Shown here piece by piece: positions 1-64,000 of a stretch of DNA of 64,000 nucleotides. The position numbers and the translations under genes are program-made. How positions within the stretch are numbered: the stretch's first letter is position 1; each line of letters starts with the position of its first letter. Origin of the DNA: Akkermansiaceae bacterium (GTDB lineage Bacteria > Verrucomicrobiota > Verrucomicrobiia > Verrucomicrobiales > Akkermansiaceae); the NCBI GenBank assembly GCA_903934285.1, contig CAIZNN010000102.1, positions 1-64,000 of the forward strand. The letters are read 5' to 3'. The notes under the pieces are model-generated. The model was not told the DNA's origin and ran no database searches. It saw nothing but the letters and a program-made list of their open reading frames with translations.

Positions 1-189
1 AAGTCCCACATCGAAAACGGGGAGAAGGATAAGGCTTTGGAGGCTCTTGCATTCCTTCAAAAGTATCTTTCACCCATATTGACCAAAGCCGACCAAGCGG
101 GCGCTGACCAACCGGCTAGCAAGCCCGCAGACAAGCCTCCCGCGAAGGATCAACCGTCAACCCCCACGTCGAAGGATGAACCCCGGTAG
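1..189 (+). CDS. C-terminal end of a truncated protein, function unknown
   Basis: Frame 1 is open from the first base to a TAG at 187-189, giving the last 62 residues of a gene whose start lies outside the window. It is not in the ORF track because no start codon is present. The first part (KALEALAFLQKYL) looks like a short amphipathic helix. The end is a Lys/Pro/Ala/Asp-rich tail (KPADKPPAKDQPS) typical of a disordered C-terminus. I recognise no family. About 240 bases without a convincing gene separate it from the convergent vapC-like gene. Confidence 0.6.
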   Translation, partial: KSHIENGEKDKALEALAFLQKYLSPILTKADQAGADQPASKPADKPPAKDQPSTPTSKDEPR

Positions 190-426
190 GCGGCGGCAGG
201 ACATGGACGTCGCCCCAGAAAAACTAACACAACAAGATGGCGGCAGCATACATTGAAACGACGATCCCCAGCGACTATGTGGCGAGGCCATCAAACAGCC
301 TGATACAGGCATCACGGCAGGCAAGCACCCGCGAGTGGTGAATCCTTCAATGCCTTCAATACCTCACGCAGACAGAGCCTCGCCGGGATGGAGTGACCAT
401 TTTTCCGAGCAGGTTGCGCGGGCCGG

Positions 427-1002
427 TTAGGCTTCTTCAACTTTCGGTGGTTTTGGTGACAGCTTGAGCGGTGAAGGCATGGGTGCCGCCTTCTTGGAAA
501 GCTTCTTGGAAGGGATTTTCGTCTGGCTTGGGGCCGGTTGTTTCTTGGTGCTCATTGGGTCAGCAGTTGCAATTTCAGCCCGTCCTTTACAAAATTTTTT
601 GAAGTCGCGGTCCAGAGTCACGAACTCGACGTCATGGCGGATGGCGAAGGCGGCGAGGTAGGCGTCCATCCAGAGTTTGGGTGAGGCGGTGGGGATGGCG
701 GCGAGACGTTGCCAGACGGTTTCCAACTCCGGAGGCTCTGGAAGAACCCGGATGTTGGGCTGGCGGATGAGAGTGGCGTGGAGATCCACCGCGTCGCGAT
801 TGGTGAATCCATCGGCCCGGTAGGCACGCAGCAAGGCGGGAGTGGTAGCGAGGCGCAGAAAGCTCTGCTGGGTTGCCCGGCAAAAGCAGGCCGGGCTTTG
901 AGCCGTAGCCGAGGCGAATGTCTCAACTGCGCGGCGATGGTGCGGGTGTGCGGAGAAGGTCAGCGCCACCCACAGATTCGAATCATAGAGCAAGGCCGAC
1001 AC
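427..1002 (-). CDS. PIN-domain toxin of a VapBC-type pair
   Basis: Predicted PIN-domain ribonuclease of 191 residues, the toxin half of a VapBC-like module. The PIN acidic residues are visible: D7 in 'LLYDSNLW', D113 in 'WMDAYLAAFA' and D131/D133 in 'TLDRDF'. The position that usually holds a conserved Glu reads 'CRATQQSFLRL', as in the Gln-containing subgroup of this family. Residues 150-191 form an extra Lys/Pro/Ser tail (KIPSKKLSKKAAP) beyond the usual ~140-residue PIN domain, perhaps RNA-binding or disordered. It starts at a GTG inside the end of the antitoxin gene (20-bp overlap), which indicates translational coupling. The target RNA cannot be read from sequence. Confidence 0.85.
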   Translation of the reverse strand: MSALLYDSNLWVALTFSAHPHHRRAVETFASATAQSPACFCRATQQSFLRLATTPALLRAYRADGFTNRDAVDLHATLIRQPNIRVLPEPPELETVWQRLAAIPTASPKLWMDAYLAAFAIRHDVEFVTLDRDFKKFCKGRAEIATADPMSTKKQPAPSQTKIPSKKLSKKAAPMPSPLKLSPKPPKVEEA

Positions 1003-1270
1003 GTTGGAGATCCTCTCGGAGTAGGATTTCTTGTTCGAGAGCGAGCAATTCTTCAGTGGTCATCCGGCTGGCTGGGGCATCCTTGCCACAGCGAATCACG
1101 GGCAAACCGTTGGCTTGGATCTCGATGCGTGGTTTCGCGGGCTTGATGGGATCGGCCAGCCCTCGTCTCAGCAGTTCGGTCGCCACATCCTTGAGCTTGC
1201 GCCCCTCATGCACGGCCCGCAACTTCACGTCGCGAACGAGGTCGGGTGGCAGGTCGAAGGTCGTTTTCAT
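983..1270 (-). CDS. VapB-type antitoxin
   Basis: A 95-residue protein encoded immediately upstream of, and overlapping, the PIN toxin. The N-terminus 'MKTTFDLPPDLVRDVKLRA' reads as a ribbon-helix-helix strand plus helix, the usual DNA-binding element of small antitoxins. The C-terminal half (MTTEELLALEQEILLRED) is acidic and helical, as expected of a toxin-neutralising segment. The ATG at 1268-1270 is the only good start. By analogy with the family the pair probably represses its own promoter, but I see no clear operator upstream, where the decayed gene remnants begin. Confidence 0.75.
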   Translation of the reverse strand: MKTTFDLPPDLVRDVKLRAVHEGRKLKDVATELLRRGLADPIKPAKPRIEIQANGLPVIRCGKDAPASRMTTEELLALEQEILLREDLQRVGLAL

Positions 1271-1395
1271 GGGGGAAGTTTGCTGGTTTTCTGGCTATTG
1301 TCAAATCCCAAGCGGGCACGTGGGATTGGTTTTCGATGAAACTGTGGGTGGGCAGGAGGAGTTCGCCATGGGTAATGGTTAAAAGGCGGGTCCTT

Positions 1396-1512
1396 GCCGG
1401 GGATTTCGCCTTGGGCGAGGATGCCGCCGCGCACCATCGGGTTGACATATTGCCAGACGGTTTCGCCGGCTGGGGTGACCTCAAACAGGTGACCTTGGTT
1501 GTTGGCGTTGCC
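1396..1512 (-). pseudogene. Arylsulfotransferase (ASST)-like C-terminal remnant
   Basis: Part of the minus-strand frame 1267..1662 reads 'NNQGHLFEVTPAGETVWQYVNP', which matches the repeat style of arylsulfotransferase/PQQ-like propellers ('...GRFFEVTPEGEVVWEYVNP'). Only about 40 residues are recognisable. The sequence before it is frame-shifted low-complexity coding and no start codon belongs to it. It is the last of three fused fragments on this strand. Family assignment rests on a short motif and is tentative. Confidence 0.5.
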
Positions 1513-1597
1513 AGCGGGTGGGCGGCGGTCCTGATTGTCAGTGGGTGGCGGCGGGCGCCCGCCATCCGGCCCCGCGCGGGTCGGCCTGGTCTGGCGC

Positions 1598-1801
1598 CCC
1601 CTCGGGCCGCGAGTAAACCACCCGCAGCTCGGCGGTTGCCAGGATCTTGTCCTTGATCGCATCCAACAAAACAGCGCGGCTCACCTGAGCCGGCGGCACA
1701 TCGGGTTGCGGCTCGGCCGACAGCGCATAGAGGGTATAGATATAGTTTTTGGCGCCGGGGCCCTTGGAATGTGGCGGGGCATAGCCGCCGCGGTTGTTGA
1801 C
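1598..1801 (-). pseudogene. PEBP / YbhB-YbcL family C-terminal remnant
   Basis: In frame 1538..2017 the segment 'NRGGYAPPHSKGPGAKNYIYTLYAL' followed by 'LDAIKDKILATAELRVVYSR' matches the C-terminal half of phosphatidylethanolamine-binding-like proteins (GPHRYVFTLYAL ... LxGHVLAxAELVGTY). The N-terminal half, which carries the ligand pocket, is absent. It is replaced directly by the formylglycine-enzyme-like fragment in another frame. This is a non-functional gene fragment. Confidence 0.6.
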
Positions 1802-2066
1802 GCTGTTGCTGCGCCAGCGCCGAGTTGAGAAACGCGCGATACTCGCGGGTGGTGACGTCATTGATGCCGCTGAAAAACCCATCGAGGCGCACCTGGTGGA
1901 GCGGTGTTTCATCGCCGCCATGCTTGGGGTCCACAAAGCCGTGGTGATCGCCCATCTCAAAGGTGCCGGCGGGAATGCGCGCCATGCCCGGCGGATTGTC
2001 CTGGGCCAAGGCGCCAAGCACGGACAGTCCGAAGACCAGTGTTGGAAGCAATTGATTGCGTTTCAT
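1797..2066 (-). pseudogene. Formylglycine-generating-enzyme (FGE-sulfatase)-like N-terminal remnant
   Basis: Starting at the ATG at 2064-2066, the frame encodes a signal peptide (MKRNQLLPTLVFGLSVLGALAQ) and then 'MARIPAGTFEMGD' and 'DETPLHQVRLDGFF...VTTREYRAFLN', the N-terminal signature of the SUMF1/FGE-sulfatase domain. After about 90 residues the homology stops at 'LAQQQRQ' and the reading continues out of frame through the PEBP fragment. The normal domain is over 200 residues and its C-terminal active-site part is missing, so this is a broken gene. Confidence 0.65.
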
Positions 2067-2281
2067 CGGCGTGAACTTAGCCCACGCTACCTTAAGACGA
2101 CGTGAAGCTGGCAAGTATTCCTGCATGACAATCCGATCTTACCGACCGCGGCGGGCTTTGGCAATTTTTCGCTTTGCCTTCATAGCAGCTTAAGGTTGCG
2201 CGGGGCAGATCGCCACCCCGGCACTTTTCCGCCTGTCCAAACCCCGCCACCAGGGAGTATGGATTGGCCGGGCATCCCCGC

Positions 2282-2452
2282 ATGAGAATTCTGCTCATCG
2301 AAGACGAAGCCGATCTGCTCGCGAGCCTGGCCAAGGCGCTGCGCGAGGAAGGCTACGCCGTGGATACGGCGGCGGACGGCGAGGATGGCCGCTTTAAAGC
2401 CCAAAGCTGGGACTACGACGCTGTTGTGCTCGACGTGATGCTGCCGCGCCTG
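2282..2452 (+). pseudogene. Truncated response-regulator receiver domain
   Basis: The ATG at 2282 opens 'MRILLIEDEADLLASLAKAL', the beta1/alpha1 of an OmpR-type receiver with its acidic pocket (EDE). It continues to 'DAVVLDVMLPRL', which includes the phosphoryl-accepting Asp. At that point, where 'DG' and the rest of the receiver should follow, similarity ends and unrelated sequence runs to a stop at 2635. The second half of the receiver and the DNA-binding domain are gone. The break lies about 80 bases from a palindromic repeat (2531-2555). Confidence 0.75.
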
Positions 2453-2530
2453 GAAGCGGCAAATGAAACCTATCACCTTGCGCAGCGCGGACATCTGACC
2501 GCTCTTCGAGGTCATCGTCCGGGCGGTCAA

Positions 2531-2555
2531 GAATGCGGACTCAAGTCCGCGCTCC
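2531..2555. repeat. Palindromic repeat (family A, copy 1)
   Basis: Hairpin GCGGAC-TCAA-GTCCGC followed by GCTCC. Two further copies with the same layout but different stem bases occur at 48321-48345 and 51284-51308, all in the same orientation. Copy 1 sits in the junk between the broken response regulator and the following operon. Confidence 0.7.
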
Positions 2556-2658
2556 AGCAGCCGGTTCCCAACACAAGCTCCGGGATTTCTTCGGAAACAT
2601 CCAAAAATTCTTGGCGCAGGCGGCCAAATGAGTAATCTATCTGCAAAGGAGGTCCCCC

Positions 2659-2760
2659 ATGAATCGCGCTTCAGCCCAGCATTGTTTCTTCCCATTCCGC
2701 GCCAAGGGGGAATTGCATGCAGTCCCGGCCATGAATTCAACAGGAGGCCAACGCACGTGA
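2659..2760 (+). CDS. 33-residue leader ORF coupled to the formyltransferase gene
   Basis: This ORF is too short for the ORF track. It has the best ribosome-binding site of the region, AAAGGAGG at 2645-2652, six bases before the ATG. It encodes 33 residues beginning MNRASAQHCFFPFRAKG and ending in TGA at 2758-2760. That stop overlaps the GTG start of the next gene (GTGA), the same kind of stop-start overlap that joins the next three genes. I recognise no family. It lacks a signal peptide or membrane segment. It could be a regulatory leader peptide, a small accessory protein or, less likely, a precursor peptide. Confidence 0.45.
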   Translation: MNRASAQHCFFPFRAKGELHAVPAMNSTGGQRT

Positions 2761-3494
2761 AAACCCTGCTCGTGACCTCCCGGGTGACCTTCGTGCCGGA
2801 GAACTATGGCCGCCTTGTCGCGGGGCTTGCTAACAACCCGCATGTTGCGGCGGTGCTGTTTCTGGAGAACCGTGGCCTGCTAACTCCCGCCATGGGAGCG
2901 GGTCTGTGGCTCTCGCGGCTCGCCCCTGGAATCGGCGCCGAGCTCGTCAGGAACACCCTTTCCTCGCTCCACGATCCGCGCGAACACGCGATGCGCGCGG
3001 CGGGAAAATGCGTCTTTCATGCCTCACACATCAACGCGCCAGAGACCATCGCCATTCTAGCAAGGTTTGATCTGGTCATCAACGCCCGCACCCGCTTCAT
3101 CTATGGCGGGACCGCCTTGGCGGCGCCCCGCATCGGCTGTGTCAACATCCATCATGGTCTGCTTCCCGATCAACGGGGCCTGTTGTGCGACCTCTGGGCG
3201 CAAGCCGAAGGCCGGCCGACCGGCTTCACCATCCACCGGATGGCCGCCGAGCTCGACGCCGGCGAGATCATCGCACGCCACGAAGTCGAGGTCGTCCAGG
3301 GCCGCCGCTTCGTCGATCATGCGTTGGCGAGTTCAATCGAAGAACTCAGCGCCATCGAGCAGGTGCTGGACCGGGTTGGCTCCGCCGGCAGGATTGAGGG
3401 GATTCCTAACACGAAGACGCCAGCCACGCGCTATTACAGGACCCCCGGCTTGGCCGAGATGGTGGGCTTCAAGAAGAAAGGCATCCAGCTATGA
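2757..3494 (+). CDS. Methionyl-tRNA-formyltransferase-like formyltransferase
   Basis: A 245-residue folate-dependent formyltransferase-fold protein. The catalytic signature is present: N130 and H132 in 'CVNIHHGLLPDQRG' and D168 in 'HRMAAELDAGEII'. The family transfers a formyl group from 10-formyl-THF to an amine, for example on Met-tRNA or amino sugars. It lacks the C-terminal OB domain of Fmt, so it is more likely a small-molecule or sugar formyltransferase. I chose the GTG at 2757, preceded by AGGAGG at nine bases, over the upstream in-frame ATG at 2628, which has no ribosome-binding site. It is first in a coupled operon, and its TGA overlaps the next ATG (ATGA). Confidence 0.8.
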   Translation: MKTLLVTSRVTFVPENYGRLVAGLANNPHVAAVLFLENRGLLTPAMGAGLWLSRLAPGIGAELVRNTLSSLHDPREHAMRAAGKCVFHASHINAPETIAILARFDLVINARTRFIYGGTALAAPRIGCVNIHHGLLPDQRGLLCDLWAQAEGRPTGFTIHRMAAELDAGEIIARHEVEVVQGRRFVDHALASSIEELSAIEQVLDRVGSAGRIEGIPNTKTPATRYYRTPGLAEMVGFKKKGIQL

Positions 3495-5209
3495 CATCAG
3501 AGCGTATCGGCTTCCAGCCCGGCAGCAGCACTGGCAACAACGTCATCGCATACATTGACGCGCACCTGCGGGACTTCCCCGGGCGCGTGGCCCTGCGGTG
3601 GGCGGCCCCCGGCGCGATCAATGACTGGGACGGCAACGCGCACAGCAGCCTTGCACACCAGGAGATCAGTTATCTGGACTTCGGGCTGCGCATACGGCAC
3701 TTCGCCCAGGGTTTGCTGGATCTTGGAATTGTGCATGGCGACCGGGTCATCATCTTTCTGCCGATGGGTCTCGACATGTACACGGCGATGTTTGCCGTGC
3801 AACGCATCGGAGCCATTGCGGTGTTTCTCGATTCGTGGGCCCGCGCCAGTCACCTCGGCGCCAGCGCCGCTTGTGTCGAGCCCACGGCCATGATCTCAGC
3901 CCAGCCCGCCTTCGAACTGGTGGCCCACGTGCCCGCCTTTGCCCGGCTGCCGCTGCGAATCCTTTGGGGACCCGGCGATGGCTTCGCCCACCACTTCGAC
4001 GCGCTGCTGGCCACCCCGGGCGAAGCTGCAATCGCGCCGGTGGCAAGTGAGACCACCGCGCTCATCACCTTTACCACGGGCAGTTCCGGCACACCCAAGG
4101 GTGCCAGGCGCACCCATCGATTCCTCTCGGCACAGCATGAGGCTTTGGACAAGCTCATCCCCTACACCGCTGGCGACCGGGACCTCCCGGCATTTCCAAT
4201 CTTCTCGCTGAACAATCTGGCCGCCGGGGTCACCAGCGTGCTGCCGGCGCTCGATCTAGCAAAGCCATCGGAGCGCGACGCCGCCATTCTGGTGTCGCAG
4301 ATTCTCTCACAAAATGTCAGCTGTGCGACGCTGTCGCCCTCGATGCTGGCGGGTGTTGCCAGGCACTGCCACCAGACCGGCACACGGTTGCCGGGGCTGC
4401 GCCGCGTCGTCACCGGTGGCGCGCCGATTTCCAAAGACGACGTGCTAAGCTTTGTTGCTATCGCAGGCAATGCGGCGCTGTGGATTTTCTACGGCTCGAC
4501 GGAGGTCGAGCCGATGGCGCACATTGAGGGTCACGCGTGGCTCGCACAGAAGCCCCGCTGCAGTGATCCGGAGATGGTTGAGGAGGGCGTCAATGTCGGA
4601 CAGATTGACTCTAACCTAGAGTACAAGTTCATCCGGATCTGCACCGGCCCGATCGATCTCCAAACGACGCCTTGGAGCGAGATTGAACTCAAGCCCGGTG
4701 AGATCGGGGAGTTTATCGTGAGCGGAGATCATGTCTGCCGCGACTATTACAACAACCCGGAGGCATTCCTCCAAACCAAGATTGCCGGCGCGGACGGGCG
4801 CGTCTGGCATCGCACCGGGGATCTTGCCTACACCGACGCCGCGGGTGAACTCTGGGTCGTGGGGCGCATCCACAATGCCATTGAACGCGCCGGCAAGTAT
4901 GTGTTTCCGGTACGCCCGGAAGTTCTTCTCAAGCGCATGCCATTTGTCGAGCAAGCGGCCTTTGTCGGTCTGCCAGATGCCCGCTTGGGCGAGAAGACAT
5001 GCGTGGTGCTCAAGCTCAGGGATGGTGCCGGACCTGATAGGGTGGTCAGTGAAGTGCGGCGCATCTTCGGAAAAAACCACATCCCTGTCGACGAAATCCA
5101 CTTGGTGGCGAGCATCCCGCTGGACCCGCGCCACCACTCCAAAGTCGAGTATGCGGCGCTCAGGGACGCACTTCGGGCCGGCCACTCAACACCCCTCCTT
5201 ACAGCATGA
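3491..5209 (+). CDS. OleC-like acyl-adenylating enzyme (AMP-binding ligase)
   Basis: A 572-residue member of the ANL superfamily. The P-loop 'TFTTGSSGTPKG' lies near residue 193, 'FYGSTEVEP' near 340 and 'WHRTGDLAY' near 440; the catalytic Lys region is 'HHSKVEY' near the end. The block 'LPAFPIFSLNNLAAGVTSVLP' and 'LRRVVTGGAPI' resembles the OleC branch (olefin/beta-lactone synthetases and related acyl-AMP ligases) more than ordinary acyl-CoA synthetases. Expected chemistry is ATP-dependent activation of a carboxylate; the substrate is unknown. It overlaps both neighbours by ATGA junctions, so the four proteins are probably made in step. Confidence 0.85.
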   Translation: MTSERIGFQPGSSTGNNVIAYIDAHLRDFPGRVALRWAAPGAINDWDGNAHSSLAHQEISYLDFGLRIRHFAQGLLDLGIVHGDRVIIFLPMGLDMYTAMFAVQRIGAIAVFLDSWARASHLGASAACVEPTAMISAQPAFELVAHVPAFARLPLRILWGPGDGFAHHFDALLATPGEAAIAPVASETTALITFTTGSSGTPKGARRTHRFLSAQHEALDKLIPYTAGDRDLPAFPIFSLNNLAAGVTSVLPALDLAKPSERDAAILVSQILSQNVSCATLSPSMLAGVARHCHQTGTRLPGLRRVVTGGAPISKDDVLSFVAIAGNAALWIFYGSTEVEPMAHIEGHAWLAQKPRCSDPEMVEEGVNVGQIDSNLEYKFIRICTGPIDLQTTPWSEIELKPGEIGEFIVSGDHVCRDYYNNPEAFLQTKIAGADGRVWHRTGDLAYTDAAGELWVVGRIHNAIERAGKYVFPVRPEVLLKRMPFVEQAAFVGLPDARLGEKTCVVLKLRDGAGPDRVVSEVRRIFGKNHIPVDEIHLVASIPLDPRHHSKVEYAALRDALRAGHSTPLLTA

Positions 5210-6108
5210 AGCGGTGGTGGATATTCATCAGGGAGCGCTTCGCGCCGGCCACACACGTGCCGATGATCGCAAGCTTCACGCTTGCCAACGGCTGCCTGGG
5301 GCTTGCGATGTTAGCAATGCCGGTGCTGAGCCGCAACCCTGAGGCCCTCCACCGGCTCCCGTTAGCCATGGCCGTTGCGCTGGCGTTTTTTCTCAGGCTG
5401 CGGATCTTCGATGAGATCAAGGACTATCAAACCGACCTGAGGGTCAATCCCGCCCGGCCCCTGGCCAGGGGACTCATCAGGATCGCCGGGGCGCAGCGGG
5501 TGATTGTCGGGCTTTGCGCATTTGAAATCCTGGCTCTTTCCCTGCTGGCACCCATGCTTGCCTGCAGCCATCTGCTTGCCATGGGCTACAGCCTGCTGAT
5601 GTACCGGGAGTTTTTCATCGGCAGCTATCTGCGGCCGCATCTCACGACCTATGCCATTCTCCACACATTTGTGTCGGTATTGAGTGCCGGCACTGTCGTG
5701 AGTGTGGTGACCGGTGTGCCATTCTGGGGGTTTTCATCCTCGATGTGGTTGCTGCTGTTGGCGAACTGGGGGTATTTCAATCTGTTTGAATTTGCCCGCA
5801 AGACCTTTGCCCCTGCCGAGGAGCGCGCGAATGTTGAAAGCTACTCGAAGGTTTTCACCGTTGTCGGGGCGGTCGCCCTGAGCCTGAGCCAGGCCATCGT
5901 GCCACTGCTCATCGTGCACCATGTCCTGGGCGCCGGACTAACGCAACTTGACAACAGCATTCTGGTGGGCTTGCTTGCCATCGTCGTCGCCCCGGCGCTG
6001 GCGTTTGCAATCCGGCCTAACACCCTTGCCGCGAAATGGTTTCGTGGGCTTGTCGGAATCTATCTTATTTTCGGATATCTGGCGCTGGCAGCAACCCTGG
6101 CCTTTTAG
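5206..6108 (+). CDS. UbiA-family membrane prenyltransferase-like protein
   Basis: A 300-residue integral membrane protein with about eight to nine hydrophobic segments. Loop 1 carries 'RIFDEIKDYQTD' (D69-D77) followed by 'NPARPLARG', the UbiA-type Mg-diphosphate binding signature (DxxxD and the NPxRPL block). The family joins an isoprenoid diphosphate to an aromatic or other acceptor at the membrane. The second Asp-rich motif of classical UbiA is less clear, where 'LFEFARKTFAPAEE' stands, so the acceptor may be unusual. It begins in an ATGA overlap with the ligase and is followed after nine bases by the dikinase gene. Confidence 0.8.
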   Translation: MKRWWIFIRERFAPATHVPMIASFTLANGCLGLAMLAMPVLSRNPEALHRLPLAMAVALAFFLRLRIFDEIKDYQTDLRVNPARPLARGLIRIAGAQRVIVGLCAFEILALSLLAPMLACSHLLAMGYSLLMYREFFIGSYLRPHLTTYAILHTFVSVLSAGTVVSVVTGVPFWGFSSSMWLLLLANWGYFNLFEFARKTFAPAEERANVESYSKVFTVVGAVALSLSQAIVPLLIVHHVLGAGLTQLDNSILVGLLAIVVAPALAFAIRPNTLAAKWFRGLVGIYLIFGYLALAATLAF

Positions 6109-6117
6109 AAACCACAA

Positions 6118-8805
6118 ATGATCGTCAAAAAATCCAGCATTGAGGTCTTTGCGAAACGTGAGGCCGGAGGCAAGGGATACAACCTCTATCTTCTGAGCCA
6201 AATGGGGTTTCCCGTCCCCGCCTGGTGCGTGCTTGGCAAGCGCGTCTTTCAACAATTCCTGGATACAACCGGCACCGGCCCCAAGATCGATGCTGTCATC
6301 GACCGTCTGCAATCCTCTCAGATCGATGCCTTGGCGGCATCCCGGGAGATCGAGGAGCTATTTGTGGCGACAGAGCTTCCCGCCGCCGTGCAGGCCGTGG
6401 TCCGGCAGGGCTATGATGAGGTGCAACGCGGGCTGGTGTCGGTGCGGTCGTCGGCCGCCGATGAGGATGGCCAAAAGCATTCGTTTGCCGGCCAGCTTTC
6501 GAGTTATCTATATGTGGACAGCCTCGCCGATGTCGAGCGCTACGTCAAACTGTGCTGGGCCTCGGGCTATTCGCAGCGCTGCCTCTGCTACCGGCAGGAA
6601 CACAACCTCGCCCTCAACGGGGCGTGCGTCTCCGTCGTGCTGCAACGCATGATCGATCCGGACAAATCGGGGGTGCTTTTCACCTGTGATCCTGTGGCAG
6701 AGCACCTCGGGGAATATCTCATCTGCGCCGTTTTCGGCGTGGGCGAAGGGCTGGTGTCAGGCGGCCTTGAAGCCGATAGCTATTGGATCGACGCCGACAC
6801 CGGCACACTCAGCCGCAAGCAGGTTCCTAACAAGGAGGCCGCCTTCCGGCGGGCGGCGTCGGGCCAATGTGAGAGCGTGCCGCTTGCCGGGACGCAGCGG
6901 GATTGCGACGTGCTGAGCCAGTCTGAGCTCGCAGCGCTCCATGACCTCGGCGCGAGGATTCTCAATGCGTACAATTGGCCGCAGGACGTCGAGTGGGCGA
7001 TCGCGGATGGCAGAGTCCATGTGCTGCAGACCCGTCCTGTGACCACGCTGAAGAAGGATCTTCTGGGATACCTCAATCTATGGGACAACTCCAACATCAT
7101 TGAATCGTACGGCGGGCTCACCTCGCCCCTGTCGTTCAGCTTTGCGCTGGGAAACTACAAGGCGGTCTACATCCAGTTTTGTGAGGTTCTCAATGTTCCG
7201 CGGGAGGTCATCAAGGACATGGATGACTACCTGGGGAATATGCTTGGCTGTCTCCATGGGCGGGTGTATTACAACCTCTACAACTGGTACAAGCTCGTGG
7301 CGATTCTGCCCGGCGCGCAATCCAACCGTGGATTCATGGAAACCATGATGGGGGTGTCCGAACCCCTATCCGGTGAGGTCGCAGCCCGCATCAAGCCCCA
7401 TCCGGGCTGGCATACGGCCAAAGGCAGGTTGCTTCAGCTCAAGACCGGGCTGTCCTTTCTGTGGTATCACTTCACGATTCAAAAGGTGGTCGATAACTTC
7501 CTCGCCAGCTTCGGGCGCGACTATCTGAAGTACCGGAACCACGACTACGCACACATGCGCGGCGACCAGATCCACCGCATTTATGTGGAAATGGAGCGCA
7601 ACATGATTGGCCGCTGGAAGGCGCCGATCATCAACGACTTCCTGTGCATGGTGCATTTCGGGCTGCTCAAAAAGCTCACCGGCAAGTGGTTGGCCACGCT
7701 TGATCCGACGATTCTCAACGACCTGCTTGCCGGCGAGGGCAATCTTGAGAGTGCGGAGCCCACCAAGTCACTCATCCGCATGGCCGGCTTCATCAGCGCG
7801 CGGCCCGAACTGCGCGCGCTCATCGAAGAGACCGCCGCGGCGGATTGCATGGAGGCCTTGAACCAGTCACCTCATCAGGAGTTCTTCTCAAACGTGCTCG
7901 CCTATATCGACCGCTTTGGCTTCCGCTGCATGAATGAGATGAAGCTGGAGGAAATCGATCTCTACACCGACACCTCCTATCTATTCACCTGTCTCAAGAA
8001 CTATTTGCGCTCGGGGACCATCGATCTCGATGTGATCGAGACGCGCGAGAAGGCCTTGCGCGAGGGGGCTGAGCAAGTGCTTGCCGGGCAGCTCTCCGGC
8101 CTCAAAAAATTCGTTTACCGGTGGTCGCTGCGGCATGCCCGCAAGGCGGTCAAAAACCGCGAGAACACGCGCTTTGCACGAACCCGGATCTATGGTGTCG
8201 CCCGCTCGATGTTCCAAGCCATCGGCGCGGATCTGGCCGCGCGCGGAATCATCCCGGCACCGCGGGACATTTTTTTCATGACCCTCGCAGAGGTTGGCGG
8301 GGTGTTTGACGGCACGCTTGCCAGCTTTGATCTGGCCGGTCTCATCGCCCTGCGCAAGGCGAGCTATCAGCGCTTCGAGAGTGAGGAACCCAAAACACGG
8401 GTGGTGAGCCGTGGTCCCGTGTATTGGACCAATCCCCTTCTTGTTAGCGACGATGAGCCCCCGGCTGTTGAGACGATGGACCCCGACGCCGACCTGCAGG
8501 GACTGCCGTGCTGCCCGGGCATCGTCGAGGGCATTGTGAAAGTCGTGATGAGTGGCCAGGACGATTTGCAACTCAACGGCGAGATTCTGGTTACCCCGCG
8601 CACCGATCCCGGCTGGGTCCCGCTGTATCCGAGCTGCAGTGCGTTGTTAGTCGAGCGGGGAAGTCTGCTGTCGCATTCCGCCATCGTCGCGCGGGAAATG
8701 GGCCTGCCAGCGATCGTCTCAATCAAGCATCTCACAAAAACCCTGAAAACCGGCATGCGCGTGCGCATCGATGGCAAGCGCGGCACCATCAAAATCCTGG
8801 CCTGA
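6118..8805 (+). CDS. PEP-synthase / rifampin-phosphotransferase-like dikinase
   Basis: An 895-residue protein with dikinase architecture. The N-terminal ATP-binding domain is marked by 'GGKGYNLYLL', 'SVRSSAADEDG', 'HSFAGQLSS', 'QRMIDPDKSGVLFT' and 'DVEWAIADGRVHVLQTRPV'. A central domain (about residues 330-770) matches nothing I know. The C-terminal swivelling PEP-utiliser domain is 'LPCCPGIVEG' to 'GSLLSHSAIVAREMGLPAIV', with the phospho-carrier His at about H853. The PEP/pyruvate barrel of true PEP synthase is absent. This layout matches enzymes such as rifampin phosphotransferase, which move the beta-phosphate of ATP onto a small molecule. It is probably the phosphorylating step of the operon. 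No transporter gene follows. Confidence 0.85.
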   Translation: MIVKKSSIEVFAKREAGGKGYNLYLLSQMGFPVPAWCVLGKRVFQQFLDTTGTGPKIDAVIDRLQSSQIDALAASREIEELFVATELPAAVQAVVRQGYDEVQRGLVSVRSSAADEDGQKHSFAGQLSSYLYVDSLADVERYVKLCWASGYSQRCLCYRQEHNLALNGACVSVVLQRMIDPDKSGVLFTCDPVAEHLGEYLICAVFGVGEGLVSGGLEADSYWIDADTGTLSRKQVPNKEAAFRRAASGQCESVPLAGTQRDCDVLSQSELAALHDLGARILNAYNWPQDVEWAIADGRVHVLQTRPVTTLKKDLLGYLNLWDNSNIIESYGGLTSPLSFSFALGNYKAVYIQFCEVLNVPREVIKDMDDYLGNMLGCLHGRVYYNLYNWYKLVAILPGAQSNRGFMETMMGVSEPLSGEVAARIKPHPGWHTAKGRLLQLKTGLSFLWYHFTIQKVVDNFLASFGRDYLKYRNHDYAHMRGDQIHRIYVEMERNMIGRWKAPIINDFLCMVHFGLLKKLTGKWLATLDPTILNDLLAGEGNLESAEPTKSLIRMAGFISARPELRALIEETAAADCMEALNQSPHQEFFSNVLAYIDRFGFRCMNEMKLEEIDLYTDTSYLFTCLKNYLRSGTIDLDVIETREKALREGAEQVLAGQLSGLKKFVYRWSLRHARKAVKNRENTRFARTRIYGVARSMFQAIGADLAARGIIPAPRDIFFMTLAEVGGVFDGTLASFDLAGLIALRKASYQRFESEEPKTRVVSRGPVYWTNPLLVSDDEPPAVETMDPDADLQGLPCCPGIVEGIVKVVMSGQDDLQLNGEILVTPRTDPGWVPLYPSCSALLVERGSLLSHSAIVAREMGLPAIVSIKHLTKTLKTGMRVRIDGKRGTIKILA

Positions 8806-8842
8806 GGCCGCGGAGCGCCAGCGACGAACACCCCGCGGGCGG

Positions 8843-9451
8843 TCAGGCGGTGGTGCCGCGGACAAAGATTTCCACGGTTTCGCGGATCCAGCCGTCGCGG
8901 TCCAAGGCCGACAAGCCGGAGCTGCGGCGCAACAAGCCGCCCATCAAGGTGGAGGTGAGCACCTCGGCAAAGGCGATCGAGTTGAGGTCGGCGCGCACCG
9001 CGCCGTCGTGCTTGCGCTGCTCGAGGTAGGCCGCGATGCTGCGATGGAACGGCTCTAACACATCACCGATCAATTCCTTGGCGAGTGTCGGGCGGCGCCG
9101 GCTTTCGCCGATCAACGCCCGGGCCATGCCCTCGCAGCGTTCCATGGCCGCGTTGTAGGCGCGCGCATAGCGGCCCAGATCTTCGCACAGGTCGCCGCTG
9201 AAGCAACCCTCGCAGTCACGCAGCGCCAAGAATTCCTTGGCGGTTTCCTGCACCACCGCGGCCAACAAGTTTTGTTTCGACTCGAAATGGCGGAACAAGG
9301 TGACCTCGTTGCAGCCGGCGCGGTCCGCGATGCCGCGCGTGGTGGCAGCATCGATCCCCTTGTCGCCGAATTCCGTCTGCGCCGCCTCCAGCAAGCGCTG
9401 GCGCATGGCGGACGGTTCGCTGGGTTTCTTGCTGGGAAGGTCGGTGCTCAC
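8843..9451 (-). CDS. TetR-family repressor of the adjacent RND operon
   Basis: A 202-residue regulator. The helix-turn-helix lies in 'ATTRGIADRAGCNEVTLFRHFESK', preceded by 'RQRLLEAAQTEFGDKG', the classic TetR N-terminus; the C-terminal ligand domain is variable. The ORF track extends to a TTG at 9493. I prefer the GTG at 9449-9451, because it leaves a short normal N-terminus and puts the palindrome at 9465-9482 in the intergenic space instead of inside the gene. It is divergent from the efflux operon, the standard arrangement for local repression relieved by a pump substrate. Confidence 0.85.
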   Translation of the reverse strand: MSTDLPSKKPSEPSAMRQRLLEAAQTEFGDKGIDAATTRGIADRAGCNEVTLFRHFESKQNLLAAVVQETAKEFLALRDCEGCFSGDLCEDLGRYARAYNAAMERCEGMARALIGESRRRPTLAKELIGDVLEPFHRSIAAYLEQRKHDGAVRADLNSIAFAEVLTSTLMGGLLRRSSGLSALDRDGWIRETVEIFVRGTTA

Positions 9452-9464
9452 GCCCGCAAGTTTT

Positions 9465-9482
9465 TGCAAGTAATCGCTTGCA
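9465..9482. promoter_or_regulatory. Putative TetR operator
   Basis: Inverted repeat TGCAAG-N6-CTTGCA between the divergent regulator and efflux genes. Further half-sites flank it: GCAAG at 9456-9460 and CAAG at 9485-9488. Position and dyad symmetry fit an operator controlling both directions. Confidence 0.55.
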
Positions 9483-9516
9483 TACAAGTCCAAATTTACC
9501 TAAATCCGCTGCGGTC

Positions 9517-10926
9517 ATGCCGAACTGTCAGTTAATCCGCTATGTTTTGAGTTGCTGCGCATTGGTGGTGGTGAGCGGGTGTGGGCCGGTGGGGCCGACC
9601 CACGCGGTGCCTGCGATGGGGTTGCCGGCGGCATTTTCGCGCGGCGGGGTGCAATGGAAGCGCCAAACTATGGGCAGCCAGCCGCGGCCGCAGAAGTGGT
9701 GGCGCCTCTATCAGGATGGGACGCTCAATGGGTTGGTGGAGCGGGCGTTGGTGATGAATCAGGAACTGGCGGGCGCGGCGGCGCGGCTGCGCCAGGCGCG
9801 CGAGCTGAGCAATGCGACCCGCTCGCAATATTTTCCCGACGTCAATCTGGGGACCTTGGCGGAGCGCTCGAAGATCCGTTTCCGCGGGCCGGGCGGCGGC
9901 GGCGTGATTCAATCCGACAATTTTGCGGTGCCGGTGGATTTCCGTTATGAACTCGACGTCTGGGGCAAAGTGAGGCGGCAGGTGGAGTCGGCGGAAGCGT
10001 TGGAAGCGGCGACCGGGGAATCGCTCAACGCGTTGCGACTGAGTGTGGCGGGGGAAGTGGCACAGACCTACTGGGCGCTGCGGGCGGTGGACGCCAACCG
10101 CGCGGTGCTGAGCCGCACCTTGGAGATTCGCCGCAAGGCGCTCGAATTGCTCACCAAGCGCCGCGATGTGGGCAACATCAGCGGCCTCGACCTGTCGCGC
10201 GCCGAGACGGAAGTCGCCAGCGCCGAAGCCGACCGGATCCGCCTCGACCAGGACCGCCTGATATTGGTCAATGCGCTGGCGGTGCTGGCTGGCGCGACGG
10301 CCACCGGTTCCGCGGTGGCCGAGCAAACCGACTTGCCGAAACCGCCGGCGGTGCCGCTGGCGGTACCGTCCGAGGTGTTGCGGCAACGTCCGGACATTCG
10401 TGCCGCCGAGCGCCGGGTGGCCGCCGCCAACGCCGACATCGGGGTGGCGTGTGCGGCGTTTTACCCGTCGTTTTCAATCAATGCCTCCAGCGGTCTTGAT
10501 GCCGCCCGGCTGGCTGACCTATGCGATGCCTCCTCGCTGGTGTGGTCGATCGGCGCGAGCGCGCTGACGCCCATCACCAGCCAGAAATTGCTCAATGCCC
10601 GGCGCGCCGCGGCGGTGGCGGCCCATGAGGCGGCCAGCGCGGAGTACCGCCAGGCGGTGCTGGAATCGATACGCGAGGTGGAAAACGCGCTGCAAGGCGG
10701 TGCCATTCTGGAGCGGCGCCAACTCGCGCAAGACCAGGCGCTGGCCGCCGCCCGCACCACCTTTGAGCTCTCCGCCAAACGCTTCAAGGCCGGACTGGTC
10801 AGCTTCCTCGACGTGGTGGACGCCGAACGCACCCGGCTGGACGCCGAGAAAGCGGCCAACGCGGTGCGCGCCGAACGCCTCGCCGTTTCGGTCTCCCTCA
10901 TCAAGGCGTTGGGCGGGGAGTGGTAG
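9517..10926 (+). CDS. Outer-membrane efflux lipoprotein (NodT/OprM-like)
   Basis: A 469-residue outer-membrane factor of a tripartite efflux pump. The start is the ATG at 9517, not the TTG at 9478. It gives a lipoprotein signal peptide with lipobox 'VVVSGC' (lipidated Cys at residue 22). The two OEP repeats are visible through their helical segments: 'ELAGAAARLRQARELSNATRS' in the first half, and 'RQRPDIRAAERRVAAANADIGVA' plus 'FKAGLVSFLDVVDAERTRL' in the second. It forms the channel reaching the periplasm. It is first in the operon, ahead of the adaptor, whereas in many pumps the channel gene comes last. Confidence 0.9.
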   Translation: MPNCQLIRYVLSCCALVVVSGCGPVGPTHAVPAMGLPAAFSRGGVQWKRQTMGSQPRPQKWWRLYQDGTLNGLVERALVMNQELAGAAARLRQARELSNATRSQYFPDVNLGTLAERSKIRFRGPGGGGVIQSDNFAVPVDFRYELDVWGKVRRQVESAEALEAATGESLNALRLSVAGEVAQTYWALRAVDANRAVLSRTLEIRRKALELLTKRRDVGNISGLDLSRAETEVASAEADRIRLDQDRLILVNALAVLAGATATGSAVAEQTDLPKPPAVPLAVPSEVLRQRPDIRAAERRVAAANADIGVACAAFYPSFSINASSGLDAARLADLCDASSLVWSIGASALTPITSQKLLNARRAAAVAAHEAASAEYRQAVLESIREVENALQGGAILERRQLAQDQALAAARTTFELSAKRFKAGLVSFLDVVDAERTRLDAEKAANAVRAERLAVSVSLIKALGGEW

Positions 10927-10973
10927 GAAGACTCAAGACCCATGCCCCAAACCTCCTTTCTAACAAACATATC

Positions 10974-12149
10974 ATGAACAGAGCAACACTCCTCACCCTC
11001 GCGGGATGCCTGGTCGGCGGGACAATTCTAACAGGATGTGGCAAGCAGGGCGGGCCCGGCGGGCCGCCGCAGGGCGGGACACCGGAAGTGTCGGTGGTGA
11101 CCGTGCAATTGCAGCGCGTCGCGCTGAGCACGGAATTGCCCGGGCGGGTCTCGGCATCCCGCACGGCGGAGGTGCGGCCCCAGGTGGGAGGCATCATTCA
11201 GGAGCGCTTGTTCACGGAAGGATCCGACGTCAAGGCCGGGGCGGTGCTCTACCAGATAGATCCGGCGAGCTATCAGGCGGCTTATGACGGCGCCACCGCG
11301 GCACTGGCCAAGGCGGAGGCCAATGTGGCGCCGCTGCGGCTGAAGGCCGAGCGCTTCAAGGAATTGCTAGAGAGTGAAGCCGTCAGCAAGCAGGATTATG
11401 ATGACGCCTCGGCGGCGCAGAAACTGGCGGAGGCCGAGATTAACCTGGCCAAGGCGGCGCTGGAGACCGCCCATATCAATCTGGCCTACACCAAGGTGAC
11501 GGCGCCGATTTCCGGTCGCATCGGCCGCTCTGCGGTGACCGACGGCGCGCTGGTGACGGCGAGCCAGCCGGTGCCGCTGGCCACCATCCAACAGCTCGAC
11601 CCGGTGTATGTTGACGTCACCCAGTCGAGCAGCGAAGTGCTGCGCCTCAGGCGGGCGTTGGAAAGCGGCCAGCTCAGCAGCAACGGCGGTCAGGCCAAGG
11701 TGCAGCTGCTGTTGGATGACGGCTCACAATATCCCGAGCCGGGCACGCTCAAATTTTCCGAGGCGTTTGTAGATCCCGGCACCGGCTCGGTGACGTTGCG
11801 CACGCTGTTTCCCAATCCGAAGTTGCTGCTGTTGCCGGGGTTGTTTGTGCGCAGCGTGCTGGAAGAAGGGATCAAGGAGCAGGGGATTTTGGTGCCGCAG
11901 CGCGGGGTGACCCGCAATCCGGCCGGCCAGGCCATGGTCATGGTGGTCGGTGCCGAGGAAAAGGTTGAAGCCCGGGTGATCAAGGCCGATCGCACCGTCG
12001 GCGACGACTGGCTGGTGCAAGACGGTTTGCAGGCGGGCGACCGGGTGATTTTGGAAGGGACTCAAAAAGCGCGGCCGGGCACGGTGGTCAAAGCCGTGCC
12101 CTTCGGTGCCAAGCCCGCGCCGGCTCCTGCTGCGGCCGAAAAACAGTAA
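10974..12149 (+). CDS. RND efflux membrane-fusion protein (periplasmic adaptor)
   Basis: A 391-residue HlyD/AcrA-type adaptor. The ATG at 10974 gives a lipoprotein signal with lipobox 'ILTGC'; the upstream in-frame start at 10920 would bury it. The lipoyl half-motif 'RPQVGGIIQERLFTEGSDVKAG' and the second half 'TAPISGRIGRSAVTDGALV' flank a coiled-coil hairpin (about residues 95-165). The beta-barrel and membrane-proximal domains follow, with 'ILVPQRGVTRNPAGQAMVMVV'. It links the inner-membrane pump to the outer-membrane channel. It lies 47 bases after the channel gene and about 180 bases before the pump gene. Confidence 0.92.
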   Translation: MNRATLLTLAGCLVGGTILTGCGKQGGPGGPPQGGTPEVSVVTVQLQRVALSTELPGRVSASRTAEVRPQVGGIIQERLFTEGSDVKAGAVLYQIDPASYQAAYDGATAALAKAEANVAPLRLKAERFKELLESEAVSKQDYDDASAAQKLAEAEINLAKAALETAHINLAYTKVTAPISGRIGRSAVTDGALVTASQPVPLATIQQLDPVYVDVTQSSSEVLRLRRALESGQLSSNGGQAKVQLLLDDGSQYPEPGTLKFSEAFVDPGTGSVTLRTLFPNPKLLLLPGLFVRSVLEEGIKEQGILVPQRGVTRNPAGQAMVMVVGAEEKVEARVIKADRTVGDDWLVQDGLQAGDRVILEGTQKARPGTVVKAVPFGAKPAPAPAAAEKQ

Positions 12150-12180
12150 CATCGCTTCGTTGCTTGGATGAACTACAAAA

Positions 12181-12265
12181 CCAAGAAACCACTGAGGCCA
12201 CTGAAAGCCGCTGATAACACTGTTAGTTCCTTATTTTCCAGTGGTTTTCAGTGTTTCAGTGGTCA
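12181..12265. repeat. CACTGAGGCC / CAGTGGTTTC dispersed repeat
   Basis: The space between adaptor and pump genes contains AAGAAACCACTGAGGCCACT and, about 50 bases later, CCAGTGGTTTTCAGTGTTTC, which are partly complementary. The same words, in expanded tandem form, make up the array at 36725-36833, which ends AGTGGTTTCTTGCT. It lies within an operon and may fold in the mRNA. Confidence 0.5.
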
Positions 12266-12327
12266 ACCTGCCCCCTCTCACAAAACAAAGTCCGCTCCAA
12301 CGGCTTCAAGGTAACAACTTTCCCGCC

Positions 12328-15300
12328 ATGCCTCGCTTTTTCATCAACCGCCCGATCTTTGCCTGGGTCATCGCCATCATGATCATGCTGGCGGGCTTGC
12401 TGTCCATCAAGACGCTGCCAGTTTCCCAGTACCCGCCGATCGCCCCGCCTCAGATCACCATCAACGCCATGTACCCGGGCGCCTCCGCCCAAACGGTGCA
12501 GGATACCGTCACCCAGGTGGTCGAACAAAAACTCAACGGCATCGACAACCTGATCTATATGTCGTCGACGAGCGACTCGGCCGGGGCGGTGGCGATCAAT
12601 CTGACATTCAAGGCCGGCACCGACCCGAACATTGCGCAGGTGCAGGTGCAGAACAAGCTGCAGCTGGCCACGCCGCTGTTGCCCCAGATTGTCCAGCGCC
12701 AGGGCATCCAGGTGGTCAAGTCCACCAAGAACTTCCTGATCCTGGTGGGCCTGGTGTCCGAAGATGGCGCGATGGACCGCCATTCCCTAACCGATTACAT
12801 GGTGTCCAACGTCCAGGATATTGTCAGCCGGCTCGAAGGGGTGGGTGAGCTCCAGGTGTTCGGCTCGCAAAACGCCATGCGCATCTGGCTCAACCCGAAC
12901 AAGCTCAACAACTACCGCCTGACCACCAATGATGTGATTGCGGCGCTGCAGGCGCAAAACGCCCAGGTGTCGGCCGGCCAGTTCGGCGGCAGTCCCTCGC
13001 TGCAAGGCCAGCAGTTGAACGCCACCATCACCGCGCGCACCTTGCTGCAGACAGTGGAACAATTCGGCGCGGTGATCCTCAAGACGAACAACGACGGCTC
13101 CACCGTCAAACTCAGGGAGGTGGCCGAATGCAAGATCGGCACGGAGAATTACGACGTGCTGGGGCGTTACAAGGGCAAGCCGGTGGGGGCGATGGCCATC
13201 CGCCTGGCCGCGGGCGCCAACGCCTTGGACACCGCCAACCGGATCAAGGCGAAGATGGCGGAATTGTCGGGATTTTTCCCTGCGGGCATGAAAGTGGTTT
13301 ACCCCTATGACACGACGCCGTTCGTCAAGATCTCCATCCAGGAAGTGGTCCAGACCTTGGTGGAGGCGATCTGTCTGGTGTTCATCATCATGTTCGTTTT
13401 CCTGCAGAACATCCGGGCGACCCTGATTCCGACCATCGCCGTGCCGGTGGTGTTGCTAGGCACCTTCGGGGTGCTGTCGGTCTGCGGCTTTTCCATCAAC
13501 ACCCTGACCCTGTTTGCCTTGGTCATTGTGGTCGGGTTATTGGTGGACGACGCCATCGTGGTGGTGGAGAACGTGGAACGCATCATGAGTGAGGAAGGGT
13601 TGCCGCCCAAGGAGGCGACCATCAAGTCGATGGGCCAGATCACCAGCGCGTTGTGGGGCATCGCCACGGTGCTCACCGCGGTGTTCGTGCCGATGGCATT
13701 TTTCGGCGGTTCCACCGGGGTGATCTACCGCCAGTTTTCCATCACGATCATAGCCGCGATGATCCTCTCGGTGCTCATTGCCATGACCCTGACCCCGGCG
13801 CTGTGCGCCACCTTGCTCAAGCCGGTGGCAAAAGGCCATAGTGCAGGCGAAGCGGGCTGGTTCCGGGGGGGCTTCTACTGGTTCAATAAAGGGTTCAACC
13901 GGTGTGCCACCGGCTATCAGTCGGTTGTCGGCCGCTCGTTCAACAAGCCGGTGCGCTACCTGCTGGTCTATGGTGCCATTGTGGCGGCGATGGCGGTGCT
14001 TTTCGTGCGGCTGCCCACCGCGTTCCTGCCGGATGAGGATCAGGGGATCCTCATCTGTCTGGTCCAACTCCCTGCCGGGGCCACCCAGGAGCGCACCCTC
14101 AAGGTCGTCGAACAATTGGAACAGCATTTCCTGGTGCGGGAAGAAAAAGCTGTGGAGGCGGTCATCGCGGTGGCCGGCTTCAGTTTTGCCGGCCGGGGCC
14201 AGAACATGGGGCTGGCCTTTGTCCGGCTCAAGGATTGGAAACTGCGCAAGTCCCCCGAGCTGAAGGCCGCAGCCATCGCCGGCAGGGCCATGGCCGCACT
14301 CTCGCAAATCAAGGATGGCCAGGTGTTTGCCTTTTCGCCGCCGGCAGTCATCGAATTGGGCCAGGCCAACGGCTTTGACTTCATGCTGCAGGATCGCGGC
14401 GGCGTCGGCCATGACAAGCTCATGGCGGCCCGCAACCAGTTGTTAGGCATGGCGATGAAGAACCCGAAACTCATCGCGGTGCGACCTAACGGCCAGGAGG
14501 ACTCGCCGCAGTTCAAGCTGGACATCGATGATGTGCGGGCCGGGGCGCTGGGGGTCTCGCTCAACGACATCAACAATGTGCTGGCCACCGCGTGGGGCAG
14601 TTCCTACGTCAACGACTTCATTGAGAACGGCCGGGTCAAGAAGGTTTACCTGCAGGCCGACGCGCGGTACCGGATGCTGCCGGAGGACATCGCCAAATGG
14701 TATGTTAGAAACGGCCAGGGCGAGATGGTGCCATTTTCGGCGTTTGCCGGAGCCCGCTGGCAGTACGGCTCGCCGCGCTTGGAACGCTACAATGGCATCC
14801 CATCCGTGGAGATCATGGGACAGGCCGCGCCGGGCATCAGCACCGGTGAGGCAATGGTCGAAATGGAGAAGATGGCAGCCCAGCTCCCGCCGGGAGTGGG
14901 TTACGAATGGACCGGTCTGTCCTACGAGGAGAAGAAGGCCGGGGCACAAGCGCCGGCGCTGTATGCCATCTCGCTGCTGGTGGTGTTTCTCAGCGTGGCG
15001 GCTTTGTATGAGAGCTGGACCATCCCCTTTGTCAACCTGCTGATGCTGCCACTGGGCCTGGTGGGGGCGGTCACCGCGGTCACGCTGCGGGTGCTGCCCA
15101 ACGATGTCTACCTGCAAATCGGCCTGCTCACCACCGTCGGGCTTTCCACCAAGAATGCCATTCTCATCATCCAGTTCATCAAAGCCCAAATGCATGATGG
15201 CCATGAGCTGGTGGAAGCCACCCTCACCGCTGTTAGAATCCGGCTGCGCCCGGTGATCATGACCTCGCTGGCGTTCTTTTTCGGCACGCTGCCGCTGGCC

Positions 15301-15495
15301 CTCACCCATGGTGCCGGGGCGGCGGCACAGAACGCCATCGGCACCGCGGTGACCGGCGGGTTGCTTTCGGCCACTTTCATCGACCTGATTTTCATCCCGT
15401 TTTTCTTTGTGCTCATCTCGCGCCTGTTCGGGTCGAAGCCGCCGCCTGGCGCGGTGCCAACTGGCGGACTGGCCCCCACTGCGGCGGCCGGCTGA
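12328..15495 (+). CDS. RND multidrug efflux pump, HAE1 family (AcrB/MexB-like)
   Basis: A 1055-residue inner-membrane proton-driven drug exporter. The ATG at 12328 starts the family-typical '[19 protein letters not shown]'; the ORF track begins 29 codons earlier in non-homologous sequence. Hallmarks are '[13 protein letters not shown]' after TM1, the TM4 proton-relay Asp pair ([15 protein letters not shown]407/D408, the same numbers as in AcrB), '[11 protein letters not shown]' and '[15 protein letters not shown]' in TM11. Length and architecture (twelve TM, two large periplasmic loops) are standard. With the two upstream genes it forms a complete tripartite pump. TetR-type control is likely. 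Confidence 0.95.
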
Positions 15496-15550
15496 TTTCC
15501 CGCACACGGGACTTGGCAAGTCCGGTTGCATGCGCGACGCTGCGCGCCGG

Positions 15551-16018
15551 ATGAAACGCGTGGTGATCCATACCGACGGTGGCTGCAAGGGCAATCCCGG
15601 CCCCGGCGGCTATGGCGCCGTGCTGGTGTGTGGCAACCATCGCATGGAACTCGCCGCCGGCTACCGGCTCACCACCAACAACCGCATGGAATTGCGCGCC
15701 GCCATCGCCGCTCTGGAATTGCTCAGCGAGCCGTGCACGGTGGAATTGCACTCGGATTCCAAATACATCATCGACGCCCTAACGAAAAAGTGGCTCGCCG
15801 GCTGGCAACGGCGCGGCTGGCAAACCGCCGCCAAACAACCGGTGAAGAACCAGGATCTGTGGCTGCGCCTGCTCGCCGCCACGGCACCGCACACCATCCA
15901 CTGGCATTGGGTGAAAGGCCACGCCGGCCATAGCGAAAACGAACGCTGCGACGTGCTGGCCAACGCCGCGGTGCAGGCCCCGCTGTTGCTGGAAGACGCG
16001 GGGTTCGGGGCGGGGTGA
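15551..16018 (+). CDS. rnhA: Ribonuclease HI
   Basis: A 155-residue RNase H type I, which cuts RNA in RNA-DNA hybrids. The catalytic acids are all in place: Asp in 'VIHTDGGCKGNPGPGGYG', Glu in 'NNRMELRAAIAAL', Asp in 'ELHSDSKYII' and the last Asp in 'NERCDVLANAAV'. The basic handle 'KKWLAGWQRRGWQTAAKQPVKN' is present. The ATG at 15551 starts the conserved MKRVVIHTDGG; the ORF track adds 48 spurious codons. It is convergent with accA. Confidence 0.95.
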   Translation: MKRVVIHTDGGCKGNPGPGGYGAVLVCGNHRMELAAGYRLTTNNRMELRAAIAALELLSEPCTVELHSDSKYIIDALTKKWLAGWQRRGWQTAAKQPVKNQDLWLRLLAATAPHTIHWHWVKGHAGHSENERCDVLANAAVQAPLLLEDAGFGAG

Positions 16019-16057
16019 CGGACAGGTCGGACAGGTCGGACAGGTCGGACGAGTCAG
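16019..16057. repeat. GGACAGGTC tandem repeat
   Basis: About four copies of a 9-bp unit (GGACAGGTC, last copy degenerate) fill the space between the convergent rnhA and accA genes. Confidence 0.7.
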
Positions 16058-16073
16058 GCGGGATGCCGCCGCC

Positions 16074-17027
16074 TTACTTGTCGGCCCACTCGCCGAAACT
16101 GCGGAATTTCTGGTAGCGTTGCTCGAGGAGGACGTCGGTGGGAAGCGCGGCGAGTTCGGCGAGGTGGCGCAGCACACAATCGCGGAAGGCGCTGGCAGCG
16201 GCGTGGTGGTCGCGATGGGCGCCACCGGTGGGTTCGTCGATGACGTCGTCGATGAGGCCGAGTTGTTTGAGATCGGGAGCGACGAGCTTCATGGCGGCGG
16301 CGGCTTCCGGGGCGTGCTTGCGGTGTTTCCAGAGGATGGCGGCGCAGCCTTCCGGGCTGATCACTGAGTAATAGGCGTTTTCCATCATGATGACGCGGTC
16401 GGCCACGCCAATCCCGAGGGCCCCGCCGGAGCCACCTTCGCCGAGCACCACGGCGATGGTGGGGACGCGCAGCAACATCATTTCGCGGAGGTTGAAGGCG
16501 ATGGCTTCGGCGATGTTGCGTTCTTCAGCCCCGATGCCGGGAAAGGCGCCTGGCGTATCAATCAGGGTGATGACGGGCAGGCTGAATTTTTCCGCCAATT
16601 GCATCAGGCGCATGGCTTTGCGGTAGCCTTCGGGGTGGGCACTGCCGAAATTGCGGCGGAGGTTTTCCTTGGTGTTGCGGCCTTTTTGGTGTCCGACGAT
16701 GACGACGGGTTGGCCGCCGATGCGGGCGAAGCCGCCGGGCATGGCATGGTCGTCGCCGATGTGGCGGTCGCCATGGAGTTCACAAAAATCAGTGAACGCG
16801 TTGGCCACGTAGTCGAGCATGAAGGGCCGGTCGGTGTGGCGGGCAATCTGGACCCGCTGCCAGGGCGTCAGGTTCTGATAGATCGCGGCCCGGGTATCCG
16901 CGAGCGTCTCCTCCATCGCGGCAACATCGGCCGACAGGTCGATATTCGCCGCGGCGGCTTTGGCGCGGAGTTTGTCCAATTCGCGTTCCAGTTCGGCGAT
17001 GGGCTTTTCGAATTCGAGCACTTGCAT
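16074..17027 (-). CDS. accA: Acetyl-CoA carboxylase carboxyltransferase subunit alpha
   Basis: A 317-residue alpha subunit of the carboxyltransferase that makes malonyl-CoA. It has the N-terminal 'LEFEKPIAELERELDKL', then 'LTPWQRVQIARHTDRP', 'ELHGDRHIGDDHAMPGGFA', 'VITLIDTPGAFPGIGAEERN' and the oxyanion-hole region 'GEGGSGGALGIGVADRVIM'. The length is normal for the family. The ATG at 17027 precedes the conserved MQVLEFE; the 12 extra codons in the ORF track are not conserved. It is the last gene of a minus-strand group with the LysM protein; acpP lies upstream on the same strand. Confidence 0.96.
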   Translation of the reverse strand: MQVLEFEKPIAELERELDKLRAKAAAANIDLSADVAAMEETLADTRAAIYQNLTPWQRVQIARHTDRPFMLDYVANAFTDFCELHGDRHIGDDHAMPGGFARIGGQPVVIVGHQKGRNTKENLRRNFGSAHPEGYRKAMRLMQLAEKFSLPVITLIDTPGAFPGIGAEERNIAEAIAFNLREMMLLRVPTIAVVLGEGGSGGALGIGVADRVIMMENAYYSVISPEGCAAILWKHRKHAPEAAAAMKLVAPDLKQLGLIDDVIDEPTGGAHRDHHAAASAFRDCVLRHLAELAALPTDVLLEQRYQKFRSFGEWADK

Positions 17028-17108
17028 GGCGGGAGAGTTGCAGATTTTGATTTTGAGTGGCAAGGAGCAATTCCGGCGAGGCTGCCGGGGTGGCGGGCTG
17101 GATTCGTC

Positions 17109-18143
17109 TCAGCGGCCGGCATTGCGGATTTCCACGGTGTTGCCGATGCGGGTGAGCAGGAAAACCTCCTCCATGTCCGACGGGCTGAGAAAAATCCCGC
17201 GCGCCCCGGCATCCTCCGCCGCGTAGGCGCGGATTTGCACCGGGAGCTTGGCGAGTTGGATGGCTTTGCCTGGCGGCGGACCACCCTTGGCCTCCGCCTT
17301 GGCATCCGCCTTGGCTTCCGCCTTGGCCTCCGCCTTGGCCTCCGCCTTGGCATCCGCCTTGGCATCTGTCCTGGCATCTGCCCTGGCCTCCGGCTTGGTC
17401 TGCGGCTTGGTCTTGGTCTCCGCTTTGGCTTTCGGTTTGCTGTGGCGGGAGTCGAGTTGGCCGGCTTTCATCTGGATGGTGGTGCGCAGGTTGGCGAGTT
17501 TACCGGCGGCTTCGAGGTGGAGGATCGGGTATTCGCAGAGGAAGCGACCGCCGTCCCACAGTGAGAGCGCCTTGCGGCGGGGTTCGATGAGCAGGTGGAA
17601 CTCCAGGGGCATGACGATCAATTCGTCGCCAGGCAGCAGGTTCTTGAGTTCCTGCAAGCCATTGAGGTGCATGATGAAATCCAAGGTGGTCTGGTAATGG
17701 GCAGCGATGCCGAGAAACGAATCACCGCGTTTGACGATGTGGATTTGTTTGCCCGTCATTTGGGTGGTGGAGAGGATTTCATCCAGGTTCATCTCGCCGA
17801 CGATATGGCGGGCGAGCGGGGCGGAGGATGAGGTGGGGAAGATGTTGACGATGGTGGTGAGCTTTTCGCGGGCGGCGGGCAAGTGGCCCAGCGCGATGAG
17901 TTCATGGGCCTTTTGAAACGTCTTCTCGCCGGGATCAATGTCGGGCATTTCCGCGGCATCCACCATCTGGGAGAACTCCGCCTCGGGCTGCTTGCCCATC
18001 ACCACGGCTGGATTGGGGATGATTTTCTCAAACACCCCGCCCAACGGCCGCACCGCCACGTGATAGGCAAACATCCCGGTGAAGCCGATGGCCCCGATGA
18101 CGGCGGCGGCAGCAAGCAGCTTGACGAAAGTCCAAACTCTCAT
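17109..18143 (-). CDS. LysM-domain, membrane-anchored protein with Lys/Ala-rich repeat tail
   Basis: A 344-residue protein. Residues 7-27 (KLLAAAAVIGAIGFTGMFAYHVAV) form an N-terminal membrane anchor. A LysM peptidoglycan-binding motif lies at about 135-180 ('QIHIVKRGDSFLGIAAHYQTTLDFIMHLNGL...LLPGDELIVMP'). A linker of A-K-A-E/D repeats follows at about 240-285. It is built from 12-bp DNA units (complement of GCCTTGGCCTCC) and is then followed by a short globular end. Such proteins usually tether or sense the cell wall in the periplasm. The ATG at 18143 avoids three non-conserved codons. It lies 15 bases after the preceding gene and 81 bases before accA. Confidence 0.8.
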   Translation of the reverse strand: MRVWTFVKLLAAAAVIGAIGFTGMFAYHVAVRPLGGVFEKIIPNPAVVMGKQPEAEFSQMVDAAEMPDIDPGEKTFQKAHELIALGHLPAAREKLTTIVNIFPTSSSAPLARHIVGEMNLDEILSTTQMTGKQIHIVKRGDSFLGIAAHYQTTLDFIMHLNGLQELKNLLPGDELIVMPLEFHLLIEPRRKALSLWDGGRFLCEYPILHLEAAGKLANLRTTIQMKAGQLDSRHSKPKAKAETKTKPQTKPEARADARTDAKADAKAEAKAEAKAEAKADAKAEAKGGPPPGKAIQLAKLPVQIRAYAAEDAGARGIFLSPSDMEEVFLLTRIGNTVEIRNAGR

Positions 18144-18158
18144 GGGCTGGAGCAAGGC

Positions 18159-18695
18159 TCAGAGCAGACCACGCCGCTTGAAATCGAACGCGTTGATCTC
18201 ATGCGAGCGGATAATCATGTCAAAGGAAAACTTGAGGATCGATACCTCCCACGCGTCGTCCACCCCCTCAATCACGGCGCGGGTGGGATTGCCAGTGCGC
18301 CGCACATCCTCCAACACCCGCTCGCGCACCGCTTCTATCGAATCATGGACGATCTCTTCGTGGACCTGGCCGCGGCGGAATTGAAAGCCGTATTGCAGAA
18401 AGGCAAGGTTCTTGCCCTCATCGCGGAATTTCGCAATCAACGCGTCGATGCGCGCGCGTGCGCTGGCGTCAAACCCCTCGAGCTCGATCTCGCGGTATGG
18501 CCCCGGGCGCAGGATTCGCGGGCGCTGCGCCTCAACCTCGCCAGTGCGGATGCGGACCTGGCCGACCCGGTCCATCAACTCGCTGATGATCTGGAATTCA
18601 AAGCGGGTCTCACCAAATGTCTCGATCCGTCGATCCGGCTCGCGCAGGACGCGGGTCGTCTCCAGGGCGTATTGGATACTGTCTGGCGAGTGCAT
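18159..18695 (-). CDS. Conserved-looking protein of unknown function
   Basis: A 178-residue soluble protein without signal peptide or membrane segment. It is rich in charged residues and mixed alpha/beta in character. One stretch is 'RRIETFGETRFEFQIISELMDRVGQVRIRTGEVEAQRPRI' and another ends in 'FSFDMIIRSHEINAFDFKRRGLL'. The compositional profile and codon use look like a real gene, and it sits only 15 bases upstream of the LysM gene on the same strand, so the two are probably co-transcribed. I do not recognise the family. Confidence 0.65.
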   Translation of the reverse strand: MHSPDSIQYALETTRVLREPDRRIETFGETRFEFQIISELMDRVGQVRIRTGEVEAQRPRILRPGPYREIELEGFDASARARIDALIAKFRDEGKNLAFLQYGFQFRRGQVHEEIVHDSIEAVRERVLEDVRRTGNPTRAVIEGVDDAWEVSILKFSFDMIIRSHEINAFDFKRRGLL

Positions 18696-18734
18696 GGTCG
18701 ACTCAATGTCCGACAGATCGGGCGAATTGCAAAG

Positions 18735-18769
18735 AAAAGGGCGGACACCACCGGGGAGCCCACCCTTTT
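18735..18769 (-). terminator. Rho-independent terminator after acpP
   Basis: On the minus strand, AAAAGGGTGG pairs with CCGCCCTTTT around a loop of about 15 bases, followed by TTTTCTTTG. It lies 24 bases after the acpP stop. The symmetric A/T flanks mean it could also work on the other strand. Confidence 0.5.
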
Positions 18770-18792
18770 ACAAAACAAGCCGTCGGCTGGAC

Positions 18793-19035
18793 TCAGCCTT
18801 GCTGGGAGTTGATGTAGGTGATGACATCGCCGACCGACTGGAGCTTTTCAGCTTCTTCGTCGGGCACTTCGATGTCAAATTCTTCTTCAAAAGCCATGAC
18901 GAGTTCCACGGTGTCGAGCGAATCGGCACCAAGGTCTTCAACGAACTTTGCTTCTGGGGTCACTTGATCGGCACTGACGCCGAGCTGGTCGACGATGATG
19001 TCCTTCACACGGGCTTCGATACTTTTATCAGACAT
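18793..19035 (-). CDS. acpP: Acyl carrier protein
   Basis: An 80-residue acidic four-helix carrier. The phosphopantetheine serine is in '[21 protein letters not shown]', the canonical DSL motif. The ends '[20 protein letters not shown]' and '[19 protein letters not shown]' are typical of bacterial AcpP. It carries growing acyl chains in type II fatty acid synthesis and feeds lipid A assembly. Here fabD and lpxC-fabZ lie elsewhere in the window instead of beside it. A hairpin terminator follows the stop. Confidence 0.97.
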
Positions 19036-19146
19036 AGGCTACTGTAGTGGTTATGGTTGGCGTCGGGGCTGGCTTAGCGTGTCAGGGCCTCACTTGGCAA
19101 CTCCTAAAAACGCCGCAAGCAGGAAAAATTCCAAACAGTGGGGAAA

Positions 19147-19977
19147 TCAACCGGTTTGCGGCCCCGAATCGGTGTCGCTCGCACCTGGCGCCGGGGCCAC
19201 CATGGCGTATTCCATCACTTCGCCGGAAAAACGTGAGCGAATCATCCGCATGAGTTGCTCGGCAGGCTCGCCGTCCTCCTTTTTGAAGCCGCCGTAGGTG
19301 AGCCCATCGATGCGCAGGCGGCCGCTGCCGCTGGTGCCATCGAACTCGACAAAGGCCAGGCCCTTGGTGTCCCACTTGCGCAGATCGAGGAATCGCATGT
19401 CGGCATACGGGACGCGGCGGCCGCGCTGGTCGGTCACCGCGTCGGCAGTGGCGGTGATGGTGCGGCGCAGGGTGCGCACCAGGAAGAAGGCGATGATGAG
19501 GGTAAGCGCCGCGCAAACCCAGAACACGACCCATTGTTCCTTGATTTTACGGGCATCGTAGGGCTCTTCGGGCGAGGCCTCGTTGAGCCCGCGCAGCTTG
19601 GTGTATTCGCGCCAGAGCAGGTTCCACTGCAGCGGGCGCATCCGCTCGTAGTCATGCAGAATCTCCGGCCACGGCAGCGGCGCGCGCAGGCTGGCGGGCA
19701 ACACCGAGGAGTCGGGCGGCAAGTCGACGAACTGCGCGGCCGCAAATTTTTTCCAAGTTTCCGGGGTGAGGGTTCCGGCCTGGTTCATTTTGGAGAACTC
19801 GTCATTGGCCTTTTGAAAGGCACGGTGCAGATAGAACACCTCGTTCTTGCTGCGGTACCCGCTGGCACCGTCCATATAAAACAGCACGGCAAACACCCCA
19901 AACATCAATACCATCACCCCCGCGCGGAAAAGAAACCAGCGGGTCGGCTTGCAAACAATCGTGTCGGGCTCAGTCAT
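19147..19977 (-). CDS. Two-TM membrane protein of unknown function
   Basis: A 276-residue protein that starts at the ATG at 19977; the ORF track runs on upstream through non-coding sequence. One membrane helix is near residues 14-34 (FLFRAGVMVLMFGVFAVLFYM) and another near 149-170 (VVFWVCAALTLIIAFFLV), with a roughly 115-residue segment between them. After the second helix comes a soluble domain 'RRVPYADMRFLDLRKWDTKGLAFVEF' that resembles a small PH-like beta domain. It lies upstream of acpP, on the same strand, 111 bases away. I recognise no family. Confidence 0.75.
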   Translation of the reverse strand: MTEPDTIVCKPTRWFLFRAGVMVLMFGVFAVLFYMDGASGYRSKNEVFYLHRAFQKANDEFSKMNQAGTLTPETWKKFAAAQFVDLPPDSSVLPASLRAPLPWPEILHDYERMRPLQWNLLWREYTKLRGLNEASPEEPYDARKIKEQWVVFWVCAALTLIIAFFLVRTLRRTITATADAVTDQRGRRVPYADMRFLDLRKWDTKGLAFVEFDGTSGSGRLRIDGLTYGGFKKEDGEPAEQLMRMIRSRFSGEVMEYAMVAPAPGASDTDSGPQTG

Positions 19978-20110
19978 CGTGTTCAGCACAGAGAACTCCC
20001 GCCGACAGGGGCTTGGCAAGCCACAAACCACCCGCCCCAGACAATTTTCCTGCAATTCTTTGCGATTACCGCTTGCAGCTGGCGCGCTCCTTGGATACGG
20101 AGAGCGCGTT

Positions 20111-21142
20111 ATGCCAATTGCCACCCCTGCCCAATACCGTGCCATGCTGGACGCCGCCCAACAAGGCGGCTATGCCTATCCGGCGGTCAACGTCACCTCC
20201 ATCATCACCATCAACGGGGCGCTCCGCGCGTTTGCGGAAGCCAAGTCCGATGGCATCATCCAGGTTTCCACCGGCGGCGGCAAGTTCGCCTCCGGCTCCA
20301 GCGTGGGCGATGAGGCGTTCGGCGCCATCGTGTTAGCCGAAGCCGCCCACCGCCTGGCGGAGAAATACAACGTGCTGGTGGCGCTGCACACCGACCACTG
20401 CCAGCCCGGCAAGGTCGAGTCGTTCCTGCGACCGCTGCTCGACGCCTCGCGCCAGCGCCTCGCCGAGGGCAAGGGCCCGTTGTTCCAAAGCCACATGCTG
20501 GATGCCTCCGAACTGGCGCTGGCCGACAACATGGAGCTTTCGAAGCAACTGCTCAAGGAATGCGCCGAACTGGACATCATCCTGGAAGTGGAAGCCGGCG
20601 TGGTCGGTGGTGAGGAAGACGGCCACGACACCTCCGGCACTCCCGCCGACAAGCTCTACACCACCCCGGAGGACATGCTCACCGTCTATGAGACGTTGCA
20701 ACCACTGGGCCGGTTCCTGTTTGCCGCCACCTTCGGCAACGTCCACGGCGCTTACAAACCCGGTGCCGTCAAGCTCATGCCCACCATCCTGCGCGATGGC
20801 CAGAAAGCCGTCACCGACAAACACGGTGCCGGCGCCGAAATGGACCTCGTGTTCCACGGCGGATCCGGCTCGGAACTCAGCGACATCCGCGAGACCCTCG
20901 ATTACGGCGTGGTGAAAATGAACATCGACACCGACACCCAATACGCCTTCACCCGCCCCATCGTCACCCATATCTGCCAGAACATCGAGGGCGTGCTCAA
21001 AATCGATGGCGAAGTCGGCGACAAGAAAGCCTACGACCCGCGCGGCTATCTCAAAAAGGCCGAAATCGGCCTCGCCAACCGCCTCAAGGACGCTTGCGAT
21101 GACCTGCGGTCCACCGGACGCACCATCGCCGGCACCGTCTGA
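20111..21142 (+). CDS. fbaA: Class II fructose-bisphosphate aldolase
   Basis: A 343-residue zinc-dependent aldolase, interconverting fructose 1,6-bisphosphate with DHAP and glyceraldehyde 3-phosphate. Metal-binding and catalytic blocks are visible: 'ALHTDHCQPGKV' (Zn-binding His, catalytic Asp), 'LEVEAGVVGGEEDG', 'FGNVHGAYKPGAV', 'FHGGSGSE' and 'VVKMNIDTDTQYAF'. It belongs to the longer class IIA type. The ATG at 20111 replaces the upstream ORF start at 19949, which overlaps the divergent gene. A strong terminator follows, so it appears monocistronic. Confidence 0.96.
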   Translation: MPIATPAQYRAMLDAAQQGGYAYPAVNVTSIITINGALRAFAEAKSDGIIQVSTGGGKFASGSSVGDEAFGAIVLAEAAHRLAEKYNVLVALHTDHCQPGKVESFLRPLLDASRQRLAEGKGPLFQSHMLDASELALADNMELSKQLLKECAELDIILEVEAGVVGGEEDGHDTSGTPADKLYTTPEDMLTVYETLQPLGRFLFAATFGNVHGAYKPGAVKLMPTILRDGQKAVTDKHGAGAEMDLVFHGGSGSELSDIRETLDYGVVKMNIDTDTQYAFTRPIVTHICQNIEGVLKIDGEVGDKKAYDPRGYLKKAEIGLANRLKDACDDLRSTGRTIAGTV

Positions 21143-21158
21143 CCTAACATGTTTCACG

Positions 21159-21194
21159 GGGGCGGTCCTGGCATTTGCCGGGGCCGCCCCTTTT
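21159..21194 (+). terminator. Rho-independent terminator of the aldolase gene
   Basis: A 14-bp stem starting GGGGCGG and closing CCGCCCC, with only two T-G wobbles, a four-base loop ATTT, and then TTTT. It begins 16 bases after the aldolase stop codon. Confidence 0.85.
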
Positions 21195-21280
21195 CGCATG
21201 AAACCGCTGGCGCGCGGCACCTAACATTGCATCCCGCCCTCCGAGGCCATCGTGCGCAAGAACCACCAATTTTCCCATTT

Positions 21281-21438
21281 GGCCCAACGGGCCAATATCC
21301 CTTAGCCCAGGCCATCGGCCTGGGGGGCCGCGATATGGAGGCGACCGTCGCGCCCCGTTGGGGCACATGGCACCATTAGAATGACCTAACACACCCGGGC
21401 CGGTGGGCCGGGCTAAGGACCCTGGGGCCGTTGGCCCC
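21281..21438. repeat. Cluster of five odd-length palindromes with three-base centres
   Basis: Within 158 bases there are five hairpins, each with a three-base centre: GGCCC-AAC-GGGCC (21281), CCCAGGCC-ATC-GGCCTGGG (21306), GCCCC-GTT-GGGGC (21352), CCCGGGCC-GGT-GGGCCGGG (21394, one mismatch) and GGGGCC-GTT-GGCCCC (21424). No open frame fits them. The stretch 21143-21541 holds only the aldolase terminator and this cluster. Confidence 0.75.
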
Positions 21439-21541
21439 CAAGCCGCCTGTTCCAGGTGCTGCCTCAAACGCGCTATCGACGGGTTTGGCTTGCCACCGCC
21501 GCCTTCGTGGCTTAGTCATCGCAGCTCCAAACCACCTACCG

Positions 21542-22318
21542 ATGTCCACTACCAAAAAAACCGACGAACACCCGCTCGCCAACATCCTGATCAATGTGAT
21601 CGTGCCGGTGGTGATCCTCAGCCTGTTCAGCAAGGATCCGGCGTTGCAGGAATTGCTCGGCAAAGCGGTCCGGCCCTGGCATCTCGGCCCGGTCAAGGCC
21701 ATCATCATCGCCCTCACCCTGCCCGTGGGCTACGGCATTTGGTATTTCGCCAAAACCCGCAAGCCGAATTTCTTCTCCGGCCTGGGCCTGCTGTCGGTGC
21801 TCCTAACCGGCGGGCTGACCCTCTACCTGTGGAATAAGGACGGCACGGTAAAACCCGATGCCGGCCTGCTGTTTGGAATCAAGGAGGCGCTCATTCCGCT
21901 GATGCTCGGCATTGCCATCCTGTGGTCCCAGCGCACGGCCACGCCGCTCATCCGGGTGTTTCTCTACAACGACACGATCTTCGACATCGCGCGAATCGAA
22001 GGCCGCATCGCCGAATTGGCGGCGCAACCCGGCTACGCGAAATTGTTAGGCGGGGCCACCCGCTTGTTCGCCGCGTCGTTTTTCCTGAGTGCGGTGATGA
22101 ACCTCGGCCTCGCGCAATGGTTCTTCCGCGGCTTCGACGCGCATGCCATCGATGCCCTTGAGGTGTACAACGGCATCATCGCCAAAATCACCGGCTGGGG
22201 CTTTGCCGTCATCGGCGTCCCCATCCTGGTGTTTTTGTTCTTCACCTTGCTGCGCCTCCTCGCCGGCTTGCGCCGTCTCACCGGCCTCGCCGATAATGAG
22301 TTGATGCTGCCACGGTAA
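21542..22318 (+). CDS. VC0807-like multi-spanning membrane protein
   Basis: A 258-residue membrane protein with six or so hydrophobic helices. The N-terminal part 'LANILINVIVPVVILSLFSKDP', then 'LPVGYGIWYFAKTRKPNFFSGLGLLSVLLTGG' and 'IKEALIPLMLGIAILWS', resembles the VC0807 family of uncharacterised membrane proteins. I saw no enzymatic motif. The ATG at 21542 begins just before the first charged residues; the ORF track extends upstream into the palindrome cluster. It is convergent with phhB. Function unknown. Confidence 0.75.
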   Translation: MSTTKKTDEHPLANILINVIVPVVILSLFSKDPALQELLGKAVRPWHLGPVKAIIIALTLPVGYGIWYFAKTRKPNFFSGLGLLSVLLTGGLTLYLWNKDGTVKPDAGLLFGIKEALIPLMLGIAILWSQRTATPLIRVFLYNDTIFDIARIEGRIAELAAQPGYAKLLGGATRLFAASFFLSAVMNLGLAQWFFRGFDAHAIDALEVYNGIIAKITGWGFAVIGVPILVFLFFTLLRLLAGLRRLTGLADNELMLPR

Positions 22319-22344
22319 GAGCGCCGCGACCAGACGACCTCGGC

Positions 22345-22629
22345 TCAATCGGCGAGATTATCCACGCGCTGGGCCAATTCGATGTCGAGATTGGTCACCC
22401 CGCCCTCGTCATCGGTGGTCAGGCGCAAGGTCACCTTGGTGTGGCGGATGAGGATATCGGGGTAGTGCTGTGCCTCATCGGCAATCTCGGCAAGATCGTT
22501 GACGAAATCGATGGCGTCCATGAATTCCTCGAACTCCACAGTCCGGGTGATGGCCTTTTTTTCATACTCCCACTCGGGGCATTTTTTTAATGCGGCAGTG
22601 AGATCATCATCATCGAGCAGTTCTGACAT
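22345..22629 (-). CDS. phhB: Pterin-4a-carbinolamine dehydratase
   Basis: A 94-residue PCD/DCoH-like enzyme, which dehydrates 4a-hydroxytetrahydropterin formed by aromatic amino acid hydroxylases. The active-site block 'IADEAQHYPDILIRHTKVTLRLTTDDEGGVT' contains the conserved His, Pro and Asp (E..QHYPDI), and the tail 'NLDIELAQRVDNL' is typical. The length is normal. No phenylalanine hydroxylase gene lies nearby, so the substrate source is outside the window. Confidence 0.93.
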   Translation of the reverse strand: MSELLDDDDLTAALKKCPEWEYEKKAITRTVEFEEFMDAIDFVNDLAEIADEAQHYPDILIRHTKVTLRLTTDDEGGVTNLDIELAQRVDNLAD

Positions 22630-22764
22630 GTTGTGTTACGGGGGAGGCGGTTCGCGACAAGACTGCGGTGGCTGGTTTGCACTTGGCAAGCGCCCGTTTC
22701 AAATCTTGCGTAAAAAAATTCATCGTGGATTGCATCCGGCGCTGGGATTGGGTAAATTCCGCTC

Positions 22765-23211
22765 GTGAAACCGCTCTTCGTTGCTCTCGGGTTGGGATTG
22801 CTGGCATCGTCCTGTGCCCCGTCCACGCCGCAGACGCGCATCCAGCAACACCCGCAACAGTTTGCCGCACTCAACGCCAAAGAACAAAGTCTGGTCCAGC
22901 GCGGCGAGCTCGCCAAGGGCATGTCGCCGGATGCCGTGCTTCTGGCCTGGGGCTCGCCGTCCATGCGCTATGAGGGGTACCAGAAAGGCCGCGCGGCACA
23001 GCGGTGGGACTACACCGCCGCGCACCCGGTTTACACCAACCAGTACTTCGGCGCTTACAGCTTCGGCGGCTACGGCCACTACGGTCACTATGCCTACCCC
23101 TACTCCGGCTACGGCTTCGGCTTCGGCCCGGAGGTGGCATACCTGCCCTATTGCAAGGCCAGTGTCTGGTTCGTGGACGGCCGGGTTGATGCGTGGGAGC
23201 GCCTCCGCTAA
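22765..23211 (+). CDS. Gly/Tyr-rich lipoprotein of unknown function
   Basis: A 148-residue secreted lipoprotein starting at GTG 22765, with signal MKPLFVALGLGLLASSC (lipobox 'LASSC', Cys at 17). A short domain 'GELAKGMSPDAVLLAWGSPSMRYEG' has the shape of the SmpA/BamE-like 'GMtk.eV...lG.P' turn. A Gly-Tyr-His-rich run (GGYGHYGHYAYPYSGYGFGFG) separates it from 'ASVWFVDGRVDAWERLR', the last strand of such a fold. The G/Y insertion makes the domain unusual. It lies 73 bases before the L,D-transpeptidase gene, possibly in one operon. Confidence 0.7.
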   Translation: MKPLFVALGLGLLASSCAPSTPQTRIQQHPQQFAALNAKEQSLVQRGELAKGMSPDAVLLAWGSPSMRYEGYQKGRAAQRWDYTAAHPVYTNQYFGAYSFGGYGHYGHYAYPYSGYGFGFGPEVAYLPYCKASVWFVDGRVDAWERLR

Positions 23212-23284
23212 GGGCGGCCTGCCGCCACACAAGCGGCTTGCTTTTCGTTTCAGAGCGGGTACCCTCTCGCCACTTCCCCCGAAC

Positions 23285-23959
23285 ATGAGCATCAAACCAA
23301 CCCTTATCCTCGCCGCCGCCGCAGCCCTTGCCGGGTTGTCGTCATCGTGTAACATCCAACCCGGCGGATCCGGCCTCGCCGCCTATCACGCCTACGACCT
23401 GCCGACCAAGCTGCCGTCCAATCCGGGCAACGTCCGGGTCAAGGTGTCGCTGAGCAAGCAACGGGCCTACGTGATGGAAGGCGCAACGGTGCTGCTGGCC
23501 ATGCCGGTGTCCATCGGCACGACCGCCACGCCCACGCCGTCGGGCAATTTCACCATTTTCAGCAAGGAGCAGAAACACCGCGCGGCCACCCACGGCTACG
23601 CCTACAGCGGCGGCGAGGTGAAACAAACCTTCCTTGCCAAGAAGCCCACCGGCTGGTCATTCAAAGGCACGCCCATGCCGTATTGGTGCGAGTTCAAGCC
23701 CAACTACGGGTTCCATACCGGTTGGGTCAAACACCAACCCTGCACCCACGGCTGCATCCGCATGCATGAAAACCTCTCCCCCAAGTTCTTCCGCCTCGTG
23801 CGCACCGGCACCCCGGTCAATATCGCCTATTCCCAAGCCGAAGACGCCACCGTCACCGTCCCGCTGCCCCCCGATGCCGGCCCGCTGCCGGATTACCAAG
23901 GCTCGATGTATGTCGGCGATGGCTATTTCTCCCAGCACAAGGCGCCAAACTTCAATTGA
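23285..23959 (+). CDS. L,D-transpeptidase (YkuD domain) lipoprotein
   Basis: A 224-residue predicted lipoprotein (MSIKPTLILAAAAALAGLSSSC, Cys at 22) with a YkuD catalytic domain. 'VRVKVSLSKQRAYVMEGATVLLAMPVSIG' is the first strand set and 'HTGWVKHQPCTHGCIRMHE' holds the His and the active-site Cys (HGCIRM). The family forms 3-3 peptidoglycan crosslinks or attaches proteins to the wall, acting in the periplasm. The ATG at 23285 was chosen because the ORF track start at 22781 reads through the previous gene in another frame. A bidirectional terminator follows. Confidence 0.92.
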   Translation: MSIKPTLILAAAAALAGLSSSCNIQPGGSGLAAYHAYDLPTKLPSNPGNVRVKVSLSKQRAYVMEGATVLLAMPVSIGTTATPTPSGNFTIFSKEQKHRAATHGYAYSGGEVKQTFLAKKPTGWSFKGTPMPYWCEFKPNYGFHTGWVKHQPCTHGCIRMHENLSPKFFRLVRTGTPVNIAYSQAEDATVTVPLPPDAGPLPDYQGSMYVGDGYFSQHKAPNFN

Positions 23960-23987
23960 CCTAACAGCCTAGCGGCATTCTCCCACC

Positions 23988-24015
23988 ACGCCCTGCCGGT
24001 CCACCGGCGGGGCGT
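23988..24015. terminator. Bidirectional hairpin terminator between convergent genes
   Basis: ACGCCCTGCCGG-TCCA-CCGGCGGGGCGT forms a 12-bp stem with one T-G wobble and a four-base loop. It lies between the L,D-transpeptidase gene and the convergent LysE-type gene. The U-tract is weak on both sides. Confidence 0.6.
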
Positions 24016-24025
24016 TGTGATTTGT

Positions 24026-24658
24026 TCAGCACAGCCCGCCAAGCAGCCGCAGGGCCAGCACCAGCAAAGCCAAGCCGAAGAGCGCATCGAGCCAGCGCGC
24101 CGCCGCGCGATAGCCGCGCTTGAGCGGCGGCCACTGGAGGGCCCACGCCCAGGCAATCCACAGCGTCAGCCCCTCGATCACAATCACCCCGCCCAGTGCC
24201 AACGGCCACCACCCCGGGTGGTCCGGGGTGAGAAAGGGTGCCGCCACCGCCGCAAAAAACAATGCGACCTTTGGATTCAACACGTTGCAAAAAAATCCCC
24301 GCCGCCAAAACCCCATCGCCGCGCCGCCGCTCACTCCCGCCACCCCGAGTGCCACCTCAGGCAGCGGCCGCCACGCCGCACGCAGCAATTGGCCGGCGAG
24401 CCAGCCGAGGTAAACCGCTGCCGCAGCCCGCAGCGAGCAAGCCAGCAACGACGCCCCGCCTAACAACAGCGACGCCCCGCTCATGGCCACCGCCGCGTGC
24501 AACACCAACCCGCACGCAATCCCGGTAGCGATCCAGCTGCCAGCCCGGCCACCGCTCGCCAACGACGTCCGGGTCAGCAGCAGCATGTCCGGCCCCGGGC
24601 TGAACTGCCCGAGCGCCGTCACCCCGGCAAACACCGCCAATTCCGCCACGGCATTCAC
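24026..24658 (-). CDS. LysE/RhtB-family amino acid exporter
   Basis: A 210-residue inner-membrane exporter with about six helices. The N-terminal signature 'VTALGQFSPGPDMLLLTRTSLASGGRAG' matches the LysE/RhtB 'xxPGPxxlxxxxxxxxxGxxxG' motif, and 'FFCNVLNPKVALFFAAVAAPFL' is the second conserved block. It starts at GTG 24656-24658, which overlaps the stop of the cytochrome gene (GTGA); the longer ORF start reads through that gene. The substrate is probably an amino acid or derivative but cannot be specified. Confidence 0.88.
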   Translation of the reverse strand: MNAVAELAVFAGVTALGQFSPGPDMLLLTRTSLASGGRAGSWIATGIACGLVLHAAVAMSGASLLLGGASLLACSLRAAAAVYLGWLAGQLLRAAWRPLPEVALGVAGVSGGAAMGFWRRGFFCNVLNPKVALFFAAVAAPFLTPDHPGWWPLALGGVIVIEGLTLWIAWAWALQWPPLKRGYRAAARWLDALFGLALLVLALRLLGGLC

Positions 24659-25029
24659 GATGCTTTCACGGCTGCCACATAATCCACCACCGCCCGCACT
24701 TGCGCCGCCCCGATATCCGAGCTGCACTGGGTCTTGAGACAGCCCGCAGTCCAGCGGCCCACATCGATGTTGCAAGGCAGCTTGTAGGCATGGCACTCGG
24801 CACATTTCAGCATGTACACCTCATGCCCGCGCTGCAACTGGGCCAACGCTTTGCCGCTCTTGGCGGCCATCGCCGGATGCGGATTGGGCACCTCGGAAAT
24901 CCCGCCCTCGGCCGGATCGCCGCCGCCCAAATCGCCCGGATTCCCTCCCCCGCCAGCCCCCGGGCCGGCGCAGGAAATCAGCCCGGCTCCTGCCATGCCC
25001 GCCATCAGCCATAAAATCCACCGTCGCAT
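24655..25029 (-). CDS. Small c-type cytochrome-like lipoprotein
   Basis: A 124-residue lipoprotein (MRRWILWLMAGMAGAGLISC, lipobox 'LISC') with a single haem c site 'MLKCAECHAYKLP' (CxxCH). A Gly-rich linker 'GPGAGGGGNPGDLGGGDP' follows the lipidation site. No obvious distal Met ligand is seen in the expected place. Two further Cys residues (WTAGCLKTQC) could form a disulphide. It probably carries electrons at the periplasmic face. It is translationally coupled to the LysE-type gene, a pairing I cannot explain. Confidence 0.7.
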   Translation of the reverse strand: MRRWILWLMAGMAGAGLISCAGPGAGGGGNPGDLGGGDPAEGGISEVPNPHPAMAAKSGKALAQLQRGHEVYMLKCAECHAYKLPCNIDVGRWTAGCLKTQCSSDIGAAQVRAVVDYVAAVKAS

Positions 25030-25227
25030 GCCGGCAGCCTACGCCACTCCACCGCCCCAGCTCAACCAAAGAAATCACGCCCTGCCCGCCACCCAAACGC
25101 TTTGACAAATCCCCCGTCCTCCCTATGCTTAGCCGCCTCACCCTGCAGCACCTTGAAATTCACCTCCCCTGCCTCCTGCCCTCTTCTCTTCGTTCATCGT
25201 TAGAAGTTCAGCGTTGAATGCTCAATG

Positions 25228-25398
25228 TCCGACCTCCGACCTCCGACCTCCGACCTCCGACCTCCGACCTCCGACCTCCGCCCTCCGACCTCCGCCCTCC
25301 GCCCTCCGCCCTCCGCCCTCCGACCTCCGCCCTCCGACCTCCGACCTCCGACCTCCGACCCCCGACCTCCGCCCTCCGCCCTCCGACCTCCGACCTCC
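25228..25398. repeat. CTCCGAC/CTCCGCC heptamer array upstream of acnA
   Basis: About 24 copies of a 7-bp unit (CTCCGAC or CTCCGCC) end four bases before the aconitase ATG. All three forward frames are open across it, which is why the ORF track extends acnA into it. No Shine-Dalgarno sequence lies between array and ATG. The rest of 25030-25402 shows nothing else. Confidence 0.9.
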
Positions 25399-25402
25399 CC
25401 CC

Positions 25403-28219
<2,817 letters not shown>

Positions 28220-28229
28220 CGAAGCCACC

Positions 28230-28715
28230 TCAGCACTGCAGCTCCCTAACAAACCCGTCGGGCGTTGCCGGGGAAAGCACCACCGTGCGCTTGTCGAAGC
28301 GCAACACCACCGCGTCGTTCGGGTTGGTGACAAACGCCCGGTAATGACCCAGCGCCTTGCTCCAATACCAGCCGCTGAAGGAAAACGCGCCGCCATTGCC
28401 GCAGGTCCGCAGGCTCTTGCACATCGCATCGGGCACCACCTCAGCGGACTGCAACCCGGCGCGCGCCAGGCGCGTGGTCCAGAACAAGCGTTTGACCAGG
28501 ATGGCATCCTCGGCGATGGCATAACCGCGAATCATGAACGGCAGGCAGCCCGCCACCACGGCGACGGGCAGCCATCCCAGCACCCCACCTGACAAGCCAC
28601 CCGCCCCGCGCATCACCCAGGGCCGGGTTGCCAGCGTGATGCCAAGACACACCACGCTGAAAACCGCGGAAACCACCACCAACACTTTGCCCTGCCGGGC
28701 TTGATAGGTTTTCAT
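28230..28715 (-). CDS. PH-like membrane protein, function unknown
   Basis: A 161-residue protein with two N-terminal membrane helices (about 10-30, 'VLVVVSAVFSVVCLGITLAT', and 44-62, 'VLGWLPVAVVAGCLPFMI'). A soluble segment follows: 'YAIAEDAILVKRLFWTTRL...WSKALGHYRAFVTNPNDAVVLRFDKRTVVLSP'. This order of strands is that of bacterial PH-domain proteins. Such proteins are membrane-associated with mostly unknown roles. It starts with an ATG nine bases after the beta-helix protein gene on the same strand, so the two are likely one transcript. Confidence 0.7.
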   Translation of the reverse strand: MKTYQARQGKVLVVVSAVFSVVCLGITLATRPWVMRGAGGLSGGVLGWLPVAVVAGCLPFMIRGYAIAEDAILVKRLFWTTRLARAGLQSAEVVPDAMCKSLRTCGNGGAFSFSGWYWSKALGHYRAFVTNPNDAVVLRFDKRTVVLSPATPDGFVRELQC

Positions 28716-28724
28716 GATGAGCCG

Positions 28725-29630
28725 TCACAACAAATCCCTGCCAACATAAGTACCCGGCTTGGTGGTGCGGGCCACGCCGATTTTCACCCCGGCCTCAATC
28801 GAGGTGTTGACACCTGTTCTAACACCATCGCCGAGCACCGCGCCGAACTTGAGGCGCCCGGTATTGACCGGCTGGCCATGGATCATCGAAACGTGTTGGC
28901 GGCCGTCGTGACGGTGGTTTTCGGTGCAGGTGCCCGCCCCGAGGGTGACGTGCGCACCGATGATCGAGTCGGCCACATAGCATTGGCGCGAGACGCAGGA
29001 ATTGGGATAGATGATCGAGTTTTTCACCTCCGCGCCGTTGCCGACATAACAATTCGCGCCGATGCTGGTGGCGCCGCGGATGTAGGCATTGGGACCGATC
29101 TGGCTGTTAGGACCGATGAGCACCGGCCCGTTGATGACCGTTCCGGAATGGATCACCGAGCCCTTGGCCAGACGCACATGCCCGGTGAGCGTGGCCAGCG
29201 GGCTGACCTCGCCCAGCATCGCGGTTTCATCCATCATGGCGAGGACTTCCTCATTCATGCGCAGCAAGTCCCATGGGTAAACGACCGGAAAACAACCCGC
29301 CTCGGTGACGATGCGCTCAACGCATTCGTCGGGATCGGCCCCGCCTTTCCACGCCAGGATATTACCCTCCGCATCGCAGAGCCGGGCGGAATTGGGATTG
29401 CGGGCAAGCAGAAGCATGGCACCCAATTCAATCCAATTGTCAAGCGGCACGCGGATGGTCCGCGGGCAGGCGTCTGCAGGGTCAACCAACTGGAATCCGG
29501 CGCGCGATAACTCCGCGGCGAGCAAATCGCGCATCGGCAGGTTGGCAATCAAACAGGCGCCCAGTTCACGATTCGCGGTAATCGGTGCACACAGGGCCGG
29601 ATTTCGCGGTGGCAGCAAGGTGGCTTGCAT
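28725..29630 (-). CDS. GlmU-like left-handed beta-helix protein
   Basis: A 301-residue protein. The N-terminal half (about 1-130) is mixed alpha/beta without a pyrophosphorylase GxGxxM/KP signature. The C-terminal half is a run of hexapeptide repeats, e.g. 'GSVIHSGTVINGPVLIGPNSQIGPNAYIRGATSIGANCYVG' and 'CTENHRHDGRQHVSMIHGQPVNTGRLKFGAVLGDGVRTGVNTSI'. This matches the GlmU/Glmu-like acyltransferase half found in sugar-phosphate nucleotidyltransferase-like proteins. It probably binds or acylates a nucleotide sugar. Exact substrate unknown. Confidence 0.75.
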   Translation of the reverse strand: MQATLLPPRNPALCAPITANRELGACLIANLPMRDLLAAELSRAGFQLVDPADACPRTIRVPLDNWIELGAMLLLARNPNSARLCDAEGNILAWKGGADPDECVERIVTEAGCFPVVYPWDLLRMNEEVLAMMDETAMLGEVSPLATLTGHVRLAKGSVIHSGTVINGPVLIGPNSQIGPNAYIRGATSIGANCYVGNGAEVKNSIIYPNSCVSRQCYVADSIIGAHVTLGAGTCTENHRHDGRQHVSMIHGQPVNTGRLKFGAVLGDGVRTGVNTSIEAGVKIGVARTTKPGTYVGRDLL

Positions 29631-29672
29631 GGCTAAGGTAAATACATCACAGCTTCACCTTGGGCGCGAGGT

Positions 29673-29897
29673 TTATTTGCGGTTTTTCAGCGAAATCCCG
29701 ATCTCCCGGCCGCCGCAGGTTCGGCCTGCGATGCCCACCATCGCGGCGCGGCCGTGGATTGCCGCCCGCAAGCGCATCGGGGCGGCGCGGCTCAGCGCGT
29801 GGTCGGCGGGCGCCAACTCGGCGGTGAGTTGGAACCCGTCGCCAGCGGCGGCCACGGCATACCGGTAATGGTGAATCCCCCCCTCCGGCCACCTCAC
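29673..29897 (-). CDS. Small ORF, perhaps the 3' remnant of a gene interrupted by the RAYT
   Basis: A 74-residue frame from a GTG at 29895-29897, whose bases overlap the stop of the RAYT gene (GTGA). The protein 'YRYAVAAAGDGFQLTAELAP...MRLRAAIHGRAAMVGIAGR' looks like genuine coding, with alternating hydrophobic strands, but has no normal N-terminus. The copy of the RAYT end at 42216 shares sequence only up to about the GTG, so the element boundary lies there. I infer that the RAYT landed in, or next to, an older gene. Weak evidence for expression. Confidence 0.35.
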   Translation of the reverse strand: MRWPEGGIHHYRYAVAAAGDGFQLTAELAPADHALSRAAPMRLRAAIHGRAAMVGIAGRTCGGREIGISLKNRK

Positions 29898-30994
29898 CCA
29901 ATCCCCTTCTGCAAATCCCTAACACTCCACAACACCCCGGCGGCGGCGGCCGCGTGGCCCCGCAGTTTCCTCGCCCCGCTCACCCGCTTCTCCCCGAACC
30001 GGTCCCGGCATGCCCGAAACACCCCGTCCACAAATGCACGACTCCCGATCACCGCCCCATCCGAAAAATACCTGACCCGCAACCGCAGCATCTTGCCCAG
30101 CGCCACATCCCGGCTCCGCTCAAGTTGTGTCAACTCCGCCTCCACTGCTTCTTTCTTCATTCCCTTCCTGACCACCTTCACTGCCAGTTTGCCGTCCCCG
30201 CCCGCCACCTCCTGCAACTTCTCCTCACCTTCCGCTAACAATAGCATCCGGTACTCCTTCGACACATTGCCCGCCCAGTGCCGCGCGTCCGCAGAATAGC
30301 CCTTATGTGCCATGATCGCCCGCACCAAGCCCGCGCGCGCCTTCTTGCCATTGCCGCGTGGCCCGCCGCCCATCGCCTCCCCATAACTGCTCCAGCGATA
30401 CTCCCCGGGATCCGCCACCATCCCCGCCCTAACCGGGTTTAAGTCGATATATGCCGCCATCGTGCGCGATGCCACCCCGTCTTCCACCAGCACGCTCTTG
30501 AACGCGTCCTCCCACAACCCGCCGCTGCGCCCGTGCTTGCGATTGTGCCATTGTGTGAAGCGCTGCAGCAACCCTTTCATGTATTCGCTCAAATCGTGCA
30601 TCCGGTAGCTGTAGCGCTCGTGCAATTCCCGCGCCAACGACTCGTTAGCCAGCCCGGCCGTCACCTGCTGCCGCACTTCCGCCAACTCCTTCGCCACCAC
30701 GCCCACCGCCGCCTGGTTGTAGATGCACCGCAGCCGTTGCAGCAACTCCCTGTCCGACAAGCCGCCCGCCGGCAACGGTGGCACCTCCAGCAGCAGGTGA
30801 AGATGATTGCACATGAAGCAATACGACAGCACCCGGCACCCGGAAAAATTTTCGTACATCCGCATGTAGGTCCGCAGTTGCTCCTTGTCCTCCTTCCCGA
30901 ACGCAAACCGCCGGTCCACCACCCGGCTCACGCAATGGTATATCACGGGCTTCTCCGTCGAGTCCTTCCACGGCGCAATGAATCGAGCACGCAT
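29894..30994 (-). CDS. REP-associated tyrosine transposase (RAYT, TnpA_REP)
   Basis: A 366-residue HUH single-strand transposase of the Y1/IS200-related domesticated class. The HUH pair is in 'LSYCFMCNHLHLLLEV', and a candidate nucleophile Tyr is in 'HDLSEYMKGLLQRFTQWHN'. Family blocks 'GGLWEDAFKSVLVED' and 'AAYIDLNPVRAGMVADPGEYRWSSYGEAMGG' are clear. An extra C-terminal region of about 120 residues is present. The ATG at 30992-30994 is preferred over the TTG at 31015, which lies inside the first repeat unit. RAYTs mobilise or maintain short palindromic or REP-like repeats. Here tandem repeats begin six bases upstream and a deleted relative lies at 42216-42440. Confidence 0.9.
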   Translation of the reverse strand: MRARFIAPWKDSTEKPVIYHCVSRVVDRRFAFGKEDKEQLRTYMRMYENFSGCRVLSYCFMCNHLHLLLEVPPLPAGGLSDRELLQRLRCIYNQAAVGVVAKELAEVRQQVTAGLANESLARELHERYSYRMHDLSEYMKGLLQRFTQWHNRKHGRSGGLWEDAFKSVLVEDGVASRTMAAYIDLNPVRAGMVADPGEYRWSSYGEAMGGGPRGNGKKARAGLVRAIMAHKGYSADARHWAGNVSKEYRMLLLAEGEEKLQEVAGGDGKLAVKVVRKGMKKEAVEAELTQLERSRDVALGKMLRLRVRYFSDGAVIGSRAFVDGVFRACRDRFGEKRVSGARKLRGHAAAAAGVLWSVRDLQKGIG

Positions 30995-30999
30995 GTTGT

Positions 31000-31250
31000 C
31001 AAACTGACATCGCAAGCCGCCATGTCAAGAACTTTTTCACAGCAGGAGACTTCACTAGACATCGGAGACTTCACTAGACATCTCAAACTGACATCGCAAG
31101 CCGCCATGTCAAGAACTTTTTCACAGCAGGAGACTTCACTAGACATCGGAGACTTCACTAGGCATCTTCACAGCAGGAGACTTCACTAGGCATCAGAACT
31201 TTTTCACAGTAGGAGACTTCACTAGGCATCAGAGACTTCACTAGGCATCC
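31000..31250. repeat. RAYT-associated repeats: 84-bp tandem duplication plus degenerate units
   Basis: Two 84-bp units (31000-31083 and 31084-31167) differ at one base. Each contains GTCAAGAACTTTTTCACAGC and two copies of GGAGACTTCACTAG. Shorter partial units continue to 31250, giving seven copies of GAGACTTCACTA in total. The same words flank the RAYT remnant at 42369-42440. The array is directly upstream of the RAYT start codon. Confidence 0.85.
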
Positions 31251-31253
31251 GAA

Positions 31254-31336
31254 ACCGGCAATGTGTAGTCGTTAGGTCTGATTCCTCGTCTTGGGTCTTG
31301 TCGTCTTGTCGTCTTGGGTCTTGTCGTCTTGGGTCT
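31254..31336. repeat. Dispersed repeat with GTCTTGGGTCTT array
   Basis: AAACCGGCAATGTGTAGTCG followed by TTAGGTCTGATTC is matched in inverse orientation at 36466-36500. It is followed by imperfect copies of GTCTTGGGTCTTGTC. It separates the RAYT repeats from the end of the ABC permease gene. Confidence 0.6.
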
Positions 31337-31382
31337 GAGGCGAAGCCCCGTCGGGTGATGACGGCTGCCGGAGCCGCTGGTT

Positions 31383-34300
31383 TCAGCCGAATTCCCGGGT
31401 GGCGCTCAGCGCGTCGCGGATGTGCCGGCGATAGCCGAGCCATGACCACAGCCAGGCATTGGCCGCAATCGCCACCACCAGCAAGCCGATCCACGCCAGC
31501 GAGTTGGCGATCGCGCCGGCGGACAGGGTTGGCATGAGGGCAACCAGGGCCGCCAGCAAGCCGATGCCCAACCCCCAGCACAGGCACTGCGCGACTTCGT
31601 GCAGCACCACCCGGCGCGTCACCGCGCCGGGCACGCCCAGGGCGTGGAGGATGGCGAATTCATAACGCCGCTCCTGCAGGTTGCGCGCGGTGACCAGGCC
31701 CAGGCCGGCGCTGCCGACGAGCACCCCGAGCCCGCCTAGCAGATGGAAGATCGCGATGTAGGTGTTCTCCACCCCGTGGAACGCCGCCAGCCGCTCGCCG
31801 GTGGTCGCCACTGTCGCGCCTTGTTCCGCCAGCACCTGTTGCAGCGTGGCGCGGCCAGCCGCCAGCCCGGCGCTGCTCTCTAACAAAAATACCCGCGCCC
31901 CCCCGGCGCCTGGATAGTGTTGCAGGAAGCGTGCCTCATCGACCACCAGGCAGCCTTGGAACACGGAGCCGTCGAGGGTGCCGGCGAGCTCCACGGGAAA
32001 CTCCCGGCCCCATTCGTCCTGATAGACAAGCCGCTCGCCGAGCTTTTTTTTCAACACCCACAGCAAGGTGGTCTCATCGACGAAGGCGCGCATCACGGCG
32101 CCTTCGCGCAAGCAGTTCCAATTTTTGCTGCAGCCGGCAACCACCTGTTTGATAGGGAACGCGCCGAGCGTGGCCAGGGTGGCGGTATCCGTCGCGAGCA
32201 GGCGCGGCCGCGACACGCTGTTGAGGTTGAAGCAACTCGCATCATCCCCCGGGCCGACCCGCAACGGCAACACCCGGCCAAATTGCGCGCGCGCCGCGCC
32301 CAGCTCCAGCAGGTCATCGGCGGCTTGGGGGCGGTTGCCACGGGTCAACGCGCGGGTGGTTTCCACCCAGAAGGCAAAGCCGCCCGCGCCGCTGCCGCGC
32401 TGTTGCCAGTCCGCGCCGCCGGTCTTGCGGAACGCCGCCACCGCCACCACCAAAAACACCGCGCTCGCCAAGCTGCCCACCACCACCATGCTGCGCGTCG
32501 CCCGCCGCCCGCAATTCAACTCCGCCAGACGCCGCGGCGATAGCTCGCCGCCGCCCGTCGTCGTCGCCGCCGCCCGCCGCCGCAGCACCCACCGGAACGC
32601 CGCCAAGCCACCTAACAACAACAGGCAGCCCGCGAGAAAAAATGCCCCGGGCACCCCCAGCACCCCGCTGCCGGTTAGTGCCGCCACCCCGCCCGCGGCA
32701 CACCACCCCAGCGCCCACCACGGCAGCGCCGGCGCGGCCGTGCGCAGCACCTCTTCGGTGCCCGCGTCGAGCCGCAGGCTCACACTCTGCCGCGCTTGTT
32801 TGCGCGTCACCAGCCAGATCACGAGCATCATCACCCCCACGAAACCGGCCACGCCGCCCACCAGCGTCGCCGGCGCGCCGTGAAACCGGAACATCCGCGG
32901 CCCGCCCGGCCCGCTCCAGATGGATTCCAACAGGCCTAACAAAATCCGGGTGTAGCCCACTGCCAGCAGCGCGCCGAGGCCGCTGCCGGCGGCCACCACG
33001 CAGAGGCCCTCGAGCAGGCGCCAGCGCAACACCTTGCCGGGCGCGATCCCGAGCGCCGCCAACAAGCCGCTCTCGCGGTTGCGCTGCTCGATGTGGAAGC
33101 GAAACAACAGCGCGGTGAGCGCCACCGCCGCCGCCATCAGAAACAGGCTCATGCCTAACAACAATCCCGCGAAATCCACCGGCGACGCCGCTGCCGCCCG
33201 GCCCGCCGCGCCCACATCCTGCAGCACCAGGCCCGCCACGGCCGGGGTCATCGCGGCTAACAAGTCCGTGGCGACCGTCATGCGGGATGTTTCAAGCGGC
33301 GTTGCGGGAGCGGCGGGCACGCGCAGCGCGGTGAATTCGCCCCAGCGGTTGCCAAACAACTCGCGGCCTCGTTGCAAGGGCAGGAACAGCTTGGGCGTGC
33401 CCCGGTGCGCGTCCCAATACGCCTCATCCTTGGCGCGGATCCGCTTGAGGTCGATCGGCACCCCGGCATCCCAATCCGCGGCGTGCTCGGCATTGGCGAC
33501 GCCGGGGAAATCCGGCAGCCAGCGCTGGTCGGCCGCCAGGCCGGTTAGAGGAACCACTGCCGCCACCGGCAGTTGCGCGCTGCGTTCCACCAGGCGGTTG
33601 GCGGCATCCAGCGCGTAGTAATCGAGGCGCACTTCATCGCCCGGTTTGGCACCGAGGTCGTCGGCGGCCCAGGCGTTGAGCACCACGCCGTCCAGCGCCT
33701 GGGGGAGGAATGGGGCGGCGGCGGCGGTCACCGCCGTGACCATCGAATAGGGGGTTTGCCTGCCGTTGGCGGCGATGGTGTTGGCCATGTAGGTGATGAC
33801 CGGTTGGGTGGCGGGAATGCGTTGCTGGATGAGCGCGGCCACCGGCCGGTCAAAGAAGATGCGCGCGGTGCGGATCTCCACCGCGTTGGCCAGCGGCACC
33901 GCCTCCACCGTTAGACCGTAATCCGCCAGGGTGCAGCCACGCGCAATCCGCTCTGACAATCCGGCGGCATCCGCGGCCCCGTGGTTTTGCAGCAGCAGCA
34001 GGTTGGCCTTGCCCGCCATCCCGAGCGCCTGCTGCAAGCGCTCCAGCGGCACAAACACGGTCGCTGCTGGCAATTGCGTCGTCTCGAGGCTGAAGCGCCC
34101 GAAGCGCTCGTCGCCGCAAATCGCGCTGACCTCGCCGCGCAGCGCGACGAGCTCGGCGGCCTTGCCCGCCAGCGGCGCGTCGCGCGCAATCACGCCTGGC
34201 TTGTCAAAGCGGAGCACCAGGGTTTCGTTAGATCGGAGATCCAGGCTGCGTGCCAAATGGTCGTTGACGAAAAACTCGCGCTCGTGCGGGGCCAGCCCGC

Positions 34301-34679
34301 CGGCGGCGTTCGGGTCGGCGCGGCTGGCCGGCGCGAAATCCCCAAACCGCCGGTCCACACCCAACACCTGCACGCCACCCAGCGCCCGGCCGCTGCGCTG
34401 CACCGTGGCGGTCGCTTTCACTAACAAAACAGGCGCCGCCATCGCCTGCGGCACGGCATCAGCCAGCGCCGCGCGGAAGAACCGGTCGCCGCCGACCAGC
34501 ACCGCATCGACCTTGCCGAGGCGCGCGGCGGCCACTTGGCGCAGGCTGGCCTGCACCGAGTCGCCGGCGAGCAGCGCGCCTAGCAAAACCATGGCGCCCA
34601 GGGCGGCGCCGGCCAGCACGCCGAGATAGGACCTGCGGAAAAACCACAAGCCGCGCAGCAGGAACGCGGTGCCGGTCAT
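31383..34679 (-). CDS. FtsX/MacB-like ABC transporter permease
   Basis: A 1098-residue inner-membrane permease. The first helix is 'FRRSYLGVLAGAALGAMVLLGALLAG'. A very large periplasmic region follows, then three helices around residues 515-650 ('FAGLLLGMSLFLMAAAVALTALLFRF', 'GLCVVAAGSGLGALLAVGYTRILLG'), a second pair in the middle, and a final FtsX block 'FHLLGGLGVLVGSAGLGLVTARNLQERRYEFAILHALG'. This is the duplicated-FtsX layout of exporters related to LolE/MacB and YbbP. It overlaps the ATPase gene by ATGA. It may move lipids, lipoproteins or peptides; the substrate is not deducible. Confidence 0.85.
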   Translation of the reverse strand: MTGTAFLLRGLWFFRRSYLGVLAGAALGAMVLLGALLAGDSVQASLRQVAAARLGKVDAVLVGGDRFFRAALADAVPQAMAAPVLLVKATATVQRSGRALGGVQVLGVDRRFGDFAPASRADPNAAGGLAPHEREFFVNDHLARSLDLRSNETLVLRFDKPGVIARDAPLAGKAAELVALRGEVSAICGDERFGRFSLETTQLPAATVFVPLERLQQALGMAGKANLLLLQNHGAADAAGLSERIARGCTLADYGLTVEAVPLANAVEIRTARIFFDRPVAALIQQRIPATQPVITYMANTIAANGRQTPYSMVTAVTAAAAPFLPQALDGVVLNAWAADDLGAKPGDEVRLDYYALDAANRLVERSAQLPVAAVVPLTGLAADQRWLPDFPGVANAEHAADWDAGVPIDLKRIRAKDEAYWDAHRGTPKLFLPLQRGRELFGNRWGEFTALRVPAAPATPLETSRMTVATDLLAAMTPAVAGLVLQDVGAAGRAAAASPVDFAGLLLGMSLFLMAAAVALTALLFRFHIEQRNRESGLLAALGIAPGKVLRWRLLEGLCVVAAGSGLGALLAVGYTRILLGLLESIWSGPGGPRMFRFHGAPATLVGGVAGFVGVMMLVIWLVTRKQARQSVSLRLDAGTEEVLRTAAPALPWWALGWCAAGGVAALTGSGVLGVPGAFFLAGCLLLLGGLAAFRWVLRRRAAATTTGGGELSPRRLAELNCGRRATRSMVVVGSLASAVFLVVAVAAFRKTGGADWQQRGSGAGGFAFWVETTRALTRGNRPQAADDLLELGAARAQFGRVLPLRVGPGDDASCFNLNSVSRPRLLATDTATLATLGAFPIKQVVAGCSKNWNCLREGAVMRAFVDETTLLWVLKKKLGERLVYQDEWGREFPVELAGTLDGSVFQGCLVVDEARFLQHYPGAGGARVFLLESSAGLAAGRATLQQVLAEQGATVATTGERLAAFHGVENTYIAIFHLLGGLGVLVGSAGLGLVTARNLQERRYEFAILHALGVPGAVTRRVVLHEVAQCLCWGLGIGLLAALVALMPTLSAGAIANSLAWIGLLVVAIAANAWLWSWLGYRRHIRDALSATREFG

Positions 34680-35362
34680 CGGGCGGCCTCCCTGAGTTTG
34701 CCATGTGCCAATTCGAGGGTGCGGCCGAGTTGGCGGGCCAGCGCGGTGTTGTGGGTCACCACGATCATCGTCACGCCTTCGTCGCGGTTGAGTTGCAGCA
34801 GCAGCTCGGCCACCTGCGCGGTGGCCGCCTGGTCGAGCAAGCCGGTGGGTTCGTCGGCCAGCAGCAGCCGCGGGCGGTTGAGCAAGGCCCTGGCCACCCC
34901 GGCGCGCAGCATTTCGCCGCCGGACAACTGCCAGGGCAGGTGGTTGAGCCGGTGGTCGAGGCCAACCTTGCCCAACAAATCGCGCGCCCGCTGTGTGGTC
35001 GCCACGGCGGGTTCCTCCCAGCCGCCGGCCAGCCGCGGCAGCAGCACATTTTCCAAAACGGTGAGCTGCGGCAGCAGGTGGTGGTGTTGGAACACCAAGC
35101 CCAGCGCGCGGTTGCGGAAGCGGGCTGCCGCGGCCGCCGACAACCCGCCGATGTCCTCGCCGGCGATGCGGATGGTGCCGCCACTGGGCCGGTCCAGCGC
35201 CCCGAGCAGGTTCAGCAAGGTCGTCTTGCCGCTGCCCGAGGGCCCGACAATGGCCACCGCCTCGCCTGCGGCGACCGCCAATTCCAGGCCCTCGAGCACC
35301 CGCACCGCCCCGCCCGGGGTCTCATAGATTTTCGACAGGCCAGCCACTTCAATCATTGCCAT
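34676..35362 (-). CDS. ABC transporter ATPase (LolD/MacB-like)
   Basis: A 228-residue ATPase partner of the FtsX-like permease. Walker A is 'GPSGSGKTTLLNLLGALDRP', the signature is 'QLSGGEMLRAGVARAL', Walker B is 'LLLADEPTGLLD' and the switch His is in 'IVVTHN'. The signature reads SGGEM instead of the usual SGGQ/E-Q-R, a small deviation. The ATG at 35362, preceded by AGGAAC, was chosen over the upstream ORF start, which has no homology. Its stop overlaps the permease ATG, so the two are co-translated. Confidence 0.93.
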   Translation of the reverse strand: MAMIEVAGLSKIYETPGGAVRVLEGLELAVAAGEAVAIVGPSGSGKTTLLNLLGALDRPSGGTIRIAGEDIGGLSAAAAARFRNRALGLVFQHHHLLPQLTVLENVLLPRLAGGWEEPAVATTQRARDLLGKVGLDHRLNHLPWQLSGGEMLRAGVARALLNRPRLLLADEPTGLLDQAATAQVAELLLQLNRDEGVTMIVVTHNTALARQLGRTLELAHGKLREAAR

Positions 35363-35501
35363 GGCCGTGTTCCTATGCCGGGTAGCGGGCTTGTCAATCC
35401 GATAAGCCGCGGCCGGCGGCGCCGCCGCCGACAGATTCGTGCATTTCCGAGTTGCCAAACCCTCGGGCGGCGGGCTACTTTCCGCCCGCCGCAGTGCCAA
35501 C

Positions 35502-35572
35502 AGCCTCATAGTGTAATGGTAACACACCGGATTTTGATTCCGTTATTCCAGGTTCGAGCCCTGGTGAGGCTA
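35502..35572 (+). tRNA. tRNA-Gln (anticodon TTG)
   Basis: Folds as a standard 71-base cloverleaf. Acceptor AGCCTCA pairs with TGAGGCT, D-stem GTGT with ACAC and T-stem CCAGG with CCTGG around TTCGAGC. The anticodon loop TTTTGAT gives TTG, decoding CAA. The first anticodon-stem pair is a C-T mismatch (CCGGA/TCCGT). CCA is not encoded. Confidence 0.93.
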
Positions 35573-35611
35573 CTTCGCGCGGCCCTCAGCGTCAGGTTTA
35601 CTCTCTCCAAC

Positions 35612-35682
35612 AGTCCCGTGGTGTAACGGTAGCACAGCAGATTCTGAATCTGCTTGTCAAGGTTCGAATCCTTGCGGGACTA
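35612..35682 (+). tRNA. tRNA-Gln (anticodon CTG)
   Basis: A 71-base cloverleaf 40 bases after the first tRNA-Gln. Acceptor AGTCCCG pairs with CGGGACT, and anticodon stem GCAGA with TCTGC. The loop TTCTGAA gives anticodon CTG, decoding CAG; the T-arm has TTCGAAT. CCA is not encoded. The two glutamine isoacceptors are probably one transcript. Confidence 0.95.
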
Positions 35683-35694
35683 CTCTTTGCCCCC

Positions 35695-36423
35695 ATGAAA
35701 ACCGTCCCCATCCACCTGCCATGGTCGCTTGTCATGCTCGGCGCCATGCTGCTGCCCGCGGCCCGTGCCCAAGCGCCAGCGCCTGCGCCTGCCGCGCCCA
35801 TCCCGCTGCACCGCGAAGCCATCGAATGGAGCGACGCCTGGTACGCCAACGCCGACAAATCCGACAAGCCGGCGGTGCTGATCATCGGCGACTCGATCTC
35901 CAAGGGCTACGGCGGGGTGGTCGAACAAGGCCTCGCCGGCAACGCCTACATGGCGCGGCTGTCCACCTCGCGCGGCGTCTGCGACCCGTGCCTGTTGGAC
36001 GAACTGCGGGCCATGGTGCGCAACCACAGGTTTGCCGTCGTCCATTTCAACAACGGTCTGCACGGCATCGCCTACACCGCCGCCGAATACGAGGCCGGCT
36101 ACCGCAAGGTGCTAGAGGTTTTGCTAACAGAAGGGCAGGGCGCCAAGCTGGTACTGGCCGGCTCCACCTTCGTCCTGCCCGGATTCAAGGGCTGGATGGA
36201 TGATGCCGCCAATCGCACACTCATCGACTCGCGCAATGCCATCGTCAAGCGCCTGGCCGCCGAGGCGAAACTCCCCTTCAACGACCTGTGCGCCGTCACC
36301 GACGGCCATCCCGAATATTATAACAGCAGCGATAAAATCCATTTCAACGCCACCGGCTATGCCCAACTCGGCGCCAAGGTGGCCGCCGCCATCCAGGACG
36401 CATTGCGCAAGCAACCCGACTGA
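35695..36423 (+). CDS. Secreted SGNH/GDSL hydrolase
   Basis: A 242-residue secreted esterase-fold protein with signal peptide (MKTVPIHLPWSLVMLGAMLLPAARAQA) and a short Ala/Pro linker. Block I is 'VLIIGDSISKGYGG' with the nucleophile Ser, block III is 'VHFNNGLHGI' and the catalytic Asp-His pair is in 'SSDKIHFNATGYAQLG'. Members often remove acetyl groups from plant or algal polysaccharides. It starts 12 bases after the second tRNA-Gln and faces the other esterase genes across the repeat-rich spacer. Substrate unknown. Confidence 0.88.
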   Translation: MKTVPIHLPWSLVMLGAMLLPAARAQAPAPAPAAPIPLHREAIEWSDAWYANADKSDKPAVLIIGDSISKGYGGVVEQGLAGNAYMARLSTSRGVCDPCLLDELRAMVRNHRFAVVHFNNGLHGIAYTAAEYEAGYRKVLEVLLTEGQGAKLVLAGSTFVLPGFKGWMDDAANRTLIDSRNAIVKRLAAEAKLPFNDLCAVTDGHPEYYNSSDKIHFNATGYAQLGAKVAAAIQDALRKQPD

Positions 36424-36465
36424 CGGCCAGCGAGGCTGCGCCTCAGACGCAAGACGCCAAGACGA

Positions 36466-36500
36466 AGAATTTGACCTAACGACAACACATTGCCGGTTCA
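36466..36500. repeat. Dispersed repeat, inverse copy of 31254-31283
   Basis: GAATTTGACCTAACGACAAC followed by ACATTGCCGGTT is the inverse of the element beside the RAYT repeats, with about three differences. The surrounding 36424-37210 has no convincing gene, only this copy, two nonamer arrays and degenerate A/T-richer sequence. Confidence 0.6.
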
Positions 36501-36724
36501 CAAGTCCTGATCCCGGTGGAAAATGATTGGGCACATTTGCGCGCGGGTCCCGGGCTTGAATGGTAATGCGGGACGAAGATGACCACGGATGAAGAGGATT
36601 ACACGGATTGCGCGGATTAAGAATTTGAGGTGGGCTAAATTGGAGTGTCGGGATAGCTCGTGGGGAAGAAACCACTGATGAAGACTGAGAAGACTGATGC
36701 CACTGATTGAAGATTTCTTCTGTG

Positions 36725-36833
36725 CTCAGTGGCCTCAGTGGCCTCAGTGGCCTCAGTGGCCTCAGTGGCCTCAGTGGCCTCAGTGGCCTCAGTGGCCTCA
36801 GTGGCCTCAGTGGCCTCAGTGGTTTCAGTGGTT
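36725..36833. repeat. CCTCAGTGG nonamer array
   Basis: About twelve copies of the 9-bp unit CCTCAGTGG; the last ones drift to TTTCAGTGG. Both strands stay open across it (QWP and TEA repeats in the ORF track), but no start, homology or complexity supports a gene. It is related to the element at 12181-12265. Confidence 0.9.
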
Positions 36834-36891
36834 TCTTGCTCCCGATCCACCCCACCAAGTCACCTCATCCACCCCACCCCAAGTCTTCCTC

Positions 36892-36963
36892 TTCAATCCG
36901 CTCAATCCGCTCAATCCGCTCAATCCGCGTAATCCGCGTAATCCGCGTAATCCGCGTAATCCG
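36892..36963. repeat. CTCAATCCG / CGTAATCCG nonamer array
   Basis: Eight copies of a 9-bp unit: four CTCAATCCG then four CGTAATCCG. Complementary words (GGATTACACGGATTGCGCGG) occur about 300 bases upstream at 36597, so the two could pair in RNA. Confidence 0.85.
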
Positions 36964-37210
36964 TGGCGGTCCCAGGCCGTCATACCCCAACGCTTGCCGG
37001 CAGGAAGAGTGCCATGTCATTTCCCGGCATGGTCGCTCAATTTCGATGCTCACTTCATCAATCAACAATCGGTAATCGGCAATCATCAATTCCTTCCGGG
37101 TCTGAGGCGCAGCCTCGCTAGACAATTGCCGGTGGGGGTGCCACCCGGTTGATGATGCGGGCGGCTCGTCTGTTTTTGTTAGTCGCGCGGCTGTGGCGCT
37201 TCAATAGGCA

Positions 37211-39586
37211 TCACTCGTACTGGAGGGTAGCGGTGGCGGTGCAATCGCAATCGGCAGCCACGCGCAGCCAGTAGGCGTTGAACGCTTCCGGAAACCGCTG
37301 CTCGGTCGCCTTGCCGGGCGCCACCTCCAGGGTCCGCCAAGTCTGCCACTGACCGGTGCCGGTAATGTCCACCTCGACGCGCACCTTGACCGCTTTGTCG
37401 GCAGACAACGTCAGCGTCTTCTTGTCGTAACCGGTCATCAAATATGGATCGCTCAGGTTGTTAGCCGTGACGGCGCTGTCTTTCCACGGGCCGCCGACGC
37501 CGCGCGGTTTGCCGAACTGCCAGAGGTCATCAAGCGCGCCGCACCAGACTGCGGCCTTGCCGTCGGCGCTGCGGATGATGTGCGGGCCATCGCCGGAGAC
37601 GCCGCTCATCACCAGCAGCCCGCGGTACGAACAGTAATCCTTGATCCGCCGGTTGTGCGTGGCAATCGGGCGAACCCGGCCAAAACCGCCGGAGATGCCC
37701 GACGGGTATTCGTAGAACGTGCCGGCGCAGTTGAACAGGTCGCGCTCCGTCGCGATTTCGCGGTCCACGCGTTCGTCTCCAAGTTCGCCTTGCGGCAGGC
37801 GCCAGCGCTTATCATTGTCGTCCACATAAATCACTGATGCGTTATCCTGGGTGAGCACGTGCGGCGTGATGGCGGCTTGCTTCTTCATGAGTTCCGCCGC
37901 CTTCGCGTCGTCGATGCGGCGCAGCTTCAACCCGCCGTCAAGCTCGTAGTAACCGGCGTCGGCGGCGACAGCAAGCGAGCGTTTGTTCCCGCCGCGGGCG
38001 TGGAGCAAGGCACCGGTGATGTTCTGATCGCCAGTCTTGGCGATGCCGCTGAAGATATCCCCACCGGTAAAGTTGCGGCCGGCGTTGGCGTATTGGAAAT
38101 AGGCCGTCGCCTTCGCGCAATCGCGATTGACCCGCACCCGGATCCACGCGCCTTTCTGCTCTGCCGGGAACTCGACCCAGGCGTAGCCGCGCACCTCGAC
38201 ATCGCGGAGTTGCGTCCACTCGTCGTTGCCATGCACGTCGACCTCAAAGGTGAAGGTGACTGGCGTGGCTGCGTCGTGTGCGAGGTGGACGCCGCGCCGC
38301 TCGTAGCCGGCAAAGAGGAATGGTTCGGACGGCTCACCGGCCTTGACGGTGTCGTTGACCCAAACCGCGCCGCGGCCCAGCGGCGTGCCGAGTTGGTCGA
38401 GGAGTTGCGGCTTCACGAACCAGAGATTCGACTGCGATTGCCCCGGCGAGGCGAGCCCGCTCTTGGATTTGTGCGTGTTCGAGAACGCCGCCTTGGCCGT
38501 GTCGTCGCAGCCGAACACGAGCCGGTCGTTCCACCGGCAGAAGTCGCCGATGACTTTCAGATAGGTCGAGCGCGGTGCGATGCCGGCGGAGTTTTTGGCG
38601 GAGAATGTTCGCGGGAATCGCCAGAACGAACCGTGCATCGTCATCAGCAAATCGGTCTCGCCGATGTCGCGGATGCGCGGCCATTCGGTATGCCAACCGT
38701 GCGTGCCGTCGTAGGTGTGGCTGGGTTTCGGCAGCCGGTAGGCGCGCCAGTGGCCGCCGTCTAGCAACATCAGGATGAGCGAGCGACTATCCCAACCCAT
38801 GCTCCAAACCGGATCGGTCGCGGGATGTTTGCTGCCATAAATGCCGCCGGGACCGGTGATTTCGGTGAACTGGGCGCGCCGGACGATGCTCCACTTGTCG
38901 GCCTTGGCGTCCCACTCGGCGAGGCAACCGGAGGGCAGGTCGAGTTTCAAGTAGTCAATCTTGTGCTCGCCGTTGTTGGCGTAAATGAGGCGGCCCTGGC
39001 CGGCATACAGCCCCTTGCCGTGATAGCCGGGCAGCTCGGCGTGCCGGCCATTCTTGAGTTGTTCGTCGGCCCAGAGTTCCGTCACGGCGAGCGTCTTCAC
39101 GTCCACCTCGTAAATGCCTTCCTCCATGGTGGCAGAGTAAATCTTGCCGGCAGGAGCGGTCAGGTGGCGCGCGTTGCCGGTTAGACGGCCGTACATTCGC
39201 GAGTGGGGGATGGTGCGGACGTTGCGCAGCGCGTCGATGGCGTAGGGGCCGATGAAGAGTTGGTTAGACTCGCGGTGGATCATCCGGTTGGCGGGCGTGC
39301 CGCCGATGCTTTCGGGGCGGATGATCTGCTGGCGGTCGGGCGTGATTTCGTATAGTTTATCGGCGGACCCCTGCGGCTTATGCGGGGCGTAGGAGATGAC
39401 CCAGAGCCGGTCAGCCCACGGCACCACCGCGCCGGTGCCGCACTCGCCGTCGTCGTTGAACATCGCAAGGTGCGGGTAGATACCGCTGATTTCGGTGTCG
39501 GCTTGTGGGGCGGGGAGACCGGCACCAGTGAGCAATGCGGCGGGGACAAGGCCAGCGAGGGTGAATGAAAGCAGCGTCCGGTTCAT
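37211..39586 (-). CDS. Large secreted protein with duplicated C-terminal domain, function unknown
   Basis: A 791-residue protein with signal peptide ([23 protein letters not shown]). Residues 30-400 look like a propeller-type repeat region, with motifs such as 'GIYPHLAMFNDDGECGTGAVVPWADRLWVISY', 'GKIYSATMEEGIYEVD' and 'RLIYANNGEHKIDY'. A domain of about 85 residues then occurs twice, at roughly 420-515 ('EPFLFAGYERRGVHLAHDA...WIRVRVNRDCAKATAYFQY') and at the C-terminus ('DPYLMTGYDKKTLTLSADK...WLRVAADCDCTATATLQYE'). No enzyme motif is evident. It lies directly downstream of the esterase genes on the same strand, suggesting a role in polysaccharide binding or use. Confidence 0.8.
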   Translation of the reverse strand: MNRTLLSFTLAGLVPAALLTGAGLPAPQADTEISGIYPHLAMFNDDGECGTGAVVPWADRLWVISYAPHKPQGSADKLYEITPDRQQIIRPESIGGTPANRMIHRESNQLFIGPYAIDALRNVRTIPHSRMYGRLTGNARHLTAPAGKIYSATMEEGIYEVDVKTLAVTELWADEQLKNGRHAELPGYHGKGLYAGQGRLIYANNGEHKIDYLKLDLPSGCLAEWDAKADKWSIVRRAQFTEITGPGGIYGSKHPATDPVWSMGWDSRSLILMLLDGGHWRAYRLPKPSHTYDGTHGWHTEWPRIRDIGETDLLMTMHGSFWRFPRTFSAKNSAGIAPRSTYLKVIGDFCRWNDRLVFGCDDTAKAAFSNTHKSKSGLASPGQSQSNLWFVKPQLLDQLGTPLGRGAVWVNDTVKAGEPSEPFLFAGYERRGVHLAHDAATPVTFTFEVDVHGNDEWTQLRDVEVRGYAWVEFPAEQKGAWIRVRVNRDCAKATAYFQYANAGRNFTGGDIFSGIAKTGDQNITGALLHARGGNKRSLAVAADAGYYELDGGLKLRRIDDAKAAELMKKQAAITPHVLTQDNASVIYVDDNDKRWRLPQGELGDERVDREIATERDLFNCAGTFYEYPSGISGGFGRVRPIATHNRRIKDYCSYRGLLVMSGVSGDGPHIIRSADGKAAVWCGALDDLWQFGKPRGVGGPWKDSAVTANNLSDPYLMTGYDKKTLTLSADKAVKVRVEVDITGTGQWQTWRTLEVAPGKATEQRFPEAFNAYWLRVAADCDCTATATLQYE

Positions 39587-39622
39587 GTGCGTGTGGCTTG
39601 TTGCATCTTTGCGGGGAGCAGC

Positions 39623-40453
39623 TCAAGCACGAAGTCGGCCACGGCAGCCCCTTGGCGCGGCGGCGGGCGCGGCGTTGGCACTGCCGAGCCATTTTTTGAT
39701 TTCCGGTTCCAGGGCGGCCTGCCAGACGGCATAGCCTGCGGCATTCGGATGGGTGGGGTCCTTGAAGAGCGTGGCATTCTGCCTGCCATCCGGGTTCAGG
39801 AAAAGGCCGTAACTCGTGCACCGGTGGGCATCGGGAAAATCGGCGACCACCGTGTCAACCGCGGTATTCGCCTCCTTGAGGCCGCGTTTTCCAGCCGGCA
39901 TGATTTCACACACGATCACCGGGGTTCCGGGCTGTGCTGTGCTGATCGTTGCCAGCATCGATCGGACATTGGCGGCAAGGCCTTGCGGCGGGCCGCCATG
40001 GCCGGCCATGGCCTCGGAGAGATCGTTGACGCCGCACAGCAGGACTATGAGCGGCGGATGAAGATCGAGGACATCCTCCTGCAAACGGTAGAGCATCCCA
40101 CGGGTCGTATCGCCTGATATGCCGCGGTTGGCGGTCTTGAGGCCGGGAAAGGCCCGGGCCAGGTCGCAATGAAAGGAGATGGAGTCACCCAGGAACACGA
40201 CCGCCCCCTGGTCGGCATGCTTGGCCTTGGCATATTGGGCGCGGTACTTTTCCCAGCGCGCCCAGTCGCCATTGACCGGACCAGCACCCGGCGCGGTCTT
40301 GAAGATGTTTTCCCAGTACGCGGCTTTTTCCTCCCGGGCTTGCGTCAGTGGCGCCGTCTTCGAGCGTGGCCCGGCGTGCTGCGCCTGAACGGTCGACAGG
40401 CAGGCCATCGCCGCGATGAGCACGGCCTGTGACTTGCCAGATAATGGTTTCAT
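39623..40453 (-). CDS. Secreted SGNH/GDSL hydrolase
   Basis: A 276-residue secreted hydrolase of the GDSL/SGNH class. The signal peptide is MKPLSGKSQAVLIAAMACLSTVQAQ. Block I is 'VVFLGDSISFHCDL', block II is 'NRGISGDTTRGMLYRLQEDVL', block III is 'IVLLCGVNDLSEAM' and the Asp-His pair is in 'LFKDPTHPNAAGYAVW'. All four catalytic blocks are intact. The C-terminal 15 residues (NAAPAAAPRGCRGRLRA) are low-complexity. It lies 13 bases after the SASA-type gene and 36 bases before the large duplicated-domain protein, so the four form a probable operon. Confidence 0.9.
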   Translation of the reverse strand: MKPLSGKSQAVLIAAMACLSTVQAQHAGPRSKTAPLTQAREEKAAYWENIFKTAPGAGPVNGDWARWEKYRAQYAKAKHADQGAVVFLGDSISFHCDLARAFPGLKTANRGISGDTTRGMLYRLQEDVLDLHPPLIVLLCGVNDLSEAMAGHGGPPQGLAANVRSMLATISTAQPGTPVIVCEIMPAGKRGLKEANTAVDTVVADFPDAHRCTSYGLFLNPDGRQNATLFKDPTHPNAAGYAVWQAALEPEIKKWLGSANAAPAAAPRGCRGRLRA

Positions 40454-40466
40454 ATGGCAGCCATGG

Positions 40467-41057
40467 TCACTTCTGCTGGTTGGCTAGCAGCGCAATCATT
40501 TGCCCGGCGTAACGCTGTCCCACGACACGTGCGGATGCGGTATCGTAATGGAGCTTGTCGCCCTTATGCCCCAACCCCGCGCCGGATACGCAGGCGTAGT
40601 TGCGGACGTCCAGGCCCCGCACCACGGCATTGAAGGCGGCCACGGCCTCGGCCCTGGCCGGATCTAACGGGGACAATTCGGAGGCGATGAACGGGACGTC
40701 GGGGGCGGCAAGATCCTTGCGCAGCCGTTTGCCAAAGGCAAGCCCGGGGCCGACGCCGGCCGCCGCCTTGTCGAAGTGCAGCGGATCGGTTGCCGGCACC
40801 CACGCGCGGTTTTTGTTGAGCATCAGGACGCGCAGATGCGCAACCTTGCTTTCGGCGTCAACCGGCCCGCGCCCGGCCATGTTCGACTGGCCGATGAGGA
40901 GATAAAGGTGGAACTGCCGGTCCGGCTGCGATGCGGCCGCATCCGCCAACAGTTTTCCCGGCACGGTCAGGCACCCGGCCACCCCACCTAACAAGGCGAG
41001 CGCGGTCCGGCGGGCCATGACCAGCCCTGGCATTTCCGATCGGGGTGCGTTGGTCAT
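40467..41057 (-). CDS. Shortened SASA-type (sialate O-acetylesterase-like) protein
   Basis: A 196-residue member of the SASA/CE6-like esterase family. The N-terminal nucleophile motif 'LYLLIGQSNMAGRG' and the C-terminal 'GAGLGHKGDKLHYDTASARVVGQRYA' are intact. The family is normally about 250-280 residues. The middle part carrying the 'GGS' oxyanion turn and the 'WHQGESD' block is missing between 'GLAFGKRLRKDL' and 'PFIASELSPLDPARAEAV'. That points to a clean in-frame deletion, so activity is doubtful. It carries a twin-Arg-like leader (MARRTALALLGGVAG). Its ATG overlaps the preceding stop. Confidence 0.8.
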   Translation of the reverse strand: MTNAPRSEMPGLVMARRTALALLGGVAGCLTVPGKLLADAAASQPDRQFHLYLLIGQSNMAGRGPVDAESKVAHLRVLMLNKNRAWVPATDPLHFDKAAAGVGPGLAFGKRLRKDLAAPDVPFIASELSPLDPARAEAVAAFNAVVRGLDVRNYACVSGAGLGHKGDKLHYDTASARVVGQRYAGQMIALLANQQK

Positions 41058-41938
41058 TGCGGTTGCTTGGCGGCGGCGTTGGGAGCCGGCAAGGGTTTGC
41101 CAAGCAACGCCGCTTCGATGGCTGCGCCGGCCTGTCGCCCGAGAAACTCATACCCCGCCTCCTTGAAATGCACATTGTTGGGCGGTTGATACTCGCTCAG
41201 GTGGGGCGTGACGGCCGCAAACAAGTCGTCGATCGGGATTTGGTGTGTCGCCATCAATGCGGCGGCCGCCTGGTTCCGCTCGACGACGGCAGCGGCGGTT
41301 TGCTTTTGCGCGGGGTCGTCCGGAATGGGGGTGGTGCTGGCCCAAATCAACTTGGCCCCGGTCTGCTGCATCCGCTCGATGAGTTGCTCGAGCCGTTGCG
41401 TGTAGTCGGCGATGCGGGTGCCCCGGTCATGGATGCCGAAGTTGAAATGAATGACATCCCACTTGCCGTCCCCGAGCCAGACCTCGAGCTTGCCCAGTGC
41501 CCGCGACGTGCCGCCGCAATTCTCCGGTGCGCGGTGCACGTTGGCTTTGCCGGCGAGATATTTGCGCGCCGCCAGGGTGTAGCCGCGGGAAACCGAGTCC
41601 CCGATGATCAGCACGCGCGGCAGCTTGGGATCGTCCTGCACGTAGTCCCACGCGTTCGACTTGCCAGCGAGCTTGTCCGCCTGATGGGCGGGCAGATAGA
41701 AGCTCCCCAGGTTCGCCTGCAGCACCTGTTCCCATGCCTGTTGCGCGGGCGGCAGGGTGGCAGCCAGAGTCTTGTATTTCTCCGCCACCACGGCCTCGCG
41801 GGCGGTTTTGTTGGCGGCGGCTTGGGCTTTCGCCTCGGCGGTTTGGGTCGGTTCCTGCGCGGCCCGGGCATGGGTTGAGGTCAGGCAGGCCAGAACCACA
41901 ACGGTTGTCCGCAACAGGCGGTTGAGCATCGTTTCCAT
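41054..41938 (-). CDS. Secreted SGNH/GDSL hydrolase
   Basis: A 294-residue secreted SGNH hydrolase, first gene of the minus-strand esterase operon. The ATG at 41938 gives the signal peptide METMLNRLLRTTVVVLACLTSTHARA, followed by an Ala/Lys-rich helix. Block I is 'VLIIGDSVSRGYTL', block III is 'VIHFNFGIHD' and the catalytic Asp-His region is 'PPNNVHFKEAGYEFLG', where Asn replaces the usual Asp three residues before His. It is closest in style to the SGNH protein at 35695. Stop and start overlap with the SASA gene (ATGA). Confidence 0.87.
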   Translation of the reverse strand: METMLNRLLRTTVVVLACLTSTHARAAQEPTQTAEAKAQAAANKTAREAVVAEKYKTLAATLPPAQQAWEQVLQANLGSFYLPAHQADKLAGKSNAWDYVQDDPKLPRVLIIGDSVSRGYTLAARKYLAGKANVHRAPENCGGTSRALGKLEVWLGDGKWDVIHFNFGIHDRGTRIADYTQRLEQLIERMQQTGAKLIWASTTPIPDDPAQKQTAAAVVERNQAAAALMATHQIPIDDLFAAVTPHLSEYQPPNNVHFKEAGYEFLGRQAGAAIEAALLGKPLPAPNAAAKQPQ

Positions 41939-42104
41939 CGTGTGGGGTATTTGTGAATCTCCACCCTCTGGTCGGGGCAGGGGCCTGCTTTTCGCCGGAT
42001 CGACACTGGCCAAAGCTGCCCGAAGCACGGCGTTAATCCAGCACGATTGTCCCACGCCACGGCATTTTTTTCATCCAGTCCGGCGCTGAACCCGGAAGCT
42101 CAAA

Positions 42105-42186
42105 CCCGCCGCACCCGCCGCACCCGCCGCACCCGCCGCACCCGCCGCACCCGCCGCATCCGCCGCACCCGCCGCACCCGCCGCAG
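42105..42186. repeat. CCGCACCCG nonamer array
   Basis: About nine copies of a 9-bp unit (CCGCACCCG, one copy with CATCCG). It lies in the 535-base spacer 41939-42473, which otherwise contains only the RAYT remnant and its repeats. Confidence 0.88.
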
Positions 42187-42215
42187 TTGGGGGCAACGCA
42201 AGCGCCGCTCCTCCG

Positions 42216-42362
42216 GCCACCTCACCCAATCCCCTTTTGTAAATCCCTAACCGGGTTCAAATCGGTATACGCCGCCAGCGTCCGCGATGCCATCCCGTCT
42301 TCCACCAGCACGCTCTTGAACGCAACGTCCCACAACCAGCCGCTGCGCCCGGGCCTGCGTTG
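42216..42362 (-). pseudogene. Internally deleted RAYT remnant
   Basis: Positions 42216-42249 match the 3' end of the RAYT (29884-29920), and 42243-42360 match its middle (30424-30555), e.g. TCTTCCACCAGCACGCTCTT. The roughly 500 bases between are missing, and the join lies at CCCTAAC, present at both ends in the full copy. A second jump at 42362 leads straight into the upstream repeats. It cannot encode a transposase. Confidence 0.85.
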
Positions 42363-42368
42363 AACCAT

Positions 42369-42440
42369 TGTCAAGAACTTTTCCTACAGAAGGAGACTTC
42401 ACTTGCATTGCAGAAGGAGACTTCACTTGCATTGAGTCAA
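42369..42440. repeat. RAYT-associated repeats flanking the remnant
   Basis: GTCAAGAACTTTTCCTACAG and two copies of AGAAGGAGACTTCACTTGCA correspond to the units at 31020-31080 with several substitutions. They sit in the same relative position as in the full RAYT locus. Confidence 0.8.
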
Positions 42441-42473
42441 CCGAACCGTATCGGGCATCCTGCCCGCCGCCAT

Positions 42474-43400
42474 TCACGTACCGGCCGCTTGCTTGAAGCT
42501 CGCGAGGGTGGCGGCGAGGGCTTGTTCGAGAGTGTGTTGGGGTGCCCAGCCGGCGGCGCGGAGTTTGGCGGCGCTGGCGCGGGAGTGTTTGACGTCGCCG
42601 GCACGCGCCGGGCCGTGGATGACTTGCGAGGACGAGCCGGCGGCGGCAATCAGTTGGTTGGCAAGTTGGTTGATGGTGAGCTGGCCACCATAGCCGGCAT
42701 TGAACACGCCGGTGACCCCGGGGGTGTGGGCGGCAAAGCTGAGGGCGCCGACGATGTCCTTGACGTAGATGAAATCGCGGGTTTGCTCGCCATCGCCGTA
42801 GACGCAGATGTTCTCATGGCGCAACGCCTGTTGGATGAAGATGGGCACCGCGGCGGCATAGGCACCCTTGGGATCCTGGCGCGGGCCGAACACGTTGAAG
42901 AAACGGATGGCGGCGGTTGCCAGCCGGCCTTCGCGCTGGAACAGGTCGAGGTAATATTCACCATCAAGTTTGGTGATGGCATACGGACTCTTGGGCTCCG
43001 GCAGCATCGTCTCGAGTTTGGGCACCGTCGGGTTGTCGCCATAAACCGCCGCCGAGGAGGCAAACGCGAGTTTTGTCACCCCGGCGGCGGCGGCGGCTTC
43101 CAACACGTTGAGCAGGCCGGTGACGTTGATGGCCACGCACTCGAGCGGCTTGGCCATGGATTCCGGCACGCTGACGAGGGCGGCGAGATGATAGACATAG
43201 TCCACGCCCTGCATCGCTTGCTCGACGAGCGCGCGGTCGGTAACCGAGCCTTCGATGAAGGTGTGTCTCAGCCCGTTGAGGTTGTGGCGGTAACCGGTGC
43301 GCAGATTGTCCAGCACGCGGATGTCGTCGGCGCTGTCCTGATAGTGTTCGACGAGATGGGAGCCAATGAAGCCGCAGCCGCCGGTGATGAGGATGTTCAT
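42474..43400 (-). CDS. NAD-dependent sugar epimerase/dehydratase (extended SDR)
   Basis: A 308-residue extended short-chain dehydrogenase acting on nucleotide sugars. The cofactor loop is 'MNILITGGCGFIGSHLVEHY', the catalytic Ser/Tyr/Lys are in 'FASSAAVYGD' and 'SPYAITKLDGEYY', and substrate contacts lie in 'RFFNVFGPRQDPKGAYAAAVPIFI' and 'VYGDGEQTRDFIYVKD'. The pattern is that of UDP-GlcNAc/UDP-Glc C4-epimerases such as WbpP. It probably supplies sugars for surface polysaccharide together with the nucleotidyltransferase 270 bases upstream. It starts at the ATG at 43400, just past the heptamer array. Confidence 0.9.
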   Translation of the reverse strand: MNILITGGCGFIGSHLVEHYQDSADDIRVLDNLRTGYRHNLNGLRHTFIEGSVTDRALVEQAMQGVDYVYHLAALVSVPESMAKPLECVAINVTGLLNVLEAAAAAGVTKLAFASSAAVYGDNPTVPKLETMLPEPKSPYAITKLDGEYYLDLFQREGRLATAAIRFFNVFGPRQDPKGAYAAAVPIFIQQALRHENICVYGDGEQTRDFIYVKDIVGALSFAAHTPGVTGVFNAGYGGQLTINQLANQLIAAAGSSSQVIHGPARAGDVKHSRASAAKLRAAGWAPQHTLEQALAATLASFKQAAGT

Positions 43401-43444
43401 GAGGAGTTAGGGGATGGTTGTCAGATAGCAGTGGAAGAGACGCA

Positions 43445-43575
43445 AGACAGAAGACAGAGGACAGAGGACAGAGGACAGAGGACAGAGGACAGAGGACAGA
43501 GGACAGAAGACAGAGGACAGAGGACAGAGGACAGAAGACAGAGGACAGAGGACAGAGGACAGAGGACAGAGGACA
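43445..43575. repeat. GAGGACA/GAAGACA heptamer array
   Basis: About nineteen copies of a 7-bp unit between the two sugar-nucleotide genes, roughly 45 bases before the epimerase start codon. All frames stay open through it in the ORF track without making a plausible protein. Confidence 0.9.
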
Positions 43576-43670
43576 AGAGGCAGACAACGCGCGTTTTTCG
43601 ATCTGCTGTTGCCGCGCCGCGGGATCCTGGAGCGAGGCGGCCTGCGGTGCGCGGCTTTGACCTGCTTGCT

Positions 43671-44582
43671 CTAACCGAGTTGCTGCGGGTATTCGCCGGC
43701 GGCGATGAGGTGTTGGATGGAGGCGACGACGTGCGGTTTGTCGGCGGGGTAGGTGACGCCGAACCAATGACTGGTGGTGGGGATGACGGCGCAATCGGCT
43801 TGGTGGGAGCGGATCAGGTCGTCGACGATGGTGGGGATGTAGTATTCGGATGTTGCGGCGTGGCCGTGGGCGTGGAGGAAGTTGATGAAGCCGGTCTCGA
43901 GTTGCTCGAAGAAACAGCGGGAGAAGGCCCAGAAGTTCATCGACACCGGGCCGGATTCGGCGATGGGCTTGCGCGAGCCGTCGAGGGCGGTGCCGCGCAC
44001 GATGCCATCGGCTTCGCGTTCGATTTTGACGTATTCCTCGACGCCGCTGAGGAGGCCGTTGGCATCGGTGGTGCAGATGCCGCGGTTGACATCGCCGTGG
44101 TCGGAGAGCGTGTTGCCCAAGGGGTAGCCGATCATGGCATAGTGGGCCTTGTCATCGGCGGCGGCACTCTGGCTGAGGAAATTCGCGGCGCGTTGATAGG
44201 CATCGCGGCCGTAGAAGTCGTCGGCATTGATGACGGCGAAGGGCTCGTTGACCACGGCGCGGGCGGCGCGCACGGCATGGGTGGTGCCCCACGGCTTGCT
44301 GCGGCCGGCGGGCACGCTGAACGGTGCGGGCAAATCGTCAAGGCGCTGGAACGCGTAGGCCACCTCGATGCGCCCGGCAAAGCGGGAACCGATGCCATGT
44401 TGGAAGGCCTCGGCGAAATCCTCGCGGATGATGAAGACGACGCGGCCAAAGCCGGCCCGGATCGCATCAAAGACCGAGTAGTCGAGGACGGTTTCGCCAT
44501 TGGGACCCATCGGGTCGATTTGCTTGAGGCCGCCGTAGCGGGAGCCCATGCCGGCGGCGAGGACGAGGAGGGTGGGTTGCAT
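43671..44582 (-). CDS. NDP-sugar nucleotidyltransferase
   Basis: A 303-residue GT-A fold nucleotidyltransferase. The nucleotide-binding start is 'PTLLVLAAGMGSRYGGLKQIDPMGPNGETVLDYSVFDA'. The metal-binding Asp region is 'EPFAVINADDFYGRDAY', and 'GTTHAVRAARAVV' is the base-recognition segment. It activates a sugar phosphate to an NDP-sugar; the specific sugar is not readable. Downstream on the same strand lies the sugar epimerase, separated by the heptamer array. Confidence 0.85.
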   Translation of the reverse strand: MQPTLLVLAAGMGSRYGGLKQIDPMGPNGETVLDYSVFDAIRAGFGRVVFIIREDFAEAFQHGIGSRFAGRIEVAYAFQRLDDLPAPFSVPAGRSKPWGTTHAVRAARAVVNEPFAVINADDFYGRDAYQRAANFLSQSAAADDKAHYAMIGYPLGNTLSDHGDVNRGICTTDANGLLSGVEEYVKIEREADGIVRGTALDGSRKPIAESGPVSMNFWAFSRCFFEQLETGFINFLHAHGHAATSEYYIPTIVDDLIRSHQADCAVIPTTSHWFGVTYPADKPHVVASIQHLIAAGEYPQQLG

Positions 44583-44640
44583 CGGGTGGCAGTTAGAGGT
44601 TAGGGGGTATCAGTTATTGGGAAGAAGACGCAAGACACGA

Positions 44641-44877
44641 TCACGGGTGCGCCGGCGCGGGGGCGGGCTTGGCCGGCGCGGGGGCGGGCTTGGCCGGCGC
44701 GGGGGCGGCGGGTGGGGTGTTAGGGGCCGGGGTGGTTCGTGCGGGAGTGAGCGCCGAGGTGTGGGTGTCCTTGCGGGTGAACTCGGCGGAGTAGCTCAGA
44801 TACCAGAGCAGGGCGCCGGCCCCGAAGATGGTGAGGAACACGAGCAGGATGAAGCTGAGACTGAAAAAGGATTTCAT
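44641..44877 (-). CDS. Small single-TM protein with Pro/Ala/Lys tail
   Basis: A 78-residue protein. The N-terminal helix 'FFSLSFILLVFLTIFGAGALLWYLSY' spans the membrane. The rest is a disordered Thr/Pro/Ala tail ending in repeats of 'PAPAKPA', encoded by 18-bp DNA repeats. Small membrane proteins of this kind are common and uncharacterised. It lies 42 bases after the GH172-type gene and 58 bases before the nucleotidyltransferase, so it may be part of the same transcript. Confidence 0.6.
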   Translation of the reverse strand: MKSFFSLSFILLVFLTIFGAGALLWYLSYSAEFTRKDTHTSALTPARTTPAPNTPPAAPAPAKPAPAPAKPAPAPAHP

Positions 44878-44919
44878 GCGGGGGAGTGAAGGGGATTGGG
44901 CCTGGAAAAGCCAGCTCCT

Positions 44920-47568
44920 TCAAGAGTGGGTGATTTTGAGACGGATGAATCGTTTGGCGGCGCCACTGATGGGAGTGGTGTCGGTGGCTTCGAAATGGGA
45001 GGCGGTGTTGGCGGTGATGGTGGAAGGGAACCAATTGGCTAGATTTGCGGAAACTTCCGCGTCCCAGCTCACGCCGGTAGCGGCCAGGTTTTTGGTGGCG
45101 GCAAGCGTGAGATATTGGGCTCTGGAGGTTGTAATGGCAACGGGCATGGTGCTGGCAACCGCCGGATCGAGCCCCAGCGCGTATTCCACCAGGGTGGGAA
45201 TGCCATCACCATCGGGATCCCCATCGTCGGCGGCACCAAGTGCCAGACCATGGGTCGTTTTCCATTGCTGGTAGGCCGAGAGAGTCGCCGCCTGGCCGAT
45301 GCCATCGGGCACCGAGATGGTGGCCCGCAGCACCGACTCGTCGGCGGCGAGGGTGCCGCCGTGGTTGCCCAGCACAAAATCCACGGTGCTGCCCGCCTGG
45401 ACGGTGGTTTCGAAGTTGAAGAACGATTCCGGCAAAATGCCGCTGCTGGCCGACGCTGCCACCGCGTACTTTTCGATGCCATTGACGAGGATATGGAAGT
45501 CCACGCTATCGCCATTGGGCACCAGATCGCGGATCGAACCATTGATGTTGATCGTGCCGGCGGAACTCGCGTCGGCGGTCCAGCGCGCGGTGGCGTAGGT
45601 GAATTTTGTCAGGGTGCCGCTCATATTGCCCCCGGGGTGCAACGCGATCTCGTCATTGCGCACAAAGACACCATCGCTGAAGATCGCGGCCTTGCCGATG
45701 GCCGGCAGATTGAATCCACTGGCGCCGCTAACGCCCAGCCCGGTATTGCCCGCGTTGCCCACGGTCATTTTCGCGAGATCGTCCCAAGCAGTCCCTTGTC
45801 CGCTTGCGGTATTGAGCAGCATCTGATTTGAGCCGACAAACTTCCATTGGCCGTTGCCGTTGTAGGTCGTGCTGTTGATGGCGGCGTCCACCCCGTCGCG
45901 CACGTTGGCGACCGTCTTCCAGGCGGCGCTGCCGGGCATGCCGTACCAGAACGAGGCGGCCTGCCAGGTTTGCGCGCAATCCACATGACTGAGGATTTCC
46001 TGATCGCGCTGCAGCGAGGAGTTGAAGGGGATCGCGTCGAGCCCATTCAAGCGCGAATTGACGGTGGTGCCGATGCCGCGGTTGGCAGCGCCCTGCGGTT
46101 GCCCGAAGAAGGGGTGCGACAATACCGCGTCATTGCCCGCCGCATAGTTGTAGTAGTCTTCCGCGCCGGTGCCGAAGATGCGCGGCAGCCCCTGCGGACT
46201 GCTCGCCGGGGAACTGTCGACCCAGATTTTCTCATCCCCCTCGCCCCACCAGCCGGTCGCTTGGCCGGCCGCTTTGGTTACGGCAAGCGTGTCGCCGAGG
46301 AAGACGCCCTTGCCTTTGACCCGCAAGTAGTTCCAGTCTTGACGCCGCTGGTCCGAGACCCCGGCGGTGATATTCGCCTCGCTGCGGTAGTTGGCGTGGA
46401 AATACATCGAATTGGCGTCCCACGCGTAGTCGCCCTTGTTGGCGGTGAGCGTGGCGGTCAGCTGTTGGGTGCCCTTGTTGACGACGCGAATGTCCATTGC
46501 GTTTTGATAGGGCATGGTCCAATAGGAGGTGAGGGTTTTCGTCGCCGGCTCGACGGTGCGATAGTAATCGCTGATCGGGTTGAGTTGCGCCGGGCCGGTG
46601 CCGAAGAACTGGCCGACGGGCACTTCCACGGTTTTCTGATTGTCGCAGCGGATTTCGAGCACGGTGTTTTGCAGGGCATTGGGCATGTCGGCAGCGTTGA
46701 GGGTCAATTGCAACTTGCGCACCGCGCCGCTGGCACCGTTGAAGAGTGCTTGCGCATACTGGCCGGTGGTTAGGGTGGCGGTTTTGGTGACGGTCCGCAG
46801 GTTCGCGTTGTTCTGCGGCGCGCTGGCCGGGTTCGCCAACCATTGGTTGGTGCTCGCCAGCTTGGCGGCGCTTTGGGCTGGCGTGGTGGCCGCAAACGAA
46901 GTCACCGCCGTGCCTGGCGCATACTTGCGATAGTCGGCGTTGTACCATAAATTCAAGGTCCCGGTGCCGATGTAGGTCACGACGATCTTGTTTTGATAGG
47001 GAATGGGTGCATACAGAAGGTTGGCCGGGGTGCCAACCGGGTTGGGGGTGCCCGTTGTGCTCGATAGCGGTGAGCCAAAGCTGGCGTTGGCGCCGAGCAC
47101 CTGGGTCACGTTGCCGGTGAGAATGGAAATCGGGGTCGTGCTGCCGTCGATATAGAACTTCAGGGTGTGGTTGGATATGAAGGTGTCGGCGGTCCAGAGG
47201 CGCACCAGCGCGCCGGCCCCGGTGTCCGACAACAGGATGTTCTCCCCGTTGTAGGTGCCATGAAACTGGCTGAGGTCGTAGTTGGCGAACCACGCGGCCC
47301 AGTCCGCGGTGCTGGGCCCGACGTCCGAAAGCGGATCGTGGCTGTCCGAGGCAAACAGTCCGTATGCGGGGAATTGCGCCAAGCTGTCCCGGTTGATCAT
47401 CTCGTCCAATAAGCCGTCGAAGGTGACCGCGCCGCGCACGTCGGATTTCGACCAGCACAATAACGCGATGCAGACGCAACCCGCCCGCCAAAAGTGGCTG
47501 CTGGGAAACTGCTGTTGTGGTGACGGCCGGTGGCCGGACCGGCGGTTGTTGGGGGCTTGGTTTTGCAT
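44920..47568 (-). CDS. Secreted DUF2961/GH172-family glycoside hydrolase
   Basis: An 882-residue secreted enzyme. An N-terminal basic stretch and hydrophobic segment (AGCVCIALLCWSKSDVRGA) act as the signal. The two DUF2961/GH172 beta-jelly-roll domains cover about 50-510; the diagnostic block is 'GWWGEGDEKIWVDS' followed about 20 residues later by 'RIFGTGAEDYYNYAAG', which carries the two Glu residues used by characterised GH172 alpha-fructofuranosidases/arabinofuranosidases. A middle beta domain (about 600-760) is unassigned. The end 'DPDGDGIPTLVEYALGLDP' plus 'AKRFIRLKITHS' is the C-terminal module common in secreted verrucomicrobial proteins. It probably cleaves fructan or arabinan-type glycans. 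Confidence 0.82.
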   Translation of the reverse strand: MQNQAPNNRRSGHRPSPQQQFPSSHFWRAGCVCIALLCWSKSDVRGAVTFDGLLDEMINRDSLAQFPAYGLFASDSHDPLSDVGPSTADWAAWFANYDLSQFHGTYNGENILLSDTGAGALVRLWTADTFISNHTLKFYIDGSTTPISILTGNVTQVLGANASFGSPLSSTTGTPNPVGTPANLLYAPIPYQNKIVVTYIGTGTLNLWYNADYRKYAPGTAVTSFAATTPAQSAAKLASTNQWLANPASAPQNNANLRTVTKTATLTTGQYAQALFNGASGAVRKLQLTLNAADMPNALQNTVLEIRCDNQKTVEVPVGQFFGTGPAQLNPISDYYRTVEPATKTLTSYWTMPYQNAMDIRVVNKGTQQLTATLTANKGDYAWDANSMYFHANYRSEANITAGVSDQRRQDWNYLRVKGKGVFLGDTLAVTKAAGQATGWWGEGDEKIWVDSSPASSPQGLPRIFGTGAEDYYNYAAGNDAVLSHPFFGQPQGAANRGIGTTVNSRLNGLDAIPFNSSLQRDQEILSHVDCAQTWQAASFWYGMPGSAAWKTVANVRDGVDAAINSTTYNGNGQWKFVGSNQMLLNTASGQGTAWDDLAKMTVGNAGNTGLGVSGASGFNLPAIGKAAIFSDGVFVRNDEIALHPGGNMSGTLTKFTYATARWTADASSAGTININGSIRDLVPNGDSVDFHILVNGIEKYAVAASASSGILPESFFNFETTVQAGSTVDFVLGNHGGTLAADESVLRATISVPDGIGQAATLSAYQQWKTTHGLALGAADDGDPDGDGIPTLVEYALGLDPAVASTMPVAITTSRAQYLTLAATKNLAATGVSWDAEVSANLANWFPSTITANTASHFEATDTTPISGAAKRFIRLKITHS

Positions 47569-47595
47569 GTTTGTTAGGTGTTGGAAATGCGATTG

Positions 47596-48897
47596 TCAGA
47601 TAGGGGAGCCCGCCGCCGGCGCCTCGAGGCGTGCGGCGAAGGCACCGTCGGTGGCGTCGCGGAACGGCAGGGCCTGGCGGGTCGAGTGGAGGGTTAGGGT
47701 GGGGTGGGCGGCGAGGAAGGCCTCGATCTGGCCGAGGTTTTCGGCGTGCTCGAGGGAACAGGTCGAGTACACCAGGCGGCCGCCGGGTTTGAGGCAGGGC
47801 AGGGCGTGTTCAAGGATTTGGCGCTGGGTGAGGACGAGCGCGGCGATGTCCGGCACTTGCAGGCGCCAGCGGGCATCGACGCGGCGGCGCAGCACCCCGG
47901 TGTTGGAGCAGGGGACGTCGAGGAGGATGCCATCAAACGCGCCATGCCATTCGGGCGGGGCCGGCTGGGTCCAATCGTGGACGGCAATGGTGGCGTCTGC
48001 GGCGTTGAGGCGCGCGAGGTTTTGGCGCAGGCGGGGCAGGCGCTTTTCGTTAGAGTCGGTGCCGGTCAGGGATTGGGCGCTGCCCAGCGCGGCGGCAATC
48101 AAAAACGCCTTGCCCCCGGGCGCGGCGCAGGCGTCGAGGATGCGCTCGCCGGGTCGCGGGTCTAATAAATCGACGGCGTGGCGGGTGGCGGGGTCCTGGA
48201 TATAGATGGTGCCGGCGGCCAGCAACGCGGTGGGCAGCGCGCCGTCGAGTTTGTAGAAGCCGGGGGCGTTGGCGACGGGGGTGCCGGGGAGAGCGGCGGG
48301 GGAGGCGGGGAGGGAGGGAGACACGCGGGCTGAAGCCCGCGCTCCATCATGCGACACGAGCGGGTTGAGGCGGAAGAAGGTTTCGGCGGGTTGGTTGTTC
48401 CACTCCATCAGGGCGAGGGTGTCGGCTTTGCCAAAGGCGCTCTTCCAACGGTTGTACAGCCAGTCCGGATGCGAGTGGCGCACCGCGGGGGGCAGGTCGG
48501 GCAGCTCGTCTAACAACCGCTTGCGGGACGTGGTGGCGCGGCGCAGCACGGCATTGATCAGGCTGCGCACGTTGGCTTTGCCGGCTTCCACGGTTTCGTT
48601 GACCGCGGCGTGGTCGGGCAGATTGAGAATGAGCAGTTGGCAGAGGCCGACGCGCAGGACATCGCGGGTTTCCGGATCGAGTTTGCCATCGCGGAGTTTG
48701 CCGATCCAGTGGTCTAACAAGCGCCGGTGGCGCAGCACGCCGAAGAGGATGGCTTGCAGCAAGCCGCGGTCCGGCGAGGAGAGTTTGCGGCGCTGGGCGT
48801 GGCGTTCGATGAGGCTTTCGGCGTAATCGTGGCCTTGCGCCCACGCGTGGAGGGCGGAAACGGCGGCTTGGCGGACATGGAAGTTTTTGGCGGGCAT
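47596..48897 (-). CDS. rsmB: 16S rRNA (cytosine-C5) methyltransferase RsmB/Sun
   Basis: A 433-residue methyltransferase that methylates C967 of 16S rRNA (E. coli numbering). The NusB-like N-terminal RNA-binding domain (about 1-135) is followed by the Rossmann catalytic domain: SAM motif 'ERILDACAAPGGKAFLIAAAL', catalytic Cys motif IV 'GILLDVPCSNTGVLRRRVDARW' and motif VI 'RLVYSTCSLEHAEN'. Between them lies an odd insertion, 'SHDGARASARVSPSLPASPAA', encoded by a dispersed palindromic repeat that has entered in frame at 48321-48345. It sits in a linker, so the enzyme is probably still active. Confidence 0.92.
   Translation of the reverse strand: MPAKNFHVRQAAVSALHAWAQGHDYAESLIERHAQRRKLSSPDRGLLQAILFGVLRHRRLLDHWIGKLRDGKLDPETRDVLRVGLCQLLILNLPDHAAVNETVEAGKANVRSLINAVLRRATTSRKRLLDELPDLPPAVRHSHPDWLYNRWKSAFGKADTLALMEWNNQPAETFFRLNPLVSHDGARASARVSPSLPASPAALPGTPVANAPGFYKLDGALPTALLAAGTIYIQDPATRHAVDLLDPRPGERILDACAAPGGKAFLIAAALGSAQSLTGTDSNEKRLPRLRQNLARLNAADATIAVHDWTQPAPPEWHGAFDGILLDVPCSNTGVLRRRVDARWRLQVPDIAALVLTQRQILEHALPCLKPGGRLVYSTCSLEHAENLGQIEAFLAAHPTLTLHSTRQALPFRDATDGAFAARLEAPAAGSPI
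48321..48345. repeat. Palindromic repeat (family A, copy 2), inside rsmB
   Basis: ACAC-GCGGGC-TGAA-GCCCGC-GCTCC, the same layout as copies at 2531 and 51284 but with different stem bases. It is translated in frame as part of the RsmB linker. Confidence 0.8.
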
Positions 48898-48915
48898 AAG
48901 GGGAAAATGGGACCT

Positions 48916-49746
48916 TCAGGGGATGCTAACCGGTTGGATTTCCCTTTGGGTGAAGCGCACCACGGTGGTGTAGGTGTCCTTTTCGCGGGCGGTGCCCAAC
49001 AGGACGCTGCCGCCGCCTTCGAGGCGCCACAGGTGGGTGGCGAGGAACGCGCCGTCGGTTAGATCGGTGGGCGGCGGGTACTTGGCGTCTTGAAGAGGCG
49101 GGCCGTAGAGGGTGGCGAGCAGTTTGGCGAAGTCCTCGAGGCAGGCCTTGAGGCGGGTCGGGTAGGCGGTGGCGGGCAGCGGTTGGGTTTGCAGCGAGAC
49201 TTCGCGCATCAGGCCGCCCTCGGACCAATCGAAGAACAACAGGCAGCGCAGCCCGCCGATGTCCTTGCGGGTCTGGAAGGTGCCGTTGAAACCGAGGCGG
49301 CCGAGGAAGGTCTCGTCGACGCTGAGCTCGACGATCTTGCTGGCCTTGAGTTTGGTTAGGACGCGCTGCCGGGTGTCGCCGAAATTGAGGGTGTCGAAGA
49401 CGGCAGTGTTGTCGGGGACGGGTTCGGCGGGTTTGGCATTTGGGCGCGGATGGTTGGCATCGAGCCACTTGAGGTCGTCGGGGTGGACCTTGCCGAGCTC
49501 AAGGGTGAAGACCAGCCCGTCGTTGCGGCGGATGGTGACCTTGCGCTCATCGCGGGAGATGAATTCGCCTTGGACGGTGCGGTCGCCGGCGGGGTTTTTC
49601 CACGGGTGGGGGGCGGCCTGAAGCGGGGCGGCAGCGGCGGCGGCGAGCCACAGCACGGCCGCGAGCTTGAACCCGCAGCCTGCCGCAGGACCCGGCAGTG
49701 CTGTTAGGCTAACCGCAGGTTTGATGGATAGCGGGTAGGCGGGCAT
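48916..49746 (-). CDS. Secreted protein with SHD1-like domain, function unknown
   Basis: A 276-residue secreted protein with a long leader (hydrophobic part 'LAAVLWLAAAAAAPLQA'). Residues 48-95, 'PWKNPAGDRTVQGEFISRDERKVTIRRNDGLVFTLELGKVHPDDLKWL', match the SHD1-like 'W...GR.V.A.fv...g..V.L....G....vpl..LS..D...l' pattern seen in many planctomycete and verrucomicrobial secreted proteins. The rest (about 110-276) is a mixed alpha/beta domain I do not recognise. It follows der on the same strand and precedes rsmB by 18 bases. Confidence 0.7.
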   Translation of the reverse strand: MPAYPLSIKPAVSLTALPGPAAGCGFKLAAVLWLAAAAAAPLQAAPHPWKNPAGDRTVQGEFISRDERKVTIRRNDGLVFTLELGKVHPDDLKWLDANHPRPNAKPAEPVPDNTAVFDTLNFGDTRQRVLTKLKASKIVELSVDETFLGRLGFNGTFQTRKDIGGLRCLLFFDWSEGGLMREVSLQTQPLPATAYPTRLKACLEDFAKLLATLYGPPLQDAKYPPPTDLTDGAFLATHLWRLEGGGSVLLGTAREKDTYTTVVRFTQREIQPVSIP

Positions 49747-49755
49747 GGGTGTGGC

Positions 49756-51153
49756 TCAATGTCCCTGGGGGCGTTCGCGCGGTTCCCATTCGCGGCGGGT
49801 GCGGGAGCGCACCGAGAAGATGATGGGCACGCCGGGGGCGGGATGGGCGGCGCGCATCTGGTTGGTTAGATAGGCTTCATAGCTGTTGGCCATGAGGCGT
49901 TTGTCATTGACGAAGAGGACGATGGTGGGGACAGGGATGATGCTGTATTTCTCGTTGGTGGCGGCGGTGGCGTAGTAGAGTTTGAGGCGGCGGCGCAGTT
50001 TGTTATCGATAGGTGGCGGGGTTTTGTCGAAGGCGGCGTGGAGGATGCGGTTGAGCACGCCGGTGCCGGGGATGTTTTGGGCGCCCTTGCGGATTTTGAG
50101 GGCTTCCTTGAGGACATGGTCCACCGAGCTGCCGGTTTTGGCCGAGCATGCGACAAAGGGCGCGAAGGCGAGAAAGAACAATTCGCGGCGGACGTGTTCG
50201 GCGGCGTGTTCCAAGCGGGCTTTGGCGGGGGTGTCGGGGTGATAGAGGTCGAATTTGTTGAGGGCGATGATGCAGGGTTTTTTTTCCTCGAGAATGAGTT
50301 GGGCGATCTTGCGGTCCTGCGCGGTGACGCCGGTGACCAGATCGATGACGAGCACGCAGAGGTCGGCGCGGCGGATTGCGCGTTCCGAACGCATCGCCGA
50401 GAATACTTCCACCGAATTGTCGCGCTTGCCACGGGGGCGCAAGCCGGCGGTGTCGATCAGGGTGAAGCGCTCGCCTTGGAAGGTGTAGGGCAGGTCGACC
50501 GCATCGCGGGTGGTGCCGGCGATGGTCGAGACGATGGTGCGCTCGTCATGGAGGATGGCGTTGACCAGTGAGGATTTGCCGGCATTGGGCTTGCCGACGA
50601 TGGCGAGCTTGATGCCGACGGCATCGGCGACCTCGGCGATGGCCTCGGTCTCGGCGACCAGCGGGGCGATGGCGGCATCGATTTCGTCGCAGAGGCGGCC
50701 GAAATTGCGGCCGTGTTCGGCGGAGACCAGGATGCTGGAGGTGAAGCCGAGCCGCGCGAAATCCGAGAAGACGGCCTCGTGTTTCGGGTCGTCCACTTTG
50801 TTGATCACCAACAACACCGGCGGCTTGGCCTTGCGCAACTTCTGCGCCAGCGCCTGATCCACCGGCGTCAGTCCGTCCTGGCCATCCACGACTAACAAAA
50901 TCAGGTCGGCCGTTTCCATGGCGATGTCCGCCTCGATGGCGACTTGTGCGCCAAAGCCGTCGTCGATGGTGGCGCCGATGCCGCCGGTATCAATCAGGGT
51001 GCAGGCGTGCACGGTGGCCTTGGAGGGCGCGGCAATCCGGTCGCGGGTGACGCCGGGTTGGTCATGGACGATGGCGATTTTGCGTCCGGCGAGGCGGTTG
51101 AAGAGCGCGGATTTTCCGACATTGGGACGGCCGACGATGGCAACGGTGGGCAT
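49756..51153 (-). CDS. der: Ribosome-assembly GTPase Der (EngA)
   Basis: A 465-residue double-GTPase needed for 50S subunit maturation. The first G domain opens with 'MPTVAIVGRPNVGKSALFNRL', then 'DTGG', 'NKVD'; the second with 'KLAIVGKPNAGKSSLVNAIL', 'DTAGLRPRGK' and 'NKFD'. The C-terminal KH-like domain ends in 'GVPIIFSVRSR', typical of Der. The ATG at 51153 starts the conserved sequence; the 26 upstream codons in the ORF track are Pro/Ser-rich and not conserved. The second GTPase P-loop differs slightly (GKPNAGKSS), within family variation. Confidence 0.96.
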   Translation of the reverse strand: MPTVAIVGRPNVGKSALFNRLAGRKIAIVHDQPGVTRDRIAAPSKATVHACTLIDTGGIGATIDDGFGAQVAIEADIAMETADLILLVVDGQDGLTPVDQALAQKLRKAKPPVLLVINKVDDPKHEAVFSDFARLGFTSSILVSAEHGRNFGRLCDEIDAAIAPLVAETEAIAEVADAVGIKLAIVGKPNAGKSSLVNAILHDERTIVSTIAGTTRDAVDLPYTFQGERFTLIDTAGLRPRGKRDNSVEVFSAMRSERAIRRADLCVLVIDLVTGVTAQDRKIAQLILEEKKPCIIALNKFDLYHPDTPAKARLEHAAEHVRRELFFLAFAPFVACSAKTGSSVDHVLKEALKIRKGAQNIPGTGVLNRILHAAFDKTPPPIDNKLRRRLKLYYATAATNEKYSIIPVPTIVLFVNDKRLMANSYEAYLTNQMRAAHPAPGVPIIFSVRSRTRREWEPRERPQGH

Positions 51154-51283
51154 GGGAGGAGGGGAGGAGGGATGTCGGGGGAGCGGTGAGTGAGGCAGTG
51201 AAGCAGGGGAAGGTCCGGTATTTAGCCGCAAGAGACAAGCGCGGAGAGGGAAAAGAAATGAGGGGCATGGCTTGCGCCCGGGG

Positions 51284-51332
51284 ACACGCCGGCTGGGACC
51301 GGCGCTCCGTGCGCCGGTTGGGGCCGGCGCAC
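51284..51332. repeat. Palindromic repeat (family A, copy 3) plus second hairpin
   Basis: ACAC-GCCGG-CTGGGA-CCGGC-GCTCC at 51284-51308 shares the flanks and layout of the copies at 2531 and 48321. It is followed at once by GTGCGCCGG-TTGGGG-CCGGCGCAC, a perfect 9-bp stem. It lies between der and the tRNA-Asp terminator. Confidence 0.75.
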
Positions 51333-51348
51333 GGGGCAGAGGTAAAGC

Positions 51349-51376
51349 AAAAAACCCCGCCGTTGCGGGCGGGGTT
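51349..51376 (-). terminator. Rho-independent terminator of tRNA-Asp
   Basis: Read on the minus strand: AACCCCGCC-CGCAAC-GGCGGGGTT followed by TTTTGC. It has a nine-bp stem, a six-base loop and a T-run, 15 bases after the tRNA 3' end. Confidence 0.85.
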
Positions 51377-51391
51377 AATTACCGAATGGGA

Positions 51392-51468
51392 TGGCGGAGC
51401 GGACGGGGCTCGAACCCGCGACCTCCAACGTGACAGGCTGGCGCTCTAACCAACTGAGCTACCGCTCC
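51392..51468 (-). tRNA. tRNA-Asp (anticodon GTC)
   Basis: A 77-base cloverleaf on the minus strand. Acceptor GGAGCGG pairs with CCGCTCC, and anticodon stem CCAGC with GTTGG around CTGTCAC (anticodon GTC). The T-loop is TTCGAGC. Unlike the two tRNA-Gln genes here, the CCA end is encoded. A strong terminator follows. Confidence 0.97.
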
Positions 51469-51552
51469 ATCCCCGTTCGGGTGGCGCGCAAGCTAGGGGA
51501 CGATCGGAACCGGTGCAACACCTAATTTGCGAAAAATGCATTTTTTTCCATC

Positions 51553-52479
51553 TCACGAGAGAGCCGCGACTGCGGCGTCGAGTGAGGCGAGGTCGTCGAT
51601 GGAATGGACGGTGAGGTCTTTGTCGATTTTGCCGAGCAAGCCGGCGATGACTTTGCCGGGCCCGAGTTCGAGGAAATGGCGGTGGCCCAACGAGATGAGC
51701 TTGTGGATCGACTCGGTCCAGCGCACCGAGCCGGTGACTTGAGCTTCGAGCGAATGGCGGATTTCGGCCGCCTCGGACACGACGCTGGCGGAGAAATTGC
51801 AGACGACAGGCAAGGTGGGCGTCTGGAGGGCAACGGTGGCGAGTTGCACGGCGAGTTGCTCTTTGGCGCTCTGCATCAAGCGGGAGTGGTAGGCGCCAGC
51901 GACGTTGAGTTTGATGGCACGGCGGATGCCGAAGTCCTTGGCTTTGGCCACGGCGGCATCAATGCCGGCCACCGTGCCGGAAAGCACGATTTGGCCCGGG
52001 GCGTTGAAATTGGCGACATCGACATCAGCGGCTGCGGCCAAGGCGCGGACCTGGTCCTCGTCGCCGCCGATCAGGGCGGCCATGGTCCCTTGGGTGGCGA
52101 GGCAGGCTGCTTCCATGAATTCGCCGCGACGCGCGACGAGGCGCAGGCCGTCGGCGAAAGAAAACGTGCCGGCGGCGACGTGGGCGGTGAATTCGCCGAG
52201 CGAGAGGCCGGCGGTGGCAACGGGTTGGAGTTGGGGCAGGCGTTCGCGGACCAGGGCCAAGGTCATCAGGCCGTGGAGAAAGAGTGCGGGTTGGCAGCGC
52301 GAAGTTTTGGTGAGTTCCACATCAGGGCCTTCAAACATGATCTCGGAGATGGAAAATCCGAGCGCTTCATCGGCTTGGCTGGCGAGACTGCGTGCGGTTG
52401 CGGAGGACTCCGCCAGATCTTTGCCCATGCCCACTCGTTGTGCGCCTTGGCCGGAAAATAAGAGAACAATTTGGCTCAT
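51553..52479 (-). CDS. fabD: Malonyl-CoA:ACP transacylase
   Basis: A 308-residue transacylase that loads malonyl groups onto acyl carrier protein. The start 'IVLLFSGQGAQRVGMGKDL', the nucleophile 'VATAGLSLGEFTAHVAAG' (S93), the substrate Arg in 'VARRGEFMEAA', and 'GAYHSRLMQSAKEQL' with the catalytic His are all present. Length and end are normal for FabD. It stands alone, with no fabH, fabG or acpP next to it. It precedes tRNA-Asp on the same strand. Confidence 0.96.
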   Translation of the reverse strand: MSQIVLLFSGQGAQRVGMGKDLAESSATARSLASQADEALGFSISEIMFEGPDVELTKTSRCQPALFLHGLMTLALVRERLPQLQPVATAGLSLGEFTAHVAAGTFSFADGLRLVARRGEFMEAACLATQGTMAALIGGDEDQVRALAAAADVDVANFNAPGQIVLSGTVAGIDAAVAKAKDFGIRRAIKLNVAGAYHSRLMQSAKEQLAVQLATVALQTPTLPVVCNFSASVVSEAAEIRHSLEAQVTGSVRWTESIHKLISLGHRHFLELGPGKVIAGLLGKIDKDLTVHSIDDLASLDAAVAALS

Positions 52480-52642
52480 GTCGCCGGAGGTCTAGGGCAA
52501 GGCGCGATGCTTGAAAAGGGGGAAATGCGTCCGGGCGGGGCGGGCGATTGGAAATTTCCTCAAAAGCACGCACGAAAGTGGCAACTTTCCGGGAGTTCGC
52601 GGGTTCCGGTAATGAGTTTAGTAAACGAACCATCCATTTGCC

Positions 52643-54076
52643 ATGAAACCAACACTCCATAGTTTCCGATTGATTCCGGTTGTAGCCGCCGGGTTGCTGT
52701 TTTTTCCGATGACCGCGCCGGGGCAGGATGCGGCTGCAGAGCCCGCCCCCCCGGAAGCCCAGCGCGAGGCGCCTAACCCCGCACGGGTGGAGGCGATGAT
52801 GCGCGAACTGCAGGAACTCCACCGCGCCGGCAAGCACGAGGAAGCACGCCCGATCGCCGAACGGCTCCGGGCCCTTGCCAAGGAGCATCCTCAAATGGCC
52901 GCACGCGTCCACGAGGCCATGAAGCAACAACAAGGCCAAAAGGCCGATCCGCCCAAGGGTCCCGAGGGTCAGCAACGCCCGATGGCCCAGCCGGGACCGC
53001 AGGGACAACAGCATCCGATGGCCCAGCCGGGACCGCAAGGACAACCTCAACCGATGGCCCAGCCGGGACCGCAGGGACCGCCGCAACCGATGGCCCAGCC
53101 GGGACCGCAGGGACAACCGCAACCGATGGCCCAGCCGGGACCGCAGGGACAACAGCATCCGATGGCGCAGCCGGGACCACAAGGACAACAGCAACCGATG
53201 GCCCAGCCGGGACCTCAAGGACAGGAACGCCCGATGGCCCAGCCGAAGCGGGATAGATGGGAGCGCCGCATGGCCCAACCCAAGCCAGCTGGACCACAGC
53301 AACCGATGGCCCAAGCCCAGGCCGGGCGGGCAGGCGGATGGGGTCCGCAGATGGCGCAACCCAATGTGGCGCCAAGGCGCATGATGTTCCGGCGGTCCCT
53401 GCAAGATGGACAGGCGCAACCGATGGCCCAAGCCCAGGCCGGGCGGGCAGGCGGATGGGGTCCGCAGATGGCGCAACCCAATGTGGCGCCGGGATGCTAC
53501 ATGATGTTCCATCGGTCCCAGCAAGGTAGACAAGGGTGTCCGATGGCCCAAGCCCAGGCCGGGCGGGCAGGCGGATGGGGTCCGCAGATGGCGCAACCCA
53601 ATGTGGCGCCGGGACGCAACATGATGTTCCAGCGGCTCTTGCAAGGTGGACAGGGGGGGCGCTTGGCTCAGCCACAACCGGCCCGGCCTAACGTCGCCGC
53701 CGATGCCGCCCAGACCGATAGATCGCCAGTCGCTCGAATCCGGCATTTGCGCCAGGCTGCCGAGCATTTGGCCGCCGCTGGATATCCCGCCTATGCCGCC
53801 AAGGCCAGCAACGAAATCCGCCGCCTGGAAGCGGCACTCAAACAACCGCAGGTGGAAATGAAACAACCGCAGCCGGCCGCACCCGCCCCCTTCGACAAAG
53901 CCGCCACGCGCGCCGCCCCGCGTCGCGATTTCAACCTGCAGCAGCAGACCAAGCCGGCCGCCGGGCGAGCGCCCGATGCCAACGCCGCAATGCTGAACGA
54001 AATGCGCAAGTTGAGCAGCCAAGTCCAACAACTCGGCGCGCGGATGCAGAAGCTCGAAGCACGCGGCACCGAGTAA
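52643..54076 (+). CDS. Secreted Gln/Pro/Gly-rich protein with two kinds of tandem repeat
   Basis: A 477-residue protein with signal peptide (MKPTLHSFRLIPVVAAGLLFFPMTAPGQ) and a short helical region (about 45-95, EAMMRELQELHRAGKHEEARPI). A run of about nine 12-residue repeats of the form PMAQPGPQGQQx follows. Next come three near-identical units of about 40 residues ('PMAQAQAGRAGGWGPQMAQPNVAP' plus a variable piece). The end is helical, with a coiled-coil-like tail 'LNEMRKLSSQVQQLGARMQKLEARG'. The GPQGQ units are collagen-like in composition but lack strict Gly-X-Y periodicity. Probably an extended surface or periplasmic protein. The opposite strand is also open but lacks any protein-like features. 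Confidence 0.75.
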   Translation: MKPTLHSFRLIPVVAAGLLFFPMTAPGQDAAAEPAPPEAQREAPNPARVEAMMRELQELHRAGKHEEARPIAERLRALAKEHPQMAARVHEAMKQQQGQKADPPKGPEGQQRPMAQPGPQGQQHPMAQPGPQGQPQPMAQPGPQGPPQPMAQPGPQGQPQPMAQPGPQGQQHPMAQPGPQGQQQPMAQPGPQGQERPMAQPKRDRWERRMAQPKPAGPQQPMAQAQAGRAGGWGPQMAQPNVAPRRMMFRRSLQDGQAQPMAQAQAGRAGGWGPQMAQPNVAPGCYMMFHRSQQGRQGCPMAQAQAGRAGGWGPQMAQPNVAPGRNMMFQRLLQGGQGGRLAQPQPARPNVAADAAQTDRSPVARIRHLRQAAEHLAAAGYPAYAAKASNEIRRLEAALKQPQVEMKQPQPAAPAPFDKAATRAAPRRDFNLQQQTKPAAGRAPDANAAMLNEMRKLSSQVQQLGARMQKLEARGTE

Positions 54077-54100
54077 TCCCCGCTCAGGAGTCTGCGCGGT

Positions 54101-54352
54101 TTTGGGGTAGACCGCACAGTCCTCTGTGCGGTCTTCAGCAAATGAAGAGCGGGCCGCGAGTGATAATTCAAGCGGCCGAGCCGCATTCGATTGATGGTCC
54201 GCACAGGAACCTGCTAGCGGTTCTTTGGTTGGTGAGCTGCGGGAGGGGAGTGCGAACCGAGTGGGTTCCCGGCGTGCCGGGACGAAGACCGCACAGAGGA
54301 CTGTGCGGAGTACTTGTTAGGCCGCACAGAGGACTGTGCGGTCTACCCCAAA
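54101..54352. repeat. MITE-like element with perfect 31-bp inverted ends
   Basis: The 31 bases at 54101-54131 are the exact reverse complement of those at 54322-54352; about 190 bases lie between. Each arm contains the palindrome CCGCACAG-AGGA-CTGTGCGG, and a third copy of it lies at 54289-54308. The thrS stop codon (TAG at 54343-54345 on the minus strand) lies inside the right arm. No ORF is carried. Confidence 0.88.
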
Positions 54353-56220
54353 CTCCGCGTGCGGATTTCCTCCTGAATCGCGGCGATGAAATCGGGCAGC
54401 GGCTTGGTCGTTAGATCCTCGTTGTCGCGATGGCGGATGGAGACGGTGCCGTCCTCCACTTCGCGGGCACCGAGAACGAGCATGTAGGGGACACGGTCGA
54501 GGCGGGCAAGGCGGATTTTGGCGCCGATTTTGTCATTGCTGCGGTCCACCGTGACGCGCAGGCCGGCGTCGGCGAGTTGAGTGGCGGTGGCTTCCGCGGC
54601 GTCGAGGGTTTTTTCCGAGATGGGAATGACGCGGACTTGCTCGGGGGCGAGCCAGGTGGGGAATTTGCCTTCGAAATGTTCGATGAGCAGGCCGGTGAAG
54701 CGTTCTAACGAACCGAACGGCGCGCGGTGGATCATGACCGGGCGGTGGGGCTGGTTGTCGGCCCCCACATACGTTAGGTCGAAGCGTTCGGGCAAATTGT
54801 AATCGACTTGGACGGTGCCGAGTTGCCACTCGCGGCCGATGATATCCTTGACCACAAAGTCGATTTTGGGGCCGTAGAAGGCGGCCTCGCCGGGTTCCTC
54901 GGTGTATTCGACGCCGAGGGTTTGCACGGCGGCGCGCAACGCGGCTTCGGCCTTGTCCCAATTGGCGGCGTCGCCGACGTACTTGTCGGACGCCGGGTCG
55001 CGCAGCGACAGGCGCACCCGGTAATCGTGCATGCCGAGGGTGCCGAGGACCTTTTTGACCAGATCGAGGCAGCCGGCCACTTCGGCGGCCACCTGGTCGG
55101 GCGTGCAGAACAAATGCGCGTCGTCCTGGGTGAAGCCGCGCACGCGGGTCATGCCGCCGAGTTCGCCGGATTGCTCCCAGCGATAGACGGTGCCGAACTC
55201 GGCGAGGCGCACCGGCAGATCGCGGTAGGAATGCGGGTCGCTGGCATAGATCTTGATATGATGCGGGCAATTCATCGGCTTGAGCAGATAGCCGTCGTAG
55301 TCGCCGTTGGCGAGGCCGTTGAGCAGTTCGCCGCAGGTGGCGTTTTCATCGGCGAGTCGTTCCAACACATCGCGTTCGGCGATGGGCGGGTACTGGCTTT
55401 CCTGATAGTAGGGGAAATGGCCGGAGGTGCGGTAGAGTTCGAGTTTGCCGATATGCGGGGTGAACACCTGCGAGTAGCCTTGTTTGTCGAGTTGCTCGGT
55501 GATGAATTCCTGCAGCGCGCGGCGCACCAGCGCGCCTTTCGGCTTCCACAGGATGAGCCCCTGGCCGACGGCCTCATCGATGTGAAAGAGGCCGAGTTCT
55601 TTGCCGAGGCGGCGGTGGTCGCGCTTTTTCGCTTCTTCGAGGCGGGTGAGGTGGTCTTGCAGCTCGGTGGAGTTTTTGAAGCAGGTGCCATAGAGGCGTT
55701 GCAGCGATTCGCGCTCCTTGTCGCCCTTGTAGTAGGAACTGGCGATGCTCATGAGCTTGAACGCCTTGCAATTGCCGGTGCGGCCCACATGCGGGCCGGC
55801 GCACAGGTCCCAGAACTCGCCGTTCTTGAAGATCGAGATCTCTTCGTCCGCGGGGATTGAATCTAGCAAATCGACCTTGAAGTGGCTGGCCACCGGGCGC
55901 TCGGCCACCGCCCCGAGTCGGCCGGCCTTGGCCAAGGCGAGCGCCTCATCGCGGGAAATGATGACGCGCTCAAAGCAGTCGTTGTCTTTGACCACGCGTT
56001 TCATTTCCTCTTCGATGCGGGGGAAATCGTCCGGAGTGATGTGGTGGGCCAGATCCATGTCATAGTAGAACCCGTTTTCCACGGGGGGGCCCGCGGCGAG
56101 TTGGACATCCGGCCAGAGGCGGCAGATGGCGGTGGCCATGACATGGGCACAGGAATGGCGGAGCCGTTCCAGATCCGTCATTTGCTGGCGTTCATCGAGG
56201 GTCTTGCGGTCGGTTGACAT
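54343..56220 (-). CDS. thrS: Threonyl-tRNA synthetase lacking the TGS domain
   Basis: A 625-residue class II synthetase that charges tRNA-Thr. The sequence opens almost at the editing domain ('DLERLRHSCAHVMATAICRLWPD', with 'CHAH'-type editing residues and 'CAGPHVGRTGNCKAFKL'), so the N-terminal ubiquitin-like TGS domain of about 60 residues is missing. Motif 2 is 'LAEFGTVYRWEQSGELGGMTRVRGFTQDDAHLFC', zinc ligands lie in 'KPMNCPHHIKIYA', 'DDAHLF' and 'HRAPFGS', and motif 3 is 'HRAPFGSLERFTGLLIEHF'. The anticodon-binding domain closes the protein. The stop codon falls within the inverted repeat of the adjacent element. Confidence 0.95.
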   Translation of the reverse strand: MSTDRKTLDERQQMTDLERLRHSCAHVMATAICRLWPDVQLAAGPPVENGFYYDMDLAHHITPDDFPRIEEEMKRVVKDNDCFERVIISRDEALALAKAGRLGAVAERPVASHFKVDLLDSIPADEEISIFKNGEFWDLCAGPHVGRTGNCKAFKLMSIASSYYKGDKERESLQRLYGTCFKNSTELQDHLTRLEEAKKRDHRRLGKELGLFHIDEAVGQGLILWKPKGALVRRALQEFITEQLDKQGYSQVFTPHIGKLELYRTSGHFPYYQESQYPPIAERDVLERLADENATCGELLNGLANGDYDGYLLKPMNCPHHIKIYASDPHSYRDLPVRLAEFGTVYRWEQSGELGGMTRVRGFTQDDAHLFCTPDQVAAEVAGCLDLVKKVLGTLGMHDYRVRLSLRDPASDKYVGDAANWDKAEAALRAAVQTLGVEYTEEPGEAAFYGPKIDFVVKDIIGREWQLGTVQVDYNLPERFDLTYVGADNQPHRPVMIHRAPFGSLERFTGLLIEHFEGKFPTWLAPEQVRVIPISEKTLDAAEATATQLADAGLRVTVDRSNDKIGAKIRLARLDRVPYMLVLGAREVEDGTVSIRHRDNEDLTTKPLPDFIAAIQEEIRTRSLG

Positions 56221-56263
56221 GGGAGTGGGATGTTAGATTGAGGAATTCAGGGAAAAAGATGAG

Positions 56264-56332
56264 GTCAATGGTCATGGGTCAATGGTCATGGGTAAAGACG
56301 CTGCGGCTCTTCTTCTTCACCCATGACCCATG
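56264..56332. repeat. GGTCATGGGT repeat with inverse copies
   Basis: Two direct copies of CAATGGTCATGGGT and, 25 bases later, the inverse ACCCATGACCCATGAC. Together they can form a stem-loop in the space between lpxC-fabZ and thrS. Confidence 0.7.
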
Positions 56333-56342
56333 ACTAGTGACA

Positions 56343-57659
56343 TCACCTGTCGAGCAGGGCGAATTTGAGTTCGGCTTCGGACACCACCTCGCCGTTGACC
56401 AGGCAGCGGCAGCGGGTCTGGCCGATGGAGCCGCGCATTTTGATGATGTTGCCCTCGATGACGAGGGTGTCGCCGGGCAGCACCGGGCGGCGCCATTTGA
56501 CGTTGTCGGCACTCATGAAGTAGCCGATTTTGCCGATGTTTTCGGGTTTGCGCAACATCAGCACCGAGGACACCTGGGCCATGGCTTCGAGTTGGAGCAC
56601 CCCTGGCATGATTGGATGGCCGGGGAAATGGCCGGGGAAGTACGGCTCGTTGATGGTGACGTTCTTGACGCCGATGCATTTGCTGTCGCCCTCGAAGCCG
56701 ACGATGCGATCGACCATGAGGAACGGGTAGCGGTGGGGGAGGATTTTGAGGACCTCATGGATATCGAGCACCCCCTCGCCATTGGGGATGGTGATTGGCG
56801 CGGGCACCATCGAACGCATCCGGGCATACTCGGTCTTGAGGGTGGCGGCCATTTTGGTGTTGGGCCCGTGGCCGGGCTTGATGGCAATGACGTGGCCGCG
56901 GATGCGGATGCCCGCCAACATCAGATCGCCGATGAGGTCGAGCGCCTTGTGGCGGGCGAATTCATTGGTGAAGCGCAGCGCTTCCTTGGACATGACCTCG
57001 TTGCCGCGGATGACGATGGCACTTTCCAACGAGCCGCCTTTGATCAGGCCCTTGTCTAACAGCGGTTTGACATCCTCGTAATACACAAAGGTGCGTGCCG
57101 CGCAGATTTCCTTCTCGTAGATGGCCGGGGTGATTTCGCTGGAAAAGTATTGGGTGAAGCGGCCTTGCGGGCCGACGTTGGTGACCGAGATGCGGAAGGT
57201 TTTGCAGGGGACGATGGTGATGAGGGTGCCGTCGCCGGTTTCCAGGTGCATCGGTTCACGGATTTCCCACACCTTGCGTGGGGCGGTCTGGGCGCTGATG
57301 CCGGCGTTGCGGATCAGCTGCACAAATGGTAGCGACGAGCCATCGCCGATGGGCGGCTCGTTGGCATCCATTTCGATGAGGGCATTGTCGATGCCCATGC
57401 CGGTGAGGGCGGAGATGACGTGCTCGACGGTGTGCACCTTGACCGAGCCCTCCGCCAGCGTCGTGGCGCGTTCGACGGTCTGGACTTTTTCCACATCGGC
57501 ACTGATGAACGGCTTGTCGGGCAGATCAATCCGGCGGAATTTCAGCCCGTGGCCCTCGGGCGCCGGGGTGAGCGTGAGGGAAACTTTCGCGCCGGTATGG
57601 AGCGAGGTGCCTTCGAGAGTGGCGGAGCCGGCGAGGGTGTGCTGAACAGCGTGGGACAT
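56343..57659 (-). CDS. lpxC-fabZ: Bifunctional UDP-3-O-acyl-GlcNAc deacetylase / 3-hydroxyacyl-ACP dehydratase
   Basis: A 438-residue fusion of two lipid enzymes. LpxC (about 1-285), the committed zinc deacetylase of lipid A synthesis, shows '[12 protein letters not shown]', the metal motif '[23 protein letters not shown]' and '[15 protein letters not shown]'. FabZ (about 300-438) shows '[19 protein letters not shown]' with the active His, and '[21 protein letters not shown]' with the active Glu. The ATG at 57659 replaces the upstream ORF start. This fusion is known in Bacteroidetes and some PVC bacteria and links the two pathways at the level of one polypeptide. Confidence 0.96.
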
Positions 57660-57803
57660 GGGCGCGCAGTATCCGGGCTGCCCCGGCAACATTCAAGCCG
57701 GAATCGGCTGAAATCCGCCACAAGGCATGGAATGGCCACCGCGCCAGAGCAGGGCGGCGAGGTTTTGATTCCCATTTCCCGAAAATCCACCTATAAGCAG
57801 CGC

Positions 57804-59633
57804 ATGCCCACCTTACGCAGCAACACCACCACGCAAGGTCGCCTGATGTCCGGCGCGCGCAGCCTCTGGCGCGCCAATGGCATGCAGGAAGACCAGTTCG
57901 GCAAGCCCATCATTGCCATCGTCAACTCGTTCACCCAGTTTGTGCCGGGCCACGCCCACCTCCACGACGTCGGCCAATTTGTCAAAGGCCTCATCGAAGC
58001 GCAGGGTTGTTTCGCCGCGGAGTTCAATACCATTGCCGTCGATGACGGCATCGCCATGGGACATGACGGCATGCTCTATTCCCTGCCATCGCGCGAGGTC
58101 ATCGCCGACAGTGTGGAATACATGGTCAACGCCCATCAGGCGGACGCCATGATCTGCATCAGCAATTGCGATAAAATCACCCCCGGCATGCTCATGGCGG
58201 CGATGCGCCTCAATATCCCGGCCATTTTCGTCTCCGGCGGCCCGATGGAAGCCGGCGTGGTCGGTGACAAGAAATACGACTTGGTCGACGCGATGGTCAT
58301 GGGCGGCGACAGCGCGGTATCCGACGAATTGCTTGACAGCGTCGAGCGCAATGCCTGTCCGACCTGTGGTTCGTGCTCGGGAATGTTCACCGCCAACTCG
58401 ATGAACTGCCTCAACGAGGCGCTGGGCATGGCGTTGCCGGGCAACGGCACGGTGGTTGCGACCCACGCGAATCGGCGCAAACTGTTTGAGCAGGCAGCCA
58501 CGCGCATTGTGGAGATGGCCGTGGCCTATTACCGCGACGGCGACACCGCGGTGTTGCCCCGCTCGATCGCCTGCCGCAGTGCGTTTGACAATGCGATGGC
58601 GTTGGATGTCGCCATGGGTGGCTCAACCAATACCGTGCTCCACATCCTCGCCATCGCCCATGAGGCGGGGGTCGCCTTCGGCATGGATGATATCGATGCC
58701 ATTTCGCGCCGCGTCCCGTGCATTTGCAAAGTCGCGCCCAGCTCGCCGTACCATGTCGAGGACGTCAACCGGGCTGGCGGCATCATGCGCATCCTCGGCG
58801 AACTCGAAGCCGCCGGGCTGATCGACGGAACCGTGCCGCGGGTTGACGGCATGACCCTGGCGCAAGCCATCGCCCGCTACGACATTTCGCGGCCGACGGT
58901 GAGCCAGGAGGCGATCGAACTCTATCAAAGTGCCCCCGGCGGTGGCCGCAACCTGGTGTTCGCGTCGCAGGCGGCGAGCTTCCGCGAGCTCGACACCGAT
59001 CAGGCGCTCGGCTGCATCCGCGACGTGGCCCACGCCTACTCGCCGGATGGCGGACTGGCCGTGCTAAGCGGCAACATCGCCCGCGCCGGGAGCATCGTCA
59101 AAACTGCGGGTGTGGATGCCATGGCCTTGCAGTTCCAAGGGGCCGCCAAGGTGTTTGAATCACAGGATGCCGCCTGCGAGGCAATCTTGCAGGGCCGCAT
59201 CGTGCCTGGCGACGTGGTGGTCATCCGCTACGAAGGACCACGCGGCGGGCCCGGCATGCAGGAAATGCTCTATCCCACCTCGTACTTGAAATCCATGGGC
59301 CTGGGCAAAGTCTGCGCCCTCATCACCGACGGCCGGTTTTCCGGCGGCACCTCCGGCCTATCCATCGGCCATGTCTCACCCGAAGCCGCCGCCGGCGGTG
59401 CCATCGCGCTGGTGCGGGATGGCGACCCGATCAAAATCGTCATCGCCGAGCGCTTGATCCAGCTGCTTGTTAGCGACGACGAGCTGGCGGCCCGCGAACA
59501 AGCCGAGCTGGCCAAGGGCAAACTCGCCTACCGGCCCGCCGGCCGCAACCGCCAGGTCTCCAACGCGCTTAAAATCTACGCCCGCCATGTGACATCCGCC
59601 GACAAGGGCGCGGTGCGCGAGGAGCTCGAGTAG
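57804..59633 (+). CDS. ilvD: Dihydroxy-acid dehydratase
   Basis: A 609-residue Fe-S enzyme of branched-chain amino acid synthesis, converting dihydroxyisovalerate and its homologue to 2-keto acids. Hallmarks are '[17 protein letters not shown]', '[21 protein letters not shown]', '[25 protein letters not shown]' (cluster cysteines) and '[19 protein letters not shown]'. '[25 protein letters not shown]' marks the C-terminal domain. The ATG at 57804 was chosen because the ORF track start at 57420 overlaps the divergent lpxC-fabZ gene. Confidence 0.97.
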
Positions 59634-59681
59634 AGACCAGCCGGGCTTGAAATTGCCTGCGATTGCCTGCCAAGCCCCGCC

Positions 59682-60611
59682 ATGACTCTGCCGCTCAGTT
59701 CCCCTGCCGCCTTGCTGGTGCTCTACAGCCTGTTGGCCTTGGTGGCCGCCTTGGCGGGAGGCCTGCTGCCCACCTTGGTGACCCTGACGCACACGCGCCT
59801 GCAAGTGGCGGTGAGTTTTGTAGGGGGACTGATGCTGGGGCTGGCTCTGCTAGGCATGTTGCCGCACGCGTTGCAGCATCTGGATGCGGTGCCGCAAGCC
59901 ATGGCGTGGGTGGTGGGCGGTTTTCTGGTGATGTTTTTGCTGCAACGGTTTTTGCCGTTTCACCACCACGACGTGGCCGCCGGCAGTCCGCTGGAACCTT
60001 GTGGCCACAACCACTCGCTGGCCGCATGCTCGGCTGGCAACCTGAGCTGGGCGGGGGTGGCGCTGGGCCTGTCGCTGCACTCGGTGTTCGACGGCCTGGC
60101 CATGGCCGCGGCAGTGGCGGCAGGTGCGCCAAGCCACTCTGCTTCACTTGGCCTGGGCACGGCGCTCGCCGTTATCTTGCACAAACCATTCGGCGCGCTG
60201 GCCATCACCACCCTGATGGTCACAAGCCGGACGTCACGCAGCTCGCAGCGCCTGGTCACCTTCGCCTTCGCCCTGGTGACCCCGCTGGGCGCGCTCGCCT
60301 TTTTTGCCGGCGGGGGGCAGTTGGTCCATTCGCACCCCGCATGGGTGGGTGCGGCGCTGGCATTTTGCGCCGGCACGTTCCTGTGCATTGCCTGCGCCGA
60401 CTTGTTGCCGGAACTGCAATTCCACTCTCACGACCGCGTGAAACTCTCGCTCGCCTTGTTGGCCGGCATCGCCGTGGCCTTGCTCATTGTCCGCTTTGAT
60501 CATGACAGCCCCAAGCGCGCCCCCGCCGCAAAGCTGCCGGTTTTCCCCCGTGGAAGTGCTTGCTTGCCAACGCCACCTGCCCAACCTTCGGCCCGACATG
60601 AAATTTGCTGA
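59682..60611 (+). CDS. ZIP-family metal transporter
   Basis: A 309-residue divalent-metal transporter with about eight helices. A His-rich cytosolic loop (LPFHHHD, CGHNHSL) precedes the conserved TM4 motif 'GLSLHSVFDGLAMAAAV' and TM5 'ALAVILHKPFGALAI', which carry the transport-site His residues. ZIP proteins bring zinc or iron into the cytoplasm. The last 30 residues (PAAKLPVFPRGSACLPTPP) are not membrane-like. Its final 14 bases overlap the start of the next gene in another frame, so the two are likely co-transcribed. Confidence 0.88.
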   Translation: MTLPLSSPAALLVLYSLLALVAALAGGLLPTLVTLTHTRLQVAVSFVGGLMLGLALLGMLPHALQHLDAVPQAMAWVVGGFLVMFLLQRFLPFHHHDVAAGSPLEPCGHNHSLAACSAGNLSWAGVALGLSLHSVFDGLAMAAAVAAGAPSHSASLGLGTALAVILHKPFGALAITTLMVTSRTSRSSQRLVTFAFALVTPLGALAFFAGGGQLVHSHPAWVGAALAFCAGTFLCIACADLLPELQFHSHDRVKLSLALLAGIAVALLIVRFDHDSPKRAPAAKLPVFPRGSACLPTPPAQPSARHEIC

Positions 60612-61857
60612 TTATCTATCCGCTGAATGGCGGGCTTCCCTGGGGTGCACCGAGCCGGCAGCCATCGCGTATGCCGCAGCCATCGCGGCGAGCCACCAGC
60701 ATGGCGAGGTGAGGTTGGTGCGCCTGGTTTGTGACGCGCGCACCTATAAGAACTGCCATTCCGTGGGGATTCCCAATTCGGAGCGGCGCACCGGCTTGCT
60801 CTGGACTCTGGCCATCGGCGCGCACCTGGCGGATCATTCGCTGGGGCTGCGCTGCTTTGAGCAGACCGATGCCCGGGCCTTGCAGGCTGCCGGGCACCTG
60901 GTCCAACAACACGGAATTCATGTGGAAGTGGCCCCGGGGGAAACCGCCCTGTTCATTGATGTCACGGTGGTTAGGGAATCGGGCACCGCCCGGGTGGTGG
61001 TCACCCGCGAGCATACCCATGTCTCGCGCATCGAGGTGGATGGCCGCCAGATTGGCGGAGTGGCAAACGGCACCCTGGACACGGCGGCGCAGTCTGTTAG
61101 AGACACCCTCGCGGCGATGAGCGTTGCGGAGTTGCTGGATCTGGCCGGCAGTCTTGAGGCGGGGGACCGGGCGCTGCTGCAGGAGGGGGCGGAATTGAAC
61201 ATCGCCATGGCGCGGCACGGGCTGGGGTTGTTTCCCGCGGGTTTCATCGCTGTGGATGAGCGCAAATCACCGGCCAACCTGAGCCGCCTGGTGGCGGCCG
61301 GCGTTTTCGGGCGGATGTCCGGCGAGCCATTTACCGTCATGTCACTGGCCGGGTCCGGCAACAAGGGCATCACGGTGGCCGTGCCCTTGACGCTTTATGG
61401 CCGCGACATGCGCATGCCCGCGAAACGCATCGATGAGGCACTGGCATTGGCGTGCCTGCTTACCTCCGCCACGACCTGGCACTTGGGCACGCTTTCCGCG
61501 CTTTGTGGTGCAGCCATTGCCGGCGGAATTGGCATCGCGGCGGGCGTGGTGCACCTGCATGGTGGCAGTCTCAACCAAATCAGCCTGGCCATTGGCACGA
61601 TGGTGGGCAATTTGGCTGGTATGATTTGCGATGGTGCCAAGATCGGCTGTGCGATGAAGACCATGACGGGCGTGGACGCGGCGTTCCGCGCGGCGAATCT
61701 TGCCCTCCTCGGCATGGGGATACCGGTTACCGATGGAATCGTCGGTGCCGATGCTGAAACATCCTTGCTCAATCTCGGGCGGCTGGCCCGCTACGGCATG
61801 GCCACGGTGGATTCGGAGATTCTCACCATCATGCAGGACAAGTTGAAAAGCCGCTAG
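60598..61857 (+). CDS. UPF0597 / L-cysteine desulfidase-like Fe-S protein
   Basis: A 419-residue member of the YhaM/UPF0597 family, related to archaeal L-cysteine desulfidase and serine dehydratase alpha-type proteins. Visible blocks are 'LGCTEPAAIAYAAAIA', 'YKNCHSVGIPNS', 'SLAGSGNKGITVAVPL' and 'GMICDGAKIGCAMKTMTGVDAA', the Cys residues being candidate cluster ligands. The expected reaction is release of sulphide and ammonia from cysteine to give pyruvate. The ATG at 60598 starts the conserved part; it overlaps the ZIP gene by 14 bases. The ZIP neighbour suggests a metal or Fe-S link, which is inference. Confidence 0.88.
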   Translation: MKFADYLSAEWRASLGCTEPAAIAYAAAIAASHQHGEVRLVRLVCDARTYKNCHSVGIPNSERRTGLLWTLAIGAHLADHSLGLRCFEQTDARALQAAGHLVQQHGIHVEVAPGETALFIDVTVVRESGTARVVVTREHTHVSRIEVDGRQIGGVANGTLDTAAQSVRDTLAAMSVAELLDLAGSLEAGDRALLQEGAELNIAMARHGLGLFPAGFIAVDERKSPANLSRLVAAGVFGRMSGEPFTVMSLAGSGNKGITVAVPLTLYGRDMRMPAKRIDEALALACLLTSATTWHLGTLSALCGAAIAGGIGIAAGVVHLHGGSLNQISLAIGTMVGNLAGMICDGAKIGCAMKTMTGVDAAFRAANLALLGMGIPVTDGIVGADAETSLLNLGRLARYGMATVDSEILTIMQDKLKSR

Positions 61858-61919
61858 ATCAGCGCCCAACGCAGCCGGCACTTGCCCGGTGCCGCGGAAA
61901 TCGCCGGCAGGCGGCCCGA

Positions 61920-62049
61920 TACGGTTTACTTAGCACCCTTGGTGGTTTGAGTCGAGGCTCCGGGCAAGATGCCCGGGCCACCTGTGGCGCGGGCATCCTG
62001 CCCGCCGCCTCTGCCTGTCTCGTCCCTGTCTCGTCTTAAGTAAACTGTA
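61920..62049. repeat. MITE-like element with 13-bp inverted ends and two internal hairpins
   Basis: TACGGTTTACTTA (61920-61932) is matched at the other end by TAAGTAAACTGTA (62037-62049), one mismatch. Inside are CCGGGC-AAGAT-GCCCGG (61960) and GCGGGC-ATCCT-GCCCGC (61989). The second hairpin recurs at 42452-42470. The rest of the gap 61858-62296 shows only GC-rich sequence without a gene. Confidence 0.7.
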
Positions 62050-62296
62050 TTGGGCGAAGCGGCCAGTCCCCGGCCCCGGATAGACCCGCATGCCGGCCAA
62101 CTGGAACCTGACCACGCCCGGATGCGTGGCGGCGCGGCGCGCACCACATCCGGGCGGCTTGTCACCACGGAATGGGCGGACTTCAATGAATCTGCCTCAA
62201 TCAGGTCATGGAATGACTTGCCCGGGGTGGGGGATTCTGTAGGCTGGCAGCGGCGCCTGCACCCGGCAGGCCCTGCTTGAACCAACTGCCATTGCC

Positions 62297-62815
62297 ATGC
62301 CCGAGTCCCTGCGCGCCGCTATCCGAGATGTTGTCGATTTTCCCCAACCGGGAATCGTGTTCAAAGATATCACGCCGATTCTAGCCGATGGCAAATTGTT
62401 CGGCAAGTCCATCAGCCTGCTCTGCGACACGCTCGGCGGCGCCAAAATTGACAAGGTGGTGGGCATCGATGCGCGGGGCTTTATTTTTGCCAGCGCGGTG
62501 GCCGACCGGCTCGGGGTCGGTTTTGTGCCGGTGCGCAAGAAAGGCAAGTTGCCATGGAAGACCCGCCAGACCCCCTACGCGCTGGAATACGGCGAGGCGG
62601 TAGTGGAAATCCATGAGGACGCGCTGCAACCCGGCGAGGTGGTGTTGCTGGTGGATGATCTGCTGGCCACCGGCGGCACCGCCGCCGCCGCCGTCAAATT
62701 GATCGAGGAACTCGGGGCCAACCTCATCGGCATCTCATTTCTCATCGAGCTGGCCTTTCTGGGCGGCCGCGCCAAACTGGCCCCTCATCCCGTTCACGCA
62801 ATCCTCACTTACTAA
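62297..62815 (+). CDS. apt: Adenine phosphoribosyltransferase
   Basis: A 172-residue purine salvage enzyme that joins adenine and PRPP to AMP. The N-terminus '[25 protein letters not shown]' and '[34 protein letters not shown]' are typical. The PRPP-binding loop is '[22 protein letters not shown]'. The length matches the family exactly. It lies eight bases before pgi, so the two probably share a transcript. Confidence 0.96.
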
Positions 62816-62823
62816 CACCCATC

Positions 62824-64000
62824 ATGTCCTGGCAGGCCTACCAACAACAACTCCTCCGCTACCCGCAACTCGGGTTGTCTCTCGATCTATCACTTATGGG
62901 AATGCCCCCCGGCCACAGCTCCGCCCTGGAGCCGCAGATTGCCAAGGCGTTTGCCGATATGGCGGCGCTGGAAGCCGGCGCCATCGCCAATCCGGATGAA
63001 GGGCGCAGGGTCGGCCACTATTGGCTGCGCAATCCCGCGCTGGCGCCCACGCCCGAGCTCGAGGCGGCCATCCGCGAACCGCTGGCAGCGCTCAAGGCCT
63101 TTGCACAGGCGGTGCTAACCGGCTCGATCACCGCTCCCTCGGGCGCAGCCTTTGAGCAGGTGCTGCTCATCGGCATCGGCGGGTCGGCGCTGGGCCCGCA
63201 ATTGCTGGCCGATGCGCTGGGCCAGCAGGCGCAGTTGCCGCTGTATTTCTTCGACAACACCGATCCGGCCGGCATCGACTGCGTGCTCGCCCGCCTCGCC
63301 ACAACCGGCCTCGCCAAAACCTTGGTGCTCGTCATTTCCAAATCCGGGGGCACCCCCGAAACCCGCAATGGCATGCTCGAGGCGCAGGCCGCCTACACCG
63401 CCGCCGGCCTCGAGTTCGGGCCCCACGCCGTGGCGGTCACCGGCTGCGGCTCCCAGCTCGATCACTTTGCCTGCGAGCACCGCTTTATCGCCCGCTTCCC
63501 CATGCAAGATTGGATCGGCGGCCGCACCTCGGTGCTCTCCACCGTCGGGCTGGTGCCCGCCGCGCTGTTAGGGATCGATGTCGACGGCTTGCTCGCCGGT
63601 GCCGCGGCGATGGACGCGGCAACCCGCCAGCCCGCGGTTTCTAACAACCCGGCGATGCGGCTCGCCTTGGCCTGGCATGCCGCCGGCAACGGGCGTGGTG
63701 AGAAGGACATGGTGGTCCTGCCCTACAAGGATTCGCTGGTGTTGTTTTCGAAATACTTGCAACAACTCGTCATGGAGTCGCTCGGCAAGGAGCGCGATCT
63801 GGATGGCAAGCTGGTGCACCAGGGCATTGCCGTCTATGGCAACAAGGGGTCCACCGACCAACATGCCTACGTCCAACAACTCCGCGATGGCGTGAACAAT
63901 TTCTTTGTCACCTTCATCGAGGTGCGCACGGGGCGGGCTGGTGCCAGCATCGAAGTGGAGCCCGGATTTACCAGCGGCGATTACCTGCAAGGGTTTTTCC
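62824..64000 (+). CDS. pgi: Glucose-6-phosphate isomerase, 3' end outside window
   Basis: The frame is open from the ATG at 62824 to the window edge (392 codons) and is absent from the ORF track because no stop is reached. Sugar-isomerase motifs are clear: '[19 protein letters not shown]', '[17 protein letters not shown]', 'VTGCGSQL' and '[19 protein letters not shown]'. It interconverts glucose 6-phosphate and fructose 6-phosphate, matching the aldolase gene in the same window. The missing part is the C-terminal end, including the catalytic Lys region. Confidence 0.94.

Follow-up and report, generated by a model that had tools for sequence, protein, structure and literature searches.

How does a palindrome come to be translated inside a core gene, and how can its two arms change and still pair with each other? 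These questions are raised by a stretch of 64,000 nucleotides (hereafter the window) at positions 1 to 64,000 of contig CAIZNN010000102.1 (C102), which belongs to an Akkermansiaceae MAG (Verrucomicrobiota; GCA_903934285.1) of 4.8 Mb in 282 contigs. A previous sequence-only reading of the window described three same-oriented elements whose stems differ and are largely complementary, and gave them the layout NNNN-stem-loop-stem-GCTCC. All three are found where it placed them and in the same orientation; the functional strand, however, is the minus strand, on which GCTCC turns into a GGAG head followed by C, a 6-nt arm, a 4-nt loop and a second 6-nt arm in each of the three (Table 1). Matches to GCGGGCTGAAGCCCGCGCTCC with up to 3 mismatches number 2 in the window, compared to 0.03 expected from shuffles. 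Neither the GGAG head nor the link to RAYT transposases had been recognized in that reading, nor that the RsmB insertion is old. Taken together, the observations presented here make it probable that the elements belong to a GGAG-headed family of REP type spread by a RAYT, that one of them was inserted in frame into rsmB long ago, and that pair 3 of its stem has changed in place on the lineage of the window.

Table 1. Coordinates of the hairpins, the host gene and its insertion in the window
Feature	Position	Strand	Remarks
rsmB, 16S rRNA (cytosine(967)-C(5))-methyltransferase	47596..48897	-	host gene, 433 aa; TIGR00563 above cut-off
Insertion of ~48 bp in rsmB	48304..48351	-	residues about 183-198; relative to element-free relatives; ends uncertain by a few codons
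REP-type hairpin GGAG-C-GCGGGC-TTCA-GCCCGC-G	48324..48345	-	translated as part of rsmB; gives residues 185-192, GARASARV
Second copy GGAG-C-GCGGAC-TTGA-GTCCGC-A	2534..2555	-	just beyond the homologous part of a response-regulator fragment
Third copy GGAG-C-GCCGGT-CCCA-GCCGGC-G	51287..51308	-	between der/engA (49756-51231) and a fabD-like ORF (51553-52479)
Palindrome GTGCGCCGGTTGGGGCCGGCGCAC	51309..51332		adjoins the third copy; no GGAG head; found by eye

The palindrome GTGCGCCGGTTGGGGCCGGCGCAC is possibly a decayed partner element of the third copy. Just upstream of the second element, the response-regulator ORF 2264-2635 (+) has a profile match that covers only the first 57 of 111 positions and looks like a truncated pseudogene.

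The repeat family and RAYT genes in relatives

By means of pattern searches and regional fetches, about 45-50 credible copies of the 22-nt core were gathered from the window's genome, which bears out the earlier suggestion of a dispersed palindrome family. The head and loop alone (core GGAGCGNNNNCTTNAG) have 39 matches in this genome versus 1-11 in most congeners, the exceptions being G014 (19), G018 (53) and G020 (27); reversed-pattern controls for these counts were noisy, and the congeners provide the better background. All six stem pairs are intact in 34 of the 39 copies, whose selection by head and loop was independent of the stems. The main stems in the window's genome are GCCGGC, GCGGGC and GCGGAC, and further classes (GCTGGC, GCTGAC, GCCGAC and GCAGGC) occur in G014, G018 and G020. 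Copies in the window's genome are arranged singly or in close pairs, either tandem or inverted, and codon-usage scoring placed 42 of 50 candidates outside genes and six within five genes, the other two being spurious calls. Like REPs, the family consists of short (20-40 nt) palindromes with many dispersed and mostly extragenic copies. However, GTAG or GT(A/G)G heads the 5' foot of REPs, and the copies have GGAG instead, as do the repeats beside RAYT genes in relatives, for which reason the element is filed here as a REP variant.

Three relatives link the repeats to transposase genes. In G020 (C248) and G014 (C220), inverted repeat pairs flank a Y1_Tnp gene coding for about 190 aa on both sides, as is typical of REPs, while in G018 (C4) a repeat pair is located upstream of the gene only; a second gene of G020 (C526) is enclosed by repeats with the stem GCGGAA. 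The RAYT gene of these relatives combines the Y1_Tnp domain (PF01797) with the REP_Tyr_transpos signature (NCBIfam NF047646, 96.9 bits for the G014 protein versus a cut-off of 80), and the G014 protein matches a solved TnpA_REP structure (PDB 4er8). Judged by the anatomy of its sequence and by this linkage, the element is a REP-type repeat.

In the window's own genome, no family copies were found to flank a RAYT gene, and the best RAYT shows 38% identity to the G014 protein over most of its length; in the seven closest relatives, no RAYT exceeds 45% identity across most of the G020 protein. Family copies lie near Y1_Tnp genes of the window's genome in one close case only (C210, at 199 bp), where the protein, of ~390 aa, is of another type. 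The family therefore looks orphaned in this genome, with present mobility unsupported, and may be a relict there, unless its cognate transposase is simply unassembled.

Other genes of the same genome were considered as the source. The Y1_Tnp gene at 29894-31015 (-), which codes for a 373-aa protein, was rejected because it falls below the REP_Tyr_transpos cut-off and because the repeats upstream of it are unrelated to the family; these are seven copies of GATGYCTAGTGAAGTCTC located directly upstream, at 31046-31249. RAYT-like genes at C72 and C52 were also rejected, as the adjoining hairpins have other stems. Both (G000:C72, L126; G000:C52, L129) have GGAG hairpins of their own with different stems (GGGGACA; arrays of GTGGGCG), so that several GGAG-headed families coexist in the genome.

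In-frame copies in rsmB and other genes

The location of one copy in frame in the RsmB linker, as first noted from the window alone, holds. Compared to most relatives, the insertion adds 16 codons in frame. AlphaFold2 assigns pLDDT < 50 to residues 184-198, which lie between two strands; the loop holding the insertion is accordingly predicted to be disordered, and on this model the insertion looks tolerated rather than functional. Among 79 homologues from genome contigs, 77 have a linker of 20-27 residues, and the two longer linkers (L208 in G087 and L240 in G088) both carry the element. A decayed copy in G089 (L281) and a remnant in G090 (L277) occupy the same RsmB site in the same frame, whereas the element is absent from this site in G091 and G092/G093. 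Most relatives thus lack the insertion, but since an element or remnant is found at the same site in these four, it is an old one. In an RsmB tree built with the linker left out, carriers and non-carriers fall into one clade of eight with weak inner support. One gain followed by losses would be the most economical, if not a proven, history.

Six copies are situated inside five genes, according to codon-usage scoring, with GGAG always on the coding strand. Besides rsmB, the hosts are ileS (TIGR00392 above cut-off), a methylmalonyl-CoA mutase small-subunit-like gene, a U32 peptidase/TrhP-like gene with two copies, and purL (TIGR01857 above cut-off). With five such genes in one genome, in-frame spread into a core gene can hardly be called unusual, as the sequence-only reading had called it; moreover, intragenic REPs have been described in Opitutus terrae, a member of the same phylum and the richest in GTAG repeats, and in others (PMC3733652). 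A second in-frame REP site in ileS (L003, L353, L388) is intact in G088 and has a T-G mismatch in G087, and in the window's genome its head and loop are eroded while both GCCGGC arms are kept.

Paired changes in stems

Copies orthologous between the window's genome and G087/G088 were found by anchoring both flanks; G088 is a 12.6-Mb MAG and possibly mixed, and G087, like G089, is a small, incomplete assembly. Among the orthologues found, pair 3 is the sole stem difference at rsmB, ileS site 1, the mutase gene (a comparison of two genomes) and both C256 copies. It is G-C in the window's genome and C-G in the relative in all five copies from four loci, which amount to fewer than five independent cases if a single process acting across the genome produced them all. 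In a simulation, two random stem substitutions left 6/6 pairs in 3% of cases. Unpaired differences also occur (in the C9 pair, at ileS site 2 and in rsmB of G089), and the comparison of C80 with G092 was left out because of two candidate partners. The new point emerging from these alignments is that a stem difference between orthologous REP copies can involve both arms in a matching way. The data make chance unlikely, as well as simple re-insertion at rsmB. At rsmB, G087, G088 and the remnant of G090 all have an arm of CCGG type, and in G089 a CTGG arm faces a CCGG partner; the form in the window is therefore most likely derived.

The bases next to the stem bear on how the change came about. 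Base 22 stays G in the rsmB and mutase copies, and is C or A in 17/19 GCGGGC copies; the rsmB tail TGTCTCC is common to the window and G087, and reads TATCTCC in G089. Retention of G22 at rsmB and in the mutase gene favours change in place, presumably by template-switch correction of one arm or by compensatory mutation, over replacement of the old REP, whether by gene conversion from another copy in the genome or by excision and renewed insertion at a favoured target site. Such replacement appears unlikely on balance. Donors with the GCGGGC stem are present in the window's genome, and gene conversion among REPs was reportedly proposed in a paper by Higgins in 1988; yet these donors almost never have G22, the rsmB tail is common to G087, and a conversion tract would need to end <=3 bases from the swapped pair. 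Base 22 differs too at ileS site 1 and C256, as do the next 15-20 bases, so that replacement may apply to these loci.

A second alternative is that the rsmB copies represent independent insertions at one hot spot in different species, each with its own stem class. The nesting of non-carriers among carriers in the RsmB tree and the different stem classes of the rsmB copies would agree with this, as would the preference of TnpA_REP for particular dinucleotides when cleaving REPs (PMC8266576). Nevertheless, position, orientation and frame are identical in five genomes, and the 3' tail is common to the window, G087 and (as TATCTCC) G089, which leaves this explanation improbable.

Stem covariation was examined in 51 distinct sequences, comprising copies from eight clade genomes and variants from G014, G018 and G020, nearly all of which were picked by the exact core (one, of GCGGAA type, came from a RAYT flank). 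Standard pairs make up 92.2% of cells in the six-pair stem versus 80.4% after shuffling, and 39 cells are double-changed versus 14.9; none of 500 shuffles, nor any slid control, reaches the observed covariation, which confirms on collected copies what had been suspected from three. In 153 exact-core copies, the signal is concentrated in two pairs: pair 3 is Watson-Crick in 71%, where the column composition predicts 38%, and pair 5 in 91%, where it predicts 76%. Compensatory changes in REPIN hairpins inside one genome have already been published (PMC3116915). Strong covariation might also indicate that the host selects for the hairpin, as a functional RNA or as a site where a protein binds, rsmB mRNA included, and REPs do serve their hosts in other bacteria (PMC2817692, PMC3733652), but considering that close relatives have lost the element from rsmB or keep it in eroded form and that copies in unrelated genes and spacers do not suggest a site-specific role, we give this explanation a low probability as well. 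Finally, chance GC-rich palindromes or ordinary intrinsic terminators, which the GC-rich genome and the location of two of the three window elements outside intact genes might bring to mind, can be practically dismissed in view of the enrichment over shuffles and most congeners, the exact conservation of head and loop, the RAYT flanking in relatives, the copy inside a gene and the absence of a T-run 3' of all three window hairpins, which rules out terminators.

A proposed history and its parallels

In the history that we prefer, in which the rsmB copy is old and was altered in place, a RAYT-type HUH/Y1 transposase would move or copy the GGAG hairpin as single-stranded DNA within the genus, the hairpin being predicted to be bound and cut in this form. 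One hairpin, whose insertion is visible in the alignment, would have landed in frame in the rsmB linker in the ancestor of eight close species, where ~16 encoded residues would be tolerated owing to the flexible loop, and would later have been lost or eroded in some descendants. On the lineage of the window, pair 3 would then have turned from C-G to G-C in both arms, with head and tail unchanged. Most likely, one arm mutated and the polymerase, switching template within the hairpin, carried the change over to the other arm, or else a second mutation compensated for the first; a fresh insertion would be less likely. Selection or conversion might also have restored the pairing. Template-guided copying, put forward earlier as a possible origin of the covariation, is thus a serious contender as the source of the stem changes, given that the arms of orthologous copies differ in a paired manner, although the mechanism itself is inferred.

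A broader and more tentative idea is that template switching generally copies arm mutations, thereby keeping REP stems perfect even in genes that have no use for the element. If true, the stem covariation of REPs, a kind of evidence commonly taken as proof of selected structure, would mostly reflect mutation rather than selection, and a REP inside a gene would make that part of the host protein a hotspot for amino-acid changes in pairs. Gene-trapped REPs offer aligned sites at which the arms change jointly without an obvious function of the hairpin, so that template switching, gene conversion and selection can be tested against each other with more genomes.

Template-switch (quasipalindrome) mutation is known to alter the two arms of an inverted repeat in a matching way in a single event, coding DNA included; the published cases come from RNA genes, yeast genes and nematomorph mitochondria (PMC8794818, PMC8604942, PMC6649704), whereas the present case concerns REP hairpins. 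In each of the five pair-3 swaps, the two arms may have changed together or one after the other. A full-text search of a limited literature collection found no paper joining REP terms with "template switching". With the REPtrons of REP and RAYT (TnpA_REP) (Nunvar 2010, PMC2817692; PMC8266576), the family shares a short imperfect palindrome, a conserved tetranucleotide at the 5' foot, many copies, tandem and inverted clusters and, in relatives, a flanked HUH/Y1 RAYT gene; it differs in its head (GGAG rather than GTAG or GT(A/G)G) and in that the window's genome has no close RAYT. The intragenic GTAG REPs of Opitutus terrae (PMC3733652) likewise lie in frame in conserved genes and are tolerated by loops or disordered regions, but here one intragenic copy has been traced across related species with both arms changing together. 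Rickettsia palindromic elements (RPE), likened here by description only, are also palindromes translated in frame in protein genes, RPE-1 being longer than the present elements (PMC3733652). GGAG-headed RAYT repeats and in-frame REP insertions are now extended to Akkermansiaceae.

A loose scan of the window for GGAG or GTAG returned many hairpins that are attributable to chance. At 52367-54031 (-) there is a candidate ORF with a long tandem repeat of type LGHRLRLSLRSR. Between 54107 and 54345, GTAG-headed hairpins GTAGACCGCACAGTCCTCTGTGCGGTC stand inverted at a distance of about 240 bp; together with another copy of the hairpin near 54289-54309, they constitute a second REP-like family with the canonical head.
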